Positions 1-64,000 of a stretch of DNA of 64,000 bases are shown one piece after another. The first letter of the stretch is position 1; every line of letters starts with the position of its first letter. Source of the stretch: Halalkaliarchaeum desulfuricum (lineage in GTDB: Archaea > Halobacteriota > Halobacteria > Halobacteriales > Haloferacaceae); assembly GCF_002952775.1 (NCBI RefSeq), contig NZ_CP025066.1, positions 1,426,001 through 1,490,000 on the forward strand, written 5' to 3'. The notes below the pieces were generated by a model. It had not been told where the DNA came from, ran no database searches, and saw only the letters and a list, made by a program, of their open reading frames with translations. The translations under genes were made by a program, and so were the position numbers.

Positions 1-1546
1 CCTTCCAGAAGCTGTGGGGGACGCCCCACGCGATGTCACACCGGAAGCCGTCGACGCCGACCTCCCCCGACCAGAACTCGGCGACTGCGAGCATGTACTC
101 CCGGAGCGCGACGTTGTCGAAGTTGAAGTTCGGGTGGAGCTGGAGGTTCCAGAACCCGGTGGCAAACGGGGCGGGCTCGAGCTGCCGTCCCTCGTACTCC
201 CGGGGCGTGTCGATGCGGTCGAACCAGTCGAAGTACGGGGAGTCGCGGTCCCACTCCTCGACGATCGGCCAGTACTCGGGCTCCTCGGTCTGGCTGGCGA
301 TCGTGTCCTGGAACTCCGGAAGCGTGCGGCCGCCGTGGTTGACGACGAGATCGAGCACCACCCTGATGTCCCGATCGTGGCAAGCGTCGACGAACTCGCG
401 GTACGCCGACAGCGGGTCGGTTCCCGCCGGCGCGAGGTCGTCTGCGACACCGAAGTAGTCGGTGATGTCGTAGCCGTGCGGTCCGCCGCCGGGCAAGTCG
501 CGCTCGGCGCTGACGGCGGGATGGATCGGCGTGAGCCAGACGGCATCGATCCCGAGTTCCTCGAGGTAGTCGACACCGCGGGCGACGTCGTCGCCGTCGA
601 TCAGGCTGTCGAAGGTGGTCGCGCCGCGCTCGCCGGCCCACGACCGGGTGAAGATCTGATACATTACCCCGTCGTGCATCCACTCCGGCGCGCGGTTCGG
701 CAGGTGGACGTCGCCGTCCGGGTGGAGTTCGACGCTGTCGGTGACGCTCGTCCGGTCGCCGTCGTGGACGACCGCGTACACCCGGCCCGACTCGCCGCCG
801 AGCGCGTCAGCTGGAACGGTCGCCGTCACCCCGTCGACCGAGATGGCATCAGTCGACAGCCCGTCCCGGTCGTCGGCGAGGAAGAACGCCTCGAGGTCGT
901 CGGAATCCGCCCGGCTGTCCGGTGCGAGCGCGGCGTTCGTGTCGATCTCGAAGGCGTCGGCGTCCGGATCGTACGCGGCATCGAGTTCCAGCCGGGGCGA
1001 CCCGGCTGGCGCGTCCTCGTCGTCCGGCAGCGCACGGATCGTCAGTTCGTGGGTGCCGTCCGGCGCGTCGAGTTCGAGCGTGTACGTCCCAGCCACATCG
1101 GCCTCGAACTCGGCGGTGTTATCCCGACCCTCGTCGTATCGGGGACGGTCTTCGAACAGCGATGAGGCGTATGTGAGTTCGGCGTCGCTGCCGGCTGGCC
1201 GGTCGACGACCGACCAGGAGAAGTCATCGGCCGCGTAGTTGTCTGGGTCGGCCGACGGCTGCGGCGACCCGGGCGCGAGGTTGTCGCGGTCGCCGATGTA
1301 CTCGGGACCGACCCACGCCGTGTTCCAGAGCTTCTCGCCGACGGCGACGAACAGTGGTTCGCCCGGGTGATACGAACCCGTGCCGGTGGGATCGTCGAGG
1401 TCGACGTCGGACGCCGGAAAACGGTTCGTCGCCGCCCCCGCGCCGGCGACCGTCGACAGGAGGCCGAGGCCGGCGAGGCCGCCGAGGACTGTTCGTCGAT
1501 GAGTACTGTGCGTGTAGTTTTCACGTGTCGTGTCGTCGTCAGTCAT
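1..1546 (-). CDS. Secreted GH13 alpha-amylase, 3' part missing (window edge)
   Basis: Hydrolyses alpha-1,4-glucans outside the cell. The ATG at 1546 is followed by a Tat signal (RR at residues 17-18, then a hydrophobic stretch ending near AGAGAA). Residues about 40-285 are a beta-rich N-terminal part. The GH13 barrel begins near residue 290 with DGVMYQIFTRSW. DLVVNHGG is conserved region I, and GFRCDIAWG near residue 504 carries the nucleophile Asp. The acid/base Glu and third Asp would lie beyond the left edge, so at least 515 codons are visible and the stop is not. It is the last gene of the malE-malF-malG-amylase operon, 106 bp after malG, so the enzyme is probably made together with the importer for its products. 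GH13 membership is clear; the exact product specificity is not. Confidence 0.88.
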   Translation of the reverse strand, partial: MTDDDTTRENYTHSTHRRTVLGGLAGLGLLSTVAGAGAATNRFPASDVDLDDPTGTGSYHPGEPLFVAVGEKLWNTAWVGPEYIGDRDNLAPGSPQPSADPDNYAADDFSWSVVDRPAGSDAELTYASSLFEDRPRYDEGRDNTAEFEADVAGTYTLELDAPDGTHELTIRALPDDEDAPAGSPRLELDAAYDPDADAFEIDTNAALAPDSRADSDDLEAFFLADDRDGLSTDAISVDGVTATVPADALGGESGRVYAVVHDGDRTSVTDSVELHPDGDVHLPNRAPEWMHDGVMYQIFTRSWAGERGATTFDSLIDGDDVARGVDYLEELGIDAVWLTPIHPAVSAERDLPGGGPHGYDITDYFGVADDLAPAGTDPLSAYREFVDACHDRDIRVVLDLVVNHGGRTLPEFQDTIASQTEEPEYWPIVEEWDRDSPYFDWFDRIDTPREYEGRQLEPAPFATGFWNLQLHPNFNFDNVALREYMLAVAEFWSGEVGVDGFRCDIAWGVPHSFWK

Positions 1547-1573
1547 GGTTTGAGTCGGGGATCCTGCAGTCGG

Positions 1574-1621
1574 AACCGTTCGACACCGATCCGTTCGGTG
1601 CCTGGAGTCGAAACCGTTCGA
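1574..1621. repeat. Three CCGTTCG heptamers between malG and the amylase gene
   Basis: The heptamer CCGTTCG occurs at 1576-1582, 1591-1597 and 1614-1620. The outer two are inside the identical decamer AACCGTTCGA. They lie in the 106-bp gap upstream of the amylase start, where a regulator could bind, but no palindrome or TATA box fixes the role. Confidence 0.35.
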
Positions 1622-1652
1622 TGTAGCGGGGGAACGAGGCGGCCGGTGAGTG

Positions 1653-2717
1653 TTATCCCTCCATGCCGCCGAAGGAGAGGCCGCTCTCGACGGATCGCTG
1701 TGCCATGAAGTAGACGATCGCAACCGGGAGCGCGAACAGGTTCGCGAACGCCGCAAAGCGCGTCCACGGCGTCTGGAACCGACCCTCGGTCGCGAGGTTG
1801 TACAGCTCGACGGAGAGCGGATAGTTCTCCGGGGAGAGAAGCGTCTGAGCGATGATGAACTCGTTCCACCCGGCGAGCCAGATGAAGATCAGGATGACGG
1901 CGAGCCCCGGCTTCGTCAGCGGGATGATAACCTCCCGGATCGTCTGCAGGAAGCTCGCACCGTCGACCATCGCCGCCTCCTCGTAGGAGACGGGGATGTT
2001 GTCCATGTACGTCTTCAACAGCCAGGTGTTGAACGGGATCGCCCCTGCGGCGTAGAACAGCCCGAGGATAAAGAGGTTGTTCGTCAGGCCGTACGCACTG
2101 AAAAGGGAGTACAGCGCCACGAGCGTCGCGATCGACAGCCCGGCGCCGATCTGGGTGAACAGCACATAGCCGTAGAGGATCCGCTTGCGGGCGATGAAGC
2201 TCTTCCGGGAGAACGCGTACGCACCGGGCACGACCATGAGGAAGCCGGCCGCAAGCGTCACCGAGACGATGTAGAGGCTGTTGAAAAGCGCCCCCGGACC
2301 GGTTTCGGTTCCTGCCCAGCCGACGCTCAACGGGATCAGTCCACCTCCACCGATCACGAGCTGGGGGTAGCCCCAGTCGCCGTCGACGAAGAAGAAGTCG
2401 GATTCGAAGACGACCCAGTGGTACGCTTGCAGGTTGTACGTCGCTGGATCCGGGAAGATCCCGGCGGTGTTGAACAGCCGGGTGCCTTCCGCGAGCGACG
2501 CGGTGGTGATCCAGTACAGCGGGAACAGCAACACGAGCAGCATGACGACGCCGACGAGCGTCATCAGGACGCTCTTTGCGACGTCCAGGACGCTACGTTG
2601 CCCCGTCCGGACGTCGTAAATCGTCCGCTGGATCATGACGCCGAACCGCTTGGGCGTGGCTGCGAAGTGAACGAGCTTGCCGTAAAGCAGGTTCACAGTC
2701 GAACGGATCGCGCTCAC
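1653..2717 (-). CDS. malG: Maltodextrin-type ABC transporter permease, MalG family
   Basis: Inner permease subunit of a carbohydrate importer. The 354-residue protein has a soluble N-terminal 40-residue tail, a first hydrophobic segment near residues 47-70, further segments through the body, and the binding-protein-dependent permease EAA loop (EEAAMVDGASF) near residues 245-255, which docks on the MalK ATPase. Its ATG overlaps the stop of malF by 4 bp, so translation is coupled. Order malE-malF-malG matches sugar CUT1 importers. Substrate is inferred as maltodextrin from the surrounding amylases, not from the permease sequence. Confidence 0.9.
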   Translation of the reverse strand: MSAIRSTVNLLYGKLVHFAATPKRFGVMIQRTIYDVRTGQRSVLDVAKSVLMTLVGVVMLLVLLFPLYWITTASLAEGTRLFNTAGIFPDPATYNLQAYHWVVFESDFFFVDGDWGYPQLVIGGGGLIPLSVGWAGTETGPGALFNSLYIVSVTLAAGFLMVVPGAYAFSRKSFIARKRILYGYVLFTQIGAGLSIATLVALYSLFSAYGLTNNLFILGLFYAAGAIPFNTWLLKTYMDNIPVSYEEAAMVDGASFLQTIREVIIPLTKPGLAVILIFIWLAGWNEFIIAQTLLSPENYPLSVELYNLATEGRFQTPWTRFAAFANLFALPVAIVYFMAQRSVESGLSFGGMEG

Positions 2718-3745
2718 GAGTCATCCACCCCCTCGGCGAGGCGCCCGTACTTCACGGCGAAGTACATGAACACCCCGATGAACGCGATCGCGATGATCAG
2801 GATCGCCGCCGAGAGCCCGAACTCGTTGAACGTGATCGCCTCCCGGTAGCCGTACACGATGATCAGTTCGTTCTGTCTCGCCGGACCGCCCTGGTTGAAC
2901 ACCCATGGGATCAGGAACTGCTGGAAGGAGGTCGCGCCGGTGAGGATCGACGCGAAAAGCACCGGCCGTTTGATCGCCGGCAGCGTCACGTTCACGAAGC
3001 GATGCAGGTAGCCCGCGCCGTCGACCATTGCCGCCTCGTTGAGCTCACGGGGGACGTCCTGGAGCGCGCTCACGATGATGATCACCATAAAGGGGTACGC
3101 GAGCCATACCTCGGTCACGACGTATGCGAAAAACGCCTCCCAGCGCCCGCTCAGAAAGCCGATCGGGATGTCGACGAGCAGCGCCTGCGGCGCGGAGACG
3201 CTCGCGAAGAAGACCGCGGCGTCGATTCCGGAAACGATCCACTGGACGAGTTCGTTGTACCGACCGAGAACCACGTTGAACACACCGAATCGGGCGTCGC
3301 TGAACATTCCTCGCCAGATGGTGATCGTGAAGATGGCCGGGAAGCCGAGCGGTACGATGACGATGGCGCGCATGTACCGCTTGCCGGCGACCCGCGCGTG
3401 GTTCAAAAGCAAAGCGATGCCGACGGAGACGAACACCTTGATCACGAGCGAGACGGCGACGAACAGCCACGTGACCGACATCGACGTCCAGAACTGCGAG
3501 TCGGTCAGCAACTTGACGTAGTTGTCGAGGCCGGTGAGCTCGGCGCCGCCACCGATGACCGACCCCGCGAACGTCGCGTCGGTGAGCGAGATGTAGAACA
3601 GATAGAAGATGGGGTACAGCATGAAACTGGAGAACAGAATGACTCCGGGTACGACGAGCAACAGTCCCCAGTCACGTCTCGTAAACGGTACCGACTCGCC
3701 GACCCTCTCGAGGGCGGCCTTCCCTCCGGCTGTGGAAGAAGCCAT
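2714..3745 (-). CDS. malF: Maltodextrin-type ABC transporter permease, MalF family
   Basis: Partner permease of the importer. The start chosen is the ATG at 3745 (MASSTAGG), 20 bp after the malE stop. An in-frame upstream start at 3868 would lie inside malE and add an arginine-rich tail unlike this protein's acidic neighbours. The 343 residues show a first transmembrane segment (LLLVVPGVILFSSFMLY) near residues 28-44 and the EAA loop LNEAAMVDGAGYL about three quarters along, the contact site for MalK. The stop overlaps the malG start by 4 bp. CUT1-type family membership is clear; substrate is inferred from context. Confidence 0.9.
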   Translation of the reverse strand: MASSTAGGKAALERVGESVPFTRRDWGLLLVVPGVILFSSFMLYPIFYLFYISLTDATFAGSVIGGGAELTGLDNYVKLLTDSQFWTSMSVTWLFVAVSLVIKVFVSVGIALLLNHARVAGKRYMRAIVIVPLGFPAIFTITIWRGMFSDARFGVFNVVLGRYNELVQWIVSGIDAAVFFASVSAPQALLVDIPIGFLSGRWEAFFAYVVTEVWLAYPFMVIIIVSALQDVPRELNEAAMVDGAGYLHRFVNVTLPAIKRPVLFASILTGATSFQQFLIPWVFNQGGPARQNELIIVYGYREAITFNEFGLSAAILIIAIAFIGVFMYFAVKYGRLAEGVDDS

Positions 3746-3765
3746 GTGGTAGACGTCCCGAGTTC

Positions 3766-5055
3766 TCAGATCTGCTCGCGGATCTCCTCGGCGGCCTGGT
3801 CGAGCGCGGCATCGCGGTCCTGTTCGTCGTCGAACACGCGGCTCAGCGCTTCCTCCACCGGGATCCACACACTGTCCATGTTCGGATGAGTCGGCATCGG
3901 AACGCCGTGATCGACCTGCTGGGCGAACGCCTGCACGTTCGCCGGCAGGTCGTTACCCTCGACGAGTTCCTCGAGCACCGGGATGTAGCCGTGGTGGTCG
4001 GCGTTGTTGGAGACGACCTCCTCGTTCGTCGTGTACCACTCCACGAAGTCGGTAATCGCGTCGACGGTCGACTGATCACCGTCGGCCAGCATGGAGCTGA
4101 AGTAGAACATCTGGACCCCCGAGAACGTCCGCGGATGGTTCCCGTCGACGGTGGGCAGTGCCGTGACGCCGAGGTTGTCGATTTCCTCGACGAGGTTCCC
4201 GAGCTCCCACGGACCGTTGATCGCAAACGGCGCGAGGCCGTCGGCGAAGGCGACGATCTGTGACTCGTAGCTCGGGTCCGCCGGGATGTAGTCGAACAGC
4301 GTCTCCAGCGCCTCCAGCCCCTGCTTGACCTCGTCGGAATCGACGCCGACCTCGTGGGCGCCCTCGTCGTAGAGATCGCCGCCGTACGCCTGCAGGAAGC
4401 CGCTCGCGAAGTACGGGTCCGTCGCGGGATAGGAGAGACCGTACTCTCCGGCAGCGGGGTCGTGGTAGTCGTTCATGATCTCGACCATCTCGTCGAACGT
4501 CTCCGGCGGCTCCGAGACCATGTCCTCGTTGTAAAACAGGGTGACCGTCTCGGAGGCGAACGGGAGCCCGTACAGGCCACCGTCGAACTGGACCGCGTCC
4601 CGTGCGGCGCCGGTGTACGCGTCGAGATCGACGTCGATGTCGTCGGTCGCGTCGTACAGGAACGGCGGCTCTTCACGGACCGCGAATCGGCCGACCCAGT
4701 CGTGGGCCCAGACCCACGAGTCCGGCCCGTCGCCGGCGGGGATCGCCGTCTCGAGCTGTTCGTCGAGTTCGCCACCGGGAGCCTCCTTGTCGATGACGTG
4801 GCCGGTCTCGGCCTCGAACTCCGCGATGTAGTCCTCGAGGTCGTCCTCCTCGGCCTCGAGCATGTCGACCCACATCATCGCCTGGCCGGTGGCCGCCTCG
4901 TCGTCCGAATCTGCCTCGCCGTCAGGATCCGTCTCGTCGTCTTGACCCGCCCCGTCGGGCTCTTCCTCGGTTGTCACACAGCCCGCGAGCGTCGCGAGCG
5001 CGGTCGATCCGCCAATCGCCTTGAGCAGCGTCCGACGTCTCCTGTCCATGCGCAT
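3766..5055 (-). CDS. malE: Tat lipoprotein sugar-binding protein, MalE-like
   Basis: Extracellular substrate-binding subunit of the importer. It begins MRMDRRRRTLLK, a twin-arginine signal, and has a lipobox LAGC with the lipid-bearing Cys at residue 26, so it should be exported folded and anchored to the membrane. An acidic linker (residues 30-58) precedes the solute-binding fold, which includes typical segments such as GGLYGLPFASET and AINGPWE. First gene of the malEFG-amylase operon. A second in-frame ATG lies two codons downstream (5049). Binding of maltose, maltodextrin or trehalose is inferred from the gene neighbourhood. Confidence 0.92.
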   Translation of the reverse strand: MRMDRRRRTLLKAIGGSTALATLAGCVTTEEEPDGAGQDDETDPDGEADSDDEAATGQAMMWVDMLEAEEDDLEDYIAEFEAETGHVIDKEAPGGELDEQLETAIPAGDGPDSWVWAHDWVGRFAVREEPPFLYDATDDIDVDLDAYTGAARDAVQFDGGLYGLPFASETVTLFYNEDMVSEPPETFDEMVEIMNDYHDPAAGEYGLSYPATDPYFASGFLQAYGGDLYDEGAHEVGVDSDEVKQGLEALETLFDYIPADPSYESQIVAFADGLAPFAINGPWELGNLVEEIDNLGVTALPTVDGNHPRTFSGVQMFYFSSMLADGDQSTVDAITDFVEWYTTNEEVVSNNADHHGYIPVLEELVEGNDLPANVQAFAQQVDHGVPMPTHPNMDSVWIPVEEALSRVFDDEQDRDAALDQAAEEIREQI

Positions 5056-5222
5056 AACGAGTGATGAATTACATTTTCATACATTTAGTCCTTGGGATGC
5101 CTCTCTGAAATCGTTACATATTCGAGTTGATGTCTTTGGCCAATATTTTAGAAAACTTTTTTCATCAATCTTTGGAAATTTGGCGAAGAGTTAATACCGA
5201 CGCCCCGTGTTGTTCACCAAGA
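5056..5222. promoter_or_regulatory. Divergent AT-rich control region between malE and malK
   Basis: This 167-bp gap is much richer in A and T than its surroundings. A TATA-like TTAATA at 5191-5196 lies 27-32 nt before the malK ATG, which fits a leaderless transcript. The malE side has AT-rich sequence at 5065-5090. A self-complementary TTGGCCAA sits at 5136-5143. No copy of the palindromes seen upstream of the regulator gene or of the double-GH15 gene occurs here. Confidence 0.6.
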
Positions 5223-6356
5223 ATGGCGGACGTTACGTTAGACGGTCTCAGAAAGGAGTTCGACAGGGGGACGATCGTCGCGGTCGACGACATCGACCTC
5301 GAGATCGAGGACGGCGAGTTCGTCACCGTGGTCGGTCCGTCGGGATGCGGGAAGACGACGACGCTCCGGATGGTCGCCGGGCTGGAGGAGCCGACTGCCG
5401 GTCGGGTGCTGTTCGACGGCGAGGACGTCACCGACATCCACGCGAAGGACCGCCCCGTCGCGATGGTGTTCCAAAACTACGCGCTGTACCCGCACAAGAC
5501 GGTGCTGGAGAACATGGAATTCGGCCTCAGGATGAGCACGGACATGGCCAAAGAGGAGCGCCACGAGCGGGTCAGGGAGATGGCCGAAATGATGGGTATC
5601 GAGGAACTCCTCGAGGACAGCCCCGACGAACTGTCCGGCGGGCAGAAACAGCGGGTCGCGCTGGGGCGCGCGATCGTCCGGGAGCCGGAGGTGTTCCTCT
5701 TCGACGAGCCGCTGTCGAACCTCGACGCCAAGCTCCGCACCGAGATGCGCGCGGAGATCCAGAAGCTCCAAAAGGAGTTCGACGTCACGGCGATGTACGT
5801 CACCCACGACCAGGAGGAGGCGATGACGATGGGCGACCGGCTCGCGATCCTCGACGGCGGCAAACTCCAGCAGGTCGGTGAGCCGACCGAGGTGTACGAA
5901 AACCCTGTCAACGAGTTCGTCGCCGGCTTCATCGGGTCGCCGTCGATGAACTTCCTCGAAGTCACCGTCGAGAGGGATGGCTCGGCCGTGAGGTTGACCA
6001 ACAGGGACGTCGGGTTCGAGTTCGAACTCAGCCAGGAGTACGTGACCGGACACGAACTCGCGGACACTACCTACACGCTGGGCGTCCGTCCGGAGAACAT
6101 CGACATCTCCGAGCGGATCACCGGCGAGGAGACGATGACGGCGACCGTGGAGGTGGTCGAACCAATCGGCTCGGACAACTACGTCCACCTCGACGTCACG
6201 CCGGACTTCCTGGCGCGATCGGATCCGTCGATCAGACCGGAGCCCGACGACGAGGTCGGCGTCGACTTCCGCGAGGCCGACATTCATCTGTTCCATCCCG
6301 AAACCGGCAAGGACGTGTTCCTCTCGGAACGAGAGATCGAAGCGGCGACGCCCTGA
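5223..6356 (+). CDS. malK: Sugar ABC transporter ATPase, MalK/MsmK family
   Basis: Powers the MalEFG importer. The start is the ATG at 5223 (MADVTLDG). An upstream in-frame start at 5127 would encode a tail rich in Phe and Cys from AT-rich promoter sequence. In 377 residues: Walker A GPSGCGKT at 38-45, Q-loop near 84, signature LSGGQ at 137-141, Walker B FLFDEP at 158-163, switch His in THDQEE, and a C-terminal regulatory TOBE-like domain from about 240. It faces away from malE across a shared promoter region and is followed 79 bp later by the GH13 cyclomaltodextrinase gene. CUT1 importers need exactly one such ATPase, and this is the only one in the locus. Confidence 0.93.
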   Translation: MADVTLDGLRKEFDRGTIVAVDDIDLEIEDGEFVTVVGPSGCGKTTTLRMVAGLEEPTAGRVLFDGEDVTDIHAKDRPVAMVFQNYALYPHKTVLENMEFGLRMSTDMAKEERHERVREMAEMMGIEELLEDSPDELSGGQKQRVALGRAIVREPEVFLFDEPLSNLDAKLRTEMRAEIQKLQKEFDVTAMYVTHDQEEAMTMGDRLAILDGGKLQQVGEPTEVYENPVNEFVAGFIGSPSMNFLEVTVERDGSAVRLTNRDVGFEFELSQEYVTGHELADTTYTLGVRPENIDISERITGEETMTATVEVVEPIGSDNYVHLDVTPDFLARSDPSIRPEPDDEVGVDFREADIHLFHPETGKDVFLSEREIEAATP

Positions 6357-6435
6357 GGACGGCTGTCGACCGGTAGGTCGCTTCGGTCCCGCGCTCGGAG
6401 AACGGTTTTTTGTTCCCACCTCCGCGAACCCGACT

Positions 6436-8292
6436 ATGGCGATACTGCGGGAGGCGGTCCATCACCGGCCCGAATGCGAGTACGCATACGCTCACGACGA
6501 GTCGACAGTGCACGTCAGGCTCCGGACGAAGCGAGGGGACCTGCGGCGGTGTCGGATCCTCTACGGCGACAAGTACGACTGGCCCGACAGTGCGGAACGA
6601 AAGCGGATGCGAAAGGTGGGCAGCGACGAGCGGTTCGACTACTGGCAGGCCGCAGTGGAGCCGCCACACCGGCGGCTCTGCTACGCGTTCCACCTCTCGG
6701 AGGGCAACACCGACGAAAGCCGGAGCGGTGGTGTAGACGACGAACAGCTGTGGCTCACGGAGTGGGGATTCGAACCGGGTTCAGCCGACGGGCTACCGAC
6801 GGCAGGGAAGACGGAGCCGCGCCACTACTTCGAGTATCCGTATCTCCACCCGGCGGACGCCAACGATCCGCCGGAGTGGGTGAGCGACGCCGTCTTCTAT
6901 CAGATCTTTCCGGAGCGGTTCGCGAACGGCGACCCCGACCGTGATCCGGATGACGTCGAAAAGTGGGGCGAACTGCCCGATCGCGACAGCTTCTTCGGCG
7001 GCGACCTGCAGGGGATCGTCGACAACCTCGACTACCTCGACGGCCTCGGGATCACGGCGCTGTATCTCACCCCGATCTTCGAGGCCCCCTCGAACCACAA
7101 GTACGATACGACCGACTACATGCGGATCGATCCTCACTTCGGCGACGAGGAGACCTTGCGACGGCTCGTGGACGGGGCGCACGACCGCGGGATGCGGGTG
7201 ATGCTCGACGCCGTCTTCAACCACTGCGGCTGGACGTTCGAGCCGTTCCAGGACGTCGTCGAGAACGGGCCCGACTCGGAGTACACCGACTGGTTTCACG
7301 TCAACGAGTTCCCGATCGAGTTCGAACCGCGGCCCAGCTACGACACCTTCGCGTTCGTCCCGCAGATGCCGAAGCTGAACACCGAGAACCCCGAGGTTCG
7401 GGAGTACCTCCTCGAGGTGGCCACCCACTGGGTCGAGGAGTTCGGGATCGACGGGTGGCGTCTCGACGTCGCAAACGAGGTCGACCACCAGTTCTGGCGG
7501 GAGCTACGTCGGGAGGTGAAGGCGATCGATCCAGAGGTCTACATCCTCGGGGAAGTCTGGCACGACGCGCGTCCCTGGCTCCGGGGAGACCAGTTCGACG
7601 CCGCTATGAACTACCCGTTCTCGGAGGCGGTACACGCGTTCCTGACGGAACGGGAGATCGACGCGGGGAGGTTCGCCGACAAAGCCACCCGGTTCCTCAT
7701 GCGACACCCCGATCGGACGAACGGGGTGCTGTTCAACCTGCTGGGGAGCCACGACACGCCGCGGCTACGGCGCCGGTGTGACGACGATGAACGGTGCGTC
7801 AGGCTCGCGTTGCTGCTGCTTTTCACGTTCCGGGGCGTGCCGTGCGTCTATTACGGTGACGAAGTGGGGATGACCGGCGGAGATGACCCGGACTGCCGGC
7901 GGCCGATGGTGTGGGACGAATCCGAGCAGAACACCGCGTTGCGTCGGTTCCTCGAGGAGCTAATCGAACTACGCAGCGACCACCGGCCGCTTCGCCGGGG
8001 GCGGGTACGTTTCGACCGCGACCGAACGAGCCGGGAGGTGCTCGTGTTCCGCCGCATCCTGCCGGGGGACGGCCCCGGCGACGGAGACGCCGATCGCGAA
8101 GAGAACGGCGACGGTGAGGACGCGATTACGGTGGCCATCAATCGCGGGAACGAGCCGGCGGTGGTTCCGCTCGAGGACGAACGCGGGACTTTCCTGTTCG
8201 AGACTGGGGAAGCGATGGGGGACGGTTCGCAACTGGAGATCGGCGACGGGACCGTCGTCATTCCGGCACGCGGCGGCGGCGCGTGGACGTAG
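6436..8292 (+). CDS. Cytoplasmic GH13 cyclomaltodextrinase / neopullulanase
   Basis: Opens cyclodextrins and cuts imported maltodextrins or pullulan-type bonds inside the cell; no signal peptide is present. Residues 1-130 resemble the N-terminal beta domain common to neopullulanase-type enzymes. The barrel starts near 148 (DAVFYQIFPERF). Catalytic residues: nucleophile Asp344 (GWRLDVANE), acid Glu373 (GEVWHD), and Asp440 in GSHDTPR. The region from about 525 is the C-terminal beta domain with an acidic low-complexity insert near 550-565. The 618-residue length fits the GH13 neopullulanase group. The 18-bp gap to the convergent glucoamylase gene leaves little room for terminators. Subfamily assignment is an inference from motif style. 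Confidence 0.88.
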   Translation: MAILREAVHHRPECEYAYAHDESTVHVRLRTKRGDLRRCRILYGDKYDWPDSAERKRMRKVGSDERFDYWQAAVEPPHRRLCYAFHLSEGNTDESRSGGVDDEQLWLTEWGFEPGSADGLPTAGKTEPRHYFEYPYLHPADANDPPEWVSDAVFYQIFPERFANGDPDRDPDDVEKWGELPDRDSFFGGDLQGIVDNLDYLDGLGITALYLTPIFEAPSNHKYDTTDYMRIDPHFGDEETLRRLVDGAHDRGMRVMLDAVFNHCGWTFEPFQDVVENGPDSEYTDWFHVNEFPIEFEPRPSYDTFAFVPQMPKLNTENPEVREYLLEVATHWVEEFGIDGWRLDVANEVDHQFWRELRREVKAIDPEVYILGEVWHDARPWLRGDQFDAAMNYPFSEAVHAFLTEREIDAGRFADKATRFLMRHPDRTNGVLFNLLGSHDTPRLRRRCDDDERCVRLALLLLFTFRGVPCVYYGDEVGMTGGDDPDCRRPMVWDESEQNTALRRFLEELIELRSDHRPLRRGRVRFDRDRTSREVLVFRRILPGDGPGDGDADREENGDGEDAITVAINRGNEPAVVPLEDERGTFLFETGEAMGDGSQLEIGDGTVVIPARGGGAWT

Positions 8293-8310
8293 CCTGCCGC
8301 AGGATCAGCG

Positions 8311-10449
8311 TCAGTCGGTCGTAACCGGTTCGCCGTCGGAATGAAGAAGTCCCCGCTCGGCCAGGCGCACGCGGGTCGAAAGCCGGATCGCGTGGGGCCA
8401 GCCGAGCGGCGTGGCGCTGTCGGGCGTGCCGTCGTCGAAGAACTGTTCGGGAAGGTACCCGGTCGGCGCCGCGAGCGGTCCGTCCGGTTCGATCAAGCCG
8501 AGCAGATCGCGGGCCCGCGTTTTCCACTCGTCGGCGCGGGGATCCCCGCGGTCGGCCAAAAGCGCCGACAGTTCGGTCGCCGCGTCGGCACCCCAGGCCG
8601 TCGACACTGTCCACAGTTTCGCGTCGGACTGATCGTCCCGCCGCCACTCGTCGCCCTCGTACCGGACGAGCCCCTCGACCGCGCTCTCCTCGGGATCCCG
8701 GTAGAGGCCGTCCAGAACCCCATCGACGTGGGAGACCAGCCGGTCGAGCCGCCGGTCGTCGACGCCGGCCTGTCGATCGGACGCTGCCAGCCGATCGTAC
8801 GTTCGGTGTGCGCTCGCGAGTGCGAGCGACGCGGAGTCGTACCGGGGATCGAGGTCCCCCTCGGAAGTCTCTCGCATCGCGTAGGTCCCCCGCTCTTCGA
8901 CCCAGAGGCGACTCAGGCCGTCATACACCGGATCGGCCCGTTCCCGCGCCCGTTCCCGGAGGTCGGGGTCCAGCGACTCGGCAGCCGCGACCGCGGCGTA
9001 CGCCTCGAGGACCGTCGCCGCGGTGTGGGCGAACCGACCCGCGGCGTCCTCCCAGGCGTTCTGACAGACCGTCGGGAGCCCGTCGTCTGCGAGCGTGGCA
9101 TCGAGCCCCTCGACGCCGGCGTCGACGGCGTCCTCGACGCGCCGGGCGAGATCGTCGTCGCCCCGGTCGATCCGGCCGTGGACCCGCGCGAGAAACGATA
9201 CGACGCTCGCGGTCTGGTCGATCTGGTAGTCGTCGTTGCCGCCGGTTTCGATCCGGCTGTTCGCCCAGCCGGGCGCGAGCGATCCGTCGACGGGCCACAC
9301 GCGGTGGGGCCAGGTGCCGTCCGACAGCTGCGTCCGGCAGTACATCTCGGCGTTGCGCCGATGTGTGTCGTCCAGCCCCAGTCCGAGGAGGTCGTCGACC
9401 ACAAGCAAGAACCCCGAAACCTCCGCGTCGTCGCGGAACCAGGTGTAGCCGTACCCTCCGGAGTACCGGTAGGCGGGATCGAAATCCGGCCCGGCGATCC
9501 GGAGGCCGCTGGGCGCCGAGAGCAGCGAGAGCACCCGGAGGTCCGCAACTGCACCGTCCCGACCGGGGAGAGCCGACGGGAGAACGCTGGGATCGATCGC
9601 GGCGTCCGTACCGTGACTCTCGGACGGGATTGCTGCCCGCAGCAGGGTATCGGGATCAGTCCCGCGGTCGAACAGCTCGCGGATCCGGTTCAGGGCGCGC
9701 TCGCGGGGGCGTTCCCGCCGGTCGGTGAGAAGTGAGAGTAGCGTTACCGCGTCGCCATCCGGGACGATCCGAACCGTGATCGACGGCGAGAGCCGCTCCT
9801 CCTCGTATCGATCGGCTCCGGTCGGCAGGCCGCCGTCCTGAACCGACCCGGACTGGAGACCCCGGCCGACGTACCCCGCCCGGACTCCGTCGAACCCGGC
9901 GTCGCTCGCGAGGAAATCCGCCTCGGACGCGTGGAACACTTCGATCGCGTCCGGGGAGCGGAGCTGTCCGACCCGGTCGGTTCGACCGTCGGGGGAGAAC
10001 TCGACGGACGCGAGCACTGCGGTCTCGTCTGCAGCAGAACTGGGTAGCCCGTCGTCCGAATCGGAGAGATCCGAGAGATCGAATCGCGTCAGGTGTGCAC
10101 GCCCCGCTGTGAGATCCAACCTGCGGACGTCCCCGATAGCTGTTCGATACAGCGTCTCGACGGCCGCCGTCTCTCCCACGTAGCGCTGGGTGGTCTCACA
10201 CTCCTCGAAACGGACGGTCGTATCCCCGGCAACGAGGACAAACCGGGATCGTTCGATCCCCGAGAGCCCGGAGAGCGGATAGCCGAAATCCCGCAGTGAC
10301 CCGTCGGGACGGACGTGAACGAGGCGATCGCCCGTCCCCGAGAACAGCCCGTCCGTGGTCCGGCGCTCGCCCGGGAACCGGGCGGTTGGCCCCTCCCGGT
10401 CCTCGGTCGCGTGGCCCCGGCCGCCGGTCGAAGCGTCGCGATCACTCAT
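8311..10449 (-). CDS. GH15 glucoamylase-like glycosidase
   Basis: Expected to release glucose from the non-reducing ends of maltodextrins in the cytoplasm (no signal peptide). Residues about 25-300 form a beta-rich N-terminal domain, 310-700 the (alpha/alpha)6 barrel. Motifs fitting GH15: substrate-binding GYGYTWFRD at 332-340, the proposed acid Glu467 in AWEDAAGRF, and the proposed base Glu668 in LPEQFF. The protein is clearly paralogous to the first half of the double-GH15 protein at 14343: both share ERR.TDGLFSG near the start, SGGYGYTWFRDD, RYEGD.WRR and LPEQ.FDDGTPDS. Divergent from the TrmB-like regulator gene. Dextran or other alpha-glucosidic substrates are not excluded. Confidence 0.85.
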   Translation of the reverse strand: MSDRDASTGGRGHATEDREGPTARFPGERRTTDGLFSGTGDRLVHVRPDGSLRDFGYPLSGLSGIERSRFVLVAGDTTVRFEECETTQRYVGETAAVETLYRTAIGDVRRLDLTAGRAHLTRFDLSDLSDSDDGLPSSAADETAVLASVEFSPDGRTDRVGQLRSPDAIEVFHASEADFLASDAGFDGVRAGYVGRGLQSGSVQDGGLPTGADRYEEERLSPSITVRIVPDGDAVTLLSLLTDRRERPRERALNRIRELFDRGTDPDTLLRAAIPSESHGTDAAIDPSVLPSALPGRDGAVADLRVLSLLSAPSGLRIAGPDFDPAYRYSGGYGYTWFRDDAEVSGFLLVVDDLLGLGLDDTHRRNAEMYCRTQLSDGTWPHRVWPVDGSLAPGWANSRIETGGNDDYQIDQTASVVSFLARVHGRIDRGDDDLARRVEDAVDAGVEGLDATLADDGLPTVCQNAWEDAAGRFAHTAATVLEAYAAVAAAESLDPDLRERARERADPVYDGLSRLWVEERGTYAMRETSEGDLDPRYDSASLALASAHRTYDRLAASDRQAGVDDRRLDRLVSHVDGVLDGLYRDPEESAVEGLVRYEGDEWRRDDQSDAKLWTVSTAWGADAATELSALLADRGDPRADEWKTRARDLLGLIEPDGPLAAPTGYLPEQFFDDGTPDSATPLGWPHAIRLSTRVRLAERGLLHSDGEPVTTD

Positions 10450-10522
10450 CGTACGCCCACAGGCACCCCTGTGCTTTCAATCTTTGGTGTAATTTTAATT
10501 CACACGTTTCCACAGGGAAGAC

Positions 10523-10549
10523 CGACCCACATAAGTGATCTGTGGGTCG
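10523..10549. promoter_or_regulatory. Palindromic operator candidate over the regulator's promoter
   Basis: Perfect 9-bp inverted repeat CGACCCACA (10523-10531) and TGTGGGTCG (10541-10549) around a 9-bp spacer. The TATA-like element (CATAAGTG, 10530-10537) lies inside it, 22-29 nt before the regulator's ATG. A dimeric repressor bound here would block the promoter, so autoregulation of the TrmB-like gene is likely. The divergent glucoamylase gene starts 73 bp away and could share the control. An AT-rich stretch at 10488-10500 may be that gene's own TATA region. Confidence 0.65.
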
Positions 10550-10558
10550 TGTAGGCGT

Positions 10559-11620
10559 ATGGACGAGTCCACGCTGGTCGATCTCCTGGGTCGGTTCGGC
10601 TTCTCGGACAAGGAGATCGACACGTATCTCACGCTTCTGGCCCACGGGGAGGCGACCGCAAGCCAGATCGCCGACGCGGCGGGCGTCTCCAAGCGCTACG
10701 TCTACAGCGTGGGCGAAACACTCGAGAAGCGGGGGTTTGCCGAGGTGAACGACCACGTCGTGCCGACCGTGATCCGGGCGAAGCCGCCGGAGGAGGTGAT
10801 CGAGAACCTCCAGTCCGACGTCGAGGCGATGCGCCCCGGACTAACAGAGCGGTACGCGGAGGTGGAGCCGACGGCCGAGCAGTTCGAGGTGGTCAAATCG
10901 CGGGTAACCGTCCTCAAGCGGATCCGAACCCTCATCGACGAGGCAGAAACCGAGCTGGTGTTGTCGCTGCCGCTGTCGTACCTGCCGGACGTTCGCGAGG
11001 AGCTTTCCGACGCCGTCGACAGAGGGGTGCTGGTGTTGCTCATCGCCAGCGACGTCGACGACCCGTCGGAGCTCGCAGACACCCTTCCGGAGCTCGGGGA
11101 GATCGCCAGCGTCACCCGGACCTGGAGCGAGCCGATGCCGACGATGCTCGCTGTCGACAGCCGGATCGGCGTGCTGGCCCCCATGGAGATGCTGGTGCGA
11201 TCGAACTCCGACCGCCAGGCGATCGTCTTCACCCAAGAACAGCTCGGTCCCGTAATCGTCGGCTCCTTTCTGGGCAACTACTGGCCGGTCGCCGAGGAGG
11301 TGGCAGTCGTCGATCCCGCACCGCTGCCCCGGACGTTCAGTGACTTCCGTCACGCCGTCCTCCAGGCGACCCGCCACCTCCGAGCGGGAACCGACCTGCG
11401 GGCGAGCGTCGAAGGGCGCACGACGGCCGACGACGAACCCACCTCGATCGAGGGGCGCGTCGTCGACGTCACACAGGGGCTGATAGTGCCCGCGAACAAC
11501 GAGTTCCCGGTCGAACACTCGCTGACCCTCGAAACCGAAGACGGAACGGTCACGGTCGGCGGACCCGGGGCGTTCGTCGAAGACGTGGAAGCCAGCGACG
11601 TGACGCTTCTGACGGGGTGA
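10559..11620 (+). CDS. trmB: TrmB-family sugar-responsive transcription regulator
   Basis: Likely senses a sugar and controls this glucan locus. Start: ATG at 10559 (MDESTLVD); an upstream in-frame start would lie within the operator. Residues 1-75 are a winged HTH typical of TrmB (GFSDKEIDTYLTLL and a recognition helix around VSKRYVYSVGETL). A short coiled region follows (80-110). Residues 115-250 form the phospholipase-D-like sensor fold, and the remaining 100 residues are the C-terminal beta domain of sugar-binding TrmB proteins (VTQGLIVPANNEFPVEHSLTL). Length 353 matches TrmB. In Halobacterium, TrmB controls central carbon genes; a local role here is inferred from location and its palindromic promoter. 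Confidence 0.88.
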   Translation: MDESTLVDLLGRFGFSDKEIDTYLTLLAHGEATASQIADAAGVSKRYVYSVGETLEKRGFAEVNDHVVPTVIRAKPPEEVIENLQSDVEAMRPGLTERYAEVEPTAEQFEVVKSRVTVLKRIRTLIDEAETELVLSLPLSYLPDVREELSDAVDRGVLVLLIASDVDDPSELADTLPELGEIASVTRTWSEPMPTMLAVDSRIGVLAPMEMLVRSNSDRQAIVFTQEQLGPVIVGSFLGNYWPVAEEVAVVDPAPLPRTFSDFRHAVLQATRHLRAGTDLRASVEGRTTADDEPTSIEGRVVDVTQGLIVPANNEFPVEHSLTLETEDGTVTVGGPGAFVEDVEASDVTLLTG

Positions 11621-11670
11621 GCGCTCTTCGACCCCGGTCGGCTCGGGGGGACGATCGGGCAGTCGATGGC

Positions 11671-13482
11671 TCACTCCCCGCGACTGAGTTCGATCGTGAC
11701 CAGGTTCCCCTGCGGTTCGACCGCCCGAACGGTGAGCGATCCACCCGAACGGGTGACGATCCAGTACACCAGCCACAGCCCCAGCCCGCTGCCGTGTGAG
11801 AGCTGGTTCGGTGGTCGACCCTCCTCCAGGATCGCCCGGTCCATCTCCGATATCGCGGGGTTCTGGTCTCCGATCGAGACGTGGATCGACTCGGCCGCTT
11901 CGGTGACGCGGACCTCGACGGACGGTGCCTCGCTTTCGGCGTGTTCGACCGCGTTCTCGAGGAGTTCGTCGATCGCCTCCCCGAAGTTCGGCGAGGCGAT
12001 GGCGAGCGCCGACTCGGGAGCCACCACGTCCACGTGTGCGTTCGGGTGACGCTTCCCGAGCCATTTTGCGGCCGTTCGACACCCCGCCGCCACGTCTACC
12101 GGTTCCCTGTCGGAGCGCTTCCTGAGGATCTCGGTGACCGCCCTGGATTTCCCGGCGGTCTCGAGCAGCCGTTCGACCGGGGCGAGGATCCCGTCGGCCG
12201 CGTCCGCGATCTCCCCGTCTGTTTCCTCGCGGATCTGCTCTGCCCGGCCGTGGACGACGTTCAGTTCGTTTCGAATGTTGTGCCGGAGGATCCGGTCGAC
12301 GACCTTGAGGTGTTGCTCCCGTTCGGCCTCGTCGGTGACGTCCCGCATGATCGCGACCGATCCCCGGACGGAATCGGAGTCGTCGGAAGCGTCCCCGGAA
12401 CCCTCGATGTCGGCGATGCCGTCGTTCCCGATGGGATAGTATCGGATGTCGAGAATCCGATCTCCCTGTTCGGCGTGGGTTCGCTGCATCCGGTACCTGA
12501 CCGAGTCGCCCCCGAACACCTGCTCGATCCGATCGCCAGCAATCTCGTAGGTTTGTTCACCCAGAACATCCCTCAGTGTGAGGCCGTCGACCGAATCGGG
12601 ATCGATGCCGTGGAACGTACAGTACGGCCCGTTGGCGAACAGGAGGCGTTCGTCGGCGTCACACGCCGCGATCAGGTCGTACGCCCCCTCGACTGCGCTC
12701 TTGTACTGGGCGAGCTGCGCTTCCCGGTTTTTGAGATCGGTGAAGTCGCGGCAGATCGCAACCGTGCCCGACAACGATCCGTCCGCATCGTAGTATGGGT
12801 ACCGAAGCGTACTGAACGAACGTCTCTCGTCGGTCCGAGAAAACGACGGGGTAACCTCATAGGAGATCGGCGCTTCGGTTTCGAGAACTGCCCGCTTCCG
12901 GTCGGCGATGAACGCCGCAGACTCCTCGTCCATGAACGCGGACTCGTCACGGCCGATCAGCTCCGCGGTCGACAGTCCGGTGTAGTCGGAAACTGCCTCG
13001 TTTACCACCACGAAGTTGCCGTCGAGATCCTGCAGCATGACCGGATCCTCGAGCTGCTGGATGATCGTCTCGTACACGTCGAGATCGCTGGAGAGGCGTT
13101 TGTACTCCGTGATCTCGTTTTGAATCGCGACGAACCCCGAGACCTCACCGGTCCCGTTTTCGATCGGCGCGATCGTCTGGTTGGCGTAGTAAATCCCCCC
13201 GTCGGACCGGCGATTCGGAACCTCCTCGCGCCACACCGCCCCATCGAGGATGGTTCCCCACATCCGTTCGTAGTACTCCTCGGAGAGCTGTCCGGACTTC
13301 AGGATTCGCGGGTTCCGACCGACCGCCTCGTCGGCGTCGTAGCCGGTGAGTTCCTCGAACGCCGGATTGACGTACTGAATGGTGCCGTCAGTGTCGGTGA
13401 AAAACACCGCCGAGGCGGACTGTTCGACCGCCCTTCGGAAGCGATCCAGGTCCTGTGAGCCAGCGGACGGTGTGTGAGTCAT
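11671..13482 (-). CDS. PAS-domain sensor histidine kinase
   Basis: Cytoplasmic signal-transducing kinase of 603 residues. Three PAS domains are visible (about 10-128, 132-252, 256-385); the first two carry typical YVNPAFEELTGY and VVNEAVSDYTGL phrases. The HisKA-like box RILRHNIRNELNVV places the phospho-acceptor His at 401. The ATPase domain has an N-box (ELLENAVEH) and G-box (GSGLGLWLVYW). No transmembrane helices, so the stimulus is intracellular or diffusible. Convergent with the trmB-like gene. A minus-strand TATA (TTTATA, complement of 13590-13595) implies a leader of roughly 80 nt. No response regulator is nearby, which is common for haloarchaeal kinases; the signal is unknown. Confidence 0.85.
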   Translation of the reverse strand: MTHTPSAGSQDLDRFRRAVEQSASAVFFTDTDGTIQYVNPAFEELTGYDADEAVGRNPRILKSGQLSEEYYERMWGTILDGAVWREEVPNRRSDGGIYYANQTIAPIENGTGEVSGFVAIQNEITEYKRLSSDLDVYETIIQQLEDPVMLQDLDGNFVVVNEAVSDYTGLSTAELIGRDESAFMDEESAAFIADRKRAVLETEAPISYEVTPSFSRTDERRSFSTLRYPYYDADGSLSGTVAICRDFTDLKNREAQLAQYKSAVEGAYDLIAACDADERLLFANGPYCTFHGIDPDSVDGLTLRDVLGEQTYEIAGDRIEQVFGGDSVRYRMQRTHAEQGDRILDIRYYPIGNDGIADIEGSGDASDDSDSVRGSVAIMRDVTDEAEREQHLKVVDRILRHNIRNELNVVHGRAEQIREETDGEIADAADGILAPVERLLETAGKSRAVTEILRKRSDREPVDVAAGCRTAAKWLGKRHPNAHVDVVAPESALAIASPNFGEAIDELLENAVEHAESEAPSVEVRVTEAAESIHVSIGDQNPAISEMDRAILEEGRPPNQLSHGSGLGLWLVYWIVTRSGGSLTVRAVEPQGNLVTIELSRGE

Positions 13483-13785
13483 GAGTGAGGCAAAACGAAA
13501 CGGGCCACGACCGGACCGCCGATGAACATTCGGGCGAGAACCTTGTTCTGGCGGTGAGATTGCGTTGGTGAGTAATTATCCCGGAAGTGTATAAACCTTT
13601 CGTGATTTATATCTATCTGTGAAAAAAAGTAGACGTCGCCGAGAGGGACGAACGAGTACGATCGAAAACCGGGGTTCACATCCCCGTCGCGTCCTCGTCG
13701 ATCACGTCTCGTCGATCACGTCTCATCGATCACGTCTCGTCGATCACGTCTCGTCGATCACGTCTCATCGATCACGTCTCGTCGA
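13483..13785. other. 303-bp intergenic region between the CMD gene and the PAS kinase
   Basis: Holds the kinase promoter (TATA, complement of 13590-13595), a terminator-like hairpin at 13664-13686 and most of a 14-bp tandem array. No convincing gene is visible. Confidence 0.7.
13664..13686 (-). terminator. Terminator-like hairpin after the CMD-family gene
   Basis: Read on the minus strand: CGGGG, 7-nt loop, CCCCG, then GTTTTC. It lies about 100 bp past the stop of the CMD-family gene, on the far side of the tandem repeats, so the repeats should be transcribed as a 3' untranslated tail. Confidence 0.4.
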
Positions 13786-13796
13786 TCACGTCTCGT
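13699..13796. repeat. Tandem array of seven 14-bp units
   Basis: Seven head-to-tail copies of CGATCACGTCTCRT run from 13699 to 13796, with a decayed eighth copy (CGGTCACGTCATCG) to 13810. The variable base gives the order G A G G A G G, that is a 42-bp higher-order period. The stop codon of the CMD-family gene (13786-13788) falls inside unit 7 and its last codons lie in unit 8, so the array appears to have grown from the gene's 3' end into the untranslated tail. Confidence 0.95.
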
Positions 13797-14121
13797 CGGT
13801 CACGTCATCGATCCAGGTCATGGCGGCTATCGCCTTCGGGAACCCGATCGTCGGAATCGCGAGGATCGCCGCGTGTTTTAGCGTTTCGGGATCGATCCCC
13901 TCCTCGAGTCCCCGCCGGACGTGCGAGTGGACCGCACCCTCCGAGCCATCGGCGATCGCGAGCGAGAGTTTGACCAGTCGCTTGGTCTCGCCGTCGATGG
14001 GCCCGGCTTCCGAACAGGCCTTTCCGAGTTCGGCGTACGCGTCCCACACCTCGCGGTTCTGTTTCGCGAACTCGCCGGCCGATGCGGGCAACTCCTCCGG
14101 GTCCTCGATCTCGTCGGACAT
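13786..14121 (-). CDS. Carboxymuconolactone decarboxylase (CMD/AhpD)-like small protein
   Basis: A 111-residue all-helical protein starting at MSDEIEDPEE (14121); an in-frame start ten codons upstream is possible but less typical. The segment from ETKRLVKLSLAIADGSEGAVHSHVRRGLEEG to LKHAAILAIPTIGFPKAI has the CMD/AhpD layout. The redox CxxC of AhpD is absent: His positions remain (VHSH) but the cysteines are replaced, so it is probably not a peroxidase. The enzymatic role is unknown. The 3' end merges into a 14-bp tandem array, so C-terminal residues and stop are encoded by repeat sequence. Confidence 0.75.
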   Translation of the reverse strand: MSDEIEDPEELPASAGEFAKQNREVWDAYAELGKACSEAGPIDGETKRLVKLSLAIADGSEGAVHSHVRRGLEEGIDPETLKHAAILAIPTIGFPKAIAAMTWIDDVTDET

Positions 14122-14206
14122 ATTGTGTACTGTTCTCACGGAGTGTAACATGTCTTTCCCCGTCGGAGACGTGTGCAGGCAACGTCGACAGTTCGACCGA
14201 AATGAT

Positions 14207-14222
14207 TACTACCGGCGTAGTA
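14207..14222. promoter_or_regulatory. TrmB-like operator candidate TACT-N8-AGTA
   Basis: TACTACCGGCGTAGTA has 6-bp inverted arms (TACTAC / GTAGTA) around 4 bp, and is followed directly by a TATA-like CTTAT at 14223-14227. From memory, the Halobacterium TrmB site is TACT, 7-8 bases, then GAGTA; this site differs only at one base of the second half. It lies 120 bp upstream of the double-GH15 ATG, so control of that gene and malQ by the local TrmB-like protein is plausible. Confidence 0.5.
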
Positions 14223-14309
14223 CTTATCCGTCACATACACGCATCCGATCTCGGCAGACGATGACGGGATCCCGTGGAGCGAGGCACCGGATCGACAGAC
14301 CATGGCGGA

Positions 14310-14342
14310 CGGAACGCGGGCGGAACACGGACGGAACACACG
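14310..14342. repeat. Three 11-bp-spaced CGGAAC motifs before the double-GH15 start
   Basis: CGGAAC recurs at 14310, 14321 and 14332, an exact 11-bp period (about one DNA helical turn), ending next to the ATG at 14343. They may be protein-binding sites or a short tandem duplication. If translation started at the GTG at 14274 they would instead encode part of an N-terminal tail. Confidence 0.45.
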
Positions 14343-17300
14343 ATGCGCAAAGCGTTACTCGAATACACACGCGAAAGAGAAGCAGAGGAGTGGTACCCGG
14401 GGGAACGTCGATCGACTGACGGCCTTTTCAGTGGCGACGCCGGGCGACTGGTCTACGTCGATCGGGACGGATCTCTGCGGGACTATTCGGCGGCGACACT
14501 CGGGCTACACGGGATCGAACGCTCGCGGCTGGGAGTCCGCTCCCGCGAGGGAACGACCTGGTTCGACGGGATGGAGACGACCAGACAGGCGTACGACGGC
14601 GAGACGACCGTGGTCGTGACCGAACACGACGCGGACTCGTACACGATCCACCAGTACGACTACACACTCGATGGATCCCACCTCACCCACTTCGAGTTCC
14701 GTGGGGACGTTCCCGACCGGGCACGGATCGTGGCGGCGATGCGGTTCACGCCGGACGGACAGGATCGAAGCACTGGACTGCTCCGTCACGAGGACGTTGT
14801 CGAACTGTTTCACGACGCCGAACACGACTACGTAACCGCCTCGACGGGCTTCGACCGGGCCGTGGGGCATCCACCCGGTGAGTTCGACTCGCTGGAATCC
14901 TTCGACTCGCTGTGGTCCGGAGCGGAAACAGTCACCGACGAGTCTACTGGCAGTGAGACGACCGACGGCGAACACCGCGAGTACGCCCGCGAGGAGAACG
15001 GCGTCCATCGTCCGCTTTCCGACACAGTCCTCCTCGAGGTACCCCTGTCGGACGACGGGGAGTTCCTGCAGACGACGCTCGTCAGCCTGCTCGTCGACCA
15101 TCGGGAGACCGAACGCGAGGACGCGCTGGCCCGCGTCAGGGCCTTCGCCGATCACTACCAGACCGACCGTCAGATCCGCAACCGCGCGATCTCTGCGGTC
15201 GACCCCGACGTCTCCGGCGTTCCACACCGCGAGGCGATCCGGACGGACCTCAGGGCGATTTCGCTGTTGACGGCACGGACCGGCGCCCGGATCAAGGGCC
15301 CCGAATACGATCCGTATCACGTCCACTCCGGCGGCTACGGCTACACGTGGTTCCGGGACGACGCTGCGATCGCCCGACGGCTGCTCGCCCTCGAAGAGAC
15401 GTTCGGCCTCGATCTCGGGGATCGCCACGCGGACGCCTGCGGATTTTACCGTCGAACCCAGCTTCCCGACGGAAGTTGGCCACAGCGGGTGTGGGCCCAC
15501 AACGGATCACTCGCGCCGGGGTGGGCGAACGACCGCGTCTCCGGTGAGGGGCGGACACACCAACCGGACGGGACCGCGGCGGTCACCGCGTTTCTGGCGA
15601 CGTATCTCCGGACTGCTAGCGACATCCCCGAGCGTGCCGGCGCGATCGAGGGAACGATCGAACGCGCAGTCGAGGCGCTCGTCGACGACCTCGACGATGA
15701 CGGACTCCCCGGAAACTGCCAGGGCGTCTGGGAAACGGAGATCGGCCGCTTTACCCACACGGCCGCGGCGTTCCTCGAGGCGTTTTCGGCGGTCGCTCGT
15801 GCGCCCGTAGACGAGGAACTGGCGAGGGAGGCGCGACGCCGGGCCGACGGGATCTACGAAGGGCTGGACGACAGATGGCTCGACGAGGGACGATACGCCC
15901 GCAAGCCGGGTGACGACCGGTTCGACGTCGCCACGCTCGCGCTGGTGGGCGCCCACAGAGAGTACGCCGCCCTGGTCGACGGGATCGGTGCCGAACGGCT
16001 CGACCGGCTCCGGTGCCACGTCGAGACCGCGATCGAGAGACTCCGACGGGACGGCGAAGACGGCGTCGCCGGGCTGGCACGCTACGAGGGCGACGACTGG
16101 CGTCGCCCGCCCGAAGCAGACGAGAAGCTCTGGCCGCTCGCGGTCGCGTGGGCTGGGGAAGCCAGCGCCGACCTGGGTGTGCTCCTGGAATCGGCCGGCG
16201 AGGGCGACGCCTCCGCGACCGCCTTCGAGCGCTCCCGCGAACTACTTTCATTGCTCGATCCCGACGGGCCGCTTTCGGGCCCGGGCGGCTCGCTTCCCGA
16301 ACAGACGTTCGACGACGGAACGCCAGACAGCGCCGTCCCGTTCGGCTGGGCGCACGCCCTGCGTGCCGGAACCGTCGCCCGGCTCGCGGCCGCCGACGCC
16401 ATCGGCGACGAGGCCGAACCGACGCAGGTGACCGGCCCGGCGGGCCAGTCGACGTGGACCACCGGCGAGACGCACGGCGTCGGGACCGCCTGCGATCACG
16501 ACACGTCGGATCCCTCACGCGTTTGGTTCACGCTGACGGAGGGGGCCCTCACGGAGCCCAGGTTCCCCCGCGTCGACCTGATGAACTTCCGGACGATCGA
16601 CTTCCTCGTCGTCGAGGCCGATCCCGAGTCGACATACACCGCACGGACGCACAACGAAACGCGAACCGACGACGACGCCGAGACGATCTCGCGGACGACC
16701 GAGATGGTCGGCAGCGAGGGGCCGGTGTACAGACAGACGATCGAAGAAGCCGGCCGCAACGGCCACGAGTGGGAGCTGATCGTCGAGTACGTCGCCGACC
16801 CGGGAAGCGAGTCGCTCCTGTTGGACGTGAGCTTCACCGCCCACGACGGCAACGGCTACGACGTGTACGTGGTCGGAAACGCGGCGCTTTCGGGGTACAT
16901 GCGCGGGACAGCCGCCGAAACCGTCGACGACGGCGACGGGTACGCGCTCGCCGCCAGCGAGACGGGCGCCGCCGCCGAGCCCGCGATCGTCGACACCGAC
17001 GGCGAGCCGTACCGGGTCGCCGCCGCGATCGCCTCGCGACGACAGTTCGAGTGGGCGACGGTCGACCGGTCGGGAAGCGACGCGCTCGTCGGCCTGTTCG
17101 TCGACGGTACCGTCCCCGAACCTCGGCCCGAGACCGATCCGGGACACGCCGTGCTCGTCGGCCGGCTCGGGACCGACGTCGGCTCGCTCGCGGACGTCGT
17201 CTCCGTCGGGTTCGCCGAGGACGGCGACACGGAGGCCGCGCTGACCGAGGCCCGAAGCGCGCTCGATACCGGCTACGTGTCGGTTCGGGACGCGTACCTC

Positions 17301-18932
17301 GATGGCTGGCGGTCGTACCTCGACCGGTTCGAGCCGCCCGAGTGCGTCGCCGAAGACCCGGACCTCCGTCGACAGTACCGCGCAGCGATCGCGGTGCTGA
17401 AAGCCGTCGAGGACAAGACGTTCCCCGGCGCCGGGATCGCGAGTCCGTCCGTGCCGTGGGGCGAGGCGGTCGACGCGACCGAACCCCGCGACTTCGGCTA
17501 CAACTTCGCGTGGGCCCGCGACCTCTATCAGGTGTTCACGGCGCTGCGGGAGATCGGCGACGTCGAAAGCGCCGTCGACTCCCTCGAGTACATCTACGAG
17601 TACCAGCAGCGCGTCAACGGCTTCCTGCCGCAAAACACCTATCTCGACGGCCGGACGCGCTGGGGCGGCGAACAGCTCGACAACATCTCGTTCCCGTCGG
17701 TGATGGCCTATCAGCTCGCAGAGCACCACGGAATCGGCTTCGATGCGGTGAGCTACGACTACGGCAACGTCCGCGGTTCCCTGGAGTACCTGCTTCGCTC
17801 GGGCCCCAGATCGGGCCAGGAGCGGTGGGAGGAGGAGGCCGGCTACTCGCCGTCGACGATCGCCGCCGAGATCGCGGGGCTCGCCTGCGGGGCGACGCTG
17901 GCCGACGGAGAGGGCGAACGCGCCGACGCACTTTCGTACCTGGCCCATGCCGACGACTGGCGCGTCCGCGTCGACGACTGGTGTGCCACCACGGGCACCG
18001 GACGGTTCGAGCCGGCGCCGTACTACGTCCGGATCACTCGCAACGGAAACCCCGACAGCGGCGTCCGCCGCGAACTAGCCAACAACGGGCCGACGCTGGA
18101 CGAGCGAGAGATCGTCGACGCCGGCTTCCTCGAACTCGTCAGGCTGGGGATCCACGATCCCGACGATCCACTGATCGAAAACTCCGTGGCTGTCGTCGAC
18201 GACGCGATCCGGGCGGAGACGCCCCACGGCCCGGCGTGGTACCGGTACAACGGCGACGGCTACGGGGAGATCGGGGAAACCGAACCGGACGAAGGTGCCC
18301 CCTGGGGAACGAACCGGAACGGGAGCGGTCGCCTGTGGCCGATCTTCACGGGCGAGCGCGGCGAGTACGAACTCCAGCGGGGGACCGACGACGGCGATTT
18401 CGATCCCCGGGCGCTGCTCGAGACGATGGCGGGGTTCGGAAACGACGGCCGGATGTTGCCCGAACAGGTGTGGGACCGGGAGTACCCGACCGACTACGGC
18501 TGGGAGTTCGGCGAGGGGACCGGCGCCGCGACGCCCCTGGCCTGGAGCATGGCCGGCTTCGTCAGGTTGGCTCACAGCATCGACGCCGGCGAGCCCGTCG
18601 AGACCCCGCGGTTCCTCGCCGAGCGATACCGCGAGGGCGACGTCCCCGAGGGGCCGTCGCTTTCGATTGCCGATCCGAACGTCGACGTGGACGACGACGG
18701 AACGACCGTCGTCACGGTGTCGGGGGAAACCGACGGCGACGATGTCGTCGTCTGGGCGCCGAGCGAGACGGCCTGGGTTCCGGTCGACGCCGGGGCGTTC
18801 GAAACCTCCCTCGAGGTCGAGCCGGGCGCCGACGAGATCCGCGTGATCGCCGCGAGCGACGCTGCCGAGTTGGTGGACGTCGGAACGACGTTGGCGACGG
18901 TCGTCCTCGGAGACGGACACGAGGACCGATGA
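14343..18932 (+). CDS. Giant protein with two complete GH15 glucosidase modules
   Basis: A 1529-residue cytoplasmic enzyme expected to take glucose from maltodextrin ends. Start: ATG at 14343 (MRKALLEY); a GTG at 14274 would add 23 residues. Module 1 (about 1-690) is a paralogue of the glucoamylase-like protein at 8311: GYGYTWFRD at 331-339, proposed acid Glu464 (VWETEIGRF), base Glu653 (LPEQTF). Module 2 (about 695-1420) resembles bacterial glucodextranase/glucoamylase: beta domain, WARD near 1060, proposed acid Glu1163 (RWEEEAGY), base Glu1374 (LPEQVW). A beta-sandwich-like tail occupies 1440-1525. No signal peptide. The stop overlaps the malQ start by 4 bp. Both catalytic pairs are intact, so it may act on two linkage types or chain lengths. 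Confidence 0.85.
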   Translation: MRKALLEYTREREAEEWYPGERRSTDGLFSGDAGRLVYVDRDGSLRDYSAATLGLHGIERSRLGVRSREGTTWFDGMETTRQAYDGETTVVVTEHDADSYTIHQYDYTLDGSHLTHFEFRGDVPDRARIVAAMRFTPDGQDRSTGLLRHEDVVELFHDAEHDYVTASTGFDRAVGHPPGEFDSLESFDSLWSGAETVTDESTGSETTDGEHREYAREENGVHRPLSDTVLLEVPLSDDGEFLQTTLVSLLVDHRETEREDALARVRAFADHYQTDRQIRNRAISAVDPDVSGVPHREAIRTDLRAISLLTARTGARIKGPEYDPYHVHSGGYGYTWFRDDAAIARRLLALEETFGLDLGDRHADACGFYRRTQLPDGSWPQRVWAHNGSLAPGWANDRVSGEGRTHQPDGTAAVTAFLATYLRTASDIPERAGAIEGTIERAVEALVDDLDDDGLPGNCQGVWETEIGRFTHTAAAFLEAFSAVARAPVDEELAREARRRADGIYEGLDDRWLDEGRYARKPGDDRFDVATLALVGAHREYAALVDGIGAERLDRLRCHVETAIERLRRDGEDGVAGLARYEGDDWRRPPEADEKLWPLAVAWAGEASADLGVLLESAGEGDASATAFERSRELLSLLDPDGPLSGPGGSLPEQTFDDGTPDSAVPFGWAHALRAGTVARLAAADAIGDEAEPTQVTGPAGQSTWTTGETHGVGTACDHDTSDPSRVWFTLTEGALTEPRFPRVDLMNFRTIDFLVVEADPESTYTARTHNETRTDDDAETISRTTEMVGSEGPVYRQTIEEAGRNGHEWELIVEYVADPGSESLLLDVSFTAHDGNGYDVYVVGNAALSGYMRGTAAETVDDGDGYALAASETGAAAEPAIVDTDGEPYRVAAAIASRRQFEWATVDRSGSDALVGLFVDGTVPEPRPETDPGHAVLVGRLGTDVGSLADVVSVGFAEDGDTEAALTEARSALDTGYVSVRDAYLDGWRSYLDRFEPPECVAEDPDLRRQYRAAIAVLKAVEDKTFPGAGIASPSVPWGEAVDATEPRDFGYNFAWARDLYQVFTALREIGDVESAVDSLEYIYEYQQRVNGFLPQNTYLDGRTRWGGEQLDNISFPSVMAYQLAEHHGIGFDAVSYDYGNVRGSLEYLLRSGPRSGQERWEEEAGYSPSTIAAEIAGLACGATLADGEGERADALSYLAHADDWRVRVDDWCATTGTGRFEPAPYYVRITRNGNPDSGVRRELANNGPTLDEREIVDAGFLELVRLGIHDPDDPLIENSVAVVDDAIRAETPHGPAWYRYNGDGYGEIGETEPDEGAPWGTNRNGSGRLWPIFTGERGEYELQRGTDDGDFDPRALLETMAGFGNDGRMLPEQVWDREYPTDYGWEFGEGTGAATPLAWSMAGFVRLAHSIDAGEPVETPRFLAERYREGDVPEGPSLSIADPNVDVDDDGTTVVTVSGETDGDDVVVWAPSETAWVPVDAGAFETSLEVEPGADEIRVIAASDAAELVDVGTTLATVVLGDGHEDR

Positions 18933-20452
18933 CGGACTTCGATCGCCGTTCGGGCGTGTTCTGCCATCCGACCGCGCTTCCCGGCCCCGGCGGGATCGGG
19001 ACGCTCGGCGAGCCCGCTCGCGGGTTTCTCGACCGGATCACGGAGGCCGGCCAGTCGCTGTGGCAGTTGTGTCCCCTCGGGCCGACCGTCGGGATCCACG
19101 GTAACTCGCCGTACCAGACGTGTTCGGCGTTCGCGATCGATCCGCTGTTGATCGACCTCGAGGATCTGATCGAACGGGGTTTGCTCTCCGGGAACCGCGT
19201 CGAAACCGAACGCGACGATGCCCGGCTGTCCGACGACCGCGTGGACTACGACGCGGTCCGGAAGTACAAACGACCCCTGCTCCGGGAGGCGCACCGGAAC
19301 TACCGGGACCGACGGCCGACCGACCTCGTCGAGAGTATCGAGGCGTTCGAATCGCGGGCGGAGTGGCTCGACGACTACGCGCTGTACCGCGCCCTGAAAA
19401 GGCGGTTCGACGAGCGTTCCTGGACCGACTGGCCGGAGGAGTTCCGACTGCGGGAACCCGACGCGCTCGAACGTGCCCGCGAGGAGCTTGCAAACGAAAT
19501 CAGCTATCGAGTCTTCCTGCAGGCGGTCGCCCACGACCAGTGGTATCGACTCCACGAGTACGCCACGGACCGCGGGATCGACGTCGTCGGCGACGTGCCG
19601 ATCTACGTCGCGCTCGACAGCGCGGACGTGTGGGCAAACAGGGAGCTGTTCGAACTCGACGCCGACGGGGAACCCGCCGTCGTCGCCGGCGTGCCCCCCG
19701 GAGACGACGACGACGGCCAGAAGTGGGGAAATCCGGTGTACGACTGGGACGCGCTGGCGGCGACCGGCTACGAGTGGTGGGTCGACCGGATGGCCTGGAC
19801 CCTCGATCTCGTCGACCTCGTCCGCCTCGATCACTTCCGTGGATTCGAGAGTTTCTGGGCGGTTCCCGTCGACGCTCCCGCACGCGAGGGGGAGTGGCGA
19901 CCGGGGCCCGGCCGCGACCTGTTCGAGACGATCGAGCGGGCGGTCGAAACGGTCTCGGAGGGGCTGCCGGCGATCGCCGAGAACCTGGGTCACGTCACCG
20001 ACGAGGTGGAAACGCTCCGCCGGGAACTCGGCGCTCCGGGGATGAACGTCATGCAGTACGCCGACTGGTGTACCGAGGATCACGGCTACCAGCCCCACAC
20101 CTACGCCGCAGACAGCGTGGCGTATCCGTCGACACACGACACCGACACCGTCTGCGGCTACTACGAGGCGCTGGGGGAGGATCAACGCGACTGTCTCCAC
20201 TACTACATGGGGACTGACGGGAGCGAGATCCACTGGGAGTTCATCGAGGCGGCGTGGGGGAGCGATTCCGTGTTCGCGGTTGCGCCGCTTCCGGATCTGT
20301 TCGGACTGGGAAGCGAGGCTCGGTTCAACACGCCCGGTACCGCCGACGGGAACTGGGAGTGGCGGTGTCCTGCGGCACTTATAACAGCGGAGTTCCCCAC
20401 CGAGCGGCTCCGGGCGGTGACCGACGGAACCGACAGGGTAACACTGAACTGA
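18929..20452 (+). CDS. malQ: 4-alpha-glucanotransferase (amylomaltase)
   Basis: Transfers maltodextrin segments between chains and releases glucose; GH77. The ATG at 18929 overlaps the stop of the double-GH15 gene (ATGA), so the two are translationally coupled. Of 507 residues, the N-terminus RRSGVFCHPTALPGPGGIGTLG is diagnostic of MalQ. Nucleophile Asp301 (VRLDHFRGF), acid/base Glu351 (AENLGHVT) and Asp404 (STHDTD) are all present. With the GH15 modules it lets the cell use short maltose and maltotriose that glucosidases handle poorly. The reverse-strand and upstream extensions of this frame are not coding. Confidence 0.95.
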   Translation: MTDFDRRSGVFCHPTALPGPGGIGTLGEPARGFLDRITEAGQSLWQLCPLGPTVGIHGNSPYQTCSAFAIDPLLIDLEDLIERGLLSGNRVETERDDARLSDDRVDYDAVRKYKRPLLREAHRNYRDRRPTDLVESIEAFESRAEWLDDYALYRALKRRFDERSWTDWPEEFRLREPDALERAREELANEISYRVFLQAVAHDQWYRLHEYATDRGIDVVGDVPIYVALDSADVWANRELFELDADGEPAVVAGVPPGDDDDGQKWGNPVYDWDALAATGYEWWVDRMAWTLDLVDLVRLDHFRGFESFWAVPVDAPAREGEWRPGPGRDLFETIERAVETVSEGLPAIAENLGHVTDEVETLRRELGAPGMNVMQYADWCTEDHGYQPHTYAADSVAYPSTHDTDTVCGYYEALGEDQRDCLHYYMGTDGSEIHWEFIEAAWGSDSVFAVAPLPDLFGLGSEARFNTPGTADGNWEWRCPAALITAEFPTERLRAVTDGTDRVTLN

Positions 20453-20471
20453 TACTACCGGGTGTCGCGAG

Positions 20472-20918
20472 TCACTCGTACTCGCGCTTGAAGCTGAGGA
20501 ACTCCGCCTTGTGCGCCTGCTCGTCGGCGAGCAGTTCGACGGCGAGATCCTCGGTCACGTAGTCGTCGGCCTCCGCGGCGGCCTCGACGAGCGCCTCGTA
20601 GGTCTCGATCGCGTCGCTTTCGGCCCCGATGACACCCTCGATGACCGAGAGGACGTCGGCGGTGTCTTCGGGAGGTTGAAGCGACTCCTGGGAGGGGGTG
20701 AACTCCATCGACGCCGGGGGACGCTCGTCGTAGTAGCGCAGCCGGTAGCCGAGTTCCTGGGCGTGGCCGAGCTCCTCCTCGATGTCCTCCTTCAGCGACT
20801 CCGCGACCTCCTCGCCGCGGATCGTCTCGAGCAGAATCGCGTTCGCGGTGTAGTTCATGACCGTCTCCATTTCGTCGACGTACGCCTGCTTGAGCAGGGC
20901 GATGACTTCGTCCGACAT
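20472..20918 (-). CDS. Ferritin-like / rubrerythrin-like helical protein
   Basis: A 148-residue protein starting at the ATG at 20918 (MSDEVIALLK); a longer frame upstream runs through tandem repeats and is not believable. It shows four long helices with spaced Glu and His (EMETVMNYTAN, EEELGHAQELGYRL, ESDAIETYEALVEAA, ADEQAHKAEF), the pattern of the di-iron ferritin-like superfamily. Likely roles are iron binding or oxidative-stress protection, inferred from fold only. Convergent with malQ over a 19-bp gap. Similar DPS or bacterioferritin-like families cannot be separated without a profile search. Confidence 0.7.
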   Translation of the reverse strand: MSDEVIALLKQAYVDEMETVMNYTANAILLETIRGEEVAESLKEDIEEELGHAQELGYRLRYYDERPPASMEFTPSQESLQPPEDTADVLSVIEGVIGAESDAIETYEALVEAAAEADDYVTEDLAVELLADEQAHKAEFLSFKREYE

Positions 20919-21166
20919 TACGCCGAAACCTTGGGCCTGTAGCCTGAAAGTAGTACGTATTTCGCTGTTCGAACCCACGAACGGTTTCAACGGCCCGAAT
21001 CCAATCGACGATGAGTCCGGATCCAATCGACGATGAGTCCGGATCCAATCGACGATGAGTCCGGATCCAATCGACGATGAGTCCGGATCCGATTGGCGGT
21101 AAACTGCCCCGGAGTTTCCCGTGGATCCATGGCTCTCCAGCACGAAGAAACGAACAGTCAACAACC
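20919..21166. other. Divergent intergenic region with tandem repeats
   Basis: Separates the ferritin-like gene (minus) from a saccharopine-dehydrogenase-like gene (plus). It contains the 22-bp array at 21000-21096. I see no RNA gene or further open frame that looks real. Confidence 0.6.
21000..21096. repeat. Four perfect 22-bp tandem repeats plus a partial fifth
   Basis: Unit TCCAATCGACGATGAGTCCGGA at 21000-21021, 21022-21043, 21044-21065 and 21066-21087 with no mismatch, then TCCGATTGG at 21088-21096. Each unit holds a GGATCC junction and an ATGAG. The array sits between two divergent genes, 80 bp before the ferritin-like start on one side and 71 bp before the other gene's start. Perfect identity means recent expansion or ongoing slippage. 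Confidence 0.95.
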
Positions 21167-22297
21167 GTGACACTACTGATATACGGAGCCTACGGATACA
21201 CGGGCGAACTCGTCTCCGAGGAAGCAGTCGGCCGGGGGATCGACGTCGTGGTCGCCGGGCGCGACGAGCGGAAGGTCGCCGAACTCGCCGATCGACTGGG
21301 GTGTGAGGGTCGCTCGTTCGGTCTCGGGAACGGAACGGGAGCCGATCGCACCGCAGTCGACGACGTCGCCGAAAACATCGGGGATGCCGACGCCGTCCTG
21401 AACTGCGCCGGGCCGTTCGTCGACACCTACCGACCGCTCGTCGAGGCGTGTCTCGGGACGGAAACGCATTACCTCGACGTCACCGGGGAACTCCCGGTTT
21501 TCGAGGCGATCGCCGCCCGGAACGCCGAGGCGAAGGATGCAGGCGTGTGTCTGCTCCCCGGGGTCGGGTTCGACGTCGTGCCGACCGATTGTCTGGCCGC
21601 TCACCTGCACGATCGGCTTCCTGCAGCGACGCGGCTCCGCCTCGGCTTCGATCCGTCGGGAACCATCTCGCGGGGCACGCTTGCGACGGCGATCGAACAG
21701 TTCGAGGCGGGTGGAAAACGCCGGCACGACGGCGAAATCGTCGATGTACCGGTCGGCGAAGGGGACCGACGTATCGACTTCGGCCGCGGGGAGCGCAACG
21801 CGGTGCTGGTTCCGATGGGCGACCTCTCGACGGCGTACCGGTCGACCGGGATCGGGACGATCGACGTGTACCTGGCGCTGCCGAAGCCCGCCGCGATCGC
21901 CCTCCGAGCCGGACGGTTCCTGTCCCCGCTACTCGCTGTGGAGCCGGTGAAACGGGGGCTCCAGCGGCTGGTGCGGGCGACGGTCACCGGCCCGTCGGAA
22001 CAAAAGCGGGAGGAGGGCACCTGTTACGTCTGGGGGGAGGCATCGGACGGCGACCGGACCGTCACCTCCCGGCTGCAGACCCCCGAGACGTACGCACTGA
22101 CCGTCGACGCGGCGACGACTGCGGCTCAGCGAGTGCTCGGTACCGGCGACGGCGATCCCGTCGGCGGCGATCCCGGTGGCGGCGATCCCGTCGGCAGTGG
22201 GAACGGGCCGTCTGCCGGCTTTCAGACGCCGGCGTCGGCGTTCGGCTCCGAGTTCGTCCTCGAACTGGACGGCGTCGAGGGGTTCTTCGACGAGTGA
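21167..22297 (+). CDS. Saccharopine dehydrogenase-like NAD(P)-binding oxidoreductase
   Basis: A 376-residue protein of the saccharopine dehydrogenase / trans-acting enoyl reductase group. The start chosen is GTG at 21167 (MTLLIYGAYGYTGEL), because the Rossmann motif GAYGYTG must lie at the N-terminus; an ATG at 21077 would add a tail encoded by the tandem repeats. Later motifs: NCAGPF, LDVTGE and LLPGVGFDVVPTDC. Near residues 330-342 three 15-bp copies encode GDPVG/GDPGG repeats (22150-22200). The true substrate is unknown; in other organisms relatives act on lysine-pathway or lipid intermediates. The stop abuts, with no spare base, the stop of the convergent SDR gene. Confidence 0.75.
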   Translation: MTLLIYGAYGYTGELVSEEAVGRGIDVVVAGRDERKVAELADRLGCEGRSFGLGNGTGADRTAVDDVAENIGDADAVLNCAGPFVDTYRPLVEACLGTETHYLDVTGELPVFEAIAARNAEAKDAGVCLLPGVGFDVVPTDCLAAHLHDRLPAATRLRLGFDPSGTISRGTLATAIEQFEAGGKRRHDGEIVDVPVGEGDRRIDFGRGERNAVLVPMGDLSTAYRSTGIGTIDVYLALPKPAAIALRAGRFLSPLLAVEPVKRGLQRLVRATVTGPSEQKREEGTCYVWGEASDGDRTVTSRLQTPETYALTVDAATTAAQRVLGTGDGDPVGGDPGGGDPVGSGNGPSAGFQTPASAFGSEFVLELDGVEGFFDE

Positions 22298-23041
22298 TCA
22301 GAAGAATCCGAGCTTGTCTCGACGGTACACGTCGATTTCGCTCAGCGTCGAACCGTCCTGCCGGACTGCAAATCCGATCGCCTCGGCCACCTCTTCGGGC
22401 TCGGTGACCTCCCCCGGTTCGAACCGCTCTTCGAACGGCTCCCCCTCCTCGCTCCCGAACTCCGTTCTGACTTCCGAGGGATTGACCACCGTGACGGCGA
22501 CGCCTTCCGGGCCGACGCTGGCCTCGACGGACAGTGCGAACCCCCGAACGGCCCACTTCGTCGCCGCGTAGACGGGATTGAACGGGCGGGGATACTGTCC
22601 CGCGAAGCTCCCGACGAAGACGAGATGTCCGTCACGCTCGATCAGGGACGGGAGCGCGGCCCGCGTCGCGAAGAAGACGCCGTCGACGTTGGTCTCCATC
22701 ATCGTCCGGTACTCGTCGGTCTCGAGATCCGTCACGTCGCTCCCGCGTGCAGTCCCGGCGTTGTTGACGAGGACGTCGACGCCGCCGAACGTCTCGACGG
22801 TCTCCTCGACCAGCGACTCGACCTCTCGCTCTTCGGTCACGTCGGTCGGTACAGCGACGGCGGTGGTGTCGTGGGCGGATTCGAGTTCGTCGGCCAGATC
22901 CTCCAGGCGCCGTTCGCGGCGGGCCGCCAGGACGACGGCTGCCCCGTCCGCCGCGAGGACACGAGCGGTCTGTTCACCGATTCCGGCGCTGGCACCCGTG
23001 ACGATAGCAGTCGTTCCCTCGAGGGGTTGCTCTCCCGTCAT
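22298..23041 (-). CDS. Short-chain dehydrogenase/reductase (SDR), classical
   Basis: NAD(P)-dependent alcohol/ketone oxidoreductase of 247 residues starting at MTGEQPLEG (23041). It has the cofactor glycine motif TGASAGIG, NNAG, the active-site Ser in FVGSFAG and YxxxK as YAATK, so it should be catalytically competent. A longer frame to 23113 lacks typical SDR sequence. A minus-strand TATA-like TTTTAT lies only 10-17 nt before the ATG, so the start may be slightly downstream or the promoter elsewhere. Substrate unknown. Confidence 0.85.
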   Translation of the reverse strand: MTGEQPLEGTTAIVTGASAGIGEQTARVLAADGAAVVLAARRERRLEDLADELESAHDTTAVAVPTDVTEEREVESLVEETVETFGGVDVLVNNAGTARGSDVTDLETDEYRTMMETNVDGVFFATRAALPSLIERDGHLVFVGSFAGQYPRPFNPVYAATKWAVRGFALSVEASVGPEGVAVTVVNPSEVRTEFGSEEGEPFEERFEPGEVTEPEEVAEAIGFAVRQDGSTLSEIDVYRRDKLGFF

Positions 23042-23129
23042 ACGGTACGATAAAATCCCATCCGTGATGGGCGTTATCCCGAACGTGTCATTCACCCGAC
23101 ATCCTACGCTCACCGACCGAGTCTGCCAG

Positions 23130-23840
23130 TCAGACCGAGTCCGTCAGGCCGCCGTCGACCCGGAGGTTCTGGCCGGTCAGATAGCTCGCCGCCGGCGAGC
23201 AGAGAAACGCCACGACGTCAGCGATCTCGTCGGTACCGGCGGGACGACCCATCGGGATCTTCGCGCGGGTCTCCTCGTCGACCTCGTAGCTGTCGACGAA
23301 TCCCGGGAGCACAGAGTTCATCCGGATCCCGTCTTCAGCGTGCTGGTCGGCGTACAGTTTGGTGAAGCTTCCCAGGCCAGCACGGAGCACCGACGACACC
23401 GGGAAGTCGGGAGAGGGTTCGAACGCCGAGAAGGTCGAGATGTTGACGATCGATCCCCCGCCGGCCTCGCGCATTGTCGGCGTGACGAGCCGGGCCATTC
23501 GGACCACGTTCAACAACACGAGATCCAGTCCCTCGTGCCACGCCTCGTCGTCGATCTCCAGGAGCGGTCCGGTCGCCGGGTGGCCGGTGTTGTTCACCAC
23601 CGCGTCGATCCGACCGTACCGGTCGGTGGCGGCCTCCACCAGCGCGGCCAGGTCATCGGGCGCCGTCACTGACCCCTCGAACCCGACGCCGCCGAGTTCC
23701 TCGGCGACGTCGACTGCCGCGCCGGATTTCGACAGCAGTACCGGAATGTACCCCTCGTCGGCCAGTTTCCGTGCACACGCCGCGCCGATCCCGCGTCCGG
23801 CCGCCGTCACGACGGCGACGCGGTCGTCAGTGCTGGTCAT
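23130..23840 (-). CDS. SDR-family protein with altered catalytic residues
   Basis: A 236-residue SDR starting at [11 protein letters not shown] (23840). Cofactor motif TAAGRGIG and NNTG are present, as is the active-site region NISTFSAF. In place of YxxxK, the aligned segment reads SSVLRAGL, so Tyr is replaced by Ser and Lys by Arg. A known SDR subgroup has comparable substitutions, so this is probably a real subfamily trait and not decay. The C-terminal VDGGLTDSV closes the fold. The open frame continues upstream without a stop into a frameshifted gene remnant (23841-24220). Function unknown. Confidence 0.75.
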
Positions 23841-24220
23841 ACTGGCGCGTCGACGGCGGCAGACAAAAAGCGGGTGGTCCCGACCGTTCCGGCTACTCGC
23901 GTCGACGAGATCAGTTGGCGTCACCGTCGCAGGCTGGCCTTCCATGTTGGCGACGAACAGCACGTCCTCGCCCCCGTCCGGTGCGCGCCGCCGGCCGTAA
24001 TAAAGGACCGTCCCGTCGGCGGGACACCCGCCTCGAGGAGCTGTGGCGTCCAGAAGCCGAATTCGGCGTGGTCGTCCCGCCAGTGAGCGCCCAGCCTCGG
24101 GACGATCGTCTTCGCCGCCTCGAACGGCTCGTCTTCGCCGTCGAGCGCGTCGAGACACCGCCCGCACAATCGGGTTGTTTCGGCCTCCAGCAGCGCGGCC
24201 GGTGAGGGGTCCGCATCCAT
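23841..24220 (-). pseudogene. Frameshifted small gene upstream of the SDR
   Basis: From an ATG at 24220 the sequence reads as a plausible acidic protein ([14 protein letters not shown] through [12 protein letters not shown]) for about 66 codons, with a CGRC motif. Around 24020-24032 protein-like sequence jumps to another frame, which reads [16 protein letters not shown] and [15 protein letters not shown]. The first frame ends at a stop at 23921, and the second runs in frame into the SDR. So one base was probably lost or gained in the CCCGTCGGCGGG run. The ANMEGQP phrase is reminiscent of C-terminal beta domains of amylase-type enzymes, a weak similarity. A mobile element begins 16 bp upstream and has replaced any promoter. 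Confidence 0.5.
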
Positions 24221-24342
24221 AGTTTACGGAAGATTCGAGGCGAAAGCCTCGTGCTTCACCGCGGGGATGAAGCCGTCACCTGAAGCGGGATCCACGCCCG
24301 GATCCGTGGGAGGATATTCCACGGAGAGGAGTCATCCGCAAC

Positions 24343-24349
24343 TATTATG
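24343..24349 (+). promoter_or_regulatory. TATA box of tnpB
   Basis: TATTATG lies 25-31 nt before the tnpB ATG, the spacing of a leaderless haloarchaeal transcript. Confidence 0.5.
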
Positions 24350-24373
24350 TAAGAAACCATACGACGCTTACAT

Positions 24374-25639
24374 ATGTCGAATCAGGTCGTCACTCGGACG
24401 TTCAAAGCGAGTATCTGCAATCACTCGCAAGTCCGTGAGGACCTCGATTCGCATGGCTTTGCCGCATCGAAACTGTGGAACGTCGGGCGGTGGACGATCC
24501 AACGTGTCTGGGATGCCATCGGCCAGATTCCCAGTGCGGACGATCTCTGTTCGTATCTCAAACACCACGACCGCTACGGGGATTTGCACTCACAATCCAG
24601 TCAACGAGTTCTTCAGGAACTCGGTGAAGCGTTCGACTCGTGGTACGGGCAGGACGACCCGGATGCGAACCCCCCCGGCTACCGCAAACACGGCGACGAC
24701 CATCCACGCTCGACCGTGACGTGGAAAAACCACGGCTTCAAACTCGATACCGAGTACAACCGTGTTCGTCTCTCCAAAGGGACGAATATGAAAGCCTCGC
24801 GGTACGCCGCTGACTACATCCTGTGTGAATACAGGCTCCAGACGGACGACGGCGAGACGCTAGCTGCTGTCGACAGCGTTCAGACCGTCCGTGGTGTCTG
24901 GACTGGCGAGCAGTGGGAGTTGCACTTCGTCTGTAAAATACAGCGTGAGACCGCCGAGTCTCCCGGTGAGAAAACCGCAGGCGTCGACCTCGGGATCTGC
25001 AACACTGCGGCCGTCTCTGTCGGTGACGAGACGCTGTTGTATCCGGGGAACGCGCTGAAAGAAGACGCCCACTACTTCCGGCAGGAAGAATATGAAACAC
25101 AGGGCGAAACCGGGCCGAGCCACCACGCACAGTGGGCGCGAGAGAAGCAATCCCGACGGAAAGATCACTTTCTGCACGCGGTAGCGAAAGATATTGTCGA
25201 GCAGTGTGCAGACCGGGATGTCGGGACAATCGCAGTCGGGGATCCGAAAACCGTTCGTGAGGACCAAGACTGGGGACGCCACGGGAACAAGCGGTTGCAC
25301 GACTGGGCGTTTGAGACGCTTCTCAGCGACATTGAATACAAGGCTGAAGATCGTGGGATCGAGGTTGAACGGGTGGATGAAGCGGGACTGAAAACGTCGA
25401 AAACGTGCTGTGTGTGTGGGAGGGAAGCTGATTCGAACCGTGTGGAGCGTGGGCTGTACGTCTGTGATGAGTGTGGACTGGTGGCGAATAGTGATCTGAA
25501 CGGGGCGGAGAATATGCGAGCGACGGTAACTCCGAATCCTGAACAGGATAGGAGTAACGGCTGTTTGGCACAGCCATCGGTACGTCTGTTCGACAAATCA
25601 ACGGGGCAGGTCGCCCCACAAGAACAGGTCGTCTCGTAA
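24374..25639 (+). CDS. tnpB: TnpB, RNA-guided nuclease of IS200/IS605-type element
   Basis: A 421-residue TnpB, the ancestor type of Cas12 nucleases. The N-terminal REC/WED-like part runs to about 195. The RuvC I Asp is Asp205 (GVDLGICNT). The zinc finger uses Cys345 or Cys346 with Cys348, and Cys364/Cys367, and the RuvC III Asp is Asp374 (NSDLNGAEN). The expected RuvC II Glu is not seen at the usual place: the strand reads TIAVGDPKTVRED, with Gly289-Asp290 where active TnpBs have Glu-Asp. Several haloarchaeal relatives seem to share this GD form (from memory), so it may be a variant active site or an inactive nuclease. Codon use is less GC-biased than that of its neighbours, fitting a mobile gene. 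Confidence 0.9.
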   Translation: MSNQVVTRTFKASICNHSQVREDLDSHGFAASKLWNVGRWTIQRVWDAIGQIPSADDLCSYLKHHDRYGDLHSQSSQRVLQELGEAFDSWYGQDDPDANPPGYRKHGDDHPRSTVTWKNHGFKLDTEYNRVRLSKGTNMKASRYAADYILCEYRLQTDDGETLAAVDSVQTVRGVWTGEQWELHFVCKIQRETAESPGEKTAGVDLGICNTAAVSVGDETLLYPGNALKEDAHYFRQEEYETQGETGPSHHAQWAREKQSRRKDHFLHAVAKDIVEQCADRDVGTIAVGDPKTVREDQDWGRHGNKRLHDWAFETLLSDIEYKAEDRGIEVERVDEAGLKTSKTCCVCGREADSNRVERGLYVCDECGLVANSDLNGAENMRATVTPNPEQDRSNGCLAQPSVRLFDKSTGQVAPQEQVVS

Positions 25640-25710
25640 ACCCTAATATCCCAATCAAGCGGTGCGGAACCGTGGGAATCCTCGCGCTTCAGCGCGCGGA
25701 GGATGTCAAA
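25560..25710 (+). ncRNA. Possible omega-RNA at the tnpB 3' end
   Basis: TnpB guide RNAs usually overlap the end of tnpB and finish at the right end of the element, followed by the guide taken from flanking DNA. Here the tnpB tail is followed by a stem TCCTCGCGC / GCGCGGAGGA with a 6-nt loop (25679-25703), then TGTCAA. By this model the guide would start near 25707. The limits are inferred; no transcript boundary can be read from sequence. Confidence 0.35.
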
Positions 25711-25740
25711 ACTCTCGTAGTGGTTAATTAGTCTGACTGA

Positions 25741-25758
25741 CGGGCCGTCGGCGGCCCG
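25741..25758. terminator. GC-rich hairpin after tnpB and the methyltransferase gene
   Basis: CGGGCCG (25741-25747), TCGG loop, CGGCCCG (25752-25758). It lies between the mobile element and the stop of the convergent methyltransferase gene. No strong T-run follows on either strand, so termination is only a suggestion. Confidence 0.35.
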
Positions 25759-25785
25759 GCCTTCCGATGGCCTGTTTAACTCCGG

Positions 25786-26610
25786 CTACAGCCGTCCGAC
25801 GGTAACGTAAAAGGGGACGATCTCGACGCGCTCGTACTCCCCGGCGCGCATCTGGTCGACCACGCTCCGGCCCATCCGGCGCCACCGCCCGCGGAGGTCG
25901 TCGTATCCCTCCGACCCCAGCGCGCGTCGCAACTCGCGGGCGTGGTCAGCGAGCCCCGCCCCCGACGCTTTCCTGGCGGCACTCTCGAGGGCGCCTGCCG
26001 AGTATGGCGGTTCGACGCGCTTCTCGTGGAGGTAACGCCGGACCCGAACGTCCGAGAGTTCGGCGTCCGCGAACAGCTTCTCGACCCGATCGCCGATTGC
26101 GACGTCCGTCCCCACGCCGTCGATGTACGCCTCCCTGACCCGGAGTTCGAGCGTCTCCTCCGCCTCGACCGTCGAGGAAACGGCGACGGCGACGTTGTCG
26201 GGTTCGACCGCCGCGACCAGCGCCGAGGAGACGCGGACGAACTCGCGAACGACCGGCGCCGGATCCGGGAGGTTGGCCAACAGCGCCTGACAGACGACGA
26301 GATCGAACGCGCCGTCGCCGAACGGCAGCCGGGTCGCGTCCCCCCGGAGGAACGACGCGGGCACCGAAAGATCGCCGGCCGTCCACCGCTCGCGGGCAAC
26401 GGACAAAAGCGACGAGTCGGCGTCGACGCCCACCAGTCGAGCACCCTCGCCCACCTCCTCTGCGAGCACGCGGGTGAACTCGCCGGTCCCGCAGCCGACG
26501 TCGAGGATCCGGCGGCGGCTCCCGAGCTCGAGGTCGGTCAGGGCCGTGCGGTCCGCCGCCCACATCCCCCGCCGCGTTCGGTCCAGGTAGGCCGCGTCGA
26601 ACCGTCTCAC
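25786..26610 (-). CDS. SAM-dependent methyltransferase, class I
   Basis: A 274-residue protein with the Rossmann motif I ILDVGCGTGEF (35-45), an acidic motif II (LVGVDADSS) and motif IV-like FDLVVCQALLANLPDP. The downstream half is helical and presumably binds the substrate. Type-11-like architecture suggests a small-molecule or lipid/quinone methylase, but the substrate cannot be inferred. Convergent with the tnpB element; 39 bp separate its start from the stop of the PIN toxin gene on the same strand. Confidence 0.82.
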   Translation of the reverse strand: MRRFDAAYLDRTRRGMWAADRTALTDLELGSRRRILDVGCGTGEFTRVLAEEVGEGARLVGVDADSSLLSVARERWTAGDLSVPASFLRGDATRLPFGDGAFDLVVCQALLANLPDPAPVVREFVRVSSALVAAVEPDNVAVAVSSTVEAEETLELRVREAYIDGVGTDVAIGDRVEKLFADAELSDVRVRRYLHEKRVEPPYSAGALESAARKASGAGLADHARELRRALGSEGYDDLRGRWRRMGRSVVDQMRAGEYERVEIVPFYVTVGRL

Positions 26611-26649
26611 GCGCCGGGATTGGGGGCGGCGCGGGTTAAAGAGCCTGAA

Positions 26650-27084
26650 TCACCCGGACGCATATAAATCAACCTCCAGTTCGGTGATTCCAGCTTGGTT
26701 CCCGATCCGGTTGCAGAAATCCGTCTCGTCATCGGTGACGACCGGCTCGTCGAATTCGAGGGCAGTCGCGGTGATTATCGCATCCGCCATCCCAACGCCA
26801 ATACCGTTCGGGTCCGAAGGCTGCGTCCTCCCCTCGATTTCACCAGCCTTCTTCGCGATCGGAGCAGTCAGGTCTACGTGAGGGAGCCCAGCAAGAAGCC
26901 GCTCGAACTTCTCGCGGTTGTGATCGGCTTTCGTCCCTTTCCCGACAGCGATCCACAGTTCCGTGACGACAATACGTGGAACTCGCCGAGGTTTGCTCTC
27001 CCGTTCGATCTCGCGGGCTTTCTCGATCGCCTCCGGTCGGTTGTTGTCGAGATCGATCAGAAAGTTCGTATCGAGGACGACCAC
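26650..27084 (-). CDS. vapC: PIN-domain toxin, VapC-like
   Basis: A 144-residue RNase-type toxin. The GTG start at 27084 overlaps the antitoxin stop by one base (TAGTG). Acidic PIN residues are in place: Asp5 (VVLDTNFLID), Glu42 (VTELW), Asp101 (MADAIITATAL) and Asp118/119 to Asp122 (VVTDDETDF). VapC proteins cleave tRNA or rRNA when freed from the antitoxin. The gene order antitoxin-toxin and the overlap are typical of type II modules. Confidence 0.85.
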   Translation of the reverse strand: MVVLDTNFLIDLDNNRPEAIEKAREIERESKPRRVPRIVVTELWIAVGKGTKADHNREKFERLLAGLPHVDLTAPIAKKAGEIEGRTQPSDPNGIGVGMADAIITATALEFDEPVVTDDETDFCNRIGNQAGITELEVDLYASG

Positions 27085-27326
27085 TAGGATCGCTTCTCCG
27101 CGAGTTCTTCGACGGCCTCGGCATCCGCACGGGTGGTTCGATCGAGTGCTGTTTTCTGTTCGTCCGCACGTTCGGCGTCGTATTCGGCGTTTTCGTCCAC
27201 GAGATCCAGGAGAGACACGTCCTGTAGAAGCCGCGCGACGGCTTCCGAGAACGTTTCGTCGTCCCGTTTGTGGGCCTTCACCCGCTCGTAGACGTCTTCG
27301 TCGAGACGTACGCTTTTTGTTCCCAT
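27084..27326 (-). CDS. vapB: Antitoxin, VapB-like
   Basis: An 80-residue acidic protein partnered with the downstream PIN toxin. The N-terminus GTKSVRLDEDVYERVKAHKRDDETFSEAVARLL resembles a ribbon-helix-helix DNA-binding unit, and the charged tail (residues 45-80) should wrap the toxin. As in other modules it likely represses its own operon; no clear palindrome is seen just upstream (27327-27360), which is AT-rich (TTTAATTTTC). Confidence 0.78.
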   Translation of the reverse strand: MGTKSVRLDEDVYERVKAHKRDDETFSEAVARLLQDVSLLDLVDENAEYDAERADEQKTALDRTTRADAEAVEELAEKRS

Positions 27327-27438
27327 GTGTATACGTCCGTAGACGAGAGACTTTAATTTTCTCCGCGGGAGCCCGGCGGTAGTGATCCGGATTCGAGTTA
27401 TCGTCCGTATGAGACGGATGAGAGCCGGAGATGTATAT

Positions 27439-28887
27439 TCAAAGCGACAGCGGATCCACCTTCAGATACTCCCGCAACACTGCGGTCGCGTAGCTGCCGC
27501 TGGGGAGGGAAAACGACAGCGTCAGTGGATCGGTGTCGACGCCCACGTCGGTCCGGAGGAGGATCGCCCGCCGGGTGCCGGTCGAGTCGAACTCCCCGGG
27601 GAGACTGAAGTCCGCAGGCTCCACCCCGGCGTCGGAGAGCACCTCGCGTTCGATCTCGCCGGGATCGCCGTCCGCCAGTTCGGTTTCGGTGCCCACCAGC
27701 GGCGCGGTGACGAACGCCCGGCCGCGCTCGCAGTGACGCGACAAAATCTCTACCCGGGAGTCGTCGACGCGCTGGAGCCGACCGGGGTCCGGCTTCGCGA
27801 TCTCCGGCGGCGCGTCGGCGTCGGCGAAACAGCAGACGTCGCCGGCGACGGGTCGGTGAAACGGGAGCCCGGCGTCGAGACGTTCGCTCAGGATTCGATT
27901 AAAGAGGGACGACTGGGCGGCATGAACGAACAGTCGCTGGAGGTTGCTCGGAACCGCCTCCAGCGCCGTCCGCCAGACGCCACCGTCCTCGGGAACGGGA
28001 GCGTCTTGTGCTGTCGAACCCGGGTCGTCGGCCTCGGCCTCGACCAGGGCGTGAAGCATCGCGCGCTCGAAACCGAGCTTGTGAGGGGTTTCATCCAGGC
28101 ACGCCTGCCAGTCCGGCGACGCCGACTCGAACTGGTCGTCGACGACGGCGCGGGCCCTCCTGGTGTCGTCGGGTTCCGCCTCGAATGGGGTGCCGACGTA
28201 CGTCCGGACCGCCGCCCGCCAGTCGCCGCGGACGATCGCGAGCCCGACTTCGTGGGTGATCGGCCGCCGGCTGCCGAACCGCTGGTGGCCGAAGACGTTC
28301 GGGACGCCGATCTCGGCGTCGGCTGTCCCTCCCTCCCCCGGCGATCCGTCCCGCTCTGCACCGGTCGCGAACGCCCGCAGCTGGGCGGTCACGTCGCCCG
28401 CGAGCTCCGGGCGATCGGGGTCGCGAACGACGATCTCGAACTCGTTGCCGGCGAGATCGCCGAAGGAGATCGGCCGGCCGGCACGGCCGACAACGTCGAT
28501 TTCGGCGCCGTCGATGCCGGCATCGGCGTCGCTTTCGCCGCCGATCGCCGCGATCCGTTCGGGGGCGACGTCCCGGACGGAGAACAGCTGCGTGGTGACG
28601 GCGTGTTTGTCCTTTGTTCCGGCCCAGGAAACGCGCTCGCGGCTCACCCCCAGCGCGTCCGACAGCCGGGCGGCGAAGTCGTTCGTGTCCCATCCCCAAA
28701 GCGTGACCCGACAGACGACGTCCGGATACGCGCCCGGATCGGCGTCGACGGGTTCGACGTCGAACGCCTCGATCTCGCGGACGCGAAAGTCCGCCGGACG
28801 GCCCCGGAGCCGACCACCGATCGGTTCGGCGTCGCTCACGTAGTAGTCGATGCCGACGACCTGTTCGGTGGGGTGTGCCGGACGCAT
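27439..28887 (-). CDS. truD: tRNA pseudouridine(13) synthase TruD
   Basis: Isomerises uridine 13 of tRNA. A 482-residue TruD-family protein: the catalytic loop [10 protein letters not shown] places Asp93 as nucleophile, NEFEIVVRD and [12 protein letters not shown] are family signatures, and a TRUD insertion domain occupies the middle (about 190-360). The ATG at 28887 shares one base with the stop of pth2 (TGATG), so the two are translated from one mRNA. Length and start fit archaeal TruD. Confidence 0.92.
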
Positions 28888-29225
28888 CAGTACAGCGAGA
28901 GCTCCCCGGTGACGCGGTCGACCGCCTCGTCGTTCCCCGGGCCGACCGCGAGCGTGGTCACGGTTCCGGGATCGAGCTGGGTGTGACCCGCGTCGCGGAC
29001 GATCGCGTACGGGAGTCCCTCGCGTTCTGCGACGTCAGCGAGCTCGAACAACTGGTCCTCGCCGGCTGCCTTCAGGACGACCTTCTTTTGCCCCTCGCCC
29101 TTCCAGGCCCGCCGCGTCCGTCGATCGGCCTCCTCGTAGGCCGAAAGCGACGCGTGGGCCACCTGCGCGGCGAGTTTCCCCTGGCCCATGCCGAGGTCGG
29201 TCCGGGCGACGATTGCCTGCTTCAT
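28887..29225 (-). CDS. pth2: Peptidyl-tRNA hydrolase, archaeal type (Pth2)
   Basis: Recycles stalled peptidyl-tRNA. A 112-residue Pth2: start [26 protein letters not shown] with the conserved KLAAQVAHA helix, then GQKKVVLKA and [19 protein letters not shown], the latter two forming the active-site surface. A longer frame upstream is an antisense shadow. Located just before truD, a common archaeal pairing of tRNA genes. Confidence 0.95.
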
Positions 29226-29312
29226 ACCCGGTGGAGGTGGGCAGCCCCTAAAGGGCTGACCGTCCGCGTCGGCGCAAGAAAACATTTGACAGCGGGGAAA
29301 AAACGGGAGCGT

Positions 29313-30056
29313 ATGGCCCTCCAGGAGCGTGCCCGCCCAGCCGAACAACTCCTCCGCTCCCCGCGGGAGTTCTTCCGAGAACGGCGGTTCGCCACGAGCG
29401 CAGCCGCCGGATTTGTGGTCGTCCTCGCGCTGGCGATCGTGCTCGCGGCGAGCGTCTGGTACCTCGGCGGATTGCTCGCGGCCAGCACTGATGCGACGGT
29501 GACGATGGACAACCCGGATCGCCCGCCGGAGTGGGTCTGTGACACGCACGGCGACGATCCCGACTCCATCATGGCCGAGAACTGCGACGAGCCGGCGACG
29601 ATCGAACGCGACGCCGGCTCGCTCCTGTGGGAGGCTGCCGGCGAGTACGTGGTTCCCGTCTTCTTCTTCACGCTCCTGGTGTGGCCGATCGGCGGGGTGG
29701 TGCTGTTTGCCGCCGCCAGGATCGCCGGCGGCGACGGGGGGTTCCTCGCGACACTGGGGGTCGCAGCCTGGGGCGCAGTCCCCGAGTTCTTCCGGCTCGC
29801 GGCCGGATTGGCGGGGCTGACCTACGTGCTGAGCACGACGACGTTCACGGGTCCCGTCGAGTCGTTCCCCGACCAGGTGCTGGCGGCGCTCGCCCCGCTG
29901 GAACTCCCGCTCCTCGTCGCCTCCATGCTCACGCTCCTGTGGCAGTGGTATCTCCTGTCGGCCGGAATCGGCGAAGTCCACGACCTCGATTGGCCGGCCG
30001 CAGCGTTCGCCGTCGGGATTCCCCTGGCCGCCTGGGGACTGTTCGGGTTACTGTGA
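29313..30056 (+). CDS. YIP1-family membrane protein
   Basis: A 247-residue integral membrane protein starting at [21 protein letters not shown] (29313). Predicted segments: about 32-57, 109-135, 140-165 and two more near 185-245. An extracellular loop (residues 60-100) holds three Cys-like positions and acidic residues. The N-terminal LLRSPREFF phrase and overall topology match YIP1-domain proteins, whose archaeal role is not known. Its last 9 bp overlap the end of thiI on the other strand. Confidence 0.65.
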
Positions 30057-31253
30057 CTCCTGTTCGGGTTGCTGGGGCTCGACGATCTCGAGGTTCCGGG
30101 CGGCCTCGGCCGCGAGATCCGCGAGCTCGTCCGGCTCCAGCTCCTCGATCTCCCCCAGCGATCCACGGGTTTCCGGCTGCGCTGGAACCAGCTGATTGCA
30201 GCCGACCGGGATCGTCGAATCCGGGAACGTCCCGATCTCGCGGGCCCTCTCGGAAATGTCGTTTTTGTCCGTGGACACCAGTGGCCGGTGGACCGGCAGC
30301 GACGTGGCGGCGGACGTCACCGCCAGATTGCTCGCGGTCTGGCTCGACTTCTGGCCGATCGCCTCCCCGGTGACGATCCCGACGGCGTCCTCCCGGGTCG
30401 CGACCGCCTCGGCGACCACGAACGTGAAGCGCCGCCAGGCGAGCATCCGTCCCCGGTCCATCGCGTCGATCAGCGTCTCGACCGCGTCGCCGCCGGGCGC
30501 GATCCGGAGCCGGAGCTCCTCCCCCGGGACGTACTCCGAGAGTGTCGCGACGGTCTCGATCACTCGGGCGCGGTGATCGATCCCGCCGTACCGGCCGAGA
30601 TCGACGTACAGCGGAACGACCGGCGACCCGCGGCGCATCGCCTCGTAGGCGGCCACCGGGGAGTCGATCCCGCCGCTTATGAGCGCGACGAGCGGTTCCT
30701 GACTTCCGAGCGGAAGCCCGCCGGGACCCCCCAGCCTGTCGAGGAAGACGTACGCGTCCTCGGACCGACACTCGACGGAAACGGCCCAGTCCGGATCGTC
30801 GAGATCGACAGCCGGCTCGAAGTCGTCCTCGACGGCGCCCCACACCGCGTCGCCGCCGATCTCGCCCAGTTCCTCGCTCGAAAATGGATGGTCGTCGCCC
30901 GCGCACCGCGCCCGGACGGCGAACGTCCCCCCGTCGTACCCCGCTTCGGCCGTCCGAGCCAGGGCGACGGCGATCGCCTCCGCGGTCGGTTCCACCCGGA
31001 GCGCTGCGCTCGCAGAGGTCACACCGAAGGTGTCGGCCGCCGCCCGGGTCGCGGCCGCGACCGCCTCCTCCGTCGTGTGGATCAGGGGCCGCGACCGGTA
31101 GCGGGACTCGACGGTTCCCTCGATCCCTCTGTCCTCGAGCAATGTCGAGAGGTTCCCGAGGAGTCGGTCCGCCATCCATCCCCGGACGTGCTCGCTTTTT
31201 GTGGTTATCTCGCCGTATCGGACGAGGACAGTATCGGCCCCGGGCGGTTCCAT
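30048..31253 (-). CDS. thiI: tRNA 4-thiouridine synthase / thiamine sulfurtransferase ThiI
   Basis: Adds sulfur to U8 of tRNA and may feed thiazole synthesis. The 401-residue protein has a ferredoxin-like plus THUMP domain (to about 175) and the PP-loop SGGIDSP at 193-199, followed by VPLYVDLG and TGEAIGQKSSQTASNL. The C-terminal rhodanese domain of bacterial ThiI is missing, as usual in archaea. Convergent overlap of 9 bp with the YIP1-like gene. Confidence 0.92.
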   Translation of the reverse strand: MEPPGADTVLVRYGEITTKSEHVRGWMADRLLGNLSTLLEDRGIEGTVESRYRSRPLIHTTEEAVAAATRAAADTFGVTSASAALRVEPTAEAIAVALARTAEAGYDGGTFAVRARCAGDDHPFSSEELGEIGGDAVWGAVEDDFEPAVDLDDPDWAVSVECRSEDAYVFLDRLGGPGGLPLGSQEPLVALISGGIDSPVAAYEAMRRGSPVVPLYVDLGRYGGIDHRARVIETVATLSEYVPGEELRLRIAPGGDAVETLIDAMDRGRMLAWRRFTFVVAEAVATREDAVGIVTGEAIGQKSSQTASNLAVTSAATSLPVHRPLVSTDKNDISERAREIGTFPDSTIPVGCNQLVPAQPETRGSLGEIEELEPDELADLAAEAARNLEIVEPQQPEQESQ

Positions 31254-31369
31254 AGTGGTGAGGAGACGACAGGGGGATAAATCACCTGCGCACGTCCTCG
31301 ACCGACGGGATCCCGCCAGGGAGGGCGCAAGCCGGAGGTTTTTATTCCCGGCGGAACGGCCAGGCGAGT

Positions 31370-31996
31370 ATGATACTCTCGGACGGGGACATTCTCGATC
31401 GGCTCGAGGACGGCGACCTGGTGATCGAACCGATCGACGACTTCGACACGCAGATACAGCCGGCCAGCGTCGACCTCCGGCTCGGCGAGGAGTTCCTCGA
31501 GTTCCAGCGGACGAACATTCCCTGCATCCACCCGAACGCCGAGGAGGAAGTCGAAGAGTACGTCACGGAAACCCGCGTTCCGGAAGGCGACGACTTCATC
31601 CTGCATCCCGGCGACTTCGTGCTCGGGACCACCAAAGAGCGCGTGGAGGTTCCGCCCGATCTGATCGCGCACGTCGAGGGGCGCTCGTCTTTGGGGCGAC
31701 TCGCCGTCGTCGTTCACGCCACAGCCGGCCTGTGTGATCCGGGATACCGGGGACAGATCACCCTCGAACTGTCGAACCTCGGCAGCGCCCCGGTCGCGCT
31801 CACGCCCGGGATGCGCATCTCGCAGCTCACGTTCACCGAGCTGAAGTCGCCGGCCGACCGGCCATACGGCGCAGAGCGCGGCTCCAAGTACCAGGGACAG
31901 CAGGGCCCGCAGGCGTCCCGGATCGGCAGCGATCCGGAGTTTTCCCCCTCGGACCGGACCGAACCGGATCCGAGAGGCGACGACGAGGGATCGTGA
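31370..31996 (+). CDS. dcd: dCTP deaminase
   Basis: Converts dCTP to dUTP for dTMP synthesis. 208 residues; the family core [34 protein letters not shown] contains the Ser/Arg phosphate-binding and catalytic Glu positions, and [10 protein letters not shown] closes the trimer. An acidic C-terminal tail (about 180-208) follows. The stop overlaps a GTG upstream of thiR by 4 bp, so the two may be coupled. Confidence 0.93.
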
Positions 31997-31998
31997 CG

Positions 31999-32901
31999 AT
32001 GAAGTTCATCGAGGAGATCGTCGTCGAGGAGTTCCTGCCCACGTTCCGGTCGATGCTGGCCGAAGAGCTCCGGGACCGCGGATTCACCCAGCACGAGGTC
32101 GCCGACGCGCTCGGAGTGAGCCAGTCGGCCGTCTCGAAGTACGCTCACGGCGACGTCGCAACGAACGACCGGATCATGGCGGACGACAGGGTGCAATCGC
32201 TCGTCGAACGGATCGGCGAGGGGCTCTCGACCGGCGACGTGACGAGCGTCCAGGCGCTCGTGGAGGCGGAAGTGCTCATCCGGCGGCTCGAGGACGGCGA
32301 CCTGCTGGCGGAACTCCACGAGGAGGCGATGCCGGAGCTGGCCGAGGTCGACGTCGAGTATGCGATCCACGATCCGGAGGGGGCGCTGCGGACCACCGAG
32401 CAGGTGCTGTCGTCGGTCCGGCGCGGACTGCGGACGCTGACGAACGCCTCCGGCTTCGCCGGGCTGATCCCGGCGGTCGGCTCGAACGTCGCCGAGTGTC
32501 TGCCGGGGGCTGCCGGCGTCGACGACGTCGCTGCCGTCCCCGGTCGGCTGGTCGACGTGAAAGGGAGGGCGACGGTCCCCGGCGAGGTGGAGTTCGGCGT
32601 GAGCGATCACCTCGCGTCCGTGCTGTTGGCCGCCCGCGAGGCGGGGGCGGACGTCCGCGGCGCCGTCAACATCCGCTACGACGAGGAACTGTTGGCGGCG
32701 CTCTCCGAGTCGGGATATCCAGTCGTCGAGATCGAGACCGGGACTGCCACGCCGGAAGCGGTCCACGACGCCGTCGAGCGCGCCGACCCGTCGGCCCCCT
32801 TCGCATGCTATCACACCGCCGAAGTCGGCGTCGAGCCGATAATCTACGTGTTCGGTGCGGACGCGCCGGAGGCGGCGCGAGTGGTTCGCGAACTCCTCTA
32901 A
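31999..32901 (+). CDS. thiR: Thiamine-responsive regulator: HTH fused to ThiN domain (ThiR)
   Basis: Residues 10-60 form a Cro/C1-type HTH (FTQHEVADALGVSQSAVSKYAHG). Residues about 125-300 are a ThiN domain, the thiamine-phosphate synthase fold, including NASGFAGLIPAVGSNVAECL and VVEIETGTATPE. In haloarchaea such fusions (ThiR) repress thiamine genes when thiamine phosphate is abundant; that role is assumed by family. Start MKFIEEIVV at ATG 31999, 2 bp after dcd; a GTG at 31993 overlapping dcd is the alternative. Confidence 0.85.
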   Translation: MKFIEEIVVEEFLPTFRSMLAEELRDRGFTQHEVADALGVSQSAVSKYAHGDVATNDRIMADDRVQSLVERIGEGLSTGDVTSVQALVEAEVLIRRLEDGDLLAELHEEAMPELAEVDVEYAIHDPEGALRTTEQVLSSVRRGLRTLTNASGFAGLIPAVGSNVAECLPGAAGVDDVAAVPGRLVDVKGRATVPGEVEFGVSDHLASVLLAAREAGADVRGAVNIRYDEELLAALSESGYPVVEIETGTATPEAVHDAVERADPSAPFACYHTAEVGVEPIIYVFGADAPEAARVVRELL

Positions 32902-32926
32902 ACGGCGAACGAACCGAGACCTCGCG

Positions 32927-34327
32927 TCACCTGGTCCGATACCGCCGCCAGCCGTACAGTGCCCCCTCACCGAGGAGCCAGGCGGCCCCGAGGACGATCC
33001 CGAGCAAGTTCAGGATCTGCGGCAGGTGCATCCAGGTGGGGAGCACCCAGCGGGCGAGCGTCTCCGCCTCCCGGACCTGCTCCGTCACGCCGTGATCCGC
33101 GGCGGTCGTCTCGTCGAGGTCGTAGCCCGGCGGTCCGCCGGCCGTCTCACCGACCGGCAGCCGGTCGGCGACGTACGGGAGCGGGATTACCTCGCCGTCG
33201 GGGTCCTCGAACCGCCAGACGACCTCGCCGGCGGGACTGATCTCGAGTACTCGGTTGTTCCGCGAGTCGGTGATGATCGTGTTGCCGTTGGGGAGCCGAT
33301 CGGCATCCCGGGGCCACTGGAGCGGGTCACCCTCCGGTCCGGTGTACTCCCAGACGATCTCCTCGGTGTCGGCGTCGATCTCGACCGCCCGGTTGTTCCC
33401 GCTGTCGGCGATGACGACGGTGCCGTGCTCCTCGAGATGCTGGGGGTTGTGCTGATGTTGCATCACCGAGTGATTGCCAGGCTGTCCGATGGTGTCGACG
33501 ATCTCGTCGGTCTCGGGATCCACCTCGATGAGCATGTCGTAGTTGCGCACCGAGAGGTGGAAGTTCCCGTCCTCGGTCTCGACGATGTCGTTCCAGTGGA
33601 TCCAGTCGTCGACCTCGCTTGCCTTCGCGTAGTCGTCCGGATCGTCGACGTGTGGGCTCCCTTCGACGTGTTCCTCGAAGAACTCGGTCCCCTGATCGAT
33701 GTGGTCGGCCGCGTACCACTCCCAGGTGATCTCGCCCGCCTCGTTCACGGTGAACACGCGGTTTTTCCCCATATCGATGATCGCGACCTCGCCGTCCTCG
33801 GTGACGACGGCGTCGTGTACCTCGTGCCAGTGGATCATCTCGTCGTACCAGGAGTACTCCCAGACGATTTCCTTCTCCGAGCGATCCATCAGGATCACCC
33901 GGTTGTAAACGCAGTGTTCGTGCGGATCGAGCGTCCCCTGGAACGACGCCTCGTAACTGAGATACTCCTCGGGACACTCCTCCGGTTGGGCCACCTCACC
34001 GAGCGCGAAAAGCACCACGTTGCCGTCCTCCTCGGGTTCGATCCCCGGGGCCGCCTCGCCTTCGCGTAACGGATCGATGCCGAAGAACCGCGAGTCGTCG
34101 ATCGCGTACTCCCAGGCGATCTCGCCGTCGGGAGTTATCTCGACGAGCCGACCGTCGTTCTGCCAGGAGTGGACACCCACGAGCGTGTTTCCGGGATACG
34201 GTTCACCGACTTCGGCGTTCTGCTCGACCACCGTTCCTCGGTCGATCGCGACCGCCTGCACGCCGAGGGCGGCGGCAAGCACCACCACCGCCCCGGCGAC
34301 GACGAGGACTCTCGTCCGCTGATCCAT
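32927..34327 (-). CDS. Membrane-anchored arylsulfotransferase-like beta-propeller protein
   Basis: A 466-residue protein with an N-terminal signal anchor (about residues 7-27), a large extracellular repeat domain and a C-terminal transmembrane segment (about 436-458) followed by basic residues. The propeller contains repeated phrases such as GNTLVGVHSWQNDGRLVEITPDGEIAWEY, NRVFTVNEAGEITWEW and NRAVEIDADTEEIVWEY, typical of ASST/NHL propellers. Conserved His in MIHWHEVHD and HNPQH may be catalytic in true aryl-sulfate sulfotransferases, but activity here is unproven. A sensor or adhesin role is the alternative. Confidence 0.7.
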   Translation of the reverse strand: MDQRTRVLVVAGAVVVLAAALGVQAVAIDRGTVVEQNAEVGEPYPGNTLVGVHSWQNDGRLVEITPDGEIAWEYAIDDSRFFGIDPLREGEAAPGIEPEEDGNVVLFALGEVAQPEECPEEYLSYEASFQGTLDPHEHCVYNRVILMDRSEKEIVWEYSWYDEMIHWHEVHDAVVTEDGEVAIIDMGKNRVFTVNEAGEITWEWYAADHIDQGTEFFEEHVEGSPHVDDPDDYAKASEVDDWIHWNDIVETEDGNFHLSVRNYDMLIEVDPETDEIVDTIGQPGNHSVMQHQHNPQHLEEHGTVVIADSGNNRAVEIDADTEEIVWEYTGPEGDPLQWPRDADRLPNGNTIITDSRNNRVLEISPAGEVVWRFEDPDGEVIPLPYVADRLPVGETAGGPPGYDLDETTAADHGVTEQVREAETLARWVLPTWMHLPQILNLLGIVLGAAWLLGEGALYGWRRYRTR

Positions 34328-34556
34328 ATCCTGGGTTGATAACGAGTAACCGTAACTCTTGTTAGTTTTCCCGGGGACGGCTCGCAGTGCTGACGGGACC
34401 GGGCCGACGCCGACAGTCTACAGGTTCAATATAAATGAAACGGATACCGCCACATGCAAGTCACAAGAATCGCAAGATAGCAGTAGTTTCGTCGGCGCCA
34501 CAGGAGATCGCTATCTAGTAACCTTTAACGGCCGGGAGCCGATACGTGAGACCAAC

Positions 34557-36545
34557 ATGGCGAGCAACAAGATTCTCGGTGTCGATCTCGGTACCACGAA
34601 CAGCGCGTTCGCGGTGATGGAGGGCGGCGAGCCCGAGATCATCGTCAACGGCGAGGGGGACCGCACCACCCCCTCCGTGGTCGCGTTCACCGACGACGGC
34701 GAGCGCCTCGTCGGCAAGCCGGCGAAAAACCAGGCCATCCAGAACCCCGACCGGACGATCCAGTCGATCAAGCGCCACATGGGCGAGGAGGACTACACCG
34801 TCGAGATTGAGGGCGAGGAGTACACGCCCGAACAGATTTCCGCGATGATCCTCCAGAAGATCAAACGCGACGCCGAAGAGTATCTCGGCGACGAGGTCGA
34901 GAAGGCAGTCATCACGGTACCCGCCTACTTCAACGACCGCCAGCGGCAGGCGACGAAGAACGCCGGCGAGATCGCCGGCTTCGAGGTCGAGCGCATCGTC
35001 AACGAGCCGACGGCCGCCTCGATGGCGTACGGCCTCGACGACGAGTCCGACCAGACCGTGCTCGTGTACGACCTCGGCGGGGGCACCTTCGACGTCTCGA
35101 TTCTCGAACTCGGCGGCGGCGTCTACGAGGTCGTCGCGACCAACGGGGACAACGACCTCGGCGGCGACGACTGGGACGAGGCGATCATCGACTACGTCGC
35201 AGACGAGTTCGAAAACGATCACGGGATCGACCTCCGGGAGGACAGACAGGCGCTCCAGCGGCTCACCGAGGCCGCCGAGGAGGCGAAGGTCGAACTGTCG
35301 AGCCGGAAGGAGACGACGATCAACCTGCCGTTCATCACGGCGACCGACTCGGGGCCGGTCCACCTGGAGGAGAGCCTCACCCGCGCGAAGTTCGAGTCGC
35401 TCACGACGGACCTGATCGAGCGGACAGTCGGCCCGACCGAACAGGCGCTTGCCGACGCCGGCTACGACAAAGACGACATCGACGAAGTGCTGCTCGTCGG
35501 CGGCTCGACCCGGATGCCGATGGTCCAGGAGAAAGTCGAGGAACTGACCGGTCAGGAGCCGAAGAAGAACGTCAACCCGGACGAGGTAGTCGCGCTCGGG
35601 GCGGCGATCCAGGGTGGCGTACTGGGCGGCGAGGTGGACGACATCGTCCTGCTCGACGTCACGCCACTCTCGCTGGGAATTGAGGTCAAGGGCGGCCTGT
35701 TCGAACGGCTCATCGAGAAGAACACGACGATCCCGACCGAGGAGTCGAAAGTCTTCACAACCGCCGCCGACAACCAGACCTCGGTCAACGTGCGCGTCTT
35801 CCAGGGCGAACGCGAAATCGCCGAGGAGAACGAGCTCCTGGGCGCGTTCCAGCTCACTGGGATCCCGCCGGCGCCGGCCGGCACCCCGCAGATCGAGGTG
35901 ACCTTCAGCATCGACGAGAACGGCATCGTCAACGTCTCCGCCGAGGACAAGGGGTCGGGCAACGCCGAGTCGATCACGATCGAGGGCGGCGCCGGCCTCT
36001 CCGACGAAGAGATCGAGCGGATGCAAGAAGAGGCCGAACAGCACGCCGAGGAAGACGAGAAGCGCCGCCAGCGCATCGAGGCGCGCAACGAGGCGGAAAG
36101 TGCGGTCCAGCGTGCCGAGACGCTATTGGAGGAAAACGAGGAGGCCGTCGACGACGACCTGCGCGCGTCGATCGAGGACGCCATCGCCGACGTCGAGGAA
36201 ACCCTCGAGGACGACGACGCGACGACCGAGGAGATCGAAGAAGCCACCGAAGCGCTGTCGACCGAACTCCAGGAGATCGGCAAGCAGATGTATCAGCAAC
36301 AGGCCCAGGCCGGCGCCGGCGAGGCGGGCGCCGGTCCGGGCGGGATGGGCGGCGCCGCGGGAGCCGGGCCCGGCGGCATGGGTGGCGCTGCCGGCGGAGG
36401 TCCCGGCGGCATGGGCGGTGCCGCGGGAGCAGACGCCGGCGACGCCGCCGAGGGTGACGAGTTCGTCGACGCCGACTTCGAGGACGTAGACGAGGAAACC
36501 GACCTCGAGGACGGCGACGAAGGCGACAGCACCGACGAGGAGTGA
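34557..36545 (+). CDS. dnaK: Hsp70 chaperone DnaK
   Basis: ATP-driven protein-folding chaperone of 662 residues, starting [16 protein letters not shown] at 34557. ATPase motifs: [19 protein letters not shown] and [10 protein letters not shown]; the linker [14 protein letters not shown] leads to the substrate domain. The C-terminal tail has three GGMGGAAG-type repeats (about 603-635) then an acidic end. A TATA-like AATATAAAT at 34428-34436 implies a leader of about 100 nt; a second, CCTTTAAC near 34522, is nearer. grpE and dnaJ are not adjacent. Confidence 0.96.
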
Positions 36546-36608
36546 CGCGGCGGTCGCGTTCGAACCACGAACCACAGCCTCTTGTTCGACGACGGTCTCG
36601 ATTTACGC

Positions 36609-37016
36609 ATGGACGAGGAGGAACGCGAAAAGCTGCTGCGCCGCGTCAACCGCCAGGGGGCCACCGTCGGCGCGCAGACTCCAGAGACGGTCACCGTCGG
36701 CGGCGAAGAGTTTCACCTCAGGGAGTTCCTCATCGAAACCCGGAAGGTCGAGGGCGTCCCGCCGGAGGCGCAAAAGCTCGTGAAACAGGCGACGTCGGAG
36801 CTTTCCAGGCGGCGCGAAGAGTTGCACGAGACGCTCGAAAACGATCCCCTCGAGCGGGAAGAGGCCGAACGGATCGCCGAGGAGATAATCGGCCTCGATC
36901 GCGCGATCAACGCCCTCGAGAACCTGCGGCGGCCAACGTACGGCGAGCAAGCACCGAAGGCCTCCATCGAGGATCACAAACGCTGGCTGAACTTCCTCGA
37001 GTCAGTCGGCAAGTGA
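36609..37016 (+). CDS. Conserved haloarchaeal protein, unknown function (DUF5788-like)
   Basis: A 135-residue acidic, helix-rich protein starting MDEEEREKLLRRV (36609; an upstream TTG start at 36582 is less likely). It has one short beta-like stretch (VTVGGEEFHLREFLIETR) and long heptad-like helices around residues 60-115, which may form a coiled coil. It follows dnaK by 63 bp on the same strand, so a link with chaperone function is possible but not shown. Name by recollection of the family. Confidence 0.6.
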   Translation: MDEEEREKLLRRVNRQGATVGAQTPETVTVGGEEFHLREFLIETRKVEGVPPEAQKLVKQATSELSRRREELHETLENDPLEREEAERIAEEIIGLDRAINALENLRRPTYGEQAPKASIEDHKRWLNFLESVGK

Positions 37017-37032
37017 GGCTGCCCGAGACGAG

Positions 37033-37965
37033 TCAGTCTCCGCCGCCGCGAAGGTGGGCGAACACGTACGTCTGGACGTAGCCGGCGTGATCGCCGCCGA
37101 ACCGGTCGCGCAGCGCCCGCGCGGTGTCGGCGTAGTTCCCGCGGTCGCAGTCTGGGAAGTGATCGGCGATCGCACTCCGGATCCAGGTGTCAAGCGGGAT
37201 CGCCTCGAGGTAGCCCAGCGAGAACAGGAGCACGCAGTCTGCGACCTTGTCTCCGACACCGACAAAGCGGGTGAGCGACTCGCGGGCCTCCTCGTACGGG
37301 AGGTCGGCTGCCTCGCGTGGATCCGCCTTGCCGTCGGCGACCATCCCGGCTGTTTTCCGGACGTACGGCGCCCGATAGCCCAAGGAGAGTTCCCGGAGGT
37401 CGGCTTCGGTGCGCGCAGCGAGCTGCTCGGGCGCCGGAAACGCGTGAAGCGTCCGACCGTCGAACTGCACCGTATCGCCGTACGTCTCGGCCAGCGAGCG
37501 TTGCATCCGGTGGATCCGCGACACCCGCATCTGGGCCGAACAGATAAACGAGACCAGACACGGGAACGGGGGATCCCGGACGAGCCGCATCCCCTCGTAT
37601 GCGTCGAACGCCCGGTCGAACAGCGGCAGGTCGGGGGCGCCGGCCCGGATCGCGTCGAGGTCGTCGTCCAGCCGCAACAGGTGCGAGAGAAGGGAAACGG
37701 CGTCGGTGGTGGACTCCCACTCGAGGTGCCCGTCGCGGACGCCGCCGACCTGCCGCACCCGGAGGGGGACGCGGTCGTCGGTGATCCCCTCGATCGGCGG
37801 GACGACCGTCTCGTACCACGCGTCCCCACCCCTGGGTGTGGTGTCGCCGCTGTCGTACATCCGGCCGTCGGCCCGGTCCCAGAGGTAGCTTTGGCCGCTC
37901 TCGAGGGTCGCCTGCAGGTCGAACGGGCCGTCCACGTCGGCGAGGTCGATCGTTCCCGACTCCAT
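37033..37965 (-). CDS. ogg: 8-oxoguanine DNA glycosylase/AP lyase, OGG1 type
   Basis: Removes 8-oxoguanine from DNA. Helix-hairpin-helix glycosylase with the catalytic Lys240 in VGVGDKVADCVLL and Asp259 in PLDTWIRS; the N-terminal TBP-like domain starts FDLQATLESGQSYLW, close to OGG1. The preferred start is 37965 (MESGTIDLADV). An in-frame ATG at 38019 adds 18 residues, and a TATA (complement of 38051-38058) would suit it, but that box more likely serves the tRNA on the other strand. Convergent with the DUF5788-like gene. Confidence 0.88.
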   Translation of the reverse strand: MESGTIDLADVDGPFDLQATLESGQSYLWDRADGRMYDSGDTTPRGGDAWYETVVPPIEGITDDRVPLRVRQVGGVRDGHLEWESTTDAVSLLSHLLRLDDDLDAIRAGAPDLPLFDRAFDAYEGMRLVRDPPFPCLVSFICSAQMRVSRIHRMQRSLAETYGDTVQFDGRTLHAFPAPEQLAARTEADLRELSLGYRAPYVRKTAGMVADGKADPREAADLPYEEARESLTRFVGVGDKVADCVLLFSLGYLEAIPLDTWIRSAIADHFPDCDRGNYADTARALRDRFGGDHAGYVQTYVFAHLRGGGD

Positions 37966-38050
37966 CGGCTCCGGTTCGGGGCTCGGGGGCTTTGCCCGTT
38001 TCGGATGTCCGGCAAGCAATTCCCCCGGCGTCGACCGGTCGAGATGAGAA

Positions 38051-38058
38051 GCTTAAAG
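38051..38058 (+). promoter_or_regulatory. tRNA-Met promoter TATA box
   Basis: GCTTAAAG lies 27-34 nt before the mature tRNA 5' end. Because it is nearly palindromic it could also serve the glycosylase gene on the minus strand. Confidence 0.45.
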
Positions 38059-38084
38059 GCGTTCATCGCAGTACGTGATAGCGA

Positions 38085-38235
38085 GGCCGGGTGGCTTAGC
38101 TGGACATAGCGCCGCACTCATAGGGTTTCGAGATTCGGTGCGGTTCGCCTTGGAAGCCTCCGTGCGCCCCTGGGGCCTGCCGAGCCTCGTACCTGGGCCA
38201 TGCGGAGATCGCGGGTTCGGAGCCCGCCCCGGCCA
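38085..38235 (+). tRNA. Elongator tRNA-Met (CAT) with 77-nt intron
   Basis: Acceptor GGCCGGG (38085-38091) pairs perfectly with CCCGGCC (38228-38234), discriminator A at 38235. D-arm begins GCTTAGCTGGACATAGC. Anticodon stem CCGCA (38112-38116) / TGCGG (38201-38205); loop C-T-CAT-A gives anticodon CAT at 38119-38121. The T-arm is GCGGG-TTCGGAG-CCCGC (38211-38227). The intron occupies 38123-38199, between positions 37 and 38, the canonical archaeal site. Haloarchaeal elongator tRNA-Met is known to carry an intron of about this size, cut by the splicing endonuclease at a bulge-helix-bulge. CCA is not encoded. Confidence 0.96.
38123..38199 (+). other. tRNA-Met intron
   Basis: 77 nt between A37 (38122) and A38 (38200). 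Its ends can fold with the exon borders to a bulge-helix-bulge. The interior is GC-rich. Confidence 0.85.
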
Positions 38236-38297
38236 TCTGACATATTGTTTATATTAACAGTGATCGCAGTTCCGAACGCTGTAAAGCGGCTTTGATC

Positions 38298-40130
38298 TCA
38301 CTGATGGAACGTGATCCTGACGATATTTCCGGTCGGGATATTCTCGTGGACCGTGATGGTCCCACCCGAACGGGTCGTGATCAATTTGACGAGCCACAGT
38401 CCAAGACCGCCCCCGTGATACACCGATGTTTGCCGCACGTTCTCTTCTAATATGTTCTGCTCCATCTCGGGGATCTGCGGTCCGGTATCGGCGATGTCGA
38501 TATGCGTGGTTCCGTCACTACGGATGACAGTGATCGCAACCTCAGGAGAGTCGGAGTCAGTATGAATGATCCCGTTCTCTAGGAGTTCGATGAGTGCTTC
38601 CTCGAACCGTGCCGCCGCACGTACAGTCACGTCTTCGCGGCACTCGACCGAAATTGTCGCTTCGGGATAGTCGGACTCGACCCTCGAAACGACATGCTGG
38701 AGAACGGATTTGAGGGAGAGTTCTTTTGCGACTGCGTCTTCCAGCAGTACTTCCGTTATCGCCCGTTCTTTGTCGGCTAACTCCAGCAGTCCGTAACTCA
38801 TCTCGACAATATCCACAGCTGACTGTGCAATCTCTCCCGAAGTTTCGGCGTGGATCCGTTCAGCAAACCCCTGAATCACGTTCATGTCGTTTCGGAGATT
38901 GTGACGCAACACCCGGCTGATAGTCTCTAAATGCTGGTCGCGTAGCCTCCGTTCTGTTACGTCCTGCTGGAACCCGACGAAGTTGATTACCTCCCCCTCG
39001 TCATTGCTGACGGGAGCGATTTCGAGGCGATTCCAGAACTCCGTGCCATCCTTCCGGTAGTTGCGAATTTCGATGGTAATCGGCTCCTCGTTGTCAATCG
39101 CCTCTCTAATCTGTGCCACCCGCGCGGAATCCGTATCTTCTCCCTGGAGGAACCGACAGTTCTCCCCGAGGATTTCCTCACGCGGATAGCCCGTGAGCTC
39201 CGCGAACGCGTCGTTCGCGTAGATCAGCGGGTTGTCCTCCTGGTCCGGATCGGAGATAGTAATTCCGACCGGGGCTTCCGCAATCGCTCGTGATTGCCGC
39301 TGGAGGCGCTGTTCCCGCTGTTTGCGGTCTGTGATGTCCTGGATCGTCCCGCGGACGCGGACGACCTCGCCGTCCTCGTGCTGTGGCTCGCCGCGCGTGC
39401 GCGCCCACCGCTGGTCGCCTTCGGCGGTGATCAGCCGGACCTCCACATCGTATGATTCGCCCTCTTCGACGGCTCCCCAGAACGCCTCTCGGATCGTGTC
39501 CCGGTCATCCGGGTGGTAGTACTCGATACTCTCTTCGGCGGTCAGCGTACGCTCCTCCGGGAGGTCATATATTTTGTACACTTCCTCCGTCCAGGAGTGC
39601 TCGTTTGTCCGGAGGTCGTACTCCCAGGCCCCCACGTGTGCGATCTCCTGCGCCTTCTCGAAGAGATCGACCTGTCGTTTGAGGTTGCGCTTGCGCCGGC
39701 GTAACGCGAGTGACTGCTCACGGAGCCGGAGCAACGCCGCCAGCCGCCAGTGTAGCTCGGCCTGCTGGATCGGCATGATGACGATTTCGTCAATCGATTC
39801 CGTCACCACGTTATCCGCAAGCTCACCGCCATCAATGTCGATAACCTCGGGAGCTGACTCTTCGAGCAACAGGAGATACGGGAGCATCACTGGGGCTGCA
39901 GCTGATTTCTTCGCGCGCAACGCAGGGAGATGTTCCTGAAACGCCGCCATGTCAAGGATGCACACGTCGAAAGCAGTGTCTTCAAGACGCCCTGTCAGGT
40001 CTACAGGCTCGTAGGAGGGGTGCTCCTCGATCCACTCGGTGACCAATCGTCGGTCCCCCGACTCGGACAACAGCGGGAGAACCCGGTCACGAGAGTCAAT
40101 CTCATTTGCAGTGTTCATGTGGTGTTCCAT
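38298..40130 (-). CDS. LOV-domain blue-light histidine kinase with receiver-like N-terminus
   Basis: A 610-residue soluble kinase. Residues about 1-145 are a receiver-like domain (FDVCILDMAAF keeps an Asp but the later Lys motif is missing). PAS 1 spans about 160-270. PAS 2 (about 280-395) has the full LOV signature: GENCRFLQG with photo-adduct Cys325, NYRKDGTEFWN with Asn357/Asn367, and GFQQDVT with Gln388. The phospho-acceptor is His410 (RVLRHNLRNDM); the ATPase has ELLENGIIH and GGGLGLWLVK. Blue-light sensing through FMN is therefore predicted. It lies 84 bp after the kinase at 40215-41336 on the same strand, downstream of a KaiC-like gene. An alternative start is M5. Confidence 0.88.
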   Translation of the reverse strand: MEHHMNTANEIDSRDRVLPLLSESGDRRLVTEWIEEHPSYEPVDLTGRLEDTAFDVCILDMAAFQEHLPALRAKKSAAAPVMLPYLLLLEESAPEVIDIDGGELADNVVTESIDEIVIMPIQQAELHWRLAALLRLREQSLALRRRKRNLKRQVDLFEKAQEIAHVGAWEYDLRTNEHSWTEEVYKIYDLPEERTLTAEESIEYYHPDDRDTIREAFWGAVEEGESYDVEVRLITAEGDQRWARTRGEPQHEDGEVVRVRGTIQDITDRKQREQRLQRQSRAIAEAPVGITISDPDQEDNPLIYANDAFAELTGYPREEILGENCRFLQGEDTDSARVAQIREAIDNEEPITIEIRNYRKDGTEFWNRLEIAPVSNDEGEVINFVGFQQDVTERRLRDQHLETISRVLRHNLRNDMNVIQGFAERIHAETSGEIAQSAVDIVEMSYGLLELADKERAITEVLLEDAVAKELSLKSVLQHVVSRVESDYPEATISVECREDVTVRAAARFEEALIELLENGIIHTDSDSPEVAITVIRSDGTTHIDIADTGPQIPEMEQNILEENVRQTSVYHGGGLGLWLVKLITTRSGGTITVHENIPTGNIVRITFHQ

Positions 40131-40214
40131 TAGTTACTGTCACCCCTTTCATCGAGAATGCAGATGTCGGAAGCAATCGGTAACAGATCGCCCTCTGAAA
40201 AGCCTCCGACATTC

Positions 40215-41336
40215 TTACCCATTGCCATCCCCCATGGTCGAATCGATAGTGGGCAGTTCCACGACGAACACAACTCCACGCGGATCGTTATCCTCGATCC
40301 AGACCGAGCCATCGTACATCTCGACCAAATTCGTCACCAAGTACAGCCCCATCCCAGTCCCGATACTTTCCAATCCCTTTACGTCGCTATCGAAGATTCG
40401 GTCCCGATGTTCCTCAGAAATCCCGGGCCCGTTATCCGCGATCCGGATGCGAACGTTGTCATCGTCTTCCTGGGTGGAAATCGAGACACTCGGTTCGTCC
40501 GCATCGTTGTGTTGGACGGCGTTGTTGATCAGATTCCGGAAGACGGACGACAGCATCTCGTTGGCGAGGACGGTGACGTCCGGGGGTGGTCCCTGTAGTG
40601 TTATCGTCGCCTTCTCGAACGTCTCCTTTCGGATTGCGATCACGTTTTCGAGGAGTCCCCCGAGTTCGACTGGTTCGAGCGAGGGGCCTTCTCCCTCGAA
40701 AATCGCCTCGACGATGTTCCTGGCGATGTCCGTGAGTTCGACAACGTGGTGTCCCGAGTTGAGCACTCTGTCGAGAATCTCTTTCCCTTCGCTGTCAACG
40801 TGGGGATCCAGGACCTCCAACCACCCCAAAACCACGCTCATATCGTTGCGGATGTCGTGTCGAAGTACCCGATTGAGAAGTTCGAGTTGCTCGTGTCCTT
40901 CATGCAGGCGAATCGCCTGGTTACGGGCTCTAAGCACAGATTTGAACCGCTGCTCCAGTTCGAGTGATGTAATCGGCATCCGGAGCAGTTCGTCGACCAG
41001 TGAATCCAAGGCATTGCTCTCCCTTTGAAGTGCGTTGACTACCTCATCTGCGCGTTGCTCCGGAACGAGCAACACAACCGGGAGCGGAATTCGATCCGCT
41101 TGTTTTCGGGTTCGAAGCGCGTCCTGGTTGTCGAGAAGTGACGCCCGATCCAGAATACAGCAATCGAACTCGCCGGTCCGAATATCCGTCTCCACTACGT
41201 CATATGAGTCGTGTGTGGCGAACCAACGTTCGAGTTGGCGGCGGTTTCCTTCGCTTTCGGTTCGAACAAGGACGCTGGCAACGCCACTCTCCACGTCCGG
41301 GAGGATATCCGCAGTCGGGGGAATTTCATTCGACAT
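40215..41336 (-). CDS. Histidine kinase with receiver-like N-terminus, coupled to KaiC-like gene
   Basis: A 373-residue kinase starting at MSNEIPPTAD (41336); the start lies inside the end of the KaiC-like gene (11-bp overlap), so translation is coupled. Residues about 20-140 are a receiver-like domain (FDCCILDRASLL, then DELLRMPITSLELEQRF) closely similar in layout to the N-terminus of the LOV kinase next to it. His160 (RVLRHDIRNDM) is the phospho-acceptor. ATPase motifs: NLINNAVQHND, DNGPGI and GTGMGLYLV. No PAS or membrane segment, so the input is likely protein contact, plausibly the KaiC-like protein. Confidence 0.87.
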   Translation of the reverse strand: MSNEIPPTADILPDVESGVASVLVRTESEGNRRQLERWFATHDSYDVVETDIRTGEFDCCILDRASLLDNQDALRTRKQADRIPLPVVLLVPEQRADEVVNALQRESNALDSLVDELLRMPITSLELEQRFKSVLRARNQAIRLHEGHEQLELLNRVLRHDIRNDMSVVLGWLEVLDPHVDSEGKEILDRVLNSGHHVVELTDIARNIVEAIFEGEGPSLEPVELGGLLENVIAIRKETFEKATITLQGPPPDVTVLANEMLSSVFRNLINNAVQHNDADEPSVSISTQEDDDNVRIRIADNGPGISEEHRDRIFDSDVKGLESIGTGMGLYLVTNLVEMYDGSVWIEDNDPRGVVFVVELPTIDSTMGDGNG

Positions 41337-42807
41337 CGCCGGACCGGGCGTCTCTGTGTGTTTTCTGCAATCTGGGTGTCCCGGTGAGAATTCCCTGCAT
41401 ATCCTCGAGAGGTTCGCCGACGCGGATCCCATACTCGGTGATTTCGAATTGCCTGAGACTCCGCTCGAAATCGCCCGTCCGCATCTTCAACACACCGATG
41501 ACCTTGCCGAGTTCGCTTTCGGTTTCCACGTATCGAAGGAACAGAACGTTGTCCGCGAGGTTGCTCACAGACTCTTCCGTGACACGGAACTCGCCGGTGA
41601 TGTTGGTGACTTCGTTCGTAATAATGGTCGAGACGCCTGCCGCTCGAAGATACCGCACGATCCGGAGTAGCACGTCCTCCGGATCCGTCGTGTACCCGCG
41701 AAGGTTCTGTTTGAACCCCTGGAGGCCGTCAATCAGAATGATACGTGCCCCCTCGTCTTCAACGGCGGTTTGGAGACGCGAGGTGAACTCGTTTGGCGTA
41801 TACTCGTTCGGAGCGATCTCCTCGATAGATAGCGTTCCCTGTTCGAGCATCGCTTCGATGGGAAGACTGATTGATCGGGAGCGCTTGCGGATCGTCCCTG
41901 GTGACTCCTCGAAGGAGTACATCACACTTTTTTCGCCGCGCCCGGCGGCCTCTTTGATGAACTGTAACGCGGTGGTGGTTTTGCCTGTCCCGGTGGGTCC
42001 ACTCACGAACGTAACGGTCCCGGGATCGAGTCCGCCCTTGAGGAGTTGGTCCAGTTCGGGGATCCCCGAGGAGAGTTTGTCGGATGTCTCCGCCGTGTTC
42101 TGAGGACTCCACGTCCCCGGCAGGAGTTTCGGGAAGACAGTTACCCCATCGTTCGTAATTTCGTAGGAGTGGATTCCACGCTGGAACGACGAACCACGGA
42201 ATTTCGAGACAAAGAGCGTCGACCCCTCGATATCGGTTTCCAGGTTGATAACCGTATCAGTGAGGAACTGGAGATCGTCGTCCGACAGCGAGTCGGAGGC
42301 CTGAGACGTGAATATCACCGTTGCGCCGTTGTCCCGGAGGAAATCCAGGAAGCTCAATATCTGTTTCCGGAACTGGCGTTCGTCGGTCGTCAGATAGCGG
42401 AATTCTGTAATGGGGTCGAGCAGCACTCGATCCGGTTGCAGCTCCTCGACGGAGCTACGGAGTTCCTCGATAAACGAGGGTTGTTCGACCTCCGCGGAGG
42501 TGAACACCGAATAGTTCTCGCCCTCGTCGAAGTCCTCGTGTGACGGGGAGAGATCGAGGAAATGGATCCCGTCCGGGTTGAGATCGAAGTGTTCGACAGT
42601 CTCTTTGACGTAATCGCCGGGCTCTCCGAGGTTGATGTACAGTGAGGTTTCCCCGTTGTCTACGCCGGCAGAGAGGAAATGCAAGCCAAAAATCGTCTTG
42701 CCCGCGCCCGGTGGGCCTCGAATCAGTGCGTTATGAGTTTTGCGCAACCCCCCGTCGAGGATGTCGTCTAACCCCGGCGGGCCAGTTGAGACTCTTTGAG
42801 AAGTCAT
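41326..42807 (-). CDS. kaiC: KaiC-like two-domain RecA-fold ATPase
   Basis: A 493-residue protein with two KaiC domains. Domain 1: Walker A GPPGAGKT (31-38). Domain 2: GPTGTGKT (270-277), with the catalytic Glu pair in SFEES (298-302). In the second domain, the segment FRVTEESVSNLADN aligns with the KaiC phosphosite loop: Ser415 matches S431, Thr410 matches T426, but Asn416 replaces T432. Domain 1 has LGEP in place of TFEE. Start: ATG at 42807 (MTSQRVSTG); a leaderless TATA (TTTATG, complement of 42833-42838) is 26-31 nt upstream. No kaiA or kaiB homologue is in the window. Operon with two histidine kinases downstream. Confidence 0.88.
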   Translation of the reverse strand: MTSQRVSTGPPGLDDILDGGLRKTHNALIRGPPGAGKTIFGLHFLSAGVDNGETSLYINLGEPGDYVKETVEHFDLNPDGIHFLDLSPSHEDFDEGENYSVFTSAEVEQPSFIEELRSSVEELQPDRVLLDPITEFRYLTTDERQFRKQILSFLDFLRDNGATVIFTSQASDSLSDDDLQFLTDTVINLETDIEGSTLFVSKFRGSSFQRGIHSYEITNDGVTVFPKLLPGTWSPQNTAETSDKLSSGIPELDQLLKGGLDPGTVTFVSGPTGTGKTTTALQFIKEAAGRGEKSVMYSFEESPGTIRKRSRSISLPIEAMLEQGTLSIEEIAPNEYTPNEFTSRLQTAVEDEGARIILIDGLQGFKQNLRGYTTDPEDVLLRIVRYLRAAGVSTIITNEVTNITGEFRVTEESVSNLADNVLFLRYVETESELGKVIGVLKMRTGDFERSLRQFEITEYGIRVGEPLEDMQGILTGTPRLQKTHRDARSGDVE

Positions 42808-43211
42808 TGTTTTGCATCTTAATAACGTTATGCATAAAGTATTTGTGATAGTTCGTAAAAGGGCCTCGTATTGGGGGGAGGGCTCGATTTTTCGACTTCC
42901 GGGACGTTTACGCCCCAGGAGATTGACCGTCTCGGTTTTGACTCTGGAACTGATCGAACTGCAGTTCTCCGCGGATCGGTTCGTCGAACGCGAACCGGCG
43001 CCGCCACACTCGCTGTCTCGCTGGGTACCGCCGACCCCGACTATCTCGATGCCGATCGGGGGCTTAAATACCTCCATATTCACCGTAGGAATTGTTAGTG
43101 CCCGGACCCGAATATCCGAACGCGACCGACAGACCCGCGGCCGACAGAACTGTGGTGACAAAAACGCGTCTCGACTCCAAAAAACGGGTTCGAAATCCGC
43201 GACACGGAACC
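42808..43211. other. 404-bp gap upstream of kaiC-like gene
   Basis: Contains the minus-strand kaiC promoter (complement of 42833-42838) and a plus-strand TATA-like GCTTAAATACC at 43063-43073 that may drive the small zinc protein at 43212 with a leader of about 115 nt. The open frames here overlap in several phases and show no family resemblance. Confidence 0.6.
42833..42838 (-). promoter_or_regulatory. TATA box of the kaiC-like gene
   Basis: TTTATG on the minus strand, 26-31 nt before the ATG at 42807, giving a leaderless transcript for the KaiC-kinase operon. Confidence 0.6.
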
Positions 43212-43400
43212 ATGTCCACGACGCACGTCCCCGAGCGGCTCGAAGCCGTCGATCCATCGCTGGAGCGGAAGCCACATCCGGAACAGGTCCACTACTGTTC
43301 GGAGACTGGAAACGCAGTGACGCCGATCTGCTTTCCGGAGTTGGGCGACGGCGACGGACCAGTATGCTACTGTCCGGTAACGGGAGAACGAATTACGTGA
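43212..43400 (+). CDS. Small putative zinc-binding protein
   Basis: 62 residues from MSTTHVPERLEAVDP (43212). Four cysteines (HYCSETGN, ICFPEL, VCYCPVTGE) suggest a zinc ribbon-like fold. Such micro-proteins are common in haloarchaea, often of unknown role. Longer upstream starts add a basic tail and are unlikely. Confidence 0.6.
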   Translation: MSTTHVPERLEAVDPSLERKPHPEQVHYCSETGNAVTPICFPELGDGDGPVCYCPVTGERIT

Positions 43401-43613
43401 CCGACCGGTGACCTCGATCGGCCGGATCGTCCGAAAGGGTGGTTGTGGCAGGCGCCCCTCCTCGAGGAGGAGCACCAGACATACGTGTTCGAACCGGCTG
43501 ATAATGATTATGAGTCCTCGAGTGTAGTATGTCGGCCCGTTATCAATTGCCAGCGGTTCTCACGGTGTTACGTGAGTCGAGGCGAACGTCGCGTGTGTCA
43601 CGCGACGGAGAAG

Positions 43614-43964
43614 TCAGGTGGAGATTGCGTAGGTCACCTGCAGGATGATCGCCTCCTCGTATCCCTGTTCCTCGGCGCGACCGTCGATCACGTCCCGACC
43701 CTGCCGGGTGCGGAGCACGTCCGCGTCCGGGTAGATTTCGAGGCAACGCTCCTCGAAATCGTCGACCCGATCGAGTCCCTCCGCTTCCTCGAACACGTCC
43801 GACACCCACTCGCGGCTGGTATCCTGTATCGGTGCCGCGTCAGTCTTGGTGAACAGATCGTCGAAGACGGTCTCCATCTCTTCGCGCATCTCCCGGATCT
43901 CCTCCGGCTCCCCGTCGACGTCGTCGTCACCCGGGGGGAAGACGTGTAGGCGACAGCGTGTCAT
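43614..43964 (-). CDS. Small acidic haloarchaeal protein, function unknown
   Basis: 116 residues from MTRCRLHVFPPGDDD (43964). The first strand-like segment is followed by an acidic helical region (EEIREMREEMETVFDDLFTKTD) and a C-terminal EEAIILQVTYAI strand. No motif I recognise. A minus-strand TATA CATATAC (complement of 43990-43996) is 26-32 nt before the ATG, which supports the start. Confidence 0.62.
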   Translation of the reverse strand: MTRCRLHVFPPGDDDVDGEPEEIREMREEMETVFDDLFTKTDAAPIQDTSREWVSDVFEEAEGLDRVDDFEERCLEIYPDADVLRTRQGRDVIDGRAEEQGYEEAIILQVTYAIST

Positions 43965-44221
43965 ATCATCCGGTTCGGCGTATGCCGACGTATATGTGGC
44001 GGTGACGGGCCGACTGTGCAGATTGCGGAAGCCCACGGCCCGGCGGCGCGGGGACGCAGTCGCGGAGATCCGCCGCCAGTTTTTAAGTCAGTTCCGGGCG
44101 AAGACGTCGCCGTCGACCGTCCTGCCTGGGTCGAGCAACTCCCCGACGACCGGTAGCGCACGCGCCGGGCGCCGGCGGGAACTGCAAACGAACAGTGGGA
44201 ACTGGACCTGCGAGCGGAACG

Positions 44222-44737
44222 CTACGACCGGTCCAGCACGTGGTGGTCGACCGCATCCGGCCCCGGCTCCGCGTCGAGATCGATCGTGGCAACCCTGAAG
44301 ACGTCGTCTGCTCCTTCGACGGGGATCGGCAGCCCGCCGGGGTTGACCCGAACGGTCCCGTCGCGCGTCTCGCTCCCGTGGGCGTGGGTGTGGCCGTGGA
44401 GGACGTAGTCGTACGTTCCGCCGTCGACCAATCCCTCGACGAGCACGTCGCTGGTGCCGTGATAGACGGCAATCTCGCGCCCACCGAGGGAGAGCGCTCC
44501 CGCCTCACCGAGGTAGGTGCCGAAGCCGTCGACTACGGACTGGAGGTTCCACTCGCCGTCGTTGTTCCCCCGGACCGCATAGAAGTCGAAGTCGGCGTCG
44601 AACGGGGTCGCCGAGAACGGTGCAACGAAGTCGCCACAGTGCACGACAGCGTCTACCCCTTGGCGTTCGAAGAACGTCACCGAAGCTTCGACGGCGTCCA
44701 GGTCGTCGTGGGTGTCCGAAACGATTCCGAGCAGCAT
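44222..44737 (-). CDS. Metallophosphoesterase, YfcE/MJ0936 family
   Basis: 171 residues from MLLGIVSDTHDD (44737). The calcineurin-like metal-binding motifs are complete: GIVSDTHD, VVHCGDF, VRGNND and LHGHTHAHG with NPGGLPIP. Family members hydrolyse phosphodiesters; cyclic nucleotide or other small substrates are possible. It follows pgk on the same strand with 99 bp between. Confidence 0.88.
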   Translation of the reverse strand: MLLGIVSDTHDDLDAVEASVTFFERQGVDAVVHCGDFVAPFSATPFDADFDFYAVRGNNDGEWNLQSVVDGFGTYLGEAGALSLGGREIAVYHGTSDVLVEGLVDGGTYDYVLHGHTHAHGSETRDGTVRVNPGGLPIPVEGADDVFRVATIDLDAEPGPDAVDHHVLDRS

Positions 44738-44772
44738 ACCGGACAGTGGGGACGCGACGGCCAAAAACGTAC

Positions 44773-44836
44773 GCCGCCGATACCGGCGTGTTCGCCGTCG
44801 ATCCCGGCCTGTCCCCCGCCGATCCCGGTGTGCCGA
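44773..44836. repeat. Imperfect tandem repeat after pgk
   Basis: Three diverged copies of a GCCGATNCCGGNNTGT-like unit of 20-24 bp lie in the short gap after the pgk stop. They may be a decayed microsatellite; no function is suggested. Confidence 0.4.
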
Positions 44837-46054
44837 CTACTCCCGGTTGCGTGCGCTCTGCAACAGCTCCACCGCCGGCAGCGGTTCGCCGGTCAACGCA
44901 CGGATGTACGCCCCGCCGGCAATGGAGACGTGCGAGAAGTCGTCCTCGTCGAGTCCGTACAGCTCGATCGCCCGGGAGGTGTCCCCGCCACCGACGACCG
45001 AAAAGCAGTCCGTCTCCGCGATCGCTTCGAGCACGCCGACCGTCCCGTCGGCGAACCGCTCGTCCTCGAAGACGCCGAGCGCCCCCTTCACGAAGACCGC
45101 GTCGGACTCGCGGATCAGCTCCCCGTACCGGTCGACCGTCTCGGCGCCGACGTCGAGGAACTCCTCGGTCTTTTCGTCGATCTCGTCGACGGGCACCTCG
45201 GCGCGCTCGCCGTCGTCGGCGGCGTACGCCAGGTCGACCGCGAGCGTGATCTGGTCGCCCTTCTCTGCGAGGACCCGCTGGATCGTCTCCCGGTTGTCCG
45301 CCCACTGGTCGTCGTAGAGGTCGCCGTCGTCGAGATCGTAGCCGACGTCGTGGCCCGCCGCACGCAAGAAGAGTTCCCCCGCGACGCCGCCGAGACAGAA
45401 CCGATCCACGCGGTCGTCGAGCGCGTCCATCACGCCGATCACGTCGGTCGCCTTGGTCCCGCCGACCACCATCGTCACCGGGCCCGTGAACTCGCGGGTC
45501 GCGATGGCGGTGTTGGCCTCGTACTCGGATTCCATCACCCGCCCCGCGTAGGCGGGCAGGACGAGGGGGAACCCCACCAGCGAAGCGTGTTTCCGGTGGG
45601 CCGCGGAGTAGGCGTCGTTGACGTAGGCGTCGAAACGCGGCGCGAGGGCCTCGACGAACTCGCTTGTTGCGTGCGTTTCTGGGTCCTTTTCGGGGAGTTC
45701 GTCCTCGCACATCCGGACGTTCTCCAGGAGGAGGATCTCGCCAGGTTCGAGCTCCTCGATCGCAGCCTGCGCCTCCTCGCCGTGTGTGTCGGCGACGAAC
45801 TCGACCTCGCGGCCCACGTGCTCGCTCAGAACCTCGGCGTGCTGGGACAGCGAGACGAACGTGTCGCGGCCGGGGCGCCCCTGGTGGGCCAGACAGACCA
45901 CCCGGTGATCGGCCTCGGCGAGTTCGCGTACCGTCCGGGCGTGTCTGGAGAACCGGCGATTGTCCTGTACCTCGCCGTCCTCGACGGGCGAGTTCAAATC
46001 GAGCCTGACGAGCAGGCGCTGTTCGGCCGGCAGGTCGTCGATGGTCCGGAACAT
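44837..46054 (-). CDS. pgk: 3-phosphoglycerate kinase
   Basis: Makes ATP from 1,3-bisphosphoglycerate in glycolysis. 405 residues; signatures LLVRLDLNSPVEDG, LAHQGRPG, LLLENVRM, NDAYSAAHRKHAS, VVGGTKATDV and the nucleotide loop VVGGGDTSRAI are all present. It lies 59 bp downstream of gap on the same strand, so the two consecutive enzymes are probably cotranscribed. Confidence 0.96.
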   Translation of the reverse strand: MFRTIDDLPAEQRLLVRLDLNSPVEDGEVQDNRRFSRHARTVRELAEADHRVVCLAHQGRPGRDTFVSLSQHAEVLSEHVGREVEFVADTHGEEAQAAIEELEPGEILLLENVRMCEDELPEKDPETHATSEFVEALAPRFDAYVNDAYSAAHRKHASLVGFPLVLPAYAGRVMESEYEANTAIATREFTGPVTMVVGGTKATDVIGVMDALDDRVDRFCLGGVAGELFLRAAGHDVGYDLDDGDLYDDQWADNRETIQRVLAEKGDQITLAVDLAYAADDGERAEVPVDEIDEKTEEFLDVGAETVDRYGELIRESDAVFVKGALGVFEDERFADGTVGVLEAIAETDCFSVVGGGDTSRAIELYGLDEDDFSHVSIAGGAYIRALTGEPLPAVELLQSARNRE

Positions 46055-46113
46055 TGGTAGTCGTGGTCTTTCGCTGGAAGTGGGTTAACTGGTCCGCTCG
46101 GTCGAAATCCGGT

Positions 46114-47160
46114 TCAGTAGTCGGCGACGAACGCGGCCATGTCGAGCATCCGGTTCGAGAAGCCGTACTCGTTGTCGTACCAGGTGAGGATCTTTGCGAG
46201 CCCGTCCTCGCCGACGACGTTCGTCGACGGCAGGTCGACGTACGTGGAGTACGGCAGACCCGCGATGTCCCGGGAGACGACCTCGTCGTCGGTGTAGCCG
46301 AGTACGCCCGCGAGCGGACCCGAATCGGCGGCCTCGCGGAACGCCCCGTTGATCTCGGCGGCGTCCGGCGACGACTCCAGGTCGACGACGACCTCCGTGA
46401 TCGAGCCGTTCGGAACCGGTACCCGAATCGCCATTCCGTCGAGTTTGCCCTCGAGTTCCGGAAGGATCTCGGTTGCCGCCTGGGCGGCGCCGGTGGTGGT
46501 CGGGACGATGTTCTCGGCTGCGGCCCGCCCACGCCGGGTCTTGGTCATCGGCCCGTCGATCAGGTTCTGTGAGCCGGTGTAGGCGTGGACGGTGGTGAGC
46601 GTCCCCGACCGGATCCCGAACTCCTCGTGGAGCACCTTCGCGACCGGCGTGACGCTGTTGGTCGTACAGGAGGCGTTGGAGATCACGTCCTCGCCGTCGT
46701 ACTCGTCGTGGTTGACGCCGTAGACGAGCTGTTTGACGGGTTTCTCGCCCTTCGGCGGCGCGGAGATGATTGCCGTGTCGGCACCACCTTCGACGTGGCC
46801 GTACGCGTCTTCGTAGGTCCGGAACACGCCGGTACACTCCAGGGCGACGTCGACGTCGAAATCGTCCCACGGGAGCTCCGCGGGACTCTGGACGTTGAAA
46901 AGCGGAACGCTCGTGTCTCCGATCGACAGCGCGTCGTCTTCGAGGTCGAGCCCGTCGAGCCGCCCCATCACCGAGTCGTACTTCCCGAGATACGCCATGT
47001 CGTCGGAATCCATCACGTCGTTGATGCCGACGAGCTCGATGCGGGGGTCGGAAAGCAGCGCCCGGAAGACGTTGCGCCCGATCCGGCCGAAGCCGTTCAG
47101 CCCGACCCGCACGACGTCGTCCGCGCCCTCGCCCCCGTACAGGTACGATTTTTCACTCAT
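46114..47160 (-). CDS. gap: Glyceraldehyde-3-phosphate dehydrogenase, type I
   Basis: Phosphorylating GAPDH of 348 residues, of bacterial type, as found in haloarchaea. NAD-binding GLNGFGRIGRN, catalytic Cys165 in SNASCTTNS, and WYDNEYGFSNRM near the end. Start at 47160 (MSEKSYLYGGEG) follows a TATA (TTTTAAG, complement of 47185-47191) by 25-31 nt. It lies 59 bp upstream of pgk. Phylogenetically it would be a bacterial-like acquisition; direction of use (glycolysis versus gluconeogenesis) is not shown by sequence. Confidence 0.95.
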   Translation of the reverse strand: MSEKSYLYGGEGADDVVRVGLNGFGRIGRNVFRALLSDPRIELVGINDVMDSDDMAYLGKYDSVMGRLDGLDLEDDALSIGDTSVPLFNVQSPAELPWDDFDVDVALECTGVFRTYEDAYGHVEGGADTAIISAPPKGEKPVKQLVYGVNHDEYDGEDVISNASCTTNSVTPVAKVLHEEFGIRSGTLTTVHAYTGSQNLIDGPMTKTRRGRAAAENIVPTTTGAAQAATEILPELEGKLDGMAIRVPVPNGSITEVVVDLESSPDAAEINGAFREAADSGPLAGVLGYTDDEVVSRDIAGLPYSTYVDLPSTNVVGEDGLAKILTWYDNEYGFSNRMLDMAAFVADY

Positions 47161-47184
47161 ATTCGAGTGGTAGGCGGTCGAGCA

Positions 47185-47191
47185 CTTAAAA
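47185..47191 (-). promoter_or_regulatory. TATA box of gap-pgk
   Basis: TTTTAAG on the minus strand, 25-31 nt before the gap ATG. No TrmB-type TACT-N-AGTA site occurs beside it. Confidence 0.6.
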
Positions 47192-47252
47192 TCGCCCGCT
47201 ATCCCGTCGAGATTCCCGTCGCGCACGCCGCCGAGGCTGGGCGGACCGTCCC

Positions 47253-47258
47253 TTTTAA
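47253..47258 (+). promoter_or_regulatory. TATA box of the E1 alpha gene
   Basis: TTTTAA, 25-30 nt before the ATG at 47283, again fitting a leaderless transcript. Confidence 0.55.
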
Positions 47259-47282
47259 CAACACTCCGCGCCATCCGGCGAT

Positions 47283-48359
47283 ATGGACGCGCCCACTGAC
47301 GAGTTCTACACCGTCATCGGCGACGGTGGGGGGTCGCTGTCGGACAGCAGATACGACACAGCGGCGGCACGGGACCTCTACCGCGACATGGTCCGAGCCC
47401 GCCGGTTCGACGAGCGTGCCGTGGCGCTCCAGCGGCGGGGATGGATGTCCGGCTATCCACCGTTTGCGGGCCAGGAGGCCGCACAGGTCGGCGCCGCCCA
47501 CGCGATGGCCGAGGAGGATCGCCTGTTCCCGACGTACCGCTCGAACGCGCTGCAGATCGCCCGCGGCGTCCCGATGAGTGACATTCTCCTGTTCCGCCGC
47601 GGGCGTGCGGAGTTTCACTCCGATCACGACGTCCCCGTGTTCCCGCAGGCGATCCCGATCGCCTCCCAGATCCCACACGCCGCCGGCGCGGGGATGGCCG
47701 CGAACTATCTCGACGAGGAGTGGGCGTCGCTCGTCTGCTTCGGCGACGGTGCGACCTCGGAGGGGGACTTCCACGAGGGCGTGAACTTCGCGGGCGTGTT
47801 CGACGCACCGACGGTGTTTTTCTGTGAGAACAACGGCTGGGCGATCTCGCTACCCAGCGACCGCCAGACGAAAAGCGCCTCGATCGCGGCCAAGGCCGAC
47901 GCCTACGGGATCGAGGGCGTCCGGGTCGACGGCAACGATCCGCTGGCGGTGCGGGAGACGGTCGCCGACGCGCTGGCGTCCGCCCGCGAGGGGAACCCCG
48001 TGCTCGTCGAGGCACTCACGTACAGACGGGGGGCCCACACCACCGCAGACGACCCCTCGCGCTACCGCGACGACGATCCGGACCTCCCCGACTGGCGGAT
48101 CAAAGATCCTATCGAGCGGTTCGAGGCGTTCCTCCGGTCGGAGGGTGTCCTCGACGACGACGCAGTCGAGCGGATCCGCGGGGAGGCGAACGACGAGATC
48201 GCTGCGGCGATCGAGACCGCCGAGGACGCCAGCCTCCCGGACCCCGACGACCTGTTCGATCACGTCTACGCCGGGCCGACGGGGACCCAGGAGAAACAGC
48301 GATCCGAACTCGAGGCGTTCCTCGAAAACCACGATCCACAGGAACTGGAGTTCGGGTGA
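47283..48359 (+). CDS. 2-oxoacid dehydrogenase E1 component, alpha subunit
   Basis: Thiamine-diphosphate decarboxylase of 358 residues, pyruvate or branched-chain type. The TPP-binding motif GDGATSEGDFHEGVNFAGVF continues to ENNGW (about 158-185), and RYRDDDP matches the phospho-loop region. E1 beta, E2 and E3 genes do not follow, so this is an orphan subunit within the window; haloarchaea carry several such clusters whose true substrates are unclear. Promoter TATA is well placed. Divergent from gap. Confidence 0.85.
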   Translation: MDAPTDEFYTVIGDGGGSLSDSRYDTAAARDLYRDMVRARRFDERAVALQRRGWMSGYPPFAGQEAAQVGAAHAMAEEDRLFPTYRSNALQIARGVPMSDILLFRRGRAEFHSDHDVPVFPQAIPIASQIPHAAGAGMAANYLDEEWASLVCFGDGATSEGDFHEGVNFAGVFDAPTVFFCENNGWAISLPSDRQTKSASIAAKADAYGIEGVRVDGNDPLAVRETVADALASAREGNPVLVEALTYRRGAHTTADDPSRYRDDDPDLPDWRIKDPIERFEAFLRSEGVLDDDAVERIRGEANDEIAAAIETAEDASLPDPDDLFDHVYAGPTGTQEKQRSELEAFLENHDPQELEFG

Positions 48360-48402
48360 CTGGAAGGGACGGAGTCGCAGTGCTGTCCGCCGACTGCGCC
48401 GC

Positions 48403-48636
48403 TCACTCCTCCATCGAAACGTACGTCTTCGTGTCCGTGATTCCGGCGAGACTCTGAACCTCGTCGGCGGTCACCTGCAACACGTCGTACACCTCCGGCG
48501 CCTCGAGTTCGAGGATCAGATCGTAGTCGCCGGCCACGACGTGCGCCTCCGAGACGTCCTCGATGGAATCCACCCGATCGAGCATCGTCGCCGCCTCCCC
48601 GACGTCGGCTTTCACCATGACGAATGCGTGTACCAT
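48403..48636 (-). CDS. Stand-alone RAM/AsnC ligand-binding domain protein
   Basis: 77 residues (MVHAFVMVKADVG) with the Lrp/AsnC effector-domain pattern: two beta-alpha-beta repeats, VSEAHVVAGDYDLILELEA and SLAGITDTKTYVSM. It lacks the HTH, so it is a ligand sensor or interaction partner and not itself a DNA binder. A second copy (49471-49701) follows trkA; the two share the MV.A.*MVK.*GEA start and V.*HVVAGD.D motif. Confidence 0.82.
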   Translation of the reverse strand: MVHAFVMVKADVGEAATMLDRVDSIEDVSEAHVVAGDYDLILELEAPEVYDVLQVTADEVQSLAGITDTKTYVSMEE

Positions 48637-48752
48637 GTGTTATCGAACGACAGGGTATCGCAAAAACCTTCCCCCGGTGGGAGAATCGAGGGGGAGATCA
48701 CCGGACAGTTGGAGCCTCGACGGGACAACGCCGAGGCAACTCGGGGCAACGG

Positions 48753-48758
48753 TTATTT
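48753..48758 (+). promoter_or_regulatory. TATA box of trkA
   Basis: TTATTT, 24-29 nt before the trkA ATG. Confidence 0.5.
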
Positions 48759-48781
48759 CCACGGGGGTTCATATCACGGAC

Positions 48782-49468
48782 ATGCGCTTCGTTATCATTG
48801 GTGGCGGACGGGTCGGGTTGCGGACGGCCCGCGTACTCGCCGAGGAGGGCCACGAGATCGTGGTCGTCGAACGGGACCCGGAAACGGCGGATCGAGTCCG
48901 TGAGGCGGGCTTCGAGATCGTCGAGGGCGACGGTTCCCGGGAAACGGTGCTCGAGGAGGCTGGACTCGAGACGGCGGACGCGGTGGGGGCGCTGACGAGC
49001 GATCTGAACGCCAACTTCGCCGCCTGCATGATCGCCAAACACCACGGCTGTCGCACCGTGATGCGGATCGACGAGGACTACAGGGAGGAGATCTACAGGG
49101 AGTACGCCGACGAGGTCGACGAGGTCGTCTACCCCGAACGTCTGGGCGCGATCGGCGCGAAGAACGCGCTCCTGGGCGGCAACATCCAGGCGATTGCCGA
49201 CATCGCCTCCAACCTGCAGGTCCTTTTGATCACGATCCCCGAGTCGTCGCCGCTGTACGGCTACAGCCTCGACGAGACAGAACTCCCATCCGAAGCCCGG
49301 ATCCTCGCGTTCGGGAAACAGGGAGAGCCGCTCGGGATCCCGCTGGGCGATTACTCGCTCGAACCCGGCGACAGGGTCGCCGTGCTCGCGGAGTTCGAGG
49401 CGCTTTCGGAGGTCCGGCAACTGTTCGTGGGAGAAGACGTCGAGGCGATCGCCGCGGGGGGTGACTGA
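48782..49468 (+). CDS. trkA: TrkA-type K+ uptake regulator (RCK domain)
   Basis: 228 residues starting MRFVIIGGGRVGLRTARVL (48782). The N-terminal TrkA-N Rossmann motif GGGRVG binds NAD(H) or nucleotide; ALTSDLNANFAACMIAK and VYPERLGAIGAKNALLGG are typical. The C-terminal TrkA-C domain follows from about 140 (LEPGDRVAVLAEFEALSEV). Regulates a Trk/Ktr-type channel that is not in this window. Its stop is 2 bp before a RAM-domain gene on the same strand, so the two are co-translated and may interact. Confidence 0.9.
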   Translation: MRFVIIGGGRVGLRTARVLAEEGHEIVVVERDPETADRVREAGFEIVEGDGSRETVLEEAGLETADAVGALTSDLNANFAACMIAKHHGCRTVMRIDEDYREEIYREYADEVDEVVYPERLGAIGAKNALLGGNIQAIADIASNLQVLLITIPESSPLYGYSLDETELPSEARILAFGKQGEPLGIPLGDYSLEPGDRVAVLAEFEALSEVRQLFVGEDVEAIAAGGD

Positions 49469-49470
49469 TC

Positions 49471-49701
49471 ATGGTCGTCGCATACATCATGGTGAAGGTC
49501 AACACCGGCGAGGCCGACCGGATCAAATCGGAGTTCGAGTCGCTCGAGGGCGTCGTGGACGTCCACATCGTCGCCGGCGATGTCGACTTCATCGTCAAGG
49601 TCGACGCCGACTCCCCCGCGGACGTGAAGGCCGTCTCGACGACTGCGCTCCAGGATATCGACGGCGTCGAGGACACCCAGACGTATATGGCGATGGGGTG
49701 A
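49471..49701 (+). CDS. Stand-alone RAM/AsnC ligand-binding domain protein (second copy)
   Basis: 76 residues (MVVAYIMVKVNTG). Same fold as the protein at 48403-48636, which lies on the other side of trkA in the opposite direction. The tight spacing after trkA (2 bp) argues for a common role, for example sensing a ligand that modulates K+ transport. No HTH is present. Confidence 0.83.
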   Translation: MVVAYIMVKVNTGEADRIKSEFESLEGVVDVHIVAGDVDFIVKVDADSPADVKAVSTTALQDIDGVEDTQTYMAMG

Positions 49702-49751
49702 GCGGACGACGCGAGGCCGTTCGATCGAAGAAGTCGGGATCGGTGATTTCC

Positions 49752-50450
49752 TCATCCCTTTTTCAGTGCCGCCCGCCACTGCGTCTCCCCGTACTCGACG
49801 GCAGCGACCTCCCATGGGGTTCCGACTGCCGCGTTCCGGAGTCGCTTCACGTCGAACAGTCGGAACAATAGCGTCCGTCCGACGTCTCCCTCGTACTCGC
49901 AGTGAAACACCCGGTAGGCGAGGCCGGGGGCGGGATCCTCGCGGTACGCGAAGACGTCGTGCTCGGCGGCGAGATCCGGATCGTAGTTGTCGATCACGGC
50001 CGTCGCGTCGGCGGCGGTCACGACCGCGAGATCGCCCAGAAACGCTCGAACGCCGGCCATCGAGCCGGCGAGGCCGACCTGCGTCCCGATCGCCTGTGCC
50101 GACCGGAACCGGTCCCGTTCGAACTGCGCCGGAAGCGAGAACATATCTCCCACGCGGGCGTCGTCGACGCCGCGGTCGCGCATCGTTTCGACGAGGTGTT
50201 CGCTCACATCGATCGCGACGGTATCGAACCGCCGCTGGTAGTATAGCGCGTCCCGGCCGACACCGGCGCCCAGGTCGAGCACTGGTTCCCGGAGCCACCG
50301 ATCGCGCCAGGCGTCCGGGTCGTGCTCGCCGAAGTACCACCGTTCGATCGCGTGTTCTCGTGTTTCCGGCCCGTCACGGTCGAGGAGTGGCTCCTCCCGC
50401 GTTCCCAGGTAGTGATCGCGGATCGCGCGTCCGTATGGATCACGTTCCAT
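49752..50450 (-). CDS. SAM-dependent methyltransferase
   Basis: 232 residues from the ATG at 50450 (MERDPYGRA). A GTG at 50465 is the alternative start. Motif I VLDLGAGVGRDALYY (about 57-71), motif II VAIDVSEHLVE. The remainder has VITAADATAVIDNYD and a C-terminal beta-rich end. Substrate unknown. A minus-strand TATA (CTTTATAACG, near 50487-50496) and an inverted repeat (50467-50482) precede it. Confidence 0.8.
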   Translation of the reverse strand: MERDPYGRAIRDHYLGTREEPLLDRDGPETREHAIERWYFGEHDPDAWRDRWLREPVLDLGAGVGRDALYYQRRFDTVAIDVSEHLVETMRDRGVDDARVGDMFSLPAQFERDRFRSAQAIGTQVGLAGSMAGVRAFLGDLAVVTAADATAVIDNYDPDLAAEHDVFAYREDPAPGLAYRVFHCEYEGDVGRTLLFRLFDVKRLRNAAVGTPWEVAAVEYGETQWRAALKKG

Positions 50451-50466
50451 ACTACTCTGTGACACA

Positions 50467-50482
50467 CCACCAACAATGGTGG
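50467..50482. promoter_or_regulatory. Inverted repeat between TATA and start of the methyltransferase
   Basis: CCACCA (50467-50472), ACAA, TGGTGG (50477-50482). It lies just downstream of the TATA region and upstream of the start, where a bound repressor would block transcription. An operator is likely; the regulator is unknown. Confidence 0.45.
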
Positions 50483-50544
50483 AATCGTTATAAAGACGAG
50501 CGAGGGACGGTACCGAGGCACGGTACTCAGGGACGTCCGCTGGC

Positions 50545-52356
50545 TCACTCCAGGACGATCAGCGGATCGCCCATGTCGACGCTTTCCCCTTCCTCGACGA
50601 GCACCTGCGTCACGGTGCCGCCGCGCTCGACGACCACGTCGTTTTCCATCTTCATCGCCTCCAGCACCAGTACGACGTCGCCCGGCCCGACCTCCTGGCC
50701 TTCGTCGACGTCGACCGAGAGGACGGTTCCCTGCATCTCTGCCGAAACGGTTTCCCCCTCGCCGGTGACGACCGGTCCCTCGTCCTCGTCGTCCCCGGTC
50801 GCCTGCGGCGGGCGCTGGCGGGTGCCGCCCTGTCCGCCGCCCGCGGGGTTCGCGATTGCGGGTGCGCCCCGTTCTTCGAGGCTTACCTCGAAGCGCTTGC
50901 CGTTCACCTCGACGGTGAACTCCCGTTCGGTCGTCTCTTCATCGGCGTCGGCATCCGACGGTTCCTCGGCGTCGGCGGCGGTTCCCCACCGCTCGACCGC
51001 CTCGCGGATGCGGTCGGGATCGAGCACCGAGTCGAGGTAGTTCGTCGTGTGCTCGCCGGCGACGAACGCGTCGTCTTCGAGCATGAGCCGGTGGAACGGG
51101 ATCACCGTGTGGAGCCCCACGATCTCGAACTCCGAAAGCGCCCGCCGCGATCGGGCGAGACACTCCGTCCGGTCGCGCCCCTCGACGATCAGCTTCGCGA
51201 ACATCGAGTCGTACTCGCCAGCGATCTCGTCGTCCTGCCGGACCGCGTCGTCGAGCCTGACCCCGATCCCGCCCGGCGGGTCGTACGTCTCCAGGGTTCC
51301 AGTCGCCGGCGCGAACTCCGCGGCCGGGTTCTCCGCGTTGATGCGGAACTCCATGGCGTGGCCCGACAGCTCGATTTCCTCCTGTGTGAACGCCAGTTCC
51401 TCGCCAGCCGCCACGCGGAGCTGTTCTTTCACGATGTCGATCCCGGTGAGCTGTTCGGTGACGGTGTGTTCGACCTGGATCCGGGTGTTGACCTCGAGGA
51501 AGTAGAACTCGCCCTCCTCGACGAGGAACTCGACGGTTCCCGCGTTCGTGTATCCCGCCTCGCGAACCCCCTGCCGGGCGGCCTCGCCGATCTCCGCTCT
51601 GAGGTCGTCGTCGATCGCGGGCGATGGCGCCTCCTCGATGATCTTCTGGTGTCGGCGCTGGAGCGAGCAGTCGCGCTCGCCCAGGTGGCGGACGTTGCCC
51701 GCCTCGTCGGCGATGATCTGCACCTCGACGTGACGGGGGCGTTCGAGGTAGCGTTCGAGATACACCGAGTCGTTGTCGAAGTACGCCTCCCCCTCGCGTT
51801 TCGCCGACGCGAGTTTCTCGTCGGCCTCGTCGGGCCCCTCGACGATCTTCATGCCGCGGCCGCCGCCGCCACCCTCGGCCTTGATGGCGACCGGATAGCC
51901 GTGTTCGTCGCCGAACTCCCGGACGGCGTCGGCCGTCTCGATCGGCTCGGTCGTCCCCGGGACGATCGGAACCCCGGCAGCCTCCATCGCCTGTCTGGCA
52001 CGGGTCTTCTCGCCGAGTCGTTCCATCGCCCCGCTGGAGGGACCGACCCAGGTGAGACCGTCCGTCCCCTCGACTGCGGCGGCGAACCGGGCGTTCTCCG
52101 CGAGGAATCCGTACCCCGGATGGATCGCGTCCGCGCCGGCCGTCCGGGCCGCCTCGATCACCGCGTCGCCGTCGAGATACGAGTCGGCCGCCCGCGCCGG
52201 ACCGACGTTGTACGCCTCGTCGGCGTAGCGCACGTGGCCGGCGTGTTTGTCCGCGTCGCTGTAGATCGCGACGGTGTCTACGCCGAGTTCCTCGCAGGCC
52301 CGCATCACGCGCACCGCGATCTCTCCGCGGTTGGCGATCAGCACCTTCTCGAACAT
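50545..52356 (-). CDS. Biotin carboxylase fused to biotin carboxyl carrier protein
   Basis: Alpha subunit of an acyl-CoA (acetyl/propionyl-CoA) carboxylase, 603 residues. Biotin carboxylase domain (1-450): [39 protein letters not shown]-grasp loop, [15 protein letters not shown] low-complexity linker (about 480-530) leads to the BCCP lobe with the biotin-acceptor Lys569 in EAMKMEN. Carboxyltransferase partners are not in this window. In haloarchaea such subunits serve propionyl-CoA metabolism and PHA synthesis; the substrate is inferred. Confidence 0.92.
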
Positions 52357-52390
52357 TCTTGGGCTACCTTCCGGGACTGGCCACCTGACT

Positions 52391-55315
52391 TTATCGGTCC
52401 CGGTCGATCGTTTTGTTTTCCCGCTGACTCGTTTGTTCCGTCGGCTGGCCTCGTTCCCGACTCGCCCACTCGAGCAGCCGTCGATAGAACGGCTCCGATG
52501 CGAGAGCGTCCGGGTCGCCCACCAGTGTGAGCGCCTTCCGGGCCCGGGTGAGCGCCACGTTGATCCGCCGGTGGTCCTCGAACAGCGGCCCCTCGAGCGT
52601 CCCGGTCGCGACCAGAGAGACGACGATTACCTCCTCGCTGGAGCCCTGGAACCGATCGACAGTGTCGACGGTGACGTCGACCCGTCGGTCGATCTCGGCC
52701 ACTTGCGCGCGGAACGGGGCGATCACGCCGATGTCGTCGGCGTCGACGCCCGCCTCCCGGTAGGCTCGCACGATCTCGGCGACTCGCCTCGCTTCCCGCG
52801 GGTTCGCGTTCCCCTCCTGTCTGCCGTCGGGATCGACGAAGTTGACGACCCCCTGTAGCTCCGACGGAAGTTCGACAGGATCGACGCCCAGGTTTCGAAT
52901 CGACTGGGCGGCGACGGTCCCGTTCGCGGGCCGCAACGCGCCGTCGTAAAACTCCATCGAGGAGAACGCCTGGATCCGTTGTGCCATCCGATACTGCCGA
53001 TCGAGCATGACCGACGCCTCGGGATGCGTCTCGACGAGACGCTCGAAAAGCGACGTCCGCAGGCTGCTTTCCGCCCGGACGACCGGCGGGAGCTGCTCGT
53101 GGTCGCCCACCAGCACGAACCGATCGGCCCGGTTGATCGCCGCCAGCGTCCCCGGCTCGGTGAGCTGTGACGCCTCGTCGACGATCGCGACGTCGAACGA
53201 CTCCTCACGGAGCGCGCGGGAGCCGCAGGCGGCTGTCGTGGCCGCGACCACGGACGCCTCGCGAAGCGTGGCTGCCCGGTCGTCGGGGTCGCCCCGACGG
53301 ACGAGCCGGAGATCCTGCATGTCGCCACGGACGCCCGTCTTCGTCCCGACTCTGACGATGTCCCCCTCGAGCCTGTGTTCGGTTTCGGTTGCCGCCCGCG
53401 TTGCCGACCGCTCCCGGAGCGTCTCCAGGGCGTTGTCGACCGCGCGGTTCGTGAACGCCGAGAGCAACACGCGCTGTCCGTCCTCGACAAGCGCGTGAAC
53501 GATCTCGGCGATCGTGTACGTCTTTCCGGTGCCGGGCGGTCCGTGGATCAGTGCACAGTCGTCGGCCCGGACCGCGAGGTTCACAGCCTCGTTTTGTGCC
53601 TCGTTGTTGTCGACGTAGGTCCGGTGCGGGCCGGAAAACGCCGGCTCGCGCCGGCCGAACAGCACGTCCTTCCGGTCGGGATCGCCCTTCAATACGGTGT
53701 CGTGCAGCGCCGTGAGATACCGGTCGACCGTCAGCTCGGAGGGGTAGACGTCGAGACGGCGCAGTTCGACCGGTTCGTCGGCCGTCACGACGACCGTTTC
53801 GCCGAGCTCCCGGATCCGGCACAGTTCGGCGTGGCCGGCGACCGGATCGCCGTCGCTGGCCAGCGCGACGTCCCCCTCTCGGAGCTTCGAGACGACGCCG
53901 TCGGGCTTTTTCGCCCGCAGTTCCCACCGACCGTCGGGACGCTCTTCCCGGTCGATCGGCTCCAGGTCCACGAGCGCGCGGTCGGCGGCCGCTCGCTCCC
54001 CCGGGGTTTTCTCCCACAGCCGCCGGTAGGCCGCGTGTACCTCCCGGCGCTCCTCCTCGATCAACCGGTAGAACCGGTCGAAGTACGCCCGCTCCTCCTC
54101 GGGAACCGGCGTTCCGAGCGTACCCGCCTTCGACTCCTGGTTCAGCCGACCAGAGACGACCAGACAGGTGTCCTGTTCGAAGCAGTACTCGCAGGTCGCG
54201 TCGGCCTCGTAGCCGGTCGGGACGCCCGCGTCGGGGTCGTCGTCCGCCAGGACGGCGTGCTCCATCGCGGCGATCTCGTTTCGCGTCCGGATCACGAACT
54301 CCAGCAGGCCGTCGCCGATCGAGAAGTCCTTCGCCGGCGAGAGGTCCCCCTGGGCCTCGCTCCGGTCGAGTGCGCTGTTTTTCGTGTACAGCAGCGTCCC
54401 CGTGTCGACCGGGACGCCCCGCTCTTCGAGCATCAGTGCATAACAGGCCGCCTGGATCTTGTCCTGGAACCGCGGTTCGCGGTTGGTGTTTTTCCCGGTC
54501 TTGAGTTCGACGGGCATGCCCCGCCGGAGCGCGTCGGCCCGACCTTTCATCCCGTAGGTGGCCGAGACGAGCGTGTGTTCGGAGCGCCAGTCGTCACCGC
54601 CCTCGAGGGTGCCCTGTGCGAGCCAGCCGTCGATCGCGGCGGCGTTGCGCCGCACTTCGTCGGTCACCTCCCGTCGGTCCCTGCCGAGCAGCCCGAGCTC
54701 CAGGCCCGCCTCCTCGACCCGGTCCTCGACGGCCTCCTCGAGATCCCCGCCGCGCAACAGGTCGCCGAACACCTCGTGGACGATCGTCCCCTTGACCACC
54801 GGGTAGTTCAACGGGATGCCCGACAGTTTATTTAAATAGTACAGCCGGGGGCACTGCACCCACGACCGGACGTCGGTGACGTCGACCAGGAAGTCCGGCT
54901 GGAGGACGACCGCGGAGTCGCCACCTGTCGCATACGTCGTCTCCCCGCGATACTCGTCCGTCTGGACGTCGGTGACCAGAAGCTCCATTCCCGGCTCGGC
55001 GATCTCGGCGGTGTGCGTCCATTTGCCCCACAGCGTCACACGGACGGAGTCCCCGGCGTCGTCGCCGTCGCCAGCGGTGTTGTCGTCGCAACCGCCCTCG
55101 GCATCGCCGCCGTTTCCGCCGCCCGCGTCCGCGACGTACGTCTCGTCGGGATCGCTCTCGCGGGGGCCGATCGGTCGCACGCCGAACTCGACCAGATCCC
55201 GGTCCCCGTAGCGCGTCGAAACCGTTCGGACCTCGCCGACTTCGAGGATGACGCCGCGGAGGTTCACGGTCGATGCAGCGGCCCGGACGGAAAAACGGTG
55301 TCGGTGAGCGCCCAT
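52391..55315 (-). CDS. Dna2-like nuclease-helicase with Fe-S cluster cysteines
   Basis: A 974-residue fusion. The N-terminal RecB-like nuclease holds Asp261, Glu270 and Lys272 (GRADAL...PVELKTGK) and four cysteines for a 4Fe-4S cluster: Cys155, Cys375, Cys378 and Cys384. The helicase has Walker [10 protein letters not shown] (591-599), DEAS and the SF1 motif ALTRARKAL near the end. It would process flaps and 5' ends in replication and repair. Start at 55315 (MGAHRHRF) or the GTG at 55267 ([11 protein letters not shown]); the longer frame to 55372 overlaps the next gene. Overlaps none of its neighbours at this start. Confidence 0.9.
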
Positions 55316-55325
55316 CGCTTGCGGC

Positions 55326-55703
55326 TCAAAGCACGCGGGTTCGGACGGCCTCGACCGACCTGGGCCAGTCACGTTCGAGCAGGCGCAACGCGGGTTCGAC
55401 CGCCTCGCGGTGCTCGCTGATCCACGCTTCGGCTTCGTCCATCCGCCGCCGCCACTCCGCTTCCGTTTCGACGCCGAAGTCGGCCGCGGTGTAGGTCTCG
55501 CCGTCGACGGTGACGACGCCGTGCATGTCGCCGCAGTTCGAACACCGGATCGACGCGAGCAGGAAGTATCGCTCGAGCCGATCGTAGATCTCGTCGTCCA
55601 CGTCGAGGACGTCCTCGACGACGATTCCGTCGGATTCGCAGGCGTAACACAGCGCCGTCCTGTTCCCGAGTGGTTTCCCGCAGTTGAGGCATCCGTCGGT
55701 CAC
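55326..55703 (-). CDS. Zinc-finger protein of unknown function
   Basis: 125 residues. Two CxxC pairs at the N-terminus (CLNCGKP and CYACESD) and a third near residue 54 (IRCSNCGD) suggest zinc ribbons; HGVVTVDGETYTAADFGVE follows. Located 10 bp upstream of the nuclease-helicase gene on the same strand, so they may be cotranscribed. Function unknown. Confidence 0.68.
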   Translation of the reverse strand: MTDGCLNCGKPLGNRTALCYACESDGIVVEDVLDVDDEIYDRLERYFLLASIRCSNCGDMHGVVTVDGETYTAADFGVETEAEWRRRMDEAEAWISEHREAVEPALRLLERDWPRSVEAVRTRVL

Positions 55704-55780
55704 GGGCCGTCTGGTTCGTCACCGGATATAAATCGTCGCCGACAATCCGGACGGCCCGCCGCCGACCGAGATCTACAGTG

Positions 55781-56215
55781 TCACCGGACGACCGTCACCG
55801 ACATCGGCGCGCGACGGGTGACTGTCTCGGAGACGCTGCCCAAGAGCAACCGCTCGATGCTGGACCGGCCGCGGCTCCCCATCACGACGTGGTCGACGTC
55901 GTTCGCCTCGGCGTAGTCGAGTATCTCCCGTGCGGGATCCCCGACCTCGATGGCGATCTCGTGCAGCGTCGGCGCGGGCGAGTCGGCGTCGGCGATCCGG
56001 TCTTTCGCTTCCGTTTCGAGCTCTCGAGCATCCTCTTTGGCCCGGTCGTACGCCCTGCTGTCGAGTACCCCGCCGTCAGCGTCGGTGTCGATACCCATCG
56101 GGCCGATCACGTGCAGCACCGAAAGCTCGCCTTCGGGAAACAGTCCGAGGGCGACGTCGAGCGCTTTCCAGGCGGTGTCGGAGCCGTCGATCGGAACGAG
56201 AACGTGTTGTCCCAT
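55781..56215 (-). CDS. Universal stress protein UspA family
   Basis: 144 residues: HVLVPIDGSDTAWKALD at the start, and the ATP-binding-type MGSRGRSSIERLLLGSVSETVTRRA near the end (GxxGx9G(S/T)), so it likely binds ATP. Single USP domain; stress, light or osmotic cues are inferred from the family. Confidence 0.92.
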   Translation of the reverse strand: MGQHVLVPIDGSDTAWKALDVALGLFPEGELSVLHVIGPMGIDTDADGGVLDSRAYDRAKEDARELETEAKDRIADADSPAPTLHEIAIEVGDPAREILDYAEANDVDHVVMGSRGRSSIERLLLGSVSETVTRRAPMSVTVVR

Positions 56216-56301
56216 AGATTACGTTTGTCAGATAACATCATAATCGTTCGTGTTTATTGTGGCGAGGTTTATACAGCGCGGACCGTTCCGGTTCAGCCGC
56301 G

Positions 56302-56307
56302 TTTATA
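56302..56307 (+). promoter_or_regulatory. TATA box of the M20 peptidase gene
   Basis: TTTATA, 24-29 nt before the ATG at 56331. A similar GTTTATAC lies at 56268-56275. Confidence 0.6.
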
Positions 56308-56330
56308 CCCGCGTAGACCATCCCTCAAGT

Positions 56331-57623
56331 ATGGCTTCGACACCCGAGACGAGCGACCTGATCGCCTTCAGACGCGATCTCCACGAGCGTCCGGAACCGG
56401 CCTGGCGGGAGTTTTACACGACCGCGCGTATAATCGAGGCGTTGCGCGAGCGTGACGTCGACGGGATCCACTACGGTCGAGACGTCCACCGCGCGGACGC
56501 CCGGATGAACGTCCCCGACGAGGCGGAACTGGCCGAGTGGTACGACCGGGCACTCGCTGCGGGCGCGGATCCCGAGATCCTGGAGGCGCTACAGGGCGGG
56601 TTCACCGGCGCGATCGCCGTGATCGAACGGGGCGACGGCCCGACGATCGGACTCCGGGTCGACATCGACGGACTCCCGATCGCGGAGTCGAGCGAGGCGG
56701 GTCACGTCCCCGCAGACGAGGGGTTTCGGTCGAAACACGACGGCTACATGCACGCCTGCGGTCACGACGCCCACGCGACGTTCGGGCTCGGTGTGATCGA
56801 CGAGATCCTCGCGTCGGAGTTTTCCGGGACGCTGAAGGTGTTCTTCCAGCCGGGCGAGGAGTTGATCGTCGGCGGGAAGCCGATGGCCGAGTCGGGTCAC
56901 CTCGACGACGTCGACTCCTTGTTTGCGGTCCACATCGGGCTGGATCACCCCACGGGCGAGGTGATCGCGGGTATCGACGGCTTCCTCGCGGTCAGACACT
57001 TCTTCGCCGAATTCTCGGGTGAGCCAGCCCACGCCGGCGGCCACCCCGAACAGGGGAAAAACACCGTCCAGGCGCTCGCGACCGCAGTCCAGAACCTGTA
57101 CGGGATCCCCCGCCACGCCGACGGCGCGACCCGGGTGAACGCCGGGATCGTCGGCGGCGGCACCGCGACGAACATCATCCCCGAGGAGTCGTTTATCGAA
57201 GGGGAGGTGCGGGGCGAAACGACCGATCTCGCCGACTACGCCTACGAGAAGGCCGAGCGAGTGCTCGAAAGCGCCGCAACCATGCACGAGTGCGAGGTGG
57301 ACATCGAAACCCGCGGCGAGGCCCCCAGCGCCGAAAGCGATCAGGAGCTGGTCGACGTCGTCGCCGAGGTCGCCCGGGACGTTTCGGGAGTGACGAACCT
57401 GCTAGAGCGCGACGAGCTCGGCGGCAGCGAGGACGCCACCTACCTGATGCAGCGCGTCCAGGACAACGGCGGCTACGCGACGTACGTCGGAATTGGGACC
57501 GACCACCCCGGCGGCCACCACACGGGCACCTTCGACGTCGACGAGGAGTCGATCGAGATCGGGATTGAAGTGCTTTCAGGTGCGGTGCTCGCGGTCGCGG
57601 AACGCGGCGTCGAAACCGAGTAG
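56331..57623 (+). CDS. M20-family amidohydrolase (AbgB/HmrA-like)
   Basis: 430 residues from MASTPETSDLIAFRRDLHERPE (56331). Zinc site signatures: LRVDIDGLPI, ACGHDAHATFGLG, QPGEELIVGG; the lid domain includes AHAGGHPEQGKNTVQA and AGIVGGGTATNIIPEE. Similar enzymes cleave aminobenzoyl-glutamate, acyl amino acids or indole conjugates; the true substrate is unknown. The start follows a well-placed TATA; an upstream start at 56250 would precede that promoter. Confidence 0.87.
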   Translation: MASTPETSDLIAFRRDLHERPEPAWREFYTTARIIEALRERDVDGIHYGRDVHRADARMNVPDEAELAEWYDRALAAGADPEILEALQGGFTGAIAVIERGDGPTIGLRVDIDGLPIAESSEAGHVPADEGFRSKHDGYMHACGHDAHATFGLGVIDEILASEFSGTLKVFFQPGEELIVGGKPMAESGHLDDVDSLFAVHIGLDHPTGEVIAGIDGFLAVRHFFAEFSGEPAHAGGHPEQGKNTVQALATAVQNLYGIPRHADGATRVNAGIVGGGTATNIIPEESFIEGEVRGETTDLADYAYEKAERVLESAATMHECEVDIETRGEAPSAESDQELVDVVAEVARDVSGVTNLLERDELGGSEDATYLMQRVQDNGGYATYVGIGTDHPGGHHTGTFDVDEESIEIGIEVLSGAVLAVAERGVETE

Positions 57624-57650
57624 GGTTCGGAAACGTCGGGACGGCTCGCG

Positions 57651-57929
57651 TCACCGGGGTACGTCCGGCCCGCCGCCTTCGGACCCATCTCCGTCTCCAT
57701 CTCCGTCGGTTTCCTGCTGTTTTTGTTTGACCTCACGCAGGCGGTCGATCGGGTCGTCGTCGCTCTCCTTGCGGACCTCTGTGACGCCGTCCGGATCGAG
57801 CCGCGGTTCCGGGTCGGCAGGTTCGGCCGGTTCGGCCGCGTCCTCGTCGGTGTCGAGTTCGTCTTCGTCTTCGGGTTCCCCGCCGAACAGCGATCGGAAC
57901 CAGGATCGGATGGTGTCGAGGAAGCTCAT
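57651..57929 (-). CDS. Acidic tail-anchored small protein, unknown function
   Basis: 92 residues starting MSFLDTIRSWFRSLFGGEPEDE. An amphipathic N-terminal helix (residues 2-16) could bind membrane, followed by an extremely acidic, low-complexity tail rich in Asp, Glu and Gly. The gene lies 6 bp downstream of the next acidic protein's stop on the same strand. Function unknown. Confidence 0.55.
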   Translation of the reverse strand: MSFLDTIRSWFRSLFGGEPEDEDELDTDEDAAEPAEPADPEPRLDPDGVTEVRKESDDDPIDRLREVKQKQQETDGDGDGDGSEGGGPDVPR

Positions 57930-57935
57930 CCCTGA

Positions 57936-58409
57936 TCAGTAGTTCTTGAAAAGCAGCGCGCGGACGTCGTCTTTGGTCTGGGCGGTCGCCGTCTCCCCGT
58001 CCGGGAGGTCGACCTCGTAGCGCGCCTCCCCGTCGCTTTCGCGCCACTTGTCCTCGTGGGTGTCCAGCAGGCTCATCATCGCGTTGAGCCGTGATTCGTC
58101 GGCGTCGGCGTCATCCTCGCCGTCGGCGTCCTCCGTCTCTTCATCGTCTCCGTCCCTCTCGTCTTCGGCGTTCTCCTCTGTGTCCGATTCTTCGAGTTCT
58201 CCGGAGGTTTCAGTCCCCTTATCGTCGATCGCCGTCCCCGGGGTTGCCGCCCGTTTGGGGTCTTCGACCGCGTCGGCGAGATCCAGCAGGTACGCGACGA
58301 CATCTCGGTCGTGGACGGTGCCGTACTGGTCGACGTGGGCCTCCTCGAGTTCCTCACGCAGAGCGTCGAACCGCAGTTCTTGGGGCTCAGTGATCCGTAT
58401 CTCCGGCAT
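57936..58409 (-). CDS. Acidic haloarchaeal protein, unknown function
   Basis: 157 residues from MPEIRITEPQELRF (58409). The N-terminal 60 residues (DALREELEEAHVDQYGTVHDRDVVAYLLDLADAVED) look folded and helical. The middle (about 65-108) is a Glu/Asp-rich low-complexity stretch and the end (RYEVDLPDGETATAQTKDDVRALLFKNY) a second small domain. No known motif. Confidence 0.55.
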   Translation of the reverse strand: MPEIRITEPQELRFDALREELEEAHVDQYGTVHDRDVVAYLLDLADAVEDPKRAATPGTAIDDKGTETSGELEESDTEENAEDERDGDDEETEDADGEDDADADESRLNAMMSLLDTHEDKWRESDGEARYEVDLPDGETATAQTKDDVRALLFKNY

Positions 58410-58492
58410 TGAGTGATCGTTTCCCGCGGGGACATATGAAACCCACCGGCGCTTCGTCGCCGGGGAGAACGGCGTGTGGCTTCCGCGAGCGA

Positions 58493-59671
58493 TCACTCCC
58501 GGGCCCACTCGCGAAGGGTGGTCGCACCGTCATCGGGCCCGCGGGCGATGAGTACGTCCTCTGGGAAAAGCTGTGTCTCGCCGGTCGGTGCCAGGATCCA
58601 GTCGTTGCTCCGGTGTATCGCCATGATCGACACTCCGGTCTCCTCTTCCAGCTCCAGTTCGCCGAGGGTCGCTCCCGCGAGCCTGCTTTCCGGTTCGACC
58701 GACGTCGTCGTGATGAGTTCGTCGCTTTCCCCGATCGCCTGACCGAACACCGGGTGGACGCTGCCGTCCCGCAACACGATGTCCGCGATCCGGATCGCCG
58801 CGTCACAGATCGCTTCCGACGCCGTCGCCAGATGGAGCAGTCCACGCAACCTGGCGGGCTCTCTCACCCGGTCCCCCGCCTCGATCACCAGGGTTTCGAC
58901 CTCGTTTTTCAGCGCGTCCGACCGGCGTTCGAGGTCGCGCACCTCCGCGGCGAGTTCGTCGTCGTCGAACAGTACCGCCGCGTAGGCGAGCCCGACCGCG
59001 AGCTCGGAGATGTCCTTCAGGTCGACGAGCAGGTCGGCGGCGCGGCCGAGTTCGTCGACGTCGTCCCGGTGTCGACTCTCGGTGGGGACGGGGTCGCCGG
59101 TCAACGTCTGTCGGACCGTCCGCACGCCCGCCTCCGGGCCGCGTCCGATGACGACGTCCCCGACCTCGAGAAGCATCCCCTCGTCCGGATCGATGTTCCA
59201 TCCGTTGCCGCGACGGATCGCGATCACGGACACGCCAGCCTCCGTCTCGAACGACAGCTCCCCGAGCGACCGTCCGGTCGCCTCGCTGTTCTCGCCGACC
59301 ATCGCGCGCAGGAGGACCTCGTCTGCAGTCGGAAGGGATCCCCGAACCTCCGCCGGGAGCCCGATGTCGTTGGTCACGATCGCGGCGATGTCTGCTGCGG
59401 CATTCGTGATCCCGACGGCTGCCTCGACGATCTGAACGATTCCGACCAGCTGTTCGGCGTCGGAAGAACGCTTTGCTGCCAGCATCAACGCGATCTTCGC
59501 GGGATACTGCAGGGAGTCGGCACGAGCCTCCAGCTCGAGGACCTCCTCCGCCAACAGCGGGTAGTCGTAGAGGGCAGCCGCGTACGCCAGATCGACAGAC
59601 AGCTCCGAGATGTTCTTCAGCTCGACGAGCGTCTCTCGGACGTTCTGGGAGCGGTAGGCGATCTCTTCCAT
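58493..59671 (-). CDS. Tandem PhoU-like / TrkA-C regulator of ion transport
   Basis: 392 residues with an internal duplication. Each half has a helical PhoU-like part (RETLVELKNISELSVDLAYAA; AADLLVDLKDISELAVGLAYAA) followed by a TrkA-C/RCK-C domain (SLGELSFETEAGVSVIAIRRGNGW; TLGELELEEETGVSIMAIHRSNDW). The first half starts at MEEIAYRSQNV (59671). Such fusions regulate K+ or Mg2+ channels; here it sits 71 bp downstream of two MgtE-type membrane genes on the same strand, so it may gate them. Confidence 0.85.
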   Translation of the reverse strand: MEEIAYRSQNVRETLVELKNISELSVDLAYAAALYDYPLLAEEVLELEARADSLQYPAKIALMLAAKRSSDAEQLVGIVQIVEAAVGITNAAADIAAIVTNDIGLPAEVRGSLPTADEVLLRAMVGENSEATGRSLGELSFETEAGVSVIAIRRGNGWNIDPDEGMLLEVGDVVIGRGPEAGVRTVRQTLTGDPVPTESRHRDDVDELGRAADLLVDLKDISELAVGLAYAAVLFDDDELAAEVRDLERRSDALKNEVETLVIEAGDRVREPARLRGLLHLATASEAICDAAIRIADIVLRDGSVHPVFGQAIGESDELITTTSVEPESRLAGATLGELELEEETGVSIMAIHRSNDWILAPTGETQLFPEDVLIARGPDDGATTLREWARE

Positions 59672-59742
59672 GTCCGATCCATTGGAACCGCTCCGGATTA
59701 AGATGGGTGCACGCTGTGGCGGCCACTCTCCGGGGCGACCCG

Positions 59743-60414
59743 CTAGAGGACGACCGTAATGACCGCAAAGAGGATGAGTACGCCCGTGATATCACAGACG
59801 TTCGTCACGACCGGGATCGTCGTATCGTCGGGGTTGTATCCCAGGCGGTAGGACGTCGAGACCGCCACCAGGCTCACGACGACGACGAAGACGGCAAGGA
59901 GCGTGCCACTGATCAGAGAGATCGTCAACACCTCGACGAGCCCGAGCGTCCCTCCGAGAGCGCGACCGATCGCCCACGCGGCGACGCCGACAAGCGCGAA
60001 GACGGTGACCCCCAGCCCGAGGACCGCCCCGGAGTTCGACCGGATCGCCGGGTTGTCGACTGCGAACTCGAAGGTGCCCAGATGCAACTGCGTCGACAGT
60101 CTGGAACACAGGATCGATCCGAGGTTGCCGGCGGTCCCGATCTGGACGGGGACCAGGATCAACAGCGCCGGGTTCGTAAGAAGGACCTCCTCGAACGTCT
60201 CCAGCACCGAGCCCGAAACCATCTGGAGGACTGAAAGCGCCGCGAGAAGCGGCACCATCGTCAGCACCATCGGTTTGATCTGCCAGTCGGGATCCACCGG
60301 CGCCGGGGCGAACGGGTCGGCCGGACTGTCGTCCTCCTCGGAGAGCTTCTCGTAGAGTTCCCCCAGCGAGTCACTCAGCCCCGTGAGGTCGTCGCCCGCG
60401 TAGTCGTCGCTCAT
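59743..60414 (-). CDS. MgtE-type (SLC41-like) divalent cation transporter membrane domain
   Basis: 223 residues; a soluble acidic N-terminus (1-45) then five or so hydrophobic segments from WQIKPMVLTMVPLLAAL. PVQIGTAGNLGSILCSRLSTQLHLG is the MgtE membrane-domain signature. The CBS regulatory part of full MgtE is missing. It overlaps the upstream membrane gene by 4 bp, and both half-size proteins likely form one Mg2+ channel or a related transporter. Confidence 0.78.
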   Translation of the reverse strand: MSDDYAGDDLTGLSDSLGELYEKLSEEDDSPADPFAPAPVDPDWQIKPMVLTMVPLLAALSVLQMVSGSVLETFEEVLLTNPALLILVPVQIGTAGNLGSILCSRLSTQLHLGTFEFAVDNPAIRSNSGAVLGLGVTVFALVGVAAWAIGRALGGTLGLVEVLTISLISGTLLAVFVVVVSLVAVSTSYRLGYNPDDTTIPVVTNVCDITGVLILFAVITVVL

Positions 60415-60983
60415 ATGAACAACCCCACGAAATAGATGGCGATCAGAAGGAAGACGACGCCGAACACGTCACCGAGGGTGGTAACGAGCGGTCCCACGAT
60501 GTTGTCCGGATCGAGCCCACGCCGGTAGCCGACAAAGACCACCGTGACGAGCACGGACAGCATGAGTATCGCAGACAGGAGACCGGCGACGACCATGATT
60601 CCCACCAACTGCAACAGGTTTCCACCGCCCCCGAGGAACCAGAGAACGAGAAACGCCACGACGGCGATGAACACAGAGACCACCATTCCGTTGATAAAGG
60701 AGGCAACGACGGCGTTCGAGAGCCGTCGGTCCTGTGTGACCCGCGGCTCGATGACCCCTTGATGGAGGCCGCTGGAGAGCCGTGCGCCCAGCGAGCCGTA
60801 GACGCCACCCCGGGTTGCCAGGAACGCGGGTGACAAAACGAGGATGCCGGGAACGCTTTCGATGCCCGCACGCATCGGTTCGCTTCCCAGTATCGTCCCG
60901 GCGAACAGTCCGGCAACGAGGCTGACGACGATCACTGGAAGCGCCTGGCGGTATACGTCCACGGCGGACGCTCGTTCGTACAT
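60411..60983 (-). CDS. MgtE-type membrane protein (partner of downstream gene)
   Basis: 190 residues starting MYERASAVDVYRQALPVIVVSL (60983). Five transmembrane segments and the family phrase PAFLATRGGVYGSLGARLSSGLHQG, similar in form to that of its neighbour. The longer frame to 61079 is not supported. Its last 4 bp overlap the start of the neighbour, so they are translated together as a two-subunit transporter. Confidence 0.78.
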   Translation of the reverse strand: MYERASAVDVYRQALPVIVVSLVAGLFAGTILGSEPMRAGIESVPGILVLSPAFLATRGGVYGSLGARLSSGLHQGVIEPRVTQDRRLSNAVVASFINGMVVSVFIAVVAFLVLWFLGGGGNLLQLVGIMVVAGLLSAILMLSVLVTVVFVGYRRGLDPDNIVGPLVTTLGDVFGVVFLLIAIYFVGLFI

Positions 60984-61141
60984 ACTGGTGGCATACCTGA
61001 CGAAACAATAAAAGCCATCCGTCGGCGAAACTGAAGCGAGCCCCCGATGGAAGCTGAGCTCCCGGAGGCACCGGAACAAAACCGTGCCGACGTTTCAGTA
61101 CATCCAGCAAACCCTTGTACACCGGGGGCGAACCCCCTGCC

Positions 61142-61903
61142 GTGACCGACGCAGACATCCCCGAGGATCACCCCAGATACGAGTCGCTCGTGACCCGCCA
61201 CCGGATCGAGGCGGGCGTCGAGCGGGGGATCACGAGCCGCCAGGGACTCATCGCCCAGGGCCGGGGCGAAGCGTTCGACTACCTGCTGGGCGAGCGCACG
61301 ATCGAGAGTGCCGATCGGGCCGCCCGGGCTGCTGCCGCCCACCTGCTTCTCGCCGAGCGGCCGGTGCTGTCGGTCAACGGCAACGTCGCGGCCCTGGTCC
61401 CCGGCGAGATCGTCGACCTCGCCGACGTCGTCGACGCCGACCTCGAGGTGAACCTGTTCAACCGGACCGACGAGCGCATGCAGGCGATCGCCGACTCCCT
61501 CCGGGAACACGGCGCAACGGAGGTGAAGGGTCTCGCGGCGGACGCACGGATCCCGGGGCTGTCACACGAACGGGCGAAGATCGACGCCGACGGCATCGCC
61601 GCCGCCGACGTGGTGCTCGTCCCGCTGGAAGACGGCGACAGGGCCGCCGCGCTGGCGAAGCTGGGAAAAGTCGAGATCGTGATCGACCTGAACCCCGGCT
61701 CACGGTCCGCCCGGGTCGCCGACGTGCCGATCGTCGACAACGTGCTCCGGGCGGTGCCGAACGTAACCCGACACGCGCGGGCGTTGCGGGACCGTCCACG
61801 CGCGGAACTCGAGGCGATCGTCCGGGAGTTCGACCCCGACGACGCGCTCGAGGCGGCCGAACGGGCGATAAGGAACGGATCGTTCGCCGACGACAGGGAG
61901 TAG
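61142..61903 (+). CDS. pps: 4-phosphopantoate-beta-alanine ligase (phosphopantothenate synthetase)
   Basis: Archaeal step in CoA synthesis joining phosphopantoate with beta-alanine. 253 residues from GTG at 61142 (MTDADIPEDHPRYESLVTRH). Family signatures: GITSRQGLIAQGRGEAFDYLLGE, NGNVAAL, EVNLFNRTDER, IDLNPGSRSA. Convergent with pantoate kinase, its pathway partner, 36 bp away. An upstream TTG start at 61115 is disfavoured. Confidence 0.92.
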   Translation: MTDADIPEDHPRYESLVTRHRIEAGVERGITSRQGLIAQGRGEAFDYLLGERTIESADRAARAAAAHLLLAERPVLSVNGNVAALVPGEIVDLADVVDADLEVNLFNRTDERMQAIADSLREHGATEVKGLAADARIPGLSHERAKIDADGIAAADVVLVPLEDGDRAAALAKLGKVEIVIDLNPGSRSARVADVPIVDNVLRAVPNVTRHARALRDRPRAELEAIVREFDPDDALEAAERAIRNGSFADDRE

Positions 61904-61939
61904 TCCACCGGCGGTCGGACGGCGGACACGGTTCCGGCA

Positions 61940-62794
61940 CTACTCGGATCCGAGGGTCGCGCCGGCCGGATGCGTCCGACAGACCGACGGATCGTAGCCG
62001 GCGTCTGTCAACCCGGTCCCCAGGGCGAAGACGCTCCGGCCCAGCATCGCCATCGACGCCTCGCCCCCGGCGTCGGCGACGGCGTCGATCGCTTCGGCGA
62101 CCGCCGGGGTCGCCACGCCGATCTCGCGGGTGAACCGTCTCCCCTCCGCGAGGAGCGTCTCGACGGTCGGATCGCCCATTAGCGCGGTGAGCGCGCGCTC
62201 GCCGGCCGCAGAAAGGGCCTCCGTCTCCCCCGAAAGCACATCCGGCGTCGACAGCTCGCCGAAGGTGACGTACTCGACCCGGCACCGGTCCGGGATCCCG
62301 TCGAGGCTGCCGTAGCCGGGGGCGCCGGGCTCCAGCCGGATCGGGATGCCGCCACGGGCCTGTGCGACCACGTCGCCCAGGCCTGTCCCCGCCTCGACAT
62401 CGCCGGCATGGGCGAGTCTGACGAGTTCGTTTTCGGTACGACCGCAGTCGAACCGGTTGTTCGCCGCGAGCGCCGTCGCGAGCGCCGCGGCACCCGAGAC
62501 GCCGAAGCCGGCCCCGGGCGTCAGCGGCGTTTCCAGTCGAACGCGGGCCGTGACACGAAGCTCAGAAAGGACGTGTTCGACCGCCTCGATGGTCACCCGC
62601 GTCCCGTTCAGGTGGATCTCGTTTTTTCCCTGATCCCCACCGTCGGTCGGGCTCACGGTCGCGGTGACACCCTCGGAAAGCGCAAGGCCTGCCCCCCGGG
62701 AGCCGGACGTTGCCGGCGATTCGGCTCGGTGGATGCTGAAAAACGCAGTGACGTGTCCCGGGGCGAACGCCGTCGACGCCGTCGATGTGGTCAT
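61940..62794 (-). CDS. pok: Pantoate kinase (GHMP family)
   Basis: Phosphorylates pantoate before the ligase acts. 284 residues: FAPGHVTAFFSIHR, the GHMP glycine-rich loop LTPGAGFGVSGAAALATALA, and EAGTGLGDVVAQARGGIPIR. It lies next to and convergent with pps, so the whole archaeal phosphopantothenate branch is here. Confidence 0.92.
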   Translation of the reverse strand: MTTSTASTAFAPGHVTAFFSIHRAESPATSGSRGAGLALSEGVTATVSPTDGGDQGKNEIHLNGTRVTIEAVEHVLSELRVTARVRLETPLTPGAGFGVSGAAALATALAANNRFDCGRTENELVRLAHAGDVEAGTGLGDVVAQARGGIPIRLEPGAPGYGSLDGIPDRCRVEYVTFGELSTPDVLSGETEALSAAGERALTALMGDPTVETLLAEGRRFTREIGVATPAVAEAIDAVADAGGEASMAMLGRSVFALGTGLTDAGYDPSVCRTHPAGATLGSE

Positions 62795-62814
62795 CGTTTC
62801 ATTGCCTCACCGTC

Positions 62815-64000
62815 TCACGGCGAGAGACGTTGTCGGTCGCGGGGGAAGATGACCGCCTCGCGGATGTTGTCCAGCCCGAGGACGGTCATCACGAGTCGCT
62901 CGCCGCCCAGCCCCCAGCCGGCGTGGGGTGGCATGCCGTACTTGAACATCTTGGTGTAGTACTCGAACTCGTCGGGGTCGAGCCCCTGCTGTTTGAACCC
63001 CTCGATGAGGTGGTCGTGGCGGTGTTCGCGCTGCCCACCCGAGACCAGTTCCATGCGGGGGTGCATCAGGTCGAAGCCCGTCGAGACGGTTTCGTCGTCG
63101 TCGTAGTCCTTGATGTAGAACGGCTTGATCTCGGAGGGCCAGTCGGTGATGAAGTAGTGGCCGCCGATCTCCTCGCCGAGCGCGTGCTCGCCCTCGGTCG
63201 GGAGGTCGTCGCCCCACACCAGCTGCTGGTCGAGCGCGCCGGTGGCGTTGATCCGCTCGATCGCCTCCTCGTAGGTCAAGCGGGGGAACTCCCCGTCGGG
63301 AACCGAGAAGTCGTCGGCGACGCCGATCGCCTCCAGCTGCGCTGTGCAGTTCTCCTCGACCGCCTCGTAGACGCCCTTCACGACCTCCTCGCAGACGTCC
63401 ATCGCGTCCGAGTGGTCACAGAAGGCACCCTCGAAGTCGATCGAGGTCGCCTCGTTGAGATGGCGGGGTGTGTTGTGCTCTTCGGCCCTGAAGATCGGGC
63501 CGATCTCGAAGACGCGTTCGAGTCCGGAACCGACCATCAGCTGTTTGAACAGCTGTGGCGACTGGTTCATGAACGCCTCCTCGCCGAAGTAGGTGATCGG
63601 GAACAGCTCCGTGCCGCCCTCGGTTCCGGTGGCGACGATCTTCGGCGTGTTGATCTCGGTGCAGCCGACCGCGCGAAGCTCCTCGCGGGCGGCCCGGAGG
63701 ATCTCCGCGCGCACCTCGAAGATCGCCTTCACGTCGGGTTTGCGGAGATCCAGCGTCCGGTTGTCCAGCCGGGTCGAGAGTTCGGCGTCGACCTTGCCGG
63801 ACGGATCCAGCGGGAGGTCGGTGTCCGCCGGCGCGATCACCTCGATCGAGTCGGGGACAACCTCCACGCCCGTGGGTGCCCGGGACTCCTCCTCGACGTC
63901 GCCGGTGACGGCGACGACGGACTCCCGGGAGACGTCCAGCCCCGTCTCGACGAGTTCGTCGTCCATTTCGTCTTTCTCGAACTTCACCTGGATCCGGCCG
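62815..64000 (-). CDS. aspS: Aspartyl-tRNA synthetase, 5' part missing (window edge)
   Basis: Class II synthetase. The visible part reads GRIQVKFEK onward through the right edge, so the N-terminal OB-fold anticodon domain is partly missing. Class II motifs: motif 2 [14 protein letters not shown], motif 3 [11 protein letters not shown], and [11 protein letters not shown]. Separated from pok by 20 bp on the same strand. Whether it is the discriminating or non-discriminating form cannot be told from this part. Confidence 0.95.

Follow-up and report, generated by a model that had tools for sequence, protein, structure and literature searches.

The cyanobacterial kinase CikA carries its domains in the order GAF, HisKA and HATPase, with a pseudo-receiver at the C-terminus. 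This pseudo-receiver binds KaiB (PMC12632262), while a second kinase, SasA, has an N-terminal KaiB-like domain of thioredoxin fold (PMC5520375). The output route of cyanobacteria is described as missing from archaea (PMC5520375), and archaeal KaiC-like ATPases have been proposed as signalling hubs (Makarova, Galperin and Koonin 2017, as relayed in PMC5847659 and PMC6393860), with members of the KaiC family linked to signalling domains that include the receiver (REC), as in iKaiC-REC and HalOD1-iKaiC (Makarova 2017, as relayed in PMC5847659). Bat-type regulators are described as REC-PAS-GAF-BAT-HTH_10 proteins (PMC5847659). In Haloferax volcanii, the gene for the two-domain KaiC CirC adjoins that of a PAS-type kinase named 'fixL', and cirC expression depends on light and dark (PMC3941300). 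The hub proposal, in the form in which citing papers report it, and the adjacency of cirC and 'fixL' with light-dark expression were already known. The locus described here compares with these systems most convincingly as a haloarchaeal KaiC signalling module in which a pseudo-receiver domain docks a sensor kinase or a transcription factor on KaiC, a reading to which we give a probability of about 60%.

Gene layout and kinase domains of the locus

Three genes lie on the minus strand of the window, the whole stretch of 64,000 nucleotides that was analysed: kaiC (42807..41326), encoding a two-domain KaiC-family ATPase of 493 aa; hk1 (41336..40215), encoding a histidine kinase of 373 aa composed of pseudo-receiver, HisKA and HATPase_c; and hk2 (40130..38298), encoding a kinase of 610 aa composed of pseudo-receiver, PAS, LOV, HisKA and HATPase_c. 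The start of hk1 overlaps kaiC by 11 bp and a gap of 84 bp separates hk1 from hk2. The first-pass annotation had described this same-strand arrangement, and its reading frames, coordinates, overlap and gap were all right on checking; gene order and spacing likewise support the operon-like unit that it proposed, whose members would be cotranscribed. A TATA-like box, TTTATG, at 42833..42838 (minus strand), 26-31 bp upstream of the kaiC ATG, is compatible with a leaderless kaiC promoter and makes one plausible. The gap between the kinases is spanned by a 32-codon open frame (40130..40228, minus strand) that ends at the hk2 ATG and contains DICILD, a motif class with three occurrences in the six frames of the window (HK1, HK2 and this frame). 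The frame may be the relic of a replaced kinase, and hence of a third pseudo-receiver gene, which is offered as a suggestion because its profile score of 5.7 bits is weak.

Pfam identifies HisKA (3.6e-8) and HATPase_c in HK1, and two PAS stretches, a weak HisKA (0.0076) and HATPase_c in HK2, so that both kinases have a phospho-acceptor His region (H motifs LRHDIRN and LRHNLRN) and an ATPase domain. The first PAS stretch of HK2 is a PAS_3 domain (39342..39596, minus strand). The second (38952..39272, minus strand) is a LOV domain, with matches to models of the YtvA family and of blue-light kinases and, in the PDB, to the solved LOV blue-light histidine kinase 6ph4 at 1e-42; it has the LOV core and the GxNCRFLQ Cys motif in the form GENCRFLQG (NCRFLQ at 39144-39161). 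These matches bear out the LOV kinase of the first-pass annotation, and HK2 probably senses blue light. Its NCRFLQ motif is one of two in the genome. Among 60 family genomes, a comparison of positions placed 21 of 97 NCRFLQ-type motifs just after a pseudo-receiver, and at the 90 haloarchaeal loci discussed below the LOV motif is present in 36 and absent from 54. A light response of the module is plausible. As the light-related part concerns HK2 and 40% of loci, light appears to be a possible input among others and does not define the module.

Two RNA features of the window were observed on its plus strand. An apparent intron-containing tRNA with a CAU anticodon, of elongator Met type, lies at 38085-38235, its 3' end ~60 bp from the hk2 stop; it was missed by ARAGORN. 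At 25524-25700 there is a strong Rfam match (114 bits) to the sense overlapping transcript sot0042 (RF02656).

The N-terminal receiver-fold domain

The N-termini of HK1 (40887..41291, minus strand) and HK2 (39681..40097, minus strand) are one and the same receiver-fold domain. Neither has a Pfam match, and no Pfam receiver match was found among 24 diverse homologues. A profile built from these 24 KaiC-linked sequences hit receivers almost exclusively among the PDB matches listed, with PleD on top (4e-11). The AlphaFold2 model of the HK1 domain (pLDDT 86, pTM 0.80) has five strands and a long C-terminal helix, and its top Foldseek matches are receivers throughout (TM 0.55-0.70); the HK2 model is weaker (pLDDT 72, with beta4-beta5 poorly modelled) and matches mostly receivers. 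The CikA pseudo-receiver occurs at ranks 21 and 27 for HK2 and was not found among the best 50 Foldseek matches of the HK1 domain. As the matches are to receivers generally, the fold is that of a receiver and not specifically that of CikA.

Across 107 KaiC-linked copies of the domain, 104 keep the beta3 Asp and not one has the beta5 Lys; few have the beta4 Thr/Ser, and the first acidic residue of the DD pair is lost, with a hydrophobic residue at that position almost throughout. The shared receiver-like N-terminus that keeps its Asp and lacks its Lys, first noticed in HK1 and HK2, is therefore common to these copies. Receiver fold combined with loss of the catalytic residues, apart from the beta3 Asp, agrees with the definition of a pseudo-receiver (PMC12632262). 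Assignment as an ordinary receiver was rejected, as the fold agrees and the catalytic residues do not, and loss of the beta5 Lys makes it unlikely that the domain acts as a canonical phospho-receiver. A profile search of the whole 3.3-Mb genome recovered exactly two copies, those of HK1 and HK2. The same genome has eight ordinary receivers; the window itself contains no PF00072 match, in agreement with the earlier statement that no response regulator is nearby.

The domain could nevertheless be a working receiver whose Asp is phosphorylated by its own or another kinase, with HK1 and HK2 acting as a phosphorelay and KaiC as a mere neighbour or downstream effector. The near-invariance of the beta3 Asp is what such a receiver would show, REC-PAS-HisKA architectures are known in archaea (PMC5847659), and in some loci the same place is occupied by a stand-alone ordinary receiver of ~126 aa with its Lys present, directly after KaiC (L109, L113, L116, L119 and L120). 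Against this stand the residue losses at the three other catalytic positions and the lack of a Pfam receiver match in all 24 members, and we regard a working receiver as unlikely.

KaiC residues, linkage and exchangeable outputs

KaiC contains two PF06745 stretches and two RecA-like domains with Walker A and B motifs, Walker A being intact in both; the catalytic pair is EE in CII and GE in CI. Residues were surveyed in 99 haloarchaeal KaiC aligned to S. elongatus KaiC, whose landmark residues took their expected positions in the sequence used as its reference. The equivalent of Ser431 does not vary (99/99), that of Thr426 is Thr or Ser in all 99, and both are kept here, as is CII Glu318-Glu319. 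The Thr432 equivalent is lost in all 99 (replaced by Tyr in 76, by Asn in 12, the present KaiC among them, and by His in 8), and CI Glu77 is Gly in 34 of the 99, again including this one. PDB alignments of KaiC agree with the survey. A PF07689 search found no KaiB in the genome, with a positive Synechococcus control, which extends to the genome the earlier remark that no kaiB is nearby. Judged from these residues, autophosphorylation on Ser would be possible and the two-site phosphorylation cycle of the cyanobacterial clock would not. Two features of cyanobacterial KaiABC, an encoded KaiB and the dual Ser431/Thr432 sites, are missing, and a cyanobacterial-type oscillator is not supported because the Thr432 equivalent is lost even though Ser431 is kept.

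These residues bear on whether the locus is a light-entrained diurnal or circadian timer, in which KaiC phosphorylation would oscillate, the LOV kinase would reset it and the kinases would read it out. The LOV kinase in the operon, the light-dark-dependent expression of a haloarchaeal two-domain KaiC beside a kinase gene (PMC3941300), the invariant Ser431 equivalent and the retained CII EE are all in keeping with a timer. The genome without KaiB, the universal loss of Thr432, the Gly at CI Glu77 and the majority of loci without LOV argue against it to the extent that a timer, and with it a clock function of the module, seems improbable.

Of 148 genomes in the family, 105 have a two-domain KaiC and 111 the pseudo-receiver domain; of 195 in the order, 99 and 101 do. 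In the family, 105 genomes have both, none has KaiC only, 6 have the domain only and 37 have neither; in the order the corresponding counts are 95, 4, 6 and 90. In both sets absences may be overcounted, as the KaiC searches scored the best few candidates per genome, and a Fisher test treats genomes as independent and so overstates significance. The one genome of the same genus that was compared has neither KaiC nor the domain. Of 134 copies of the domain, 110 have a two-domain KaiC no more than 5 kb away; conversely, the domain was found near 98 of 132 KaiC places. At 90 of 99 haloarchaeal loci fetched around KaiC there is a linked pseudo-receiver protein, encoded on the same strand in 74 (first gap <=0 bp in 39 and <=60 bp in 62) and divergently, ~3 kb upstream, in 16; 17 loci have two such proteins, as here. 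No third gene was comparably conserved among the neighbours, and no orc gene was found among the predicted neighbours at the one locus inspected for it (L177). The linkage at these loci and the co-occurrence in all 105 KaiC-positive family genomes strongly support a conserved neighbourhood across haloarchaea. They also remove the novelty that the first-pass annotation had seen in the combination: haloarchaea as a rule have a pseudo-receiver kinase with KaiC, and the adjacency of cirC and 'fixL' was published in 2014 (PMC3941300). The H. volcanii locus is likely this same module.

Beyond the order, three genomes from a single other family of the phylum carry the domain immediately behind KaiC-family genes or close to them, and two of these KaiC-family genes are without a P-loop. 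Among 13 exceptional haloarchaeal loci, three have a truncated or P-loop-poor KaiC beside the domain and ten have no detectable KaiC within 8 kb, so a pseudo-receiver kinase can stand alone. KaiC fragments, truncated or P-loop-poor, were seen beside intact pseudo-receiver genes at L165, L168 and L171.

The output is not always a kinase. Eight loci (L047, L051, L053, L068, L069, L075, L123 and L124) encode a full-length pseudo-receiver protein without a kinase core, and in all eight the pseudo-receiver is fused to GAF-BAT-HTH_10, some with PAS, giving Bat-type transcription factors; these loci make up exactly one KaiC clade (support 98). It is chiefly this constancy of KaiC and a receiver-fold partner, combined with a variable output, that points to the domain as the part in contact with KaiC. 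At four loci, REC-HalX-like response regulators lie ~2.2 kb upstream of KaiC (L072:3199-3816, L074:9825-10436, L095:3266-3844 and L118:3240-3986; HalX confirmed by Pfam in L072), a hint that REC-HalX proteins are candidate phosphotransfer partners.

The operon has a GC content of 55-58% (up to 61% within hk2) against 65-68% in its flanks. Its KaiC is 85% identical to the copy of Natrinema versiforme (Natrialbaceae), whereas the best other copy from its own family reaches 60%, and the KaiC tree mixes families. In that tree the window KaiC groups with L001, L036-L039 and L096-L099. The HK2 N-domain, by contrast, groups with the LOV kinases of another KaiC clade, so that kinases seem to have been swapped between modules. 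A tRNA-flanked integration island was considered and rejected: the window contains no further copy of the tRNA 3' end, direct repeats are limited to short imperfect matches and no att-like boundary was found, and a foreign origin accordingly rests on GC and the tree. A viral origin was also rejected, with no KaiC match in viral contigs. In Natrinema versiforme, a transposase-like reading frame separates kaiC from its kinase gene (L001:1917-2498). That the genes are a co-transferred cassette, travelling together across haloarchaea without working together, would suit the GC contrast, the tRNA gene at one edge and the KaiC relationships, but is very improbable when kinases are exchanged and the pseudo-receiver kept, starts overlap in about half of same-strand loci, presence and absence agree nearly one for one in hundreds of genomes, and no third cargo gene was found.

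Proposed docking on KaiC and comparison with known systems

In the preferred reading, a KaiC-docking pseudo-receiver, the two-domain KaiC would be expected to form a double ATPase ring, as is known for the family, and the pseudo-receiver would be the adaptor that physically ties the kinase to this ring. At this contact the ATP or Ser-phosphorylation state of KaiC would be integrated with the signals of the kinase sensors (PAS and, in HK2, LOV for blue light). The kinase would then hand on the outcome by phosphotransfer to a response regulator encoded outside the locus, probably one of REC-HalX type. In relatives, a Bat-type HTH_10 transcription factor would take the place of the kinase on the same pseudo-receiver. 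Docking is favoured by the placement of both domain copies of the genome in this operon, despite the eight ordinary receivers available. Several points weigh against it: common descent and joint transfer may account for part of the association and co-occurrence, the domain profile was made from KaiC-linked sequences, pseudo-receiver kinases without detectable KaiC nearby exist (10 of the 13 exceptional loci), and an almost invariant beta3 Asp is odd for a purely structural adaptor.

More tentatively, haloarchaea may have a KaiC route of their own, in which the dedicated pseudo-receiver docks kinases (often with LOV) or HTH_10 factors and Ser-only phosphorylation of KaiC is read, as an independent counterpart of SasA and CikA. 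No description of a KaiC-dedicated pseudo-receiver was found in the literature searched, within which Makarova 2017 is represented by the papers that cite it. The domain has no Pfam model, its copies in this genome are confined to the neighbourhood of KaiC, every sampled family genome that has two-domain KaiC has the domain too, and it is fused to kinases or transcription factors. On these grounds it is a concrete candidate for the partner of archaeal KaiC and for its missing link to the rest of the cell, and what archaeal KaiC talks to becomes directly testable in tractable haloarchaea.

In CikA and SasA, as in HK1 and HK2 on this reading, a small non-catalytic domain lets a histidine kinase connect a KaiC system with its output or input. 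The likeness to CikA drawn by the first-pass annotation stands insofar as these are pseudo-receiver kinases and fails in the N-terminal position of the domain, the absence of KaiB from the genome and a fold that resembles other receivers at least as well as CikA. The domain also keeps its Asp and no GAF was found, and membership of HK1 and HK2 in a CikA-like group was rejected on domain order and the absent KaiB. Unlike that of SasA, their N-terminal domain has a receiver fold and not the KaiB-like thioredoxin fold. HK2 resembles LOV histidine kinases in its LOV core with the photo-active Cys motif and differs in adding an N-terminal pseudo-receiver and linkage to KaiC. The cirC-'fixL' pair of H. 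volcanii shares the two-domain KaiC adjoining a kinase in a haloarchaeon, although that paper names no pseudo-receiver and no LOV and treats the adjacency as a curiosity (PMC3941300). Bat-type regulators also have a divergent N-terminal receiver, and one KaiC clade has a protein of this architecture in place of the kinase, whereas the output in this window is a kinase. Compared with the KaiC hubs of Makarova 2017, as these are relayed by later papers, the locus adds an operonic linkage to one specific pseudo-receiver, on which a kinase or an HTH_10 output is exchangeable.
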